Positions 1 through 34,835 of a stretch of 34,835 nucleotides of DNA are shown one piece after another. The stretch comes from Candidatus Nanopelagicaceae bacterium (lineage in GTDB: Bacteria > Actinomycetota > Actinomycetes > Nanopelagicales > Nanopelagicaceae), in assembly GCA_018883365.1 (NCBI GenBank), contig VEQF01000011.1, positions 1 through 34,835 of the forward strand, read 5' to 3'. Position 1 is the stretch's first letter. Every line of letters starts with the position of its first letter. The notes beneath the pieces are model-generated. The model saw nothing but the letters and a program-made list of their open reading frames with translations, had not been told where the DNA came from and did not search any database. Both the position numbers and the translations under genes were made by a program.

Positions 1-956
1 AGGCATTAGCCCACGCAGAGTTTCATACCCCCGCCCAAGTTGGCAGAAAATTGCGCTCTCTTTTTGCACAGGCCTCTCCTGACTCATTTGAAGAAACGGT
101 GGCTATCGCGCGAGATACAAGATCAGTCCGTATGTATCCAGAAAGTGATGGCATGGCCACGATAATTGCTTTGCTTCCTGTCGAGGATGCTCAGACGGTT
201 ATGCTCGCTATTAATTCTCTTGTCTCACTAAAAGATTTAAAGTTTTCTGAAAAAGTTAAAGGTCAAAATTCTTGCGACTCTAGTCAGATTAATTCCAGCC
301 AGATGAATTCCAGCCAGATTAATTCCATTAAGATGAATTCCAGTCAGATAACAAATATCGCGAATCGTAATGATGGATTAACCAAACGCAACATTGAAAT
401 GAAAAGAGCAGATGCTTTGTCGGAAATTTGCGGAGATCTATTGGCCCGAATTTCAGATGAATATCAGCCGCACCGTCGCCCAGTTTCAATTAATATAACC
501 ATGGATCTTCACACCGCACTTGGGCTAGCGGATAACCCAGCAGAGTTGGCAGGGTATGGACCAATACCAGCATCGATTGCTAGACAGTTGGCTAGCGACG
601 GAAAATGGCGGAAATTTATAACAGATCCCGGCACGGGAAATCTCTTAAGTTTTGGCAGAGAGAGCTATATTCCTCCCCAATCTTTAGCTGATTTCATCGC
701 CGCTCGGGATCGAATTTGCAGATTTCCCGGCTGTAGTCAGCCAGCTCGCGTTTCCGATATAGATCACGCTATTCCTTGGGAAGATGGTGGTGAAACCTCA
801 GCCGAGAACCTTGGCTTACTGTGCAGACGCCATCACAGAATGAAAACTCATGACGGTTGGCGGCTTCAAAGCAATCCCGATGGTTCATGCAACTGGGTCT
901 CCCCTGCCGGGAAGGAGATTTTCGTGCCTGCCAGACCTATAAATGAATCTGCGTGA
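1..956 (+). CDS. DUF222 / HNH endonuclease-domain protein (13E12-type), 5' truncated by window edge
   Basis: The reading frame is open from base 3 at the window edge, so the true start lies upstream; a TTG at 51 is internal. The visible part (about 318 residues) begins in a DUF222-like region. After a low-complexity Ser/Gln/Asn/Met stretch encoded by 15-bp repeats (282-356) it ends in an HNH nuclease domain. There the pattern CRFPGC...DIDH...ENLGLLCRRHH gives the zinc cysteines, the Asp-His pair and the final HH. DUF222/HNH proteins are common multicopy genes in Actinobacteria (the 13E12 family); their role is unsettled, with nuclease or mobile-element association proposed. The low-complexity insert is unusual for the family. 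Family assignment is confident; activity is not shown. Confidence 0.88.
   Translation, partial: ALAHAEFHTPAQVGRKLRSLFAQASPDSFEETVAIARDTRSVRMYPESDGMATIIALLPVEDAQTVMLAINSLVSLKDLKFSEKVKGQNSCDSSQINSSQMNSSQINSIKMNSSQITNIANRNDGLTKRNIEMKRADALSEICGDLLARISDEYQPHRRPVSINITMDLHTALGLADNPAELAGYGPIPASIARQLASDGKWRKFITDPGTGNLLSFGRESYIPPQSLADFIAARDRICRFPGCSQPARVSDIDHAIPWEDGGETSAENLGLLCRRHHRMKTHDGWRLQSNPDGSCNWVSPAGKEIFVPARPINESA
282..356 (+). repeat. 15-bp in-frame tandem repeat inside the DUF222 gene
   Basis: Five consecutive 15-bp units (starts 282, 297, 312, 327, 342) vary around AGCCAGATTAATTCC; the fourth and fifth are degenerate. The period is a multiple of three, so the gene gains five-residue steps (SQINS / SQMNS) without a frameshift. 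It lies between the DUF222-like part and the HNH domain and probably encodes a flexible linker. Confidence 0.85.
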
Positions 957-976
957 AAACTGATACTTACTTGTTG

Positions 977-1214
977 GCTCTCGGAATAACATGTCTATGA
1001 GCTCTCGGAAAGCATGAAGAAAAGCTCTCGGAATAACATGTTTATGAGCTCTCGGAATAACATGTCTATGAGCTCTCGGAAAGCATGAAGATAAGCTCTC
1101 GGAATAACATGTTTATGAGCTCTCGGAATGAAACATTTATGAGCTCTCGGAATAACATATTTATCAGCTATCTAAATAATACGTTTATCGGCTCTCCAAA
1201 TGACATGCCATATT
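977..1214. repeat. Tandem 23/24-bp array, ten units, downstream of the DUF222/HNH gene
   Basis: Ten head-to-tail units begin with GCTCTC or a close variant at 977, 1001, 1024, 1048, 1072, 1095, 1119, 1143, 1167 and 1191. Two unit types occur: a 24-bp type (GCTCTCGGAATAACATG...) and a 23-bp type containing GGAAAGCATGAAGA; the order is 24-23-24-24-23-24, then 24-bp units that decay towards the right end. There are no spacers, so it is a minisatellite and not CRISPR. It fills almost the whole gap before the next gene. Confidence 0.93.
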
Positions 1215-1228
1215 TCAGATTTTGGGTC

Positions 1229-1234
1229 TAGCAT
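1229..1234 (+). promoter_or_regulatory. Candidate leaderless -10 element for the small membrane protein gene
   Basis: TAGCAT fits the actinobacterial TANNNT -10 pattern and is followed by exactly six bases (TCCTAT) and then the ATG at 1241, so transcription would begin at or next to the start codon. No Shine-Dalgarno and no convincing -35 are seen. Confidence 0.4.
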
Positions 1235-1240
1235 TCCTAT

Positions 1241-1543
1241 ATGGAGTCCTTGGCTTTACTAGTAGCGATTATCTTGTCGGTCGCTATTGTGGGAGGTCCG
1301 TTGTCACTGTTGTTTGCGTTTCTATACCAAAGAAATAGTAGGAAGTTTTTCAATAGAAGCGTTTTTAAAACTCGCCTTTTTTTGATTCTTACAATCTTAT
1401 TTGCTGTTCCCGCTATATTGGTCGGAATTCGACTACTTACTCTAAACATAGCCTTTGGCGGAAAATTTTTTGGGGGTCTTGGAGTTCTAACCGGGGCTTC
1501 ATCTCTCTATAAAGTATTTGAAGGTAAATTTAGAAGTCACTAG
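1241..1543 (+). CDS. Small hypothetical membrane protein, 100 aa
   Basis: I do not recognise a family. The 100-residue product is very hydrophobic: one membrane segment at about residues 5-29, a basic linker with Arg/Lys/Phe (30-45), a second segment at about 46-65, and a Gly-rich, possibly membrane-associated stretch at 70-88. The basic loop suggests a cytoplasmic turn, by the positive-inside rule. The start is an ATG preceded by a TANNNT hexamer at leaderless distance, which supports it being expressed. It converges on the tmRNA gene. The opposite-strand reading frame is lower quality and I treat it as a shadow. Confidence 0.6.
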   Translation: MESLALLVAIILSVAIVGGPLSLLFAFLYQRNSRKFFNRSVFKTRLFLILTILFAVPAILVGIRLLTLNIAFGGKFFGGLGVLTGASSLYKVFEGKFRSH

Positions 1544-1627
1544 TGCTTAATGCCGAGAATGCAATCGGAGCAGCTCAGAAATATAGATAAATCGCCGCTC
1601 TAATTTTATGTAGCGCAAATCAACCGC

Positions 1628-2001
1628 TGGTGGAGGTGCCGGGAATCGAACCCGGGTCCTTCGACACTGATACAGGGCTTCTACGGGCGTAGTGTGCTAA
1701 TCGCTTTCTCAGTCCCGGTTCTCACGCACACAAGTAACCGACGAACTCAGTTGTGTTTGATTTCCTTTCCGACAGTCACAACGCTATCGGTTAGTAAGCT
1801 CTCTATCGACGTTGGCACCTGAGGCGAGAGCAAGCTCAGGACAACGGATTACAGCGCTCGCTTAGGCAGCGAGATCGTAATCAGACGAAGTTTTATCTGC
1901 GTCTGTATTTATGCACGGGTTTTTGTGGTTAACGAGATCATCCCGGCTTCCTCGGCCCGCTTCCCCTGGCTCAACAATCGAAGTCGAGACCGTTCACCCC
2001 C
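1628..2001 (-). ncRNA. ssrA: Transfer-messenger RNA (tmRNA, 10Sa RNA)
   Basis: The 5' end (GGGGGUG at 2001) pairs over seven bases with CACCUCC next to the 3' ACCA at 1628, forming the tRNA-like acceptor stem with an encoded CCA. A T-arm sequence (GGGTTCGATTCCCGG on the minus strand) lies just inside the 3' end. A short resume reading frame occurs in the middle, on the complement of 1862-1900: ADKTSSDYDLAA followed by TAA, whose LAA end is the hallmark of proteolysis tags. About 374 nt is normal for one-piece tmRNA. It acts with SmpB, encoded just upstream, to release ribosomes stalled on broken mRNAs and tag the product for degradation. Confidence 0.96.
1862..1900 (-). other. tmRNA tag-peptide reading frame (ADKTSSDYDLAA-stop)
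   Basis: Read on the minus strand from 1900, the codons GCA GAT AAA ACT TCG TCT GAT TAC GAT CTC GCT GCC TAA encode the degradation tag. The initial Ala resume codon and terminal Leu-Ala-Ala are characteristic. The stop codon lies at the base of a hairpin (CGCTGCCTAAGCGAGCG), as in other tmRNAs. Confidence 0.9.
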
Positions 2002-2032
2002 GCGATTAACGTGGATTAGAAGCTGAATGAGA

Positions 2033-2062
2033 ATTGTACGTCAGTAAAAACACAACCAACAA
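2033..2062 (-). promoter_or_regulatory. Candidate promoter of ssrA
   Basis: On the minus strand TTGTTG (2062-2057) and TACAAT (2038-2033) are separated by 18 bases. Transcription would start near 2026, about 25 nt before the mature tmRNA 5' end, which fits a short leader removed by RNase P. The -35 abuts the adjacent 25-bp repeat array. Confidence 0.5.
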
Positions 2063-2063
2063 C

Positions 2064-2204
2064 AAAGATATTCCCGCTCGAAGACAACCAAGATATTCCC
2101 GCTCGAAGACAATCAAGATGTTCCCGCTCGAAGACAATCAAGATGTTCCCGCTCGAAGACAATCAAGATGTTCCCGCTCGAAGACAATCAAGATGTTCCC
2201 ACTT
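2064..2204. repeat. 25-bp tandem repeat array between ssrA and smpB
   Basis: Five units begin with GAAGAC at 2080, 2105, 2130, 2155 and 2180, preceded by a partial unit at 2064. The unit is GAAGACAATCAAGATGTTCCC plus GCTC; three copies are essentially identical and the leftmost differ by one or two bases. The last unit breaks off at about 2200. A 25-bp period cannot hold one reading frame, so the open frame across it is not credible. Confidence 0.93.
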
Positions 2205-2463
2205 CTGTATCTAGCCAGCCAAAACTATGGGTTGGCCACAACCTGATTTAAAGGTCAAAACCGCATCACAAGATGACTCTGAAGATGACCTCAGTACTCT
2301 CTTTTTCCCGTTGAGTAACTATCTAGGCAAAAGCAATTTCCACATAAAACTAATCTCACTCAAAACTGATTTTGCCCGGGAAACTTCCTTCATGCACAAC
2401 GACTTTTTACTAATTAAACCTCTGTCTAGGTTTTTAATATCTTGCCAAAGGCAAAAAAGTGAA
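2205..2463. other. Intergenic stretch downstream of smpB, no gene recognised
   Basis: Between the 25-bp array and the smpB stop I see no credible gene, only reading frames without a ribosome site or protein-like composition. A small TTGCC-AAA-GGCAA hairpin lies near 2443, but its flanking T-run is on the wrong side for a smpB terminator. Confidence 0.5.
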
Positions 2464-2970
2464 TCAATCGTCGAAACTGCCTCGTCGAGAACCACTGCCT
2501 TTACCTGAGGAGCGACGAGATAGTTCTCGATCAACCTCTCGACTAGCTTGCTTTTCCATCAAAGTAGCTCGCTTGTCATGGGCCTTTTTGCCACGTGCTA
2601 ATCCCAATTCAACTTTGGCTTTTCCATCACTGAAATACAACGAAAGTGGAATCAAGGTGACGCCACCCTCTTTTAATTTTCCAATCAACTTTGAAATCTC
2701 TTTTTTATTTAAGAGAAGCTTTCTTTTACGACGGGGTTCGTGATTTGTCCATGATCCCTCGTTGTATTCAGGTATATGAATTCCATTAAGCCAGAGCTCT
2801 CCATGCTCTACGGCCGCATACCCATCAGTGAGAGTCGCTCTTCCGGCCCGGAGAGATTTAACCTCGGTGCCCATCAAAACCAATCCAGCCTCAAAGACCT
2901 CATCAATGAAATAGTCATGACGCCCCTTCTTATTCTGGGCAATCAATTTCTTTCCTATTTCCTTAACCAC
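2464..2970 (-). CDS. smpB: SsrA-binding protein SmpB
   Basis: SmpB binds the tRNA-like part of tmRNA and delivers it to stalled ribosomes. The 168-residue product has the family core: an N-terminal [20 protein letters not shown] strand region, [19 protein letters not shown] at about residues 34-52, the HIPEY segment, RKRKLLL, and LIPLSLYF...[16 protein letters not shown] at about 105-133. The C-terminal tail ([17 protein letters not shown]), which becomes helical in the mRNA channel, is present, with a Ser/Gly/Arg extension. The start is GTG at 2970, with TACCCT six bases upstream and no Shine-Dalgarno. Its partner RNA ssrA lies downstream on the same strand, apparently with its own promoter. 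Confidence 0.97.
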
Positions 2971-2976
2971 GGGCCA

Positions 2977-2982
2977 AGGGTA
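2977..2982 (-). promoter_or_regulatory. Candidate leaderless -10 element for smpB
   Basis: TACCCT on the minus strand is followed by six bases (TGGCCC) and the GTG start at 2970. There is no Shine-Dalgarno and no clear -35, so the call rests on position and on the same arrangement at other genes here. Confidence 0.35.
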
Positions 2983-3055
2983 TCGAGTTTACGGCTCACT
3001 TATCTGCGAACATTCAGGCCGCGATTAAGTTTTACAGGTTAGGCACAACTCCCAC

Positions 3056-4456
3056 TTATTTCTTCGCAATTAGAGAAGCCAATCCACCGAGTACTTGAAG
3101 CGACTTTTCCCCAATTTGAGATGCTGGAACTTCGAGATCTGGAGTTATGCCAACTTCATCAATTACTCGACCACTTGGTGTTCGATAAAGCGCAACAGTT
3201 AACTCAATTTTTGAGCCATCGCCAAGAGTGACAAACTCCTGAACCGAGCCTTTTCCATAACTGCGCTCTCCCACTACTACGCCACGATTTCTATCCTGAA
3301 ATGCTCCCGCCAGAATTTCAGCTGAACTCGCAGTATTTCGATTTATCATCACAATTACTGGGGCTGTGACTGGATCTGGATTTGATGCTTTAAATAGGCG
3401 CTCTGCTCCGTTTACTTGGTATGAAACGATTACACCTTTTTCAATAAAAATCTCCGCAACTTTAACAGCCTCTTCAATCAGCCCTCCGGGATTGTTGCGT
3501 AAATCAAGAATCACCCCCGAGTCGAATTTCAGATTTTCAAGAGCGGCCTTTACATCTTCTGCAGTTCCTGAGCTAAATGATGTTATTTCAATAAAGGCAA
3601 TTCCGTCACTAACCTGGCTAGCCTCAACGGTCCTAACCGCAACTTTCTTAGTCGATAAGCTAACTAGAACCTTTTTATCATCTCTCGAAACCACAAGTTC
3701 AATTCGTTTTCCTACGGCACCTCTTATCAAGGCAATAACTGAAGTTAGCGATGCCCCTCGGACATCTGTTCCATTCACCTCTAGAACCTGATCGCCTACC
3801 AAAAGATTTGATTTCTCTGCAGGTGATCCAACTTGGATAGAGGAAATCTTTATCTGGCCGCCTCGAGATTTACTAAGCCACACTCCGACGCCTGTGAACA
3901 TACTCGAGCTCTGCTCGCGCAACACCTGTAAAGCGCTCTTGGGAAAGTAATTGGCCCATTCATCTCCAGTGGCCTTCAATACACCTTCAATAGCAGCCCG
4001 CTCCAGAACTCTACGATCGAGCTCCTTTGCTCCTGTGTTCAAAATTGTTTCGATTGCGTTGTCGACGAGTGCATCACTATTTCGAGTTCCAACTTCGACT
4101 CCGATTGCAAATATTAATCCAGCCGAAATTGCCGCAATAGAGCCCTGTCTAATCTTGTTTCCAGCGGTTATATTCCCGCTTGCTACTCGTCTTGGTCCTT
4201 GATTAATAGCTGAGGTTAATTCGCTATTTAAGTATTGATTTAAGTTAACTTCGACTTCGCGTGTTTTGATCTTTGCGGAAGCTGTTTTGTTTAAATTCTG
4301 CTGGCCACGTATTACGGTTGGGCGACTCTTATTATTTTTCGATGAGGAACTGATAGATTGCTTAGTTGATTGCTTAGTTGATTGCTTAGTTGATTGCTTA
4401 GTTGATTGCTTAGTTGATGAACCGCCTCTTGCCTTCTTGTCTTGCAAACCAGCCAC
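3056..4456 (-). CDS. S41-family C-terminal processing protease (CtpA-like), membrane-anchored
   Basis: The 466-residue product has a disordered N-terminal tail with five STKQ repeats (residues 14-33), one membrane segment (about 104-120), a PDZ domain (about 187-268) and an S41 protease domain. The serine/lysine dyad is visible: Ser377 in NRNTASSAE and Lys402 in GERSYGKGSVQ, with the usual 25-residue spacing. The substrate-site motif LDLRNNPGGL is also present. Such proteases act outside the membrane on protein C-termini; the substrate is unknown. The start is GTG with AGAAGGA about eight bases upstream. It sits between ftsX and smpB, with a hairpin between it and ftsX, so it may be transcribed partly on its own. 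Confidence 0.93.
   Translation of the reverse strand: MAGLQDKKARGGSSTKQSTKQSTKQSTKQSTKQSISSSSKNNKSRPTVIRGQQNLNKTASAKIKTREVEVNLNQYLNSELTSAINQGPRRVASGNITAGNKIRQGSIAAISAGLIFAIGVEVGTRNSDALVDNAIETILNTGAKELDRRVLERAAIEGVLKATGDEWANYFPKSALQVLREQSSSMFTGVGVWLSKSRGGQIKISSIQVGSPAEKSNLLVGDQVLEVNGTDVRGASLTSVIALIRGAVGKRIELVVSRDDKKVLVSLSTKKVAVRTVEASQVSDGIAFIEITSFSSGTAEDVKAALENLKFDSGVILDLRNNPGGLIEEAVKVAEIFIEKGVIVSYQVNGAERLFKASNPDPVTAPVIVMINRNTASSAEILAGAFQDRNRGVVVGERSYGKGSVQEFVTLGDGSKIELTVALYRTPSGRVIDEVGITPDLEVPASQIGEKSLQVLGGLASLIAKK
4356..4415 (-). repeat. 12-bp coding tandem repeat (STKQ x5) in the S41 protease tail
   Basis: Five exact 12-bp units (GATTGCTTAGTT on the plus strand) starting at 4356, 4368, 4380, 4392 and 4404 encode the Ser-Thr-Lys-Gln steps near the N-terminus. 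Near-perfect identity suggests recent expansion or ongoing slippage; the period keeps the frame. Confidence 0.93.
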
Positions 4457-4624
4457 TTGTTAATTCCTTCTATCTGCATCAGAGCTTTGGGGAGTTTAAG
4501 CCAGGACAATTCTGCATGTTAAAGCTGATATCTACAACTCACTTTGACGAGCGAATCGAGCAGGCTCAGACCGCTTTGATGCAATTGCTGTAGGCGCAAG
4601 TTGGATGAGCTCCTTTCTTGCACC

Positions 4625-4658
4625 CAAAAGACAGCCGTACTTATAACGGCAGTAGTCT
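4625..4658 (-). terminator. Candidate terminator directly after ftsX
   Basis: On the minus strand, immediately after the ftsX stop, the sequence can fold as AGAC...GCCGT-TATAAGT-ACGGC-T-GTCT followed by a short T-run. The inner stem is five perfect GC-rich pairs and the outer stem four pairs. The short U-tract makes it moderate in strength; it could separate ftsX from the protease gene. Confidence 0.5.
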
Positions 4659-5561
4659 TTAAACCTTTAGATATTTGCGAAGCGTTAAGACTGAGGCCAA
4701 CGAAGAAACCACGATTCCAGTGGCTAATAAATAAGCTGACGCTAACCAAACATCACTCCAGGTGAAGAAATTAGTAAATGTGAGCAAAGGTGCGATTCGA
4801 TCGTCAATTACAAACTTCAAACCAGAGAGAAGTCCGACAGAAAAACCCCAACCTAAGATCGCAGAAAAAACGCCCTCAAGAATGAAAGGTAGTTGGATTG
4901 AAAAGGAACTAGCTCCAACCAATTTCATCACATTGGTTTCGCGTCTTCTGTTGAATGCCGCAATTCTCAATGTATTACTGATCAATAGTGCAGCAGTTAA
5001 AACGCTGGCAAATCCAATCGCCAGGGCTCCATCACGAAGAACATTGAGCAATCGGAAAAACTTCTCCAAAATCGACCGCTGATCTTGAACCACATCGACC
5101 CCAGGTCTGCCTGAAAAAGCACTTTGGACAACTGCGAATTGAGTTGGATCCTTTAGCTTGACTCGGAATGATTCAGGAAGCTGATTTGCAGTTACATTTT
5201 GTGAAATCGCAGAGTCTTTAAATCGCTCTTGAAACCTTTGGAATGCTTCGGTTTGAGACTCGTAATAGACGGTTTCCACTACTGGAAGCTCTTCAAGATC
5301 GCTTTGAATCTCCAAACGCTGCTCCGGGGTGACAACTCCACCAGCACATGAAGGAGAGTCAGAGAGCGAGCCGCAGAGATACACAGAAACTTCAATTTTG
5401 TCGTACCAATAATCCTTCATGACTCGAACCTGCGCGTTGGAAAGAAGTCCGAAACCAAGTAGAGATAGTGAAATCGCAACTGTAATTACAACCGCAAATG
5501 TCATAGTCAGATTTCGACGCAGGCCAATTCCAACCTCGCTCATGATGAATCTAGCGCGCAT
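4659..5561 (-). CDS. ftsX: Cell-division protein FtsX
   Basis: FtsX is the membrane partner of FtsE; the complex acts at the division site and controls peptidoglycan hydrolases from outside the membrane. The 300-residue protein starts MRARFIMSEVGIGLRRNLTMT, a classic FtsX N-terminus, and has a first membrane segment at about residues 20-43. An extracellular domain follows at about 45-165. It includes the KDYWYDKIEVSVYLC region and two Cys about 11 residues apart. Three further membrane segments follow (about 175-200, 225-250, 270-292). The ATG at 5561 lies 41 bases after the ftsE stop, so the two are likely cotranscribed. Usual family length. Confidence 0.96.
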   Translation of the reverse strand: MRARFIMSEVGIGLRRNLTMTFAVVITVAISLSLLGFGLLSNAQVRVMKDYWYDKIEVSVYLCGSLSDSPSCAGGVVTPEQRLEIQSDLEELPVVETVYYESQTEAFQRFQERFKDSAISQNVTANQLPESFRVKLKDPTQFAVVQSAFSGRPGVDVVQDQRSILEKFFRLLNVLRDGALAIGFASVLTAALLISNTLRIAAFNRRRETNVMKLVGASSFSIQLPFILEGVFSAILGWGFSVGLLSGLKFVIDDRIAPLLTFTNFFTWSDVWLASAYLLATGIVVSSLASVLTLRKYLKV

Positions 5562-5602
5562 TGCTCACCAACTTTTCTAACTTTCTAAGGATGCTATTCA
5601 TA

Positions 5603-6292
5603 TCAACCGGTGTATCCATAAACACCGCGAGCTTGATCACGGATTACCTGACCTTTATCCAACTCAATAACTCTTTTTCGCATCTGATCAACAATTCCCG
5701 CATCATGCGTTGCCATTACAACTGTTGTGCCTTCTCGATTAATGCGGTCCAACAGCTTCATGATGCCTACAGAGGTTGCTGGATCAAGGTTTCCAGTCGG
5801 CTCATCCGCAATAAGAATCGCCGGATTGCTGACGTAAGCTCGCGCGATTGCCACTCTTTGCTGCTCGCCACCGGAGAGCTCTCCAGGTTTACGATCGGCT
5901 TTATCCTCAAGTCCTACTAACTCCAAAACCTCTGGAACCTCGCGAGCGATTTCCTTCTTTGAAAATCCTAAAACATGCAATGTGAAGGCCACATTTTCGG
6001 CCACTGTTTTGTTCGGAAGCAAACGAAAATCCTGGAAAACCGTTCCAACCTGACGACGCAACTCGGGAACCTTCCAATTAGAAAGTGTGCCCAAATCTTT
6101 TCCGGCCACATGTATCTTTCCTGAGGTTGGCTTTTCTTCTCTGAGAACTAATCGAAGGAAAGTTGATTTACCCGAACCAGACAGACCTACCAAAAACACG
6201 AACTCGCCTTTTTCAATATCGATGCTCACATTGTCGAGCGCGGGTCGATCCGTCTTTGGATAGACCTTGGTTACATTTTCGAAGCGAATCAC
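5603..6292 (-). CDS. ftsE: Cell-division ATP-binding protein FtsE
   Basis: This ABC-type ATPase drives the FtsEX complex on the cytoplasmic face of the membrane. In 229 residues it shows Walker [10 protein letters not shown] (36-44), a Q-loop at VFQDFRLL (about 85-92), the ABC signature LSGGEQQR (139-146), Walker [14 protein letters not shown] (158-170) and the switch His in VVMATHD. It starts at GTG 6292. A TAAAAT hexamer seven bases upstream suggests it can begin its own leaderless transcript, although it also follows prfB by about 100 bases. The prfB-ftsE-ftsX order is conserved in Actinobacteria. Confidence 0.97.
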
Positions 6293-6299
6293 GGGTGTG

Positions 6300-6305
6300 A
6301 TTTTA
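6300..6305 (-). promoter_or_regulatory. Candidate leaderless -10 element for ftsE
   Basis: TAAAAT on the minus strand is followed by seven bases (CACACCC) and the GTG start of ftsE. No Shine-Dalgarno is present; the -35 region is not consensus. Confidence 0.4.
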
Positions 6306-6393
6306 GGTAGATGAGGGGTAAAAGCTTCGGAGAAACCCGCGTATTTCGAGTGAGAAAAAACCCAGATTACGCGTAACTAAAAAGAAAAATCAC

Positions 6394-7494
6394 TTATTTT
6401 TGACGACGCCAGCGGATGCCGGCAGCAATGAATCCATCAAGCTCACCATCTAGAACGGCTTGAGTGTTCCCAGTTTCAAAATCGGTTCGATGATCCTTAA
6501 CCATTTGATACGGATGAAGCACATAGGAGCGAATCTGATTACCCCACGAACCGCTGGTGTCTCCACGAAGCGCATCTATTTTTGCCCGTTCCTCTTGATT
6601 TCTTTTTTCAAGTAGCTTTGACTGCAATACCGCCATTGCTGTGGCACGGTTCTGAATTTGAGATCTTTCGTTCTGGCAAGACACCACAATGCCAGTTGGA
6701 ATATGTGTGATTCGAACTGCGGAGTCGGTCGTATTTACCCCTTGACCTCCAGGTCCAGATGATCGATAAACATCAACTCGAATATCTTTCTCATCAATTT
6801 CAATGTGATCACTTTGATCAACCACTGGCACAACTTCAACTCCGGCAAATGATGTATGCCTGCGATTTTGGCTATCAAATGGAGATATGCGAACTAGTCG
6901 ATGGGTTCCTTGCTCTACAGACAAAGTTCCATATGCGTAGGAGCCATTGACTCGAAAAGTAGTTGATTTAATTCCAGCTTCCTCCGCGTAAGAGGTTTCT
7001 AAAACATTGACCCCATAGCTGTGTTTTTCGCAATATCGGAAGTACATCCGCGAAACCATTTCCGCCCAATCAGCGGCATCTACGCCACCAGCTTCGGATC
7101 TAATTGTGACGAGTGCATCTCGATGGTCATACTCACCGCTAAGCAGAGTTTGAACTTCGAGTTCGGAGATTGCAGTTGCCAGTGAATCCAATTCTTTTTC
7201 AACTTCACTCTTGGCGCCAGAATCTGATTCGGCGTCGGCCAACTCGAGCATGATCGGCAAATCCTGAATTCTGGAGCGAAGTGAAGAAACCTTATTAATA
7301 GTGGATTGAACACGTGAAAGGGCGCTTGTTACCCGCTGTGCATTTTCTGGATCATTCCAAAGATCCGGCTCCCCGGCCTTTGCTTCAAGCTCAATCTGAT
7401 CTTTTCGAAGTTTCTCTACATCTAGAACAGATTCAATTGATGCCAAAGTTGAACTCAAAGCACCTATTTCAGAGTTCAAATCGCGTTCGGCCAC
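6394..7494 (-). CDS. prfB: Peptide chain release factor 2
   Basis: RF2 recognises UGA and UAA stop codons and triggers peptide release. From GTG 7494 the protein is 366 residues. Stop-codon recognition tripeptide SPF is at about 204-206 and the catalytic GGQ at about 249-251, in [17 protein letters not shown]. The N-terminal coiled region resembles actinobacterial RF2 (LDVEKL...[11 protein letters not shown]). The frame also extends to a TTG at 7512, but I prefer 7494 because TATTCT lies six bases upstream and the homologous N-terminus begins close by. No programmed +1 frameshift site is needed: the frame is continuous, unlike E. coli prfB. It heads the prfB-ftsE-ftsX group. Confidence 0.95.
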
Positions 7495-7500
7495 GGGTAG

Positions 7501-7506
7501 AGAATA
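7501..7506 (-). promoter_or_regulatory. Candidate leaderless -10 element for prfB
   Basis: TATTCT on the minus strand is followed by CTACCC and GTG at 7494. A TTCAAT hexamer 17 bases further upstream could serve as a weak -35. The position decides the choice of start over TTG 7512. Confidence 0.42.
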
Positions 7507-7582
7507 GTGCAATATTCAAAACGATTGAACTTAATTGCTGAAGGCCAGCTTCGCGACTAGTGGTAGTGCATTACAAGAGGAA

Positions 7583-7684
7583 CTGGGTGAATGAAGAAGT
7601 AAAGTGAGTAGAGGTGCTGGGTGAATGAAGAAGTAAAGTGAGTAGAGGTGCTGGGTGAATGAAGAAGTAAAGTGAGTAGAGGGT
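7583..7684. repeat. 34-bp tandem repeat, three units, between prfB and the pilus cluster
   Basis: Three 34-bp units start at 7583, 7617 and 7651, each beginning CTGGGTGAATGAAG; the copies are almost identical, the last diverging after GTAGAGG. It fills about half of the 215-bp gap. The array lies between the prfB start and the end of the TadG-like gene. No gene is seen in the gap. Confidence 0.92.
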
Positions 7685-7709
7685 CTAGGTAAATATGACT
7701 GTGTCACTG

Positions 7710-8264
7710 CTAGCGATATTGCGAAACTATTGTTACAGCTATTCTATTTGTGTATGACTCTAACTTAAGGACTCTTGTGGCGAATGGCAGCAAATGCTCT
7801 TGCCTAACTTCTGCTTTTAACACACGCCCGTTGCACTGAAAATCAGTAATCTCTGGAATGGCCAGAGGATCTTTGGTATTCAAGAGCTGCAATTCTCTGT
7901 AAAAAACCCGTCCGGCATCACTGCAATTTATAGGTACGAGTTGAATATCTTCTCCAAACGAAGTAGAGGTAGGAACTTGGTAGTAATAAACAAATTCATC
8001 CAACTCTTGAGCAGCTTTTGAAAGTGCGGCCTCGGTCAAGTTGATCAAATCTCGTCGCGCCACGTAAGTCGAAGCTACATTTGCAATCACAAAAATCGCC
8101 AACATCGCCAGAGTAAAGTAGAGCGTAATCAATGGTGTAATTGATCCTTCTTCTCTGTTACCCGATTCTGTATTCCGCACTTTACGGGCGTCCATGCTCA
8201 GATTTTTGCGGACATTTTTGGTTTTCTCGCTATTAAAAAAATTGGCCAATAAATTGCTCATCAT
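7710..8264 (-). CDS. TadG/TadE-like small pilus-cluster protein, 184 aa
   Basis: The last gene of the pilus cluster. After a polar N-terminus (residues 1-39) the sequence NREEGSITPLITLYFTLAMLAIFVIANVAS forms a pilin-type hydrophobic helix directly after an acidic-Gly motif. A region follows that resembles the post-helix part of TadE/TadG proteins (ARRDLINLTEAALSKAAQELDE), then an extracytoplasmic tail with two Cys (about residues 111 and 143). Such proteins are minor pilin-like components of Tad pili. Its ATG overlaps the previous gene's stop (ATGA), so translation is probably coupled. The subtype (TadE versus TadG-like) is uncertain. Confidence 0.65.
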   Translation of the reverse strand: MMSNLLANFFNSEKTKNVRKNLSMDARKVRNTESGNREEGSITPLITLYFTLAMLAIFVIANVASTYVARRDLINLTEAALSKAAQELDEFVYYYQVPTSTSFGEDIQLVPINCSDAGRVFYRELQLLNTKDPLAIPEITDFQCNGRVLKAEVRQEHLLPFATRVLKLESYTNRIAVTIVSQYR

Positions 8265-8779
8265 GATTCCAAATTCGGCATTTCACGCCACTTATCAACA
8301 TACGTTCTTGCAATTGCATTAGCTTTTCTACTTTTTGAGTCGCTAACGCTTTCGTTCACTTCAAAACTCCTGAAAAGTTCAAGCTCTACCAGCGAACCGG
8401 GGGTCAGGCACTTCTCTGCACCGCACTTTATGTTGTAGGTAAATCCGTACTTACCGCCGGAGACTCTCGAATTAGAATTTTCAATTTCGGCAAATCGATC
8501 TAGAACATACTTCACTCTTGTATGTCCCATTTGAAGATCTGAGGAGGTGGCGAAGGCTCTAACCGCTTGGCGGGCTATATGTGAAACATTTATCTCTTCA
8601 CTAGCGGTGGAATGCAGGGCATTAAAAAAGAGAATGGCAGGCAGAAATAATGGAGTCGCCACCATTACAAATTCCGTTACCGCGGAGCCTTTTTCATCAA
8701 ACTCCATGCCACCCCGACCAAACTTTCTTCTCAGGAATGAAAGTGTTGAGAAAAATTCCCAGTTATTCACTAATCGCAA
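8261..8779 (-). CDS. TadE-like minor pilin, 172 aa
   Basis: The segment FDEKGSAVTEFVMVATPLFLPAILF is a typical TadE start: Gly, a short polar run with Glu, then a hydrophobic helix. It is followed by SHIARQAVRAFATS, the usual post-helix amphipathic stretch, and a globular extracytoplasmic part with two Cys (KCGAEKC). The longest frame starts at TTG 8779, overlapping the previous gene by 17 bases; an ATG at 8707 (MEFDEKGS) is a reasonable alternative and neither has a strong ribosome site. Its stop overlaps the next start by four bases. Likely a minor component of the Tad pilus. Confidence 0.75.
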   Translation of the reverse strand: MRLVNNWEFFSTLSFLRRKFGRGGMEFDEKGSAVTEFVMVATPLFLPAILFFNALHSTASEEINVSHIARQAVRAFATSSDLQMGHTRVKYVLDRFAEIENSNSRVSGGKYGFTYNIKCGAEKCLTPGSLVELELFRSFEVNESVSDSKSRKANAIARTYVDKWREMPNLES

Positions 8780-9131
8780 TTGCTTCAGCTTTCATGAGCG
8801 GATTTTGCGTAATTAAATTCGAGACTCTTGGTGAGGAAATCTCTGAGTTGGCAAGAATTAGCTCTCCTCCGCCAGGCATTGATTGATATTTGTAATTGAG
8901 GGTCCGATTTGGGTAAGCCTGTCGCTCCCCTTCACTTTTATCTCCCAAAGCAAACTTAGTTACCATACTTTGCAATTTCATAGTTTCAACCACCTGGTAG
9001 CTTCCCGAAATCACTAACTGCAAAGTAAGCAGGAAAAAGGCTGTAGTCGGAATTATGGTCAACCCGGCTTCAATTGAACCTCGTTCTGAAAGGAATGCGC
9101 GATAGGCGTTTCTACTTCGATTAATTTTCAC
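8763..9131 (-). CDS. TadE/pilin-like small protein, 122 aa
   Basis: SERGSIEAGLTIIPTTAFFLLTLQLVISGSYQVVETMKLQSMV (residues about 14-56) is a pilin-type helix preceded by an acidic-Gly motif, with Glu near the start of the helix. The C-terminal half is polar. The GTG start at 9131 overlaps the preceding stop as GTGA, so translation is coupled. It has the size and position of the TadE-like gene in other actinobacterial pilus clusters (cf. the Mycobacterium Rv3655c position). The exact role is inferred. Confidence 0.65.
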   Translation of the reverse strand: MKINRSRNAYRAFLSERGSIEAGLTIIPTTAFFLLTLQLVISGSYQVVETMKLQSMVTKFALGDKSEGERQAYPNRTLNYKYQSMPGGGELILANSEISSPRVSNLITQNPLMKAEAIAISE

Positions 9132-9706
9132 CGAATTCCATTCATTGCATCGAGAGAGTTTTTAAGAATTGCACTTAAACGAGGTGCGGCAATAGTCCAA
9201 ATTGCGGTAACTAAACCAGTGGTCATTAAAACCACCAATACCCAGCCAGGGACATCTCCTCTTTCATCAAAACTATAAGTCCGGGATTTGACACTGGATG
9301 AATCAGTTTTACCTAATTCGCTTCTATCTCGTCCCTCTTTCTTCTGTTCATCATTAATTTCAATCTCAGTTCTTTCTCCGAGAAATCCATCATTTTTTGA
9401 ATGTGCGTCAGCAACTTTGTATTGGGCGGCAATGTTGTTGGACTGTGCGTCAGCAACTTTATATTGGGCGGCAGAATTGTTGTGATGTATGTTAGTGTCG
9501 TAGAGATGGGTGTCAGTATTGTTGGATTGGGCTCCAGAATCGTTGAGATAGACACCAAAATTATTGTGATTAGAGATGGATGATTCAGGTCTTATATTTA
9601 TCAATTCATGGAATTGAGCACGAACTTTTCCTATGTATCCTTGTAAATCTGACTCAATTCTAAATATCTGCTTTTTTGTGTTCACAACGATTAATTCAAG
9701 ATTCAT
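9128..9706 (-). CDS. Flp-pilin-like protein with long repeat-rich N-terminal region, 192 aa
   Basis: Only the last 43 residues look like a pilin: DERGDVPGWVLVVLMTTGLVTAIWT...LKNSLDAMNGIR, a single hydrophobic helix after an ERG motif. The preceding ~148 residues are polar, Asn/Gln/Asp/His-rich, and contain a 14-residue duplication (AAQYKVADAQSNNI). Normal Flp pilin leaders are far shorter. The start seems right, because ATG 9706 has AGGAG seven bases upstream. The Glu usual at mature position +5 of Flp pilins is missing if cleavage follows ERG. It sits exactly where the major pilin lies in actinobacterial Tad clusters. Alternative: a membrane-anchored protein that only resembles a pilin. Confidence 0.65.
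   Translation of the reverse strand: MNLELIVVNTKKQIFRIESDLQGYIGKVRAQFHELINIRPESSISNHNNFGVYLNDSGAQSNNTDTHLYDTNIHHNNSAAQYKVADAQSNNIAAQYKVADAHSKNDGFLGERTEIEINDEQKKEGRDRSELGKTDSSSVKSRTYSFDERGDVPGWVLVVLMTTGLVTAIWTIAAPRLSAILKNSLDAMNGIR
9402..9485 (-). repeat. 42-bp in-frame duplication in the pilin-like gene
   Basis: Two 42-bp units beginning TGTGCGTCAGCAACTTT (9402 and 9444) encode a 14-residue step repeated twice. Degenerate ATTGTTG-containing copies continue to about 9560. The period preserves the frame. Confidence 0.8.
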
Positions 9707-9977
9707 AGCTTCACTCCTATAGTTTGTTGGACTTTTGCGATCCTCTTCATAGTCATCGACTTGATGCTAATCTCGGGGCTCTAGTTCGGTGCTTCAGTTC
9801 GGTGCTTCAGTTCGGTGCTTTAGTTCGAGATAGGCAAATGATTGCTTTGTGCTGACTTATTTCGGATAAGTTCGCGCTTTCTGTGGAAAACCCCGGTTGT
9901 GGAAATCAATTACCTCAATCTCTTCCTTCACACTTCCCTCCATCTTCGATTTAGAACTCCCTCTTCAACGCACATGA
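9707..9977. other. 270-bp gap between tadC-like and pilin-like genes
   Basis: No gene is seen. The part next to the pilin-like start holds its ribosome site (AGGAG, minus strand). The middle carries the 13-bp tandem array. A promoter for the pilin subset is plausible here because the gap is the only large one in the cluster, but I cannot place one with confidence. Confidence 0.5.
9783..9830. repeat. 13-bp tandem repeat upstream of the pilin-like gene
   Basis: AGTTCGGTGCTTC is repeated with starts at 9783, 9796 and 9809 plus a partial copy at 9822 (the third ends TTT). It lies 77-124 bases upstream of the pilin-like start and could affect its expression. Confidence 0.88.
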
Positions 9978-10763
9978 TCACAAGAACGAACCCAGTTGAT
10001 TGAATGACGGCCAAAGCGCGAAAAGAATTGAGATGGGAAGAATGAGGAATACAACTGGAATCATGAGTCCAATCTCAGCTTTTCCTGCTTTCTGCATAAT
10101 CTCCGTTTTTTGTGCCAAACGAGAATCTCGCACCTGTGAAATCAGAATCGGACTCAACGCGGATCCTCTTTCAATTCCGAGAATTAAGCTTGTTACGAAG
10201 CGTCGGAGAGAATTTGACGCATATTGATTTTTCAAATGGTCTAGCGCTTCAACGACTGACCATCCCTTTTTAATATCTTCAACAACCCTTCTGAGCGCAA
10301 GCGAACTAACTGAGTTTGATCGCTCTGATAGAAGCTCGATTGATCTTGCAGGGCTTATTCCTGAAGAGATCAAAATAGTCAATAGTTGAATTTGAGCTGG
10401 TATTTCTGACTCTATTTCCCTTGTAATTTGGGCTAGAGATTGCTTCTCTCTTTTTCTCATTATTGAAATGAATGTAGTCAAACATAATAGAAGAAAGACG
10501 GTAGGCAAAAACAACCTAGTGCCTTTTGTCGCCAAAAAAATCCCCGCCAGAATCAAAAATGTGATCATAGAGAAATAGATAGGTAGGATTTTTTTTCTTA
10601 CAACTCGGGCTGAGTTGTAGTTAAAAACATTCTTCTGCAATTGACTCCAGCGATTTCTAGAATTCAATTCATCGAAACTCTCTTCACTGATAATCCAGAT
10701 ACCCCACATCAAGATTGGAGCCATTGCCGCCAAAGACAGGGTGAAGAGATTTGAGTTAAACAT
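9978..10763 (-). CDS. tadC: Tad pilus platform protein, TadC-like (T2SS F domain)
   Basis: An inner-membrane platform protein of the Tad/Flp pilus machine, working with TadB and the CpaF ATPase. The 261-residue product has an N-terminal membrane segment (about 5-25), two segments at about 60-100, a cytoplasmic T2SSF domain (about 110-220) with the typical ESEIPAQIQLLTILISSGISPARSIELLSE pattern, and a final segment (about 230-255, LMIPVVFLILPISILFAL). ATG at 10763, 21 bases after the tadB-like stop. TadB and TadC are told apart here by order and length only. Confidence 0.88.
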   Translation of the reverse strand: MFNSNLFTLSLAAMAPILMWGIWIISEESFDELNSRNRWSQLQKNVFNYNSARVVRKKILPIYFSMITFLILAGIFLATKGTRLFLPTVFLLLCLTTFISIMRKREKQSLAQITREIESEIPAQIQLLTILISSGISPARSIELLSERSNSVSSLALRRVVEDIKKGWSVVEALDHLKNQYASNSLRRFVTSLILGIERGSALSPILISQVRDSRLAQKTEIMQKAGKAEIGLMIPVVFLILPISILFALWPSFNQLGSFL

Positions 10764-10784
10764 AATGAATGCTGCCTTTAATCC

Positions 10785-11651
10785 TCACCTAAGCGCCCTT
10801 GCCGGCCGCGGTAACTTCCCAACTTTTTCCATCCAGAGATATGCGACCGCGGTCATTACTACGCCCAACATCAAAACGCCCAAACCTGAGCTAGTTGCGA
10901 AAGCCTCTACAGTAGTTTTTTGGGAGGAGAGTAGAACTAGTAGTAGCCATGGCGCCGCACTTGCTAAGGCAGCTGAGTTTCTAATCCATCCAAACTTTGT
11001 CCTTATTTCTTCCACAACATCTATATCGTCTCGGACAAATTCAGATAGAAGCCGAAGTGCGTTATTTGAATCCTTACCTCCGAATTCACGGGCCAGAAGT
11101 AAGGTTTCAAAAACTTGATCTGATACTGCGGAGTTCAAAAGACTTTTTTCCTCAAACACGGAAACCTCTAGAGATTTTTCAGCGCGAACACCGCTTTTGA
11201 TTCGATTGAAAGAAGGTCGAAGTAGATGCGGGCCATGGTCAGATAGCGATAGCAGCGCATCGCTAATCGAGACGCCAGATTGCAGAGCAGAAACCAAAGA
11301 ATCTATGGCTTCAGGCCAAGCTAATTCACGGGCTCTTTGAACTCTCTCTATTCGATTCTTGTTAATCAAGAATGGTATAGAGGTTGCAAGTAAAGCTATG
11401 GCTGCTGCAATTGATGCAGAGCCGATTAACAAAAATAGAGTTGCATAAACTGTTGCGGCAGTAGCAATCATTATGAGAATTTGTTTTGAATCCCTCGATG
11501 CCTTCTGCCCGCCTTTCTTACCTCCGGTACGCAATGCTCTCCAATGCGAATCGGGAAGCTCCTTGGAGAGAATCATGTATCCCAATCCACATAGAAATGC
11601 GCAGCTCAATCCAACTAAGGATGCTTGATTAGATGCAGATACCGCTAGCAT
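10785..11651 (-). CDS. tadB: Tad pilus platform protein, TadB-like (T2SS F domain)
   Basis: The longest frame extends to 11735 and would overlap the ATPase gene by 77 bases. I prefer ATG 11651, which gives 288 residues, follows the cpaF stop by seven bases and has AGGTGA at good distance. Membrane segments are at about residues 9-27, 60-95 and 233-280. The T2SSF domain between them carries ELAWPEAIDSLVSALQSGVSISDALLSL and LLAREFGGKDSNNALRLLSEF. It pairs with the next gene as the platform on which the CpaF motor assembles pilin. Confidence 0.9.
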   Translation of the reverse strand: MLAVSASNQASLVGLSCAFLCGLGYMILSKELPDSHWRALRTGGKKGGQKASRDSKQILIMIATAATVYATLFLLIGSASIAAAIALLATSIPFLINKNRIERVQRARELAWPEAIDSLVSALQSGVSISDALLSLSDHGPHLLRPSFNRIKSGVRAEKSLEVSVFEEKSLLNSAVSDQVFETLLLAREFGGKDSNNALRLLSEFVRDDIDVVEEIRTKFGWIRNSAALASAAPWLLLVLLSSQKTTVEAFATSSGLGVLMLGVVMTAVAYLWMEKVGKLPRPARALR

Positions 11652-11658
11652 TTCAAAT

Positions 11659-12690
11659 TCACCTAGCAATTCCCTTGCGATACTTGCCCTGTTCCCAACT
11701 GTAAACATATTCAATCTCAATGTTGAAGTTCTCAACTCTGCTATTTACTTTGCATAACTGAAGTAGGCGCCGATCACCGTTTTCATCCAAACCAACATGA
11801 ATCACATAATCGATTGCGCTTGCCACAGTTGGAGTTATGAAATCCTGGGTAATGTTTTCTCCGGCCAGCATAGGAAGGACTTGAAGTTTTCTTATGGCCT
11901 CCCGCGCCGAGTTGGCATGAATTGTTGCCATCCCAGGAATGCCAGAATTCAAAGCTATGAGCAAGTCCAGCGATTCTGCTTCGCGAATCTCTCCGATTAT
12001 CAATCTTGAAGGCCTCATTCGCAGAGCCTCCTTAATTAAACGCCTAATACTGACTTCTCCGACACCATCTAAGCTCGCACTCCTGGTTTGCATCGCAACA
12101 CAATCAGGCACCCTAGGTTTCAATTCAAATACTTCTTCTATGGTTATGACTCGTTCAGAGATTGGAACGGTGCTTGCTAAGGCATTGAGCAAAGTTGTTT
12201 TTCCAGCTTGAGTAGATCCACTGACCAGAATGTTTTTCCGGCTCTGAATTAAATGTTCGAGATACGATCTGAGTTCTTCATCGAATACCCCCAGCTCCAT
12301 AAGTCCGGTCAAATTCTTTCCGCGCATCAAATGTTTTCGAATGTTTATCGCCCAATGCTCTGCCGTTATTTGAGGAATTGTTATGTGCAATCTGCTCCCA
12401 TCAGGCAATCGCGCATCTAAAAACGGATGGGCTAAGTCAATCCGCCGACCACACCACATCAAAATTCGATCCATAATTGCTTGCAGCTGCGCAGCGGTTA
12501 AGACAATATTGGTTAGTTCGGATTTCCCTTTGCGGGCAACAAAAATGCGTTGAGGTGAATTGATCCAAATCTCCTCAATCTCAGCATCGTCAAGAAGTGG
12601 CTGAAGGGCTCCATATTGAGAATTTGACTTGGATGTCGAAGAATCCATTTCTACTGCTGCTACGCGCTTTAATGATGGTGATATGTTCAC
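11659..12690 (-). CDS. cpaF: Tad pilus assembly ATPase CpaF/TadA
   Basis: A hexameric secretion ATPase powering pilus assembly at the cytoplasmic membrane. In 343 residues: an N-terminal domain (about 25-130, IEEIWINSPQRIFVARKG...FLDARLPDGSRLHI), Walker A GSTQAGKT (158-165), the Asp box ITIEEVFEL (about 183-191), Walker B RPSRLIIGEIR (226-236) and the His box ATIHANS (255-261). The frame starts at GTG 12690, with an in-frame ATG at 12648; neither has a strong ribosome site. It heads the cluster; no CpaE/TadZ-like or prepilin peptidase gene is adjacent. Confidence 0.94.
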   Translation of the reverse strand: MNISPSLKRVAAVEMDSSTSKSNSQYGALQPLLDDAEIEEIWINSPQRIFVARKGKSELTNIVLTAAQLQAIMDRILMWCGRRIDLAHPFLDARLPDGSRLHITIPQITAEHWAINIRKHLMRGKNLTGLMELGVFDEELRSYLEHLIQSRKNILVSGSTQAGKTTLLNALASTVPISERVITIEEVFELKPRVPDCVAMQTRSASLDGVGEVSIRRLIKEALRMRPSRLIIGEIREAESLDLLIALNSGIPGMATIHANSAREAIRKLQVLPMLAGENITQDFITPTVASAIDYVIHVGLDENGDRRLLQLCKVNSRVENFNIEIEYVYSWEQGKYRKGIAR

Positions 12691-12883
12691 TGGGCATGCT
12701 TAGGCGTTCGACCACCGACATCCATGCGCGAAAGAACTCCAAGCTGTTGATAACAGAAAGTTCCGCCGATTCGGTATTCGGGCATCTACTTTCCGTGTAT
12801 TCAGGAGTTAAGGATTCATTGCCAAATACTCGTTTTCGCTCTCTGTTGATGGGCGGGTAGACTACGGGCAACAAGTGAACATG
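12691..12883. other. Gap between cpaF and tRNA-His, no gene recognised
   Basis: About 190 bases hold the presumed promoters of both the divergent pilus cluster and the tRNA gene. Reading frames crossing it overlap the tRNA and lack protein-like composition. Confidence 0.4.
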
Positions 12884-12959
12884 GTGGGCGTAGCTCAGCT
12901 GGTAGAGCACCCGGTTGTGGTCCGGGATGTCGCGGGTTCGAGCCCCGTCGCTCACCCCA
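12884..12959 (+). tRNA. tRNA-His (anticodon GTG)
   Basis: A cloverleaf can be drawn: GTGGGCG pairs with CGCTCAC, the D-arm is AGCTCAGCTGGTAGAGC, the anticodon arm CCCGGTTGTGGTCCGGG centres on GTG, and the T-arm is CGGGTTCGAGCCCCG. The 3' CCA is encoded. An extra G at 12883 opposite C73 can supply the G-1 required by histidyl-tRNA synthetase. A five-T run (CACTTTTTC) follows at once. Confidence 0.96.
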
Positions 12960-13041
12960 CTTTTTCACTTTGCGACTTTCGTAAAACTGAACCAAATTAA
13001 ATTTTTCGGTCAAAAGTCCCGCCAAGATTATCCCGTCTTGT

Positions 13042-13190
13042 TTTAGAGGCTGATTGGTCGATTTAGAGGCTGATTGGCTCAGTAAATAGATATGGCCGTT
13101 AACTTTTAAGAACTACTCATTAACAGCAACTAATTAACGGCAACTAATTAACAACTACTTATCGACAATTACTCATTAACAACTACTTAG
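13042..13190. repeat. Imperfect short repeats between tRNA-His and the secreted nuclease
   Basis: TTTAGAGGCTGATTGG occurs twice at a 20-bp step (13042, 13062). It is followed by a series of imperfect 11-17-bp steps with AACTAC/AACTAA and ATTAAC from about 13110 to 13190. The last copy runs into the stop codon of the nuclease gene (13176), so its C-terminal codons may derive from the repeat. No gene is seen in 12960-13175. Confidence 0.7.
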
Positions 13191-13868
13191 AATTCGAGTC
13201 ATTGTTTCCTTTTCTGACTTAGTAACCCAAAGACCATATTTCGCCTTTACCTTAACCTGTAGCGCCACATAATTGCATCGGAAAGATTTATTTGGCGGAA
13301 GCCAAGTTGCTGCATCTCCATCGCCCTTCTGTGAATTGAGCGATCCCTTTACTGCCAACAAATTTAGAGGATCATTTGCAAATTCTGTCCGAGTCTTTAG
13401 ATGTGCTTTGAATATTCCAGTTTGCCATGCATTAGATAATGAAACCACGTGATCAATCTGGACTAACATGCTAGTTCGCTCGCCGCGCACAAATTCAATA
13501 ACAGTATTTGAAAATGGATCCAATAACTTTCCAGTCTCAACTACACAATCCCGCGTTTTAGCTCTAAAAACAATATCTGTTAAATCGCGTTTTAGAATGT
13601 CATTTCTAGTATCGCAACCATTTCTATCAATATCTGACCACTGAGGACCGAACGCGCTTCGTGAGTAACCCGTTTTGGGAGCTCTTCCCTTTACTGGAAT
13701 TTGTTCTAGCGTCTGAACTAGCTCTTCAAATTCGATTTTCGCTTGTATTGCATCTGACTTCGCATGTGGTACTTGAATTCCAATGCTAAAAATAATGTTC
13801 AGAGCGAGTACAAATAGAGCAGATCGTGAATTGGCTCGCCTAAAGCTCTCCTGCCAAATCGACCTCAC
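13176..13868 (-). CDS. Secreted HNH-type nuclease (DUF1524/GmrSD C-terminal-like), 230 aa
   Basis: An N-terminal hydrophobic segment (about residues 16-31) ending near PHAKSDA reads as a signal peptide or anchor. The mature part has the pattern of secreted actinobacterial HNH proteins: GYSRSAFGPQWSDIDRNGCDTRNDILKRDL (about 67-96), then IDHVVSLSNAW with the catalytic DH (about 139-140), and DPLNLLAV...LNSQKGDGDAATWLPPN (about 167-193). Three Cys in these regions may form disulfides. It probably cuts nucleic acid outside the cell, for nutrient use or competition. The GTG start at 13868 has no clear ribosome site. It stands alone between two tRNA genes on the other strand. Confidence 0.85.
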   Translation of the reverse strand: MRSIWQESFRRANSRSALFVLALNIIFSIGIQVPHAKSDAIQAKIEFEELVQTLEQIPVKGRAPKTGYSRSAFGPQWSDIDRNGCDTRNDILKRDLTDIVFRAKTRDCVVETGKLLDPFSNTVIEFVRGERTSMLVQIDHVVSLSNAWQTGIFKAHLKTRTEFANDPLNLLAVKGSLNSQKGDGDAATWLPPNKSFRCNYVALQVKVKAKYGLWVTKSEKETMTRILSSC

Positions 13869-14024
13869 AGCTTAATTGTTGCTCAAACAGCTCAAATAGA
13901 CCTTGCAGGGCGAGATTCCAAGAGGAATGAAAGGCAGGTCAACATTGAACCTTTTTCCCTTGAATTGGTTTAAGGCACCTCAAATGGTTATAGTGTGCCC
14001 CGCTTGACCACGAAAGTGTTCAAC

Positions 14025-14097
14025 GGGTTGTTAGCTCAGTTGGTAGAGCAGGTGACTCTTAATCACCGGGTCGTAGGTTCGATCCCTACACAACCCA
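14025..14097 (+). tRNA. tRNA-Lys (anticodon CTT)
   Basis: GGGTTGT pairs with ACAACCC over seven bases, with A73 at 14097. The D-arm is AGCTCAGTTGGTAGAGC, the anticodon arm GGTGACTCTTAATCACC centres on CTT, and the T-arm is GTAGGTTCGATCCCTAC. The 3' CCA is not encoded (CCC follows), unlike tRNA-His, so it must be added after transcription. Confidence 0.96.
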
Positions 14098-14115
14098 CCC
14101 AGCATTTTTCCCACC

Positions 14116-14168
14116 CTGCACTTTTTCTCACACTGCACTTTTTCTCACACTGCACTTTTTGCCACCCA
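14116..14168 (+). repeat. 17-bp T-tract repeat following tRNA-Lys
   Basis: CTGCACTTTTTCTCACA recurs at a 17-bp step from 14116, 14133 and 14150 (the third ends TTTTTGCCACC). Each copy carries a T5 run like the one after tRNA-His. The array sits where tRNA transcription should stop. Confidence 0.8.
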
Positions 14169-14217
14169 GCATCTGTTCAGACAGGCAATATCGGCAGTAA
14201 TTAAAGCCGAACGCTAA

Positions 14218-14631
14218 CTACCCGATTACTGCGTTACCGCCGCGAAGGCGAACCGGAATTCGAGTTAATCTCGAAGTAGCTGGACCGAGCAAAAGGTCGC
14301 CATCAGATTCAAATTCAGATTGATGTGCCGGACACACCCAACCATTTTCTGACTTAACCACCTTCACTCCTTGATGTGGACAGGCCAAGCTGAAAGCAAC
14401 GTACTTCGTATCTCCGGTACGTGCTAAACCAACTGGCGTGCCTTTCAACTTTCCGATTTGAACCGCACCACCAATGCTAGCTAGCTCTGGAATTGACTTA
14501 ACTCGAACAGAAAGTCGTCCATCTGACAACCTCTTAACTGAAGCATTTGCAGCAGATGGAATATTCACAAAGCCCATCGTAAGTATTGCGCAAGCTCCAG
14601 TTAAAACAGCTCTCCTAGAAAGATTTTCCAT
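14218..14631 (-). CDS. Tat-exported small Rieske [2Fe-2S] protein, 137 aa
   Basis: The N-terminus MENLSRRAVLTGACAILTMG is a twin-arginine signal (SRRAVL), so the folded protein is probably exported with its cluster. The Rieske boxes are complete: CPHQG (Cys84, His86) and CPAHQSEF (Cys100, His103). It lacks the longer membrane anchor and size of QcrA and any oxygenase domain, so it is a small stand-alone electron carrier of unknown partner. The start has AGGGA about nine bases upstream. It follows the secreted-protein gene by 18 bases and is probably cotranscribed. The function beyond electron transfer is not known. Confidence 0.9.
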   Translation of the reverse strand: MENLSRRAVLTGACAILTMGFVNIPSAANASVKRLSDGRLSVRVKSIPELASIGGAVQIGKLKGTPVGLARTGDTKYVAFSLACPHQGVKVVKSENGWVCPAHQSEFESDGDLLLGPATSRLTRIPVRLRGGNAVIG

Positions 14632-14649
14632 TTGGCTTTTCCCTGATTG

Positions 14650-15267
14650 CTACTTCTTAACAATCTTCTTAAATGTTAAATCCGCGGAACCAAAAGCTGC
14701 AGTTTCGCTAATCGCGTTTGCGGGCAATCCCAAAAGAGAATTCAAAGTTGCCGCGACTCCTGGAGCAAGACTCAATGTCGCGCCTGCATAAGTGGTAGAT
14801 CTGATTTGGGTTCTCTTATCCGTGCTCGACTTTGCTTTAATTGCTGCAGCATTGGTAACGGTCAGTACGGTGATTGTTTGATTTGAAGCTTGTGGAACAG
14901 TAGCGGTGACAATCCCTTTATCTAGGTCAATCACTGGATTGCGAAGCTGGACCTGAGAATTGTTGTTGGTATTGAAAAATACGATGTTGCTGCCTTGATG
15001 CTTCACTGGGCTTTTAGTTGAAGTAATAGGAATGTGAAAAACAATTTGGCTGTTCTCTGCCGCTACTGAATCTCCGATTAACCCAAGAGTTGCTCCGCCT
15101 TGCACGAAGAACACCACCCCAGCAGATTCAAGGGCTGAAGCAAGGCCAGGCGCGGTTTTCATGTGGGTAATGCTTTGTCCTGGTTGTACGTCCGCTGTTG
15201 CTGATTGCGATCCAAGAAATAGAGCCAATGCTGAGATTCCTGCCAAAACCTTTGTTCTCTTTAACAT
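14650..15267 (-). CDS. Secreted beta-rich protein of unknown function, 205 aa
   Basis: The longest frame reaches 15312, but ATG 15267 has GAAGGAG seven bases upstream and yields a clean signal peptide (MLKRTKVLAGISALALFLGSQSATA). The mature protein is rich in alternating beta-type stretches with Thr/Val/Ser: IVFHIPITSTKSPVKHQGSN, IVFFNTNNNSQVQLRNPVID and KGIVTATVPQA. This loosely resembles actinobacterial secreted proteins with an 'FPIT...G.I.H.GG' pattern (HtaA-like), but I cannot confirm the family. There is no C-terminal anchor or sorting motif. It precedes the Rieske gene and is separated from katG by a perfect hairpin. Confidence 0.75.
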   Translation of the reverse strand: MLKRTKVLAGISALALFLGSQSATADVQPGQSITHMKTAPGLASALESAGVVFFVQGGATLGLIGDSVAAENSQIVFHIPITSTKSPVKHQGSNIVFFNTNNNSQVQLRNPVIDLDKGIVTATVPQASNQTITVLTVTNAAAIKAKSSTDKRTQIRSTTYAGATLSLAPGVAATLNSLLGLPANAISETAAFGSADLTFKKIVKK

Positions 15268-15375
15268 TTCTGGCTCCTTCGCAAGGCTGAGATTTGATGG
15301 GCTATGTCCCACTATTTAATGATTGAACGGTAAGTGCTGTCCCTACGGGTTGCAACTTGAAATCGATTTAATGCA

Positions 15376-15421
15376 CATGGGCTCATTTCAGTTAAATGTT
15401 ACTAACCAAAATGAGCCCATG
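15376..15421 (-). terminator. Perfect 13-bp inverted repeat after katG, probable terminator
   Basis: CATGGGCTCATTT at 15376-15388 is exactly complementary to 15409-15421, with a 20-base loop. It begins 21 bases after the katG stop in the direction of transcription. No U-tract follows on the minus strand, so it may act as a U-less terminator or mRNA-stabilising stem, or be a protein-binding palindrome for the next operon. Confidence 0.55.
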
Positions 15422-15441
15422 CAGAATATGTTCAGAAAACT

Positions 15442-17640
<2,199 letters not shown>

Positions 17641-17791
17641 TTACTCCCTCATCTATTTCTAATCTAGTTTCGTTAACATTTTCGCTCACGTTTTCGCTCA
17701 CGTTTTAATTGACGCTATTTTCACGCGGGCCAATGCCCAGAACCTATCAACCGGCAAGATTTAAAGCAGCTTGAAATTGGGTCGCTGCCAG

Positions 17792-19603
17792 TTAACGGCC
17801 GCGCGAAAACGGTATGGCTTTTATTCCTCTTTTTTCTTTGATAACCATGACCTCATCGCTCCGAGTCGACTCAATCAAATCAATCACTTTCTGTCGATCC
17901 CATCCAGAAACCCCATTTTGAATTGATTTCGCCGGTTCAGATGACTTTTGTACGGTTCCAGGTTGCTCCTGGTCCTCTGATTGCCACATCTGGACATGTC
18001 CCCCGAATTGCAGCTGAATTGCGCGGGCGAGACTCTCATCACGCGGGCCTACCAAAACCACGAACTTATCTTTCCGGGCCTTGCGAACATTCACTTTTCG
18101 TTCATCTCGATAGATATTCCAGTGGTACCAACCAATTGCCGCATTGGATACCAAAATTGCGATCGCAAAACGCATTTGCCGCAAAGTTTCTTGGCCCAAT
18201 TCATTATTCAAAAGATCATCTAAGAAAAGAAATACCGCAGTCAGCACACTGATGACAGCAGCAACGGATGCAACGCCAAACAACATTAATAAGAAGATTC
18301 TTCTAGTCGGCGAACTAATTTCCTCACCATCGGCTACTAGGTGACTTTCGATTCTGCTCCAAAAGAAGTACCAAATTGGTGCGCCAACAATCAATAAAGT
18401 TATTGCAACCATCAAAGTATTTGTGGAGCTAGTCGTAGATACAACTTCACCTGGAGTGACGGATTCGATAATTGCCACAAAAATCATCATCATGCCCGCA
18501 GCGGCCGCGATTAGGCTAATTCCGGAAATTATGTACTCGTAAACTCTTCTCACTTCATCTCTAGACTTAGTTGCAGCGCTCGTTTCAGCAACTTGCGTAC
18601 TTGCTTGTGAATTAGCTGCTGCATTGACCGGTGAATTAACCACATTTGCGTGATACCACCAAGTAGCTAAACCAACTATCGCAGAACCTAAAGCACCTGC
18701 ACTGCTATCAAAATGCCGAGCTGCCAGGGTTTCTTGTGGATCACCCACATACCAAACCAATAAATCGTAAATCATGACACTGCCAGAAATGACTAAGGTT
18801 AAAAATCCGCCTGCTACTCCAATTAACAATGTGTAGGAATACCAAAACAGTTCCCGTTTCATACTTAAAGATTTTTTCAACCAATATTGATACCAAACTG
18901 GCAAGGAAATAATGATTAGTGAAATCGCTTGAATTGTGCGGTTTCCGCTATCAACTAAAAGAGATTTTTCATCACTTTCAATAAGCGTGCGCGCAGTGCT
19001 TGCAATCAGGCCGCCGATTCCAAACGCTAAAGTGCCTAGACCAACTAATGATCCTGATATGTAATGAGCCCTAGCTTCCTCTTCCCTACTGCCGGTTTCT
19101 ATCAACTGCCAGTGCGCAACCCATACCAACCCCCAAATCAAAAACTGGGATAAATCTGCGCCTCGAAACGGCTCTTCTCCCAGAGCCCAATTCAGAACCC
19201 GGAAAGCTGCTGTCATTGCAGTTATCAAGGCTGAAATTGAAACTATTGAAAGGTAAGCATTCCAAGCGACTGAATGCCTCTCGCTCGGATCTTCATTCAA
19301 GGTTCGTCTCGTCCAGCGACTCATAGCAAAATAAAGAGGAATTCCAATAATCGCAAAAGTTATATCGCGGGCTAAATCTGTCCTGCTGGCAGCAATTACC
19401 TGCCCGGAATCAAAAAGTCGGCCAATCAAACCGGAGACGCCGGATGCAGAAACAACTAACAAGCCAAACAGCAATGCATACTGGAAAAGTCTGCGAACTG
19501 AAAATGTGCTCGGTGCACCGTGGCTATCTCGGGAAAATAATTTACGCGCGACAACAACTAGCACCGCAAGGGAAAGAAGCGGGATCAGGATTCCAAATAT
19601 CAT
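17792..19603 (-). CDS. DUF5671-type polytopic membrane protein with sixfold internal repeat, 603 aa
   Basis: After an N-terminal membrane segment (about 3-20), six related units of about 60-70 residues can be read: 37-100, 114-172, 179-246, 252-322, 352-420 and 433-505. Each is a block of two to three hydrophobic helices, typically opening with an (R)RxFxY or W/YxAYL-like aromatic pattern and ending near PxW or WYHxN/WxxW. This fits DUF5671, a membrane domain of unknown function. A soluble, charged tail follows (506-603, starting VRKARKDKFVVLVGP). ATG 19603 has GAGGAG nine bases upstream and overlaps the previous gene's stop (ATGA), so the two are coupled. I infer a membrane complex but no known function. 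Confidence 0.8.
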   Translation of the reverse strand: MIFGILIPLLSLAVLVVVARKLFSRDSHGAPSTFSVRRLFQYALLFGLLVVSASGVSGLIGRLFDSGQVIAASRTDLARDITFAIIGIPLYFAMSRWTRRTLNEDPSERHSVAWNAYLSIVSISALITAMTAAFRVLNWALGEEPFRGADLSQFLIWGLVWVAHWQLIETGSREEEARAHYISGSLVGLGTLAFGIGGLIASTARTLIESDEKSLLVDSGNRTIQAISLIIISLPVWYQYWLKKSLSMKRELFWYSYTLLIGVAGGFLTLVISGSVMIYDLLVWYVGDPQETLAARHFDSSAGALGSAIVGLATWWYHANVVNSPVNAAANSQASTQVAETSAATKSRDEVRRVYEYIISGISLIAAAAGMMMIFVAIIESVTPGEVVSTTSSTNTLMVAITLLIVGAPIWYFFWSRIESHLVADGEEISSPTRRIFLLMLFGVASVAAVISVLTAVFLFLDDLLNNELGQETLRQMRFAIAILVSNAAIGWYHWNIYRDERKVNVRKARKDKFVVLVGPRDESLARAIQLQFGGHVQMWQSEDQEQPGTVQKSSEPAKSIQNGVSGWDRQKVIDLIESTRSDEVMVIKEKRGIKAIPFSRGR

Positions 19604-20055
19604 TTTCCGGGCTCCTCACATGAATACATCGGCCATGGAATTCCCATAATCTTCCAACCTCCAGATTCACGGCTCATTCGGAAATTGTGTTTCTCGGTGT
19701 AGTAATCATCAAATGGGCCGCCTGATGAAAGATCAATCACGACCTCGACAAAAGCTTTGTCTCCCTCTAAATCAACATTTGCTAAATTCACTCGAACTGT
19801 TTCAGATACCCAGGTGCGGTCGATATCCGTTGCATCGCACTGTGAATCAGTCGCGAAATAACTCGCTGCAGTTTCATTGCGACCCGCTAACACCGCTTCT
19901 AGGTAGCGCTGAACGACGCCTTCTGGCGTTGAAATCGCGTACTCCTTAGATTCTTTTGAAGCGCTAAAAAAAGCCGCTACGGCAGCTAACGCGATAGTCA
20001 AAATGACAATTACCGAAAGAACCTTTTGCGAGCTGGCTCGCTGCTCACCATTCAT
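19600..20055 (-). CDS. Membrane-anchored NTF2-like small protein, 151 aa
   Basis: One N-terminal membrane segment (about residues 11-30) is followed by an extracytoplasmic domain of about 115 residues: [32 protein letters not shown], alternating strands, and a final [15 protein letters not shown]. That layout (helix, 'AGN..AA..F', then strands ending in WKI) resembles NTF2/SnoaL- or DUF4878-like folds, which is an inference from pattern only. Two Cys could form a disulfide. ATG 20055 has a near-perfect GGGAGGTGA ribosome site. Translationally coupled to the DUF5671-type gene, suggesting a joint function. Confidence 0.7.
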
Positions 20056-20135
20056 GTCTCAATTATCACCTCCCGCGAAGTTTTTCCCTCGAGTTGACCT
20101 CACAACTTGCGCTCAGAATTCGGTATTTCCGCTAT

Positions 20136-20165
20136 TTGTCTCTCCTTTATTACATTTATTATTAT
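20136..20165 (+). promoter_or_regulatory. Candidate leaderless promoter of trhO
   Basis: TTGTCT (20136-20141) and TATTAT (20160-20165) are 18 bases apart, and TATTAT ends six bases before the ATG at 20172. No Shine-Dalgarno precedes that ATG. This is one of the best -35/-10 pairs in the window and decides the start choice over the GTG/TTG extensions upstream. Confidence 0.6.
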
Positions 20166-20171
20166 TGTGAA

Positions 20172-21071
20172 ATGGCGGTTTCGAAGATCATTCTCTACTA
20201 CGGATTTGCCCCAGTGGCAGATCCAGAGGCGGTGCGCCTTTGGCAGCACACGCTCTGTGAATCTTTGAACCTCAAAGGACGAATTTTGATTTCAAACCAT
20301 GGCATCAATGGAACTTTGGGTGGCAGCCTCGCCGATCTAAAGAAATATGTAAAGGCCACTAAACAATATCCCGGATTTAAGAAGATAGATTTCAAATGGT
20401 CTGAAGGAACAGGAAATGATTTCCCCAGACTGAGTGTGAAGGCTCGAAAAGAACTAGTAACTTTTGGGGTTCCTGATAGTTTGCAAGTTGATTCAACTGG
20501 AATTGTTGGCGGCGGAAAGCATTTGAAACCTAAAGAAGTGAACAAATTAGCCGCAGAACTTGGCGATGATTTAGTTTTCTTTGATGGTAGAAATGCGTAC
20601 GAAGCCAAAATTGGGAAGTTTAAAAATGCTGTAGTTCCTGATGTAAAAAATACGAAAGATTTCATCGCTGAATTAGACAGCGGCAAATATGACCACCTAA
20701 AAAATAAAACTGTTGTTACCTACTGTACTGGTGGAATTCGATGTGAAATTCTCACAGCGGTAATGAAACAAAAAGGTTTTAACGAGGTCTATCAAATTGA
20801 GGGCGGAATCGTGCGATACGGCGAAAAATTTGGAGACCAAGGTCTATGGGAAGGATCGCTTTATACATTTGATGGTCGCAAAACCGTCGATTTCTCTGAA
20901 AACACCAAGATTATTGGTAGATGTGATGTCTGCACCTCTGCTACGAAATCTTTCTACAACTGCGCAAATGATTTCTGTCATAAGCAATATCTTTTGTGTG
21001 ATGCTTGTGTTGCTGACTCCAAAAATCTTCAATGCACTCATGAAGATGCCAAGCAACAAATGAACGCTTAA
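20172..21071 (+). CDS. trhO: tRNA uridine(34) hydroxylase TrhO (YceA-type, rhodanese domain)
   Basis: TrhO makes 5-hydroxyuridine at tRNA position 34, using O2. From ATG 20172 the protein has 299 residues. The N-terminal ferredoxin-like domain opens with [20 protein letters not shown] and carries [17 protein letters not shown] central rhodanese domain carries the active-site loop [12 protein letters not shown] (Cys185, Cys191), and the C-terminus has a Cys-rich knuckle (CDVC...C...CH...CDAC...CTH). The frame extends further upstream to 20094, but the extra 26 residues are not YceA-like. It diverges from the NTF2-like gene and is followed by nnrD in 23 bases. Confidence 0.94.
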
Positions 21072-21094
21072 TCTTTCATCGGTTAATTATCTAA

Positions 21095-21970
21095 ATGCCT
21101 AATTCCCAAAGCCCTAGAGGCCGCAGCTCTCAAGCCCAAAAGTCTCGGGCTAAGAAGGCTCAAGCCCAAAAGTCTCGGGCCAAAAAGCAGATTTATATGC
21201 AAAAAAACACCGCAAATGGTGGTCGCAGGCCGCTGGAAAAAGAAGATCACAAATACAAACGCGGAGTTGTCGCAGTTGCCGCAGGTTCGGAGAGATTTCC
21301 AGGAGCTGCAACGCTGGCCGTTGGCGGTGCGCGCCGAGGTGGAGCAGGTTATGTGAAGTTTGTTTCTAAATCTGCGCCTCTAATTCAACAGGTTATTAAT
21401 CAATTTCCTGATGTGGTTCCAATAAGGGAGCTCTTAAATCAAAAAATTGATTCACTAGTTGTTGGCCCTGGAGGTGTAAGCCTGCGAAAACTTCCAGCAA
21501 TTCCGCTAGTGGTACTTGATGGCGCTGCTATGAAATTGGCGGTGCAGGTAATTCCGAGTAAACGCACAAATCAAATCATCGTTCTGACTCCCCATGAAGG
21601 CGAGCTGAATCTGATTGGTTATGTCATGCCGAAGAACTACAAAGAGCGAACACTTGTGGCACAAAAAGTTGCAGATGAATTAAATGTCGTGATTGTTTTG
21701 AAAGGGTCTAAGACCATCATTGCAGCACCGAATTTAAAATCAATAGTTGATGAAATAGGTGGCGCAGAGCTGGCGACCGCAGGGTCGGGAGATGTATTGG
21801 CAGGTTTAATTGGAGCATTTCTTGCAAGTTGGAAGCCCGAGGATTTAACTACGGCCCAAAAAGTGGTGGCGGCAGCGGTAAAGCTGCATTCAAAGGCCGG
21901 CGTGCATGCCGCCAAAAAATACTCTTGCGTTGTTGCAACTGACCTTCTTGAGTCCTTGGCACACTGCTGA
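21095..21970 (+). CDS. nnrD: ADP/ATP-dependent (S)-NAD(P)H-hydrate dehydratase
   Basis: Repairs damaged NAD(P)HX by dehydration. The 291-residue protein contains the YjeF C-terminal (ribokinase-like) domain only: HKYKRGVVAVAAGSERFPGAATLAV (about 52-76), RRGGAGYVKF, LVVGPGG, LTPHEGE and the catalytic motif GGAELATAGSGDVLAGLIGAFLA (about 222-244, with GSGD taking the place of the usual GTGD). The epimerase domain found fused in many homologues is absent here. A basic 50-residue N-terminal tail carries a 10-residue duplication (AQKSRAKKAQ). There is no clear ribosome site; it is probably cotranscribed with trhO. Confidence 0.92.
   Translation: MPNSQSPRGRSSQAQKSRAKKAQAQKSRAKKQIYMQKNTANGGRRPLEKEDHKYKRGVVAVAAGSERFPGAATLAVGGARRGGAGYVKFVSKSAPLIQQVINQFPDVVPIRELLNQKIDSLVVGPGGVSLRKLPAIPLVVLDGAAMKLAVQVIPSKRTNQIIVLTPHEGELNLIGYVMPKNYKERTLVAQKVADELNVVIVLKGSKTIIAAPNLKSIVDEIGGAELATAGSGDVLAGLIGAFLASWKPEDLTTAQKVVAAAVKLHSKAGVHAAKKYSCVVATDLLESLAHC
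21129..21188 (+). repeat. 30-bp in-frame duplication in the nnrD N-terminal tail
   Basis: Two 30-bp copies starting CTCAAGCCCAAAAGTCTCGG (21129, 21159) differ at one or two bases and encode a duplicated Ala-Gln-Lys-Ser-Arg-Ala-Lys-Lys module. The period keeps the frame; the tail is basic and probably disordered. Confidence 0.9.
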
Positions 21971-21977
21971 TTAGATT
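21948..21977 (+). promoter_or_regulatory. Candidate leaderless promoter of the aminotransferase-mmsA pair
   Basis: TTGAGT (21948-21953) and TAGATT (21972-21977) are separated by 18 bases; TAGATT ends five bases before ATG 21983. The elements overlap the 3' end of nnrD, so the pair could be expressed apart from it. The intervening GGGGA could alternatively be a ribosome site, but it is very close to the start. Confidence 0.5.
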
Positions 21978-21982
21978 GGGGA

Positions 21983-23341
21983 ATGTCAGAGTTCACGCCA
22001 AATCCCGCCCGCGGTAAAGAAGTTTTTGATTTAGATCGTCAATATGTTTTTCATTCTTGGTCCGCACAGGCACAAATCTCACCACTGCCCGTTGCGACCG
22101 GAAAAGGCGCTTATTTTTGGGACTTTGACGGCAAAAAATATCTAGATTTTTCTTGCCAGTTGGTTTTTACCAATATCGGATTTCAGCATCCAAAAGTTGT
22201 TTCTGCCATTCAAAAGCAGGCCGAGGTGCTTTCAACCGTGGCGCCGCAAGTTGCAAATGAGGCCCGTGGCGAAGCTGCTAAGCGAATTGTTGAATTAGCC
22301 AGCCCAAGACATGAAAAAGTTTTTTTCACCAACGGTGGAGCTGACGGTATTGAAAATGCCATCAGAATGGCGCGTATTCATACTGGACGCCACAAAATTC
22401 TCTCTTTCTACCGTTCGTATCATGGAAATACAACCTCAGCTATCTCTGCAACCGGAGATCCAAGACGTTGGCCAAATGAGTTTGCTTATGGACACGTGCA
22501 CTTCTTTGGCCCATACGCGTATCGCAGTTCTTTTTGGTCAGAGAATGAGGCTCAAGAGTGCGAAAGAGCTCTTGCCCATTTAGAAAGCGTTATTGCTTTT
22601 GAGGGCCCACAAACTATTGCTGCAATTTTGATTGAATCAGTCGTTGGCACCGCCGGAGTTTTGGTTCCACCGAAAGGCTATCTCGAAGGTGTTCGCGCTC
22701 TCTGCGATAAATATGGAATTTTGTGGATTGCCGATGAAGTCATGTCAGGTTTTGGCAGAACTGGAAAATGGTTTGCTTATCAGCATTCAGATGTCGAACC
22801 GGATTTAATTGTTTTTGCGAAGGGCGTTAATTCAGGCTACGTACCACTTGGTGGCGTGGTGATTTCCAAAGCGGTTTCAGAAACCTTCAATAATCGAGTA
22901 TTTCCTGGTGGATTAACCTATTCGGGTCATCCGTTGGCTTGCGCGGCTGCGGTAGCAACTATTGATGTCATGAAGGAAGAGAAAATAGTTGAACACGCAG
23001 CAAATCTGGGCGAAAAGGTAATTGGACCCGCTTTGCGCGCCTTGGCAGAAAAGCATCCAGTCATCGGAGAGGTCCGCGGTTTAGGTGTTTTCTGGGCTCT
23101 AGATCTGGTCAAAGACCGTGCAACTCGAGAGCCGCTGGCTCCTTATGCCGGCACAAGTCCAGCAATGAATGAACTTGTTGCAGAGTGCAAGAAACTAGGT
23201 TTGATGCCGTTCACAAATTTCAATCGAATGCATGTGGTGCCTCCTTGCAACATCTCTGAATCTGAGTTCCTTGAAGGAGTAGAAATACTAGACAAAGCAT
23301 TCACCGCAATTTCAAATCACTATACAGGTGGCAAGGCATGA
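21983..23341 (+). CDS. Class III PLP-dependent aminotransferase (omega-amino acid type)
   Basis: A 452-residue fold-type I transaminase. Visible features: HSWSAQAQISPLPVATGKGAYFWDFDGKKYLDF (about 24-56), the cofactor-phosphate motif TNGGADGIENAIRMAR (about 116-131), SYHGNT (about 145-150), the PLP Asp in LWIADEVMSGFGRTG (Asp251) and the Schiff-base Lys280 in DLIVFAKGVNSGYVPLGG. The family includes beta-alanine, taurine and omega-amino acid transaminases. The partner mmsA gene, whose start overlaps this stop (ATGA), turns semialdehydes into acyl-CoA, so beta-alanine or beta-aminoisobutyrate is a sensible substrate guess. The exact substrate cannot be read from sequence. Confidence 0.92.
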   Translation: MSEFTPNPARGKEVFDLDRQYVFHSWSAQAQISPLPVATGKGAYFWDFDGKKYLDFSCQLVFTNIGFQHPKVVSAIQKQAEVLSTVAPQVANEARGEAAKRIVELASPRHEKVFFTNGGADGIENAIRMARIHTGRHKILSFYRSYHGNTTSAISATGDPRRWPNEFAYGHVHFFGPYAYRSSFWSENEAQECERALAHLESVIAFEGPQTIAAILIESVVGTAGVLVPPKGYLEGVRALCDKYGILWIADEVMSGFGRTGKWFAYQHSDVEPDLIVFAKGVNSGYVPLGGVVISKAVSETFNNRVFPGGLTYSGHPLACAAAVATIDVMKEEKIVEHAANLGEKVIGPALRALAEKHPVIGEVRGLGVFWALDLVKDRATREPLAPYAGTSPAMNELVAECKKLGLMPFTNFNRMHVVPPCNISESEFLEGVEILDKAFTAISNHYTGGKA

Positions 23342-24867
23342 GCGACATTAAACAAATAACGCATCACATTGGTGGAAAAGTTTGGGATGCAAAGAACGCT
23401 AATCTTGCTGGCCAAGATACTAAACAACCTAGACAAGGTGATGTTTTCAATCCTGCAACTGGACAAATTACTGGCAAAGTTGATTTCGCATCTGTTGAAT
23501 TAGTTGATTATGCAATAGAGGTTGCCACTAAGGCGCAGGCTCAATGGCGCGATACCTCTCTTGCAAAACGTACTCAGGTACTTTTTGCCTTCCGCGAAAT
23601 TCTAAATGCGCGCAAAGAGGAGGTTGCTGCTCTAATTACCGCCGAGCACGGAAAAGTTCTCTCAGATGCTTTAGGAGAGGTAACTCGCGGCTTGGAGGTA
23701 GTCGAGTTTGCCTGCGGCATTCCACATCTTCTTAAAGGCTCGTACTCCGAAGGTGTATCAACAGATATTGATGTCTACTCCATTCGTCAACCCGTTGGTG
23801 TTAGCGCAATAATCTCGCCTTTCAACTTCCCAGCGATGGTTCCAATGTGGTTCTTCCCAATCGCTATTGCAGCAGGCAACGCTGTGATTATTAAGCCAAG
23901 CGAGAAGGATCCTTCGCCGATAAATCTGATCGCTGAATTCTGGAAAGAAGCTGGGTTGCCAGATGGCGTTTTCAACGTAGTTCATGGTGACAAAGTTGCA
24001 GTTGATAGATTGCTAGAACATCCAGGAATTGCCTCAATATCCTTTGTAGGATCAACTTCGATTGCCCGCTATATCTATGAAAATGGCACGAAAAATGGCA
24101 AGCGGGTACAAGCTCTGGGCGGAGCAAAGAATCACATGTTGGTTCTACCTGATGCTGATTTGGATTTAGCTGCAGATGCTGCGGTGAATGCGGGATTTGG
24201 TTCTGCGGGTGAGCGCTGCATGGCAATTTCCGCACTTGTCGTGGTTGAACCTGTCGCTGATGAATTAATTTCGAAAATCAGCTCACGCATGACTCAACTA
24301 AAAACCGGAGATGGCACAAAAGGAAGCGATATGGGTCCTTTGGTGACCGCGGTTCATCGCGACAAAGTTGCTTCATACGTGGATGCTGGCGTTAACGAGG
24401 GTGCACGTTTAGTTGTGGATGGAAGAAATCCTCAAGTCTCTGGTGCGGCGGATGGATTCTGGCTCGGTCCAACTTTATTTGATCAAGTAACACCTGATAT
24501 GAGTATTTACCAAGATGAAATCTTTGGCCCTGTTTTATCGGTGATTAGAGTAAAAAGCTACGAGGAAGGTCTTGCTCTAATTAACAAACATCAATATGGA
24601 AATGGCACCGCAATTTTCACAAATGATGGAGGCGCTGCCCGTCGATTCCAAAATGAAGTGCAGGTTGGAATGATTGGAATAAATGTTCCAATTCCAGTCC
24701 CAACCGCTTATTACTCATTTGGTGGTTGGAAAAACTCACTGTTTGGCGATACTCATGCCCACGGCACTGAAGGGGTTCACTTCTTTACCCGCGGAAAAGT
24801 TGTCACCAGTCGCTGGCTTGACCCAAGCCATGGTGGAATTAATCTCGGTTTCCCGCAAAACCGTTAG
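23338..24867 (+). CDS. mmsA: CoA-acylating methylmalonate-semialdehyde dehydrogenase
   Basis: Oxidises methylmalonate or malonate semialdehyde to propionyl- or acetyl-CoA with NAD+. Of 509 residues, key ones are the oxyanion Asn163 in ISPFNFPAMVPMWFFP, Lys186 in IIKPSEKDPS, and the catalytic Cys294 in GFGSAGERCMAIS. The position that is a Glu general base in ordinary aldehyde dehydrogenases reads LGGAKNHM here, as expected for the CoA-acylating MmsA subfamily. An N-terminal Gln/Asn/Lys-rich insert (about 18-33) is slightly long. The ATG overlaps the aminotransferase stop. Its own stop overlaps that of convergent ribH by four bases. Confidence 0.95.
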   Translation: MSDIKQITHHIGGKVWDAKNANLAGQDTKQPRQGDVFNPATGQITGKVDFASVELVDYAIEVATKAQAQWRDTSLAKRTQVLFAFREILNARKEEVAALITAEHGKVLSDALGEVTRGLEVVEFACGIPHLLKGSYSEGVSTDIDVYSIRQPVGVSAIISPFNFPAMVPMWFFPIAIAAGNAVIIKPSEKDPSPINLIAEFWKEAGLPDGVFNVVHGDKVAVDRLLEHPGIASISFVGSTSIARYIYENGTKNGKRVQALGGAKNHMLVLPDADLDLAADAAVNAGFGSAGERCMAISALVVVEPVADELISKISSRMTQLKTGDGTKGSDMGPLVTAVHRDKVASYVDAGVNEGARLVVDGRNPQVSGAADGFWLGPTLFDQVTPDMSIYQDEIFGPVLSVIRVKSYEEGLALINKHQYGNGTAIFTNDGGAARRFQNEVQVGMIGINVPIPVPTAYYSFGGWKNSLFGDTHAHGTEGVHFFTRGKVVTSRWLDPSHGGINLGFPQNR

Positions 24868-25331
24868 TTTTCACCGGCAACTCTTAGTAGCTCTAAAGCT
24901 GCAATTGCTGAGTCATAACCCTTGTCTTCCTTGCTGCCAGCAACTCCGCTTCGTGCGATAGCTTGGGCAACATCTTCAACAGTTAAGACTCCAAAGCCGA
25001 TTGGTTTAGATCGACTTAAACTAACCTGCATAACTCCATTGGTGACGCCTTGGCAAACATAATCAAAATGTGGAGTTTCGCCTCGCACCACAACCCCTAA
25101 AACCACTGCCGCATCGGCGCCCGCATCTAATGCGTACTGTGCAGCTAGCGGTAGTTCAAATGAACCAGGAACGTAGATAACTTGATTTTGCGAAACTCCA
25201 GCTTCACTAAGTGCGCGCTGCGCTCCTGCAACCAAGTTGTCACAAATCTCTTTGTGCCAGCTTGCTGAAATGATTGCAACTTTGCAGCTACTCATATCTC
25301 TAACTTTTATCTGTGGTGCAACTCCAGCCAT
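24864..25331 (-). CDS. ribH: 6,7-dimethyl-8-ribityllumazine synthase
   Basis: Second-last step of riboflavin synthesis: joins 3,4-dihydroxybutanone phosphate with the ribityl-pyrimidine. The 155-residue protein has VAIISASWHKEICDNLVAGA (about 18-37), VPGSFELPLAAQYA (about 54-67), VVLGVVVRGETPHFDYVC with the catalytic His88 region, GVMQVSLSRSKPIGFGVLTVED and a C-terminal helix. ATG 25331 is immediately next to the ribBA stop. It is the last gene of the rib operon and collides with mmsA by a 4-bp overlap of stop codons. Confidence 0.97.
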   Translation of the reverse strand: MAGVAPQIKVRDMSSCKVAIISASWHKEICDNLVAGAQRALSEAGVSQNQVIYVPGSFELPLAAQYALDAGADAAVVLGVVVRGETPHFDYVCQGVTNGVMQVSLSRSKPIGFGVLTVEDVAQAIARSGVAGSKEDKGYDSAIAALELLRVAGEN

Positions 25332-26561
25332 TTATTTATGCCCCAATCTTTCTTGCTTAGTTTTGATGTACTTAGCGTTGAAATCATTAATTTGACCCGG
25401 CAAGGATTCAGCGTGAGCTTGAATTCCAGCATCAATCAAGGTTTGTAGTTTTTCTGGATTGTTTGTCAAAAGTTTGACCCTTGATATTTCAAGCGAATGC
25501 AAAGCTTCAACCGCATCATTGAACTCTCGAACATCTACCTCATGTCCAAGTGCCAAATTGGCCTCGATAGTATCCATACCCTGATCTTGCAACTCGTAAG
25601 CGCGAATCTTCTCCGAAAGCCCAATTCCACGACCTTCTTGATCACGTAGATAAATCACTAATCCCGCACCTGCCGCCTCAATCTGCTCCATCGCAGCACT
25701 CAATTGAGAGCCACAATCACAACGCAAAGAGCCAAGAACATCGCCAGTTAAACACTCTGAATGGATGCGAACTAGAACCGAAGTGTCTGCAGGCGGATTT
25801 CCCAACTTCATAATGGCGTGATCAACCCCAGCGCGCCCGGAAAATGTTGCAATCTGCCAGGTTATTGGCTTCTGCTGAACTTTGGAGAAACGGGGCAAAT
25901 CCGCCCAGTGCCATTTTGTTTGAGGTAAAACTTTAGGAACATAATTTTCTTCATCTACATTTCCATCTAATACTTTAAGTAATTCAGCGATAGTGACGAT
26001 TGGAATGTTATGTGCCTTTGAGAAATTTTCTAATTCCTCACCTCTCATCATTGAGCCGTCTTCATTTACTAGCTCGCTGATTACTCCAACCTCAACTTCG
26101 CCCACCAAACGACACATCTCAACCGCAGCTTCAGTATGACCCTGTCTTGCTCGCAATCCATTTTCATTCGAAATTAAGGGAAATATGTGGCCAGGTCTAA
26201 CGAAATCCTCTGCCGTCTTTGATAAATCCCCTAAAGCCTTGATAGTGATTGCACGCTCGGCAGCGCTAATACCGGTTGTGATTCCATGCTTGGCATCGAC
26301 GGTTACTGTAAAAGCGGTCCGCTTATTATCTTGATTGTTCTTAACCATTAATGGGAGATGCAGCTGACGAGAGCGCGCTTCAGTCATCGGAACGCAAATC
26401 ACGCCCGAGGTGTGACGGACCATAAAGGCCAGCTTCTCGGCGGTAGCAGCGCTGGACAACAAGAACAAATCGCCTTCATTCTCTCGACCTTCATCATCAG
26501 TAACTATGACAAACTCACCGCGCTTGAATAAATCAAGTGCATTTTTAATCTCTGTAGGCAT
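25332..26561 (-). CDS. ribBA: Bifunctional DHBP synthase / GTP cyclohydrolase II
   Basis: Makes both riboflavin precursors. Residues 1-200 are DHBP synthase: VTDDEGRENEGDLF (about 20-33), the HTSGVICVPMT segment, and RPGHIFPL...RQGHTEAAVEMCRLVG (about 122-153). Residues 210-409 are GTP cyclohydrolase II with the zinc cysteines Cys270, Cys281 and Cys283 (HSECLTGDVLGSLRCDCGSQ) and LRDQEGRGIGLSEKIRAYELQD. Full length, fused as in most Actinobacteria. The start ATG overlaps the ribE stop by one base (TAATG), indicating coupled translation. Confidence 0.98.
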   Translation of the reverse strand: MPTEIKNALDLFKRGEFVIVTDDEGRENEGDLFLLSSAATAEKLAFMVRHTSGVICVPMTEARSRQLHLPLMVKNNQDNKRTAFTVTVDAKHGITTGISAAERAITIKALGDLSKTAEDFVRPGHIFPLISNENGLRARQGHTEAAVEMCRLVGEVEVGVISELVNEDGSMMRGEELENFSKAHNIPIVTIAELLKVLDGNVDEENYVPKVLPQTKWHWADLPRFSKVQQKPITWQIATFSGRAGVDHAIMKLGNPPADTSVLVRIHSECLTGDVLGSLRCDCGSQLSAAMEQIEAAGAGLVIYLRDQEGRGIGLSEKIRAYELQDQGMDTIEANLALGHEVDVREFNDAVEALHSLEISRVKLLTNNPEKLQTLIDAGIQAHAESLPGQINDFNAKYIKTKQERLGHK

Positions 26562-27187
26562 TAATTTGTACCTTTCTGAGATGAGTTCTGACTTTGTTGC
26601 GCCAAAACCAAACGTTCTACATATTTCGCCAGCACATCAACCTCAAGATTTACTTGATCCCCAGCAAGCTTCTCCCCCAAGGTGGTTTTAGCCAAAGTTT
26701 CTGGAATCAGCCAAAGAGTCATTTGATTAGTTTCATCATTAATCTGACCCACAGTAAGTGAAACACCATCAACACAGATTGATCCTTGATTAACTATGTA
26801 CTTTTTCAAATTTCCTGGAACAGAAATCACAAACTCATGCCATTTTTCTCCTGGCTCATTTGAGACGACATGTCCGACCCCATCAACATGTCCTTGAACA
26901 ATGTGACCTCCGAGTCGAGTATCTAATCTCGCAGCCAATTCGGCATTAACCTTATTTCCTTCTTGTAGGTGTCCGAGGTTTGATAATTTCAAGGTTTGAA
27001 TCATTACATCGGCAGTAAAGGAATCTCCAGCTACAGTAACTGCTGTTAAACAAACCCCATTCACCGAGATTGAATCACCAACGTTCAACTCATTTGCAAG
27101 TTGGGTCTGAATTTGAACCCGAGAAGAGTCTTGTCCTTTTTCAATCTTTAGCACTGCTCCAACATCTTGAACTAGACCAGTGAACAT
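26561..27187 (-). CDS. ribE: Riboflavin synthase, alpha subunit
   Basis: Dismutates two lumazine molecules into riboflavin and the pyrimidine. The 208-residue product begins MFTGLVQDVG, the typical start. It has two lumazine-binding repeats: about 1-97 with VNGVCLTAVTV and 98-195 with VDGVSLTV, plus HIVQGHVDGVG at the junction. The C-terminal Gln/Ser-rich tail is short. ATG 27187 abuts the ribD stop. Sometimes named ribC in other species. Confidence 0.97.
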   Translation of the reverse strand: MFTGLVQDVGAVLKIEKGQDSSRVQIQTQLANELNVGDSISVNGVCLTAVTVAGDSFTADVMIQTLKLSNLGHLQEGNKVNAELAARLDTRLGGHIVQGHVDGVGHVVSNEPGEKWHEFVISVPGNLKKYIVNQGSICVDGVSLTVGQINDETNQMTLWLIPETLAKTTLGEKLAGDQVNLEVDVLAKYVERLVLAQQSQNSSQKGTN

Positions 27188-28300
27188 TTACTTGGCACCT
27201 CCCCAACTCAGTGTTTTGTTGAAAATTTCAGAGAATTCCGGGTGGTTCACAAACAAGCTAACTCTTAGATCATTGCCAACTCTAGAAACCTCGCCAAAAT
27301 TGAGCACCTTACGGTTCGCGAGGGAGGTAATTCCTAAATCTGCAATGAAGTTTTTACCCGCGCCTAAAATTGATGGCGCCATATATATGACAAATTCATC
27401 GACTAAATCAGCCTGGAGCAAGGCGGTATTAAATCGACTTCCGGCCTCAACCATCATTTGATTCCACTCACGGCTACGTCCTAACTCCACTAATTCCGAA
27501 AAATCATGAGAGTTAAGAAACACGGTTTCAGCCTCGTTTTCGTGGATTTTAAACTCATTAGGAATAGCAGAGTTTCCCATCACCACTCTCGCCGGATTGC
27601 TTGACCTTGGCAAAACCTGAGATTCTGAAGGGAATCTTGGAGTTAATTGAGGGTTGTCGGCCAACACTGTTGCGGTGCTGGTAACAATGGCATCAGATTG
27701 GTTTCTAATATGTGCAACATCAAATCTAGCCTCTTGCGAGGTAATCCATTTTGAAGTTCCATCCAAAGCTGCGATTTTCCCATCTATCGTTGCAGCGATT
27801 TTTGAAACTATCCATGGTCTCTGATGTTTAATTTTATGCAACCAAGCCCGATTGGTATACGCGACATAATCATTTTGAATACCTGCTACAACTTCTATTC
27901 CTGCATCTCTTAATTTATTGGCCCCTCCAGATGCAATCAGGTGTGGATCAGATACAGCAAAAACAACATTTTTAATCCCAGCTTGAATTAAGGCCTCGCT
28001 ACATGGAGGGGTTTTGCCATGATGATTGCAAGGTTCAAGAGTTACCAGCAATGTGCAATTTGTGAAATCTTGCACGCCTTTCGCTCTAGCATTTTTTAGC
28101 GCCACAATTTCAGCGTGATCTCCCCCGGCATGAAAGCCATTTGAGATCTCAACTCCATTTTGATCAATAATGATTGCTCCCACGATGGGATTGGGAGAAG
28201 TTGTACCTAAACCTTTTTTAGCAAGATTGTTGGCGCGCAGCATTAGGCGCTCCAGATCCGAGGTAGAGACCCTCGAAGATCCTCCAGCAATGTTGCTCAT
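27188..28300 (-). CDS. ribD: Riboflavin biosynthesis deaminase/reductase RibD
   Basis: The N-terminal deaminase domain shows GLGTTSPNPIVGAIII, the zinc/catalytic HAE (GGDHAEIVAL) and LEPCNHHGKTPPCSEALI. The C-terminal reductase domain starts near RPWIVSKIAATIDGKIAALDGTSKWITS. The longest frame starts at TTG 28354, but ATG 28300 (MSNIAGG...) is preferred: it gives 370 residues, close to the family length, and has a GGAAGG site, although about 11 bases away. It is the first gene of the operon, about 80 bases downstream of the FMN riboswitch. Confidence 0.96.
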   Translation of the reverse strand: MSNIAGGSSRVSTSDLERLMLRANNLAKKGLGTTSPNPIVGAIIIDQNGVEISNGFHAGGDHAEIVALKNARAKGVQDFTNCTLLVTLEPCNHHGKTPPCSEALIQAGIKNVVFAVSDPHLIASGGANKLRDAGIEVVAGIQNDYVAYTNRAWLHKIKHQRPWIVSKIAATIDGKIAALDGTSKWITSQEARFDVAHIRNQSDAIVTSTATVLADNPQLTPRFPSESQVLPRSSNPARVVMGNSAIPNEFKIHENEAETVFLNSHDFSELVELGRSREWNQMMVEAGSRFNTALLQADLVDEFVIYMAPSILGAGKNFIADLGITSLANRKVLNFGEVSRVGNDLRVSLFVNHPEFSEIFNKTLSWGGAK

Positions 28301-28380
28301 CAAGTTAAACGCCTTCCGGAAAAAATGTGGACTCCGGGGCATGAAGAGACGCAAAATGGACGCAGCAGAGTGCGCTTGAC

Positions 28381-28500
28381 GCTTCCTCTCATCCGGACTT
28401 TAACCGTCGGTCTTGGAATTTCACCAAGTCCACCGTTAGCTGGCTGCCAACGGGTCGCAGACTTTAACTGCCGGTTCGGAATTACACCGACCCCGGAAAC
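28381..28500 (-). promoter_or_regulatory. FMN riboswitch (RFN element) controlling the rib operon
   Basis: On the minus strand the conserved RFN core can be read. The closing stem GTTTCC/GGAAGC (28500-28495 with 28386-28381) encloses the loop motifs GGTGTAATTCCGAACCGGCAGTTAAAGTC, GCGACCC, GGTGAAATTCC-AGACCGACGGTTAAAGTCCGGATGAGAGG, all matching the family consensus. It lies before ribD, so FMN binding should shut off the operon. I see no strong terminator hairpin with a U-tract before ribD. A CCGGA/TCCGG pair next to the GGAAGG site suggests translational control as an option. Confidence 0.96.
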
Positions 28501-28509
28501 GACCTTGGA

Positions 28510-28515
28510 ATTCTA
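28510..28515 (-). promoter_or_regulatory. Candidate -10 element of the rib operon
   Basis: TAGAAT on the minus strand would set the transcription start near 28503, just upstream of the riboswitch closing stem at 28500. It lies immediately downstream of the DUF885 gene's stop codon. The -35 region, inside that gene, is not consensus. Confidence 0.42.
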
Positions 28516-28516
28516 C

Positions 28517-30163
28517 TTAATTGCCATCCCAAAGCGCCATTTCGCGCTTGAAAGGGTCAAGTCCCATCGGACCCAAGTTCAAGGCAAAGGAATGAAACTT
28601 TTTGAGCTCGAATTTTGCTCCCAAGCGTTGTTTAGCTGATTCGCGACATTCCATCCAGAAGCGCTCTCCCACCTTGTAGGAAATTGCTTGTCCGGGCCAA
28701 CCTAGATAGCGATCTACTTCGCTGCGAGCTGAAATTTCATCCAATAATGCGCGTTCATGCAAAAGTTTGAATGCAGATTCAGCGTTCCAAACCTCTCCAT
28801 TGAAATCTTTGTAGCCACAGTGCATTCCAATATCTACAACGATGCGTGCTGCACGCAAACCTTGAGCTGATAGATATCCCATTTCATATCCAGGATCTTC
28901 AAATGCTCCAAGTTCATCCATTAGACGCTCTGCATAAAGCGCCCAACCTTCGCCGTAGCCAGATACCCAAACTCTGTTGCGCTGGAATCTGTTTAGTCGA
29001 TCGGTGTTAATTTTTGTAGTCGCAACTTGAAGATGATGTCCCGGAACCGCTTCGTGATACCAAGTTGAAACAATATTCCACCAACCAAAAACTTTACGTC
29101 CCATGGTTGGAAACCAGGTAGTTCCAGGACGAGACAAATCTTCACTCGGCCCCATGTAATAAGCAGCAGATGCACTGCCCTCGGGCGCCAAACGAGCTTC
29201 ACAGTTTTTAATACGTGGATCTATGTCAAACTCTTTTCCATCGAGTCGCTCCACGGCCTTAGCTATGAACTCTCTAAGCCGCTTCAATAATTCTTCTTCA
29301 CCCTCAACGGTATAGCGGGGATCGTTATCTAGTCGATCGGCAACTTCTCGAAGAGTTTTTGCATCTGGATATAACTTCTTGGCTGCGACCCACATACGCT
29401 CATTGATGGTATTTAGTTGATCAATTCCCCACTCGTAGGTATCGCGTAAATCCAAATCCGCTCCAGTGAAGTGTCTGGCCCACATTTTGTAGCGTTCCTC
29501 TCCAACGCCATCTTGAGGTGCACTTTTCGGAGCGTATGAATCCCTTAGCCAAATAGCTAACTCACCACAGGCTTTTTCCGCGTTTTTGGCTGCGTTTAGC
29601 AGCTCTTCATTTTTTCCAGTGCCATCAAACTTGGAGGCCACAGCTGTAAATGCGCCTTTTGAGAAGGTTTCTAGCTGCCCCACTGTTGCCAATACCTGTC
29701 TACGGGAGTTCACTTTTCCTTTTTCAGCGGCGAACTCCAAGGAGGATTTCCAGCCCGCAAAAGCTCCCTGAATTGCATTTAATCTTTTCACTACATTTGA
29801 GATTGTCTCTGGATTGTCCTTATTCATCATCTCAAAAACTTGTCTGACTCTAGTCACAGGTGAAGCGATTAGGTTGAAGAGAATATTTGACTCGAGGGTT
29901 TCACTTAACTTTAATTCTGATGAAAGTCGTTCAACCGCAACATCTCTTGCAATTCGATCAAATTCATTAACTGGTGTTTCGGCTTGTATAGCGCTTAAAG
30001 TACGGCGCGCTAAATCAGCCTGTTTTTCCTGACCAACCATAGAAAAGTCATCCAGCTGATCATCTAGTCCTGGAACTCCAAGCATCGTTGCGCCAATTGG
30101 AGTTAGTTTTATGCCCTCTTCCATGAAGTTATCTAGAATTTTAGATATTGGGGTATTGGACAT
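28517..30163 (-). CDS. DUF885 family protein, putative zinc-peptidase-like, 548 aa
   Basis: DUF885 proteins are helical and carry an HExxxxH-type motif; here HEAVPGHHLQ (about 370-379), followed by a conserved YGEGWALYAERLM region (about 403-415), supports a metallopeptidase-like site, though activity is not established for most members. The longest frame starts at ATG 30175. The GGAG site in that stretch serves the next ATG at 30163 (MSNTPISK), which I choose. No signal peptide is seen, so it is probably cytoplasmic. It follows argG after 42 bases and may be cotranscribed. Its end lies 16 bases before the FMN riboswitch. Confidence 0.9.
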   Translation of the reverse strand: MSNTPISKILDNFMEEGIKLTPIGATMLGVPGLDDQLDDFSMVGQEKQADLARRTLSAIQAETPVNEFDRIARDVAVERLSSELKLSETLESNILFNLIASPVTRVRQVFEMMNKDNPETISNVVKRLNAIQGAFAGWKSSLEFAAEKGKVNSRRQVLATVGQLETFSKGAFTAVASKFDGTGKNEELLNAAKNAEKACGELAIWLRDSYAPKSAPQDGVGEERYKMWARHFTGADLDLRDTYEWGIDQLNTINERMWVAAKKLYPDAKTLREVADRLDNDPRYTVEGEEELLKRLREFIAKAVERLDGKEFDIDPRIKNCEARLAPEGSASAAYYMGPSEDLSRPGTTWFPTMGRKVFGWWNIVSTWYHEAVPGHHLQVATTKINTDRLNRFQRNRVWVSGYGEGWALYAERLMDELGAFEDPGYEMGYLSAQGLRAARIVVDIGMHCGYKDFNGEVWNAESAFKLLHERALLDEISARSEVDRYLGWPGQAISYKVGERFWMECRESAKQRLGAKFELKKFHSFALNLGPMGLDPFKREMALWDGN

Positions 30164-30205
30164 TGCTATCTCCATTCTTAGAAATTGCTAGTGAAATTGA
30201 ACCGA

Positions 30206-31585
<1,380 letters not shown>

Positions 31586-31593
<8 letters not shown>

Positions 31594-32809
31594 GTTGCTG
31601 CAGCTCTTCATGCAATAAATTCAACAATTTGGGCTTAACCTGCCACTGCTCAATGAGCAGCTCTAATTCCGCCATGCCCGCATCAGGTTTGGAACTATCT
31701 TGAACTACATTGATTTTCGGGTCTTTTTGCTTAATCGCTCTAATCATCAAGTTTTTTGGAGTGTGATCACCGGCGATAAACTCAATAATGTCGGTGCGAT
31801 AACCCAAGAATCTCAAAGTTTGGGCTCTAACCGTTTCAGTGATGATGTCACCAATTCGTTCTTGGAGGATTCCATAACGGGTCGCAATCGCCCAAGGTTT
31901 AGGAGCCTGCGAAATCTGTCTCTGGATATCGTGTTGGCAACAAGGAGCAACCAAAATCGCTTTGGCACCACTCTTTACCGCCCAAGCAATTGCATCATCG
32001 GTAGCGGTGTCACACGCATGCAAAGCAATCGCGATATCTACTTGATCCAAACTCAAATCAGAAATTTTCTGTGCTGCAAACTTAACTTTGTCAGAAATTC
32101 CTAGCGCATTTGCGATTTCTGAGTTTCTATTCCTACTATCTACCCGTTCATCAACTCCTAAAACTTCAACATTGAAATCCTTTAGCTCTAAGTACCTGAA
32201 GGCTGCAAAAGTTAAATAAGCGTGTCCACAACCCAAATCGACAACTTTGATTGACTTGCGAGCTTCAGTCTTGGAATATAGCTGCTCAATTACGTAATCG
32301 ATATTTTTTAGAAATTCCTGGACTTGCTTGAACTTATCGGTCTTGCTCGGCTTCAGCTTTCCATCAAGATCTGATATTCCCAAATGTGTAAATATTGGAT
32401 CGCTTTCTAAAAGTAATCTTTGTTTTGATCGATCATGCGCTAGTTCAACAAATTGAGTCGCTTTTGTATTAACTTTTTTCATATTCAGCTGAGCCTGGCC
32501 CGATTTTGTGACCCGCAAAGTTAGTTCTGTTTCATGATTTTCAACTATCAGGTTGGCGAATCCATCATCTAGATATCCCCGCAAATCTAAACTGTTTAGC
32601 GGCAAGTTCTTGGTGAAGTCTTTTTTGCCGTCATGGCTAACCTCTTGCCAATTCAGTCCCGCTTTCAATAGCACCGGCCTGATATCTATGCGAATAAAGG
32701 GCGGATTTTGATTTCGTTGCCGGCCAGAAATGACGATACGCCTCACATTTTGAGGTTCCTTCAACAGCGGTAGGGCCTCAGAAAGAGCTTTATCGATCTC
32801 GACTATCAA
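31586..32809 (-). CDS. SAM-dependent methyltransferase (Methyltransf_32-like), 407 aa
   Basis: The second half is a class I methyltransferase: the SAM-binding motif I is VVDLGCGHAYLTFAAFRYL (about 189-207), an acidic loop EVLGVDERV follows, then IALHACDTATDDAIAWAV (about 261-278) and VAPCCQHDIQRQI (about 287-299). The ALHACDTATD...CCQH pattern is typical of the Methyltransf_32/GSTCD-like group, whose substrate is mostly unknown (RNA is often suspected). Residues 1-150 form an N-terminal domain with beta-like character (RRIVISGRQ...IRIDIRPVLLKAGLNWQ) that I do not recognise. The TTG start at 32809 is set by GGAGG six bases upstream. Confidence 0.85.
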
Positions 32810-32881
32810 TCCCTGCCTCCTTTGTTGAATTCACTAATTAAAAACTTCGGATTGAAACCGCCTACGGCGTAACCACTCAGT

Positions 32882-32887
32882 TAGTCT
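32882..32887 (+). promoter_or_regulatory. Candidate leaderless -10 element before the 184-aa unknown gene
   Basis: TAGTCT is followed by ACGGCG and then the GTG start at 32894. There is no Shine-Dalgarno. No -35 at the right distance. Confidence 0.38.
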
Positions 32888-32893
32888 ACGGCG

Positions 32894-33448
32894 GTGAGAA
32901 GCACTCGGCCCATTTTTTGGATTTTTGTGCCTGTTCTATTGGCTATTACCTCGGCTGCAATTTGGAGTACTTTTCATTTTGGTCCGATAGGTAAACCTTC
33001 ACAGACTGCTGCTGAATGTACAGCTTTGCGCCAATTGATAGTAACCGAGGAGAGTTCCGGAAAGGTTTCCTGGTTAGAGTATCGAGAACTGGTCGATGAG
33101 TTTTTGAAACTCGATCCCGATAGCACAGACCGCATCCCACTAATTGAAAAAATGGCGGGATCCGTAATAGAAGTATTGGGACATGATTTAACTATTTATT
33201 CTGAATTAGAAAAGTTTCCTAAGTGCGTGCTCCAAAGCAAGCGTGATGAAATTCCAGGTTTTATCCAAGAAACTGAAACCGCAATAAATTTCTTGAGTGG
33301 AACGACTCCAATAGATGGCACTTACTTTGACCCAAAAATGGGAAGCTGGAATACCACTTATTATGAAGAGTACTTAAGTGCTTTAGATTTCCTCAAAAAT
33401 GAGAGTGGCTCCAAGAACGATCTTCCAGAACAGGATGCAGACGTTTAG
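32894..33448 (+). CDS. Membrane-anchored hypothetical protein, 184 aa
   Basis: Not recognised. A basic N-terminus (RSTRP) and one hydrophobic segment (about residues 7-25) suggest an uncleaved anchor or signal peptide. The rest is an acidic, mostly helical extracytoplasmic domain. Two Cys, at about 42 (AAECTALRQL) and 116 (KCVLQSK), could form a disulfide. The C-terminus is acidic and polar (SGSKNDLPEQDADV). The start is GTG at 32894, divergent from the methyltransferase gene and convergent with hpf (27-base gap). The composition is protein-like, so I think the gene is real. Confidence 0.72.
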   Translation: MRSTRPIFWIFVPVLLAITSAAIWSTFHFGPIGKPSQTAAECTALRQLIVTEESSGKVSWLEYRELVDEFLKLDPDSTDRIPLIEKMAGSVIEVLGHDLTIYSELEKFPKCVLQSKRDEIPGFIQETETAINFLSGTTPIDGTYFDPKMGSWNTTYYEEYLSALDFLKNESGSKNDLPEQDADV

Positions 33449-33475
33449 TTTTTCCCGTTGGCTTCAAACTAATCA

Positions 33476-33820
33476 TCATCTGCTGAAAATCCGTAGCTTC
33501 CTGAGCGTAGTGCGATCTACATCCTTGCTCCGCTCATGTTTTTTACGGAGTTGAAGCTCCATAGCCTCCGCTGCTTCATCGAACGCAGCTAGGTCATTAA
33601 AGCCCTCACCTTCAGCACGAATCAATGGTCCCGAGCCATGCGTTGTAAGAATCACTCGATGGGAGTTTTTACCGAAATGTGGATTGGATTCATGCCTAAC
33701 ATCAACGTCAATTCTTTCAATTGGGACACTGAAACGAGAAAGTCGCTCTAGCCGTTCAGTAGAAATTTCCGTGAAATCCGAGGCCAATACTGCTCCGTGG
33801 TTGTGAATGATGATTTTCAT
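33476..33820 (-). CDS. Short HPF/RaiA-type ribosome-associated factor, 114 aa
   Basis: The frame extends upstream to 34048, but ATG 33820 has GAGGAG six bases upstream, and only from there does the sequence look like the family (MKIIIHNHGAVLASDFTEISTERLERLSRF). It contains the S30AE/sigma-54-modulation N-terminal fold: IERIDVDVRHESNPHFGKNSHRVILTTHGSGPLIRAEGEGFNDLAAFDEAAEAMELQLRKKHERSKD. The C-terminal dimerisation domain of long HPF is missing, so this is a short form that would dampen translation or protect ribosomes in stress. The basic C-terminus fits rRNA contact. Its leader can fold (see 33831-33891). Confidence 0.8.
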   Translation of the reverse strand: MKIIIHNHGAVLASDFTEISTERLERLSRFSVPIERIDVDVRHESNPHFGKNSHRVILTTHGSGPLIRAEGEGFNDLAAFDEAAEAMELQLRKKHERSKDVDRTTLRKLRIFSR

Positions 33821-33830
33821 AGTCACTCCT

Positions 33831-33891
33831 CTAGCTTGGGTGATTACCAAGTTGAAACCGCTGCCTGAAAAGGTACTCCTAGCCAAGCTAG
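33831..33891 (-). promoter_or_regulatory. Inverted repeats in the hpf leader with alternative pairings
   Basis: CTAGCTTGG (33831-33839) is exactly complementary to CCAAGCTAG (33883-33891). Each arm can also form its own small hairpin: CTTGG/CCAAG at 33835-33851 and CTAGC/GCTAG at 33879-33891. The left arm sits immediately next to the GAGGAG ribosome site of hpf. These pairings are mutually exclusive, so a regulatory leader is possible; I recognise no known riboswitch. Confidence 0.4.
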
Positions 33892-33998
33892 TTGGGCAAT
33901 AGCCAAATTCGACTAGAACAAAAAAGCCACAACTAAAAAGGAAAGAATTTCGGAGGCTTGCTTTCAAAATTAAGTGTTTGGGTTTAGCCTTTATATAT

Positions 33999-34835
33999 AT
34001 GTCCGATTTCAAGCCAAGAGCACGATTAACATTTCTCAGCGAATTCAATTATTTATCGGACTGGAAACACCTTTTTGATTTCTGGCGGAAAGATTTGTTA
34101 GCCGGTGTTTCTGTAGGTGTAGTTGCACTCCCGCTTGCGCTCGGATTCGCTATTACCACTGGTGCTCCCGCCAGTGCCGGATTGGTAACCGCGATCATTG
34201 CCGGATTCATCGCGGCACTTTTCGGTGGCTCTAACTTCCAAGTGACTGGACCCACCGGAGCTATGACTGTCGTGCTCGTGCCAATCGTCACAAATTATGG
34301 TTTGAATTCGTTGGCCATTATTGGTTTCGGTGCTGGTCTATTAATAATAGTGATGGCACTGTTAAGGATCGGCAATCTAATCGATTCGGTTCCAATCTCA
34401 GTGATGGAGGGATTTACACTCGGTATTGCGGTAATAATCGCATTACAACAAATTCCACTCATCTTTGAAGTTGATAAAGCGGCTGGTTCTCACACTTTAG
34501 AGGTTGCGCTGAAAACGACACAGGCAGCGCTTTCGGGCGGCGTAAATTGGGTTTCACTTTCCTTAGTTGTATTGACTCTGTTGGTGAAATTTACTTGGCC
34601 CAAATTGCGTATGAAATTCAAGTACCTCTCCTTCATCCCCGCGAGCATCGTCGCTGTAGTGATTTTAAGCTTGGCTTCTGAGTTGTTTGATTTAACTGTG
34701 AATCGGATTGGTGAACTTCCAAGAACCCTTGAGCTCAAATTCAACTTTAATTTCAGTGAGGTTCCGATATCAGGATTGATTTACGCGATTATTGCTGTAG
34801 CACTTCTCGGAGCTATTGAATCGCTGCTGTCTGCC
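33999..34835 (+). CDS. SulP-family anion transporter, 3' truncated by window edge
   Basis: No stop codon occurs before the window end; 279 residues are visible from ATG 33999 (MSDFKPRARLTFLSEFNYLSDW). RKDLLAGVSVGVVALPLALGFAITTGAPASAGLVTAIIAGFIAALFGGSNFQVTGPTGAMTVVL is a typical SulP signature region, covering TM1-TM3 with the PLALGFA and TGPTGAM anion-site segments. At least seven membrane segments are visible. The cytoplasmic STAS domain would lie beyond the edge if present. Members carry sulfate, bicarbonate or other anions; substrate unclear. A TAGCCT eight bases before the start is a weak leaderless candidate. It is divergent from hpf. Confidence 0.92.
   Translation, partial: MSDFKPRARLTFLSEFNYLSDWKHLFDFWRKDLLAGVSVGVVALPLALGFAITTGAPASAGLVTAIIAGFIAALFGGSNFQVTGPTGAMTVVLVPIVTNYGLNSLAIIGFGAGLLIIVMALLRIGNLIDSVPISVMEGFTLGIAVIIALQQIPLIFEVDKAAGSHTLEVALKTTQAALSGGVNWVSLSLVVLTLLVKFTWPKLRMKFKYLSFIPASIVAVVILSLASELFDLTVNRIGELPRTLELKFNFNFSEVPISGLIYAIIAVALLGAIESLLSA

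Follow-up and report, generated by a model that had tools for sequence, protein, structure and literature searches.

The gene at 9128–9706 on the minus strand of the window, the whole 34,835-nucleotide stretch analysed here, encodes a 192-residue protein that stands at the extreme of a conserved Tad family and is not a new kind of system. We identify this family as a conserved Tad component without a model in Pfam or NCBIfam and call it GDVPGW, a name coined in this analysis for proteins with the recognition motif [ED]RG/DVPGWVL. What is unusual here is the length of the leader, the repeat-driven growth of leaders across the whole family and the apparent lack of a Glu5 pilin. A normally short and probably removed front piece has reached ~150 residues by repeat duplication, the extreme of a family-wide trend. 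The host is a Nanopelagicaceae MAG (Ca. Planktophila-related) of 1.25 Mb and 92.6% completeness, in which the gene occurs in a single copy between the TadC and TadE-like genes of the only detected tad locus. Literature listings on Nanopelagicales, Nanopelagicaceae and acI pili, tad and DNA uptake yielded no paper treating this gene, and the motif GDVPGW was not found named in the literature searched.

The long reading frame and its start

The frame is real and is almost certainly translated from the ATG at 9706, which is preceded by the SD sequence AGGAG 7 nt upstream. The original prediction had taken a strong ribosome site at this position and a continuous frame as signs that the long form is produced; the SD sequence, the open frame and the codon signal bear this out. 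The chance of finding 150 open codons is 2e-5 from base composition, and 2 of 20,000 Markov-1 simulated sequences (~1e-4) remained open over that length. Of the six frames, the leader frame alone is free of stops and alone scores positive for codon usage, with a coding signature that spans codons 41–150. A promoter and terminator scan returned signals at or below chance.

In-frame ATG, GTG or TTG codons are found at residues 1, 8 and 35, and the next, at residue 157, already falls within the membrane helix. Initiation near residue 140, which had been raised as possible evidence against the long form, would therefore require a non-canonical codon, and we rejected an internal start because no ATG, GTG or TTG lies between residues 35 and 157. 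It is highly improbable that the long frame is an annotation artefact, with translation of a short form alone from a start near the core: other members of the class do usually have short leaders, as this explanation would have it, but the SD sequence sits at ATG 9706, the coding signature extends over codons 41–150 and the repeats in relatives' leaders are all in frame. Relatives with only the short form had been named as a second possible objection. Many relatives do carry a 35-residue leader; they do not refute translation of the long form here, because leader length varies freely and comparable leaders show codon-level constraint.

A conserved core with Trp at position +5

Only the last ~42–50 residues are well shared among relatives. 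In the present protein, the core comprises residues 151–192 (DVPGWVLVVLMTTGLVTAIW...; 9128–9256 on the minus strand, with the stop) and, by profile, alignment and AlphaFold2 (AF2), consists of a single transmembrane helix followed by a short tail. The complete gene matches the core HMM with E 6e-36 (6.3e-36), and the pilin-like helix first recognised at the C-terminus is recovered by AF2 at residues 154–189. That these 42 C-terminal residues belong to a conserved family in which Trp at +5 is normal had been overlooked.

Core profile matches were obtained in 15/24 genus genomes, 154/201 family genomes and 225/394 class genomes, with one class match (G400) due to chance. Judging from these matches, the GDVPGW family is conserved across the class Actinomycetes. 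Gly(−1), Asp+1, Pro+3, Gly+4 and Trp+5 are invariant in 40/40 class loci, which were taken from the better-scoring matches, and in 101/101 distinct family sequences. The weaker matches were checked separately in 25 further low-scoring genomes, where the GD[VI]P[GA]W motif is present in 24 of 26 matches; the two exceptions had the lowest scores and were judged to be chance. Gly(−1) is also kept in 24/24 divergent relatives. The present protein reads [x]GD[VI]P[GA]WV followed by the conserved membrane helix, in keeping with the family definition, with Trp155 at +5 from Gly150 and Val at +6. The absence of the expected Glu at +5 thus stands, with Trp155 in its place; judged by the alignments, it is a family trait, a rule rather than a peculiarity of this protein. 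The GDVPGW core matches no Pfam or NCBIfam model over cut-off and no PDB chain at E<=1.

Repeats, composition and predicted structure of the leader

The leader, defined by the open frame, codon bias and AF2, covers residues 1–150 (9257–9706, minus strand) and would lie on the cytoplasmic side. A region of ~148 residues had been described in front of the helix; the long leader holds, and its length is 150 when counted to Gly150. The 42-bp in-frame duplication seen at the outset is recovered as two direct repeats, 83% identical, at 9393–9434 and 9435–9476 (minus strand, TRF score 134), and a degenerate third copy of 27 nt lies just upstream of the pair (P=0.004, codon shuffles). Residues 39–105 contain 18% Asn, 13% Ala, 12% Ser, 7.5% Asp and 6% Gln; of the description as Asn/Gln/Asp-rich, the Asn part is correct and the Gln part is not.

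The AF2 model, computed from 29 sequences, has a mean pLDDT of 65. In addition to the confident C-terminal helix, it contains a leader helix at residues 3–36 (9599–9700, minus strand, pLDDT ~80–92), which is tentative because alignment depth is almost nil over the leader, mostly low-confidence disorder at residues ~40–150 and a weak helix at residues 89–104. Structure prediction, which had been proposed as a check, therefore gives a helix, a disordered repeat linker and a membrane helix.

The leader has no blastp relative at E<=1 among the ORFs of the compared loci, so selection on it is read from other leaders. An apparent match to locus L165 over residues 32–192 was rejected, since L165 has an ordinary 35-residue leader. 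We also rejected helix 3–36 as a copy of the relatives' 35-residue leader, given a score of −1.4 that was reached by 261 of 500 shuffles, and its amphipathicity is not above that of shuffles (P=0.21); the reading of an old leader helix plus an inserted linker is weak. A Pfam LOR match in the leader (PF04525, E 0.03) fell below cut-off and was disregarded.

Leader length and repeats across relatives

With starts chosen by SD score and 12 loci overridden by hand, all leader lengths are estimates: they amount to 14–33 residues in 38/40 class loci (median 23), the outliers being a leader of 56 residues and a 171-residue TadC fusion, and to 27–150 residues (median 44) in 123 distinct Nanopelagicaceae loci that remained once redundant loci had been dropped. 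In the latter set, the leader has at least 60 residues in 42 loci and at least 100 in 11. Homologues with long N-termini, a search suggested by the original prediction, therefore exist, and the present 150-residue leader is the longest of the 123 and beyond the 14–33 class norm.

Leader kinds are mutually unrelated between lineages, even inside a genus, and a LANLAIYLD-type leader is conserved in the group L012–L015. Groups that can be aligned show leader dN below dS and an excess of third-position changes, with constraint far weaker than in the core. Specifically, leader dN and dS are 0.05 and 0.55 for L152/L158 and 0.19 and 0.64 for L013/L015, and core dN is at most 0.10; the L161 comparisons in this analysis cover 38 codons only.

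Tandem repeats account for 5.9% of bases in leaders, compared with 0.7% in other CDS, 0.8% in the core and 8.9% in the upstream gap. They are present in 14/111 leaders, against 2.3 ± 1.4 expected from length-matched CDS windows, and as 4 of these 14 come from one related group, the effective n is smaller. The period of the best repeat is a multiple of 3 in 14/14 leaders versus 6/17 upstream gaps (Fisher P=1.5e-4). Because repeats in ordinary CDS of the same loci also keep the frame (13/14), this test shows translation and nothing special to leaders. Leaders are translated, yet tolerate repeats at a near-intergenic rate.

In-frame tandem arrays were seen in the leaders of L066, L073, L147, L075 and L078, with a 12-nt unit repeated ~11 times in both L066 and L073 and an 18-nt unit repeated ~8 times in L147. 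One actinomycete seems to carry a natural TadC–GDVPGW fusion: in locus L107 (genome G328; bases 1–894, minus strand of the locus), a TadC-like (T2SSF) protein continues in frame into a C-terminal GDVPGW core, and its T2SSF match breaks off at position 96 of the 125-position profile.

A lineage-specific gain by fusion, which would make the long leader a functional cytoplasmic domain with its own role once released, is improbable. This explanation would accommodate a leader without relatives among those compared, as well as the group conservation of leader kinds such as the LANLAIYLD type, but no Pfam family exceeds cut-off (PF04525 included), AF2 models most of the leader as disorder at low confidence, and the repeat load is close to that of intergenic DNA.

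The tad locus and the apparently missing Glu5 pilin

The genes of the locus lie on the minus strand. A TadA/CpaF-like ATPase (11659–12690; T2SSE, 1.2e-39), the sole T2SSE match in the genome, is accompanied by TadB-like (10785–11735; T2SSF, 6.3e-10) and TadC-like (9978–10763; T2SSF, PF00482, 3.6e-14) genes assigned by Pfam match. After tadC comes a non-coding gap (9707–9977, minus strand) with stops in all three frames and a 13-bp tandem repeat at 9783–9827. On the other side, the start of the TadE-like gene (8763–9131; ...SERG/SIEAGLTII...) overlaps the stop of the 9128–9706 gene by 4 nt; its label rests on position and motif, with no Pfam model over cut-off. A TadF-like gene (8261–8779; ...DEKG/SAVTEFVMV..., Glu at +5), labelled by motif without a Pfam or NCBIfam match, and a TadG-like gene (7710–8264; ...REEG/SITPLITLY...) with a weak PF13400 match below cut-off complete the set. 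The same genome encodes an A24 prepilin peptidase and ComEC.

Beside the tad locus, the window contains a gene for a GmrSD restriction endonuclease C-terminal domain (PF07510, 1.2e-19; 13176–13868, minus strand) and a probably spurious 121-aa ORF (12590–12955, minus strand) that overlaps tRNA-His (12884–12959, plus strand) and the TadA start. Short tandem arrays, mostly intergenic, occur at 977–1207, 2065–2200, 4356–4418, 7576–7682, 13111–13189 and 14094–14171.

TadA is present in 11/12 near-complete family genomes with the core gene and in 0/6 without it, the exception being G115. A TadC-like ORF is kept in 38/40 class loci, and a regex for G-x4-E picked out a downstream ORF in 25/40, two of them doubtful; the present TadE-like protein, used as a query, matches in 0/40. 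In locus L179 (IMCC19121), GDVPGW and the downstream genes are kept, and the ORFs at 522–1136 and 1173–1436, on the upstream side of the core gene, may be remnants. The G115 protein looks identical to that of L179, which suggests the same genome, and a search of G115 with PF00437 recovers no full TadA; this tad locus is possibly decaying. Nanopelagicaceae-type tad genes also occur in the MAG records L153, L154, L164, L198, L202 and L205, whose titles (Bifidobacterium breve, Streptomyces griseus, Streptomycetaceae) look mislabelled.

Profile searches of the host genome returned neither DUF4244 (PF14029) nor Flp_Fap (PF04964). By hand count in the 394-genome class sample, DUF4244 is present in 1/41 Nanopelagicaceae genomes versus 339/353 others. 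Where both genes could be positioned, the core gene and DUF4244 either sit on separate contigs or are 2 Mb from each other in 22/22 genomes, a comparison made by hand on assemblies many of which are fragmented drafts. Three DUF4244 proteins from the class read G-MSTAEYA, with Glu at +5.

These data bear on the idea that the protein is itself the lineage's major Flp pilin and polymerises despite Trp at +5, which we regard as unlikely. In its favour, the gene is the one small pilin-like gene seen in the one tad locus detected, the genome yielded no DUF4244 or Flp_Fap, and the core hardly varies within the family. However, type IV pilin Glu5 mutants form no homopolymers, according to the portion of PMC4471445 used here, and the coexistence of the core with a separate DUF4244 Flp in many class members makes an ancestral major-pilin role unlikely; moreover, in a MAG that is 92.6% complete, a second locus could be missing. 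It is possible, though we hold the idea with some doubt, that Nanopelagicaceae lost the canonical Glu5 Flp and run the Tad machine with a Trp+5 protein as sole small subunit, which would make a filament or pseudopilus without a Glu5 major pilin and with fast-evolving, repeat-grown, cytoplasmic prepilin leaders several times longer than those in the literature examined.

A model for the GDVPGW protein

We consider it reasonably probable that the protein is a prepilin-like subunit of the Tad machine whose overgrown leader is cut off after Gly150 and which acts as a cap, primer, anchor or base component. The ribosome would make all 192 residues. The C-terminal helix (residues 154–189) would then enter the membrane and leave the N-terminal 150 residues in the cytoplasm, where the A24 prepilin peptidase probably cuts after Gly150, releasing a 42-residue peptide. 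As described in part of PMC4471445, prepilin cleavage follows an essential Gly on the cytoplasmic side, and type IV pilin leaders have 6–26 residues. The leader in Nanopelagicaceae would be weakly constrained, so that frame-keeping tandem duplications and indels survive, and in the present genome such events may have enlarged the stretch between helix 3–36 and the cleavage site. The mature peptide probably does not polymerise with itself, because Trp replaces Glu at +5; in the same portion of PMC4471445, Glu5 is dispensable for processing and required for homopolymers. More likely, the peptide works with the TadE/TadF-like proteins as the cap, primer or anchor of a filament or pseudopilus, perhaps with a role in DNA uptake through ComEC. 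Alternatively, the missing Glu at +5 could indicate that assembly of the protein never takes place.

The original prediction had left open whether an unusually long leader is cleaved off or a new anchored protein retains it. The cleaved leader fits better, given the invariant Gly(−1) and the A24 peptidase, and we found no strong positive evidence for the anchored form. It is rather unlikely that the protein is an uncleaved Tad component in which the core is the membrane anchor and the N-terminal part, still attached, serves as a flexible tether or docking arm in the cytoplasm, with TadA or TadC as possible partners. Trp instead of Glu at +5 would agree with it, as would purifying selection on alignable leaders, perhaps beyond the needs of a discarded peptide, and the in-frame fusion of the core to a TadC-like C-terminus in L107. 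On the other hand, Gly(−1) is invariant in all class, family and divergent sets while the residues upstream vary, and prepilin peptidases require this Gly (PMC4471445, same portion). Since Asp+1 to Trp+5 are equally invariant, the conservation of Gly is in itself no proof of cleavage. Leader sequences unrelated between lineages would also be odd for a docking arm.

The family offers a graded set of natural leaders, 14 to 150 residues long, in front of a core that hardly changes. This set makes two points testable: what leader length a prepilin peptidase tolerates, and whether a Tad apparatus can function if its only small subunit lacks Glu5.

Comparison with known systems

The GDVPGW protein resembles Flp/type IVb (Tad) prepilins (Flp1, M. 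luteus Mlut_18170 and DUF4244 proteins, PF14029) in its gene position between tadC and tadE, in a hydrophilic leader ending in Gly, one hydrophobic helix and a tiny mature part, and in the presence of an A24 peptidase in the genome. Compared with the Flp site G/XXXXEY, it keeps Gly(−1) as Gly150, whereas Glu+5 and Tyr+6 are replaced by Trp and Val. Flp prepilins have 50–80 residues; the present protein has 192, and its short relatives fall in the 50–80 range. Unlike Flp, it has no match to PF14029 or PF04964.

A second likeness, in the lack of Glu5, is with type IV tip subunits. In the section of PMC10191384 considered here, the type IV tip complex is capped by a subunit that lacks Glu5 where other subunits have one, as the GDVPGW protein does. 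The mature GDVPGW peptide, in contrast, has no globular domain.

Two tad operons and comEC are reported for the freshwater actinobacteria R. lacicola and A. photophilum in the portion of PMC8591293 drawn on here. The closest parallel in gene order comes from M. luteus, where, in the part of PMC4322843 available, two tad clusters are both required for Flp pili and transformation. The GDVPGW gene shares the position of Mlut_07530 in tad-1, directly after tadC (07520). Deletion of Mlut_07530 is reported there to have abolished transformation, possibly through a polar effect. The later tad-1 genes are described there as encoding TadE/F-like products bearing G/XXXXE[FS], with no canonical Flp, and in our reading of that text and its strain table, 07540 and 07550 are the TadE/F genes. 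The shared position suggests, as a lead, that the GDVPGW protein corresponds to the small tad-1 protein Mlut_07530, and the family may explain the contribution of tad-1 to transformation in M. luteus.
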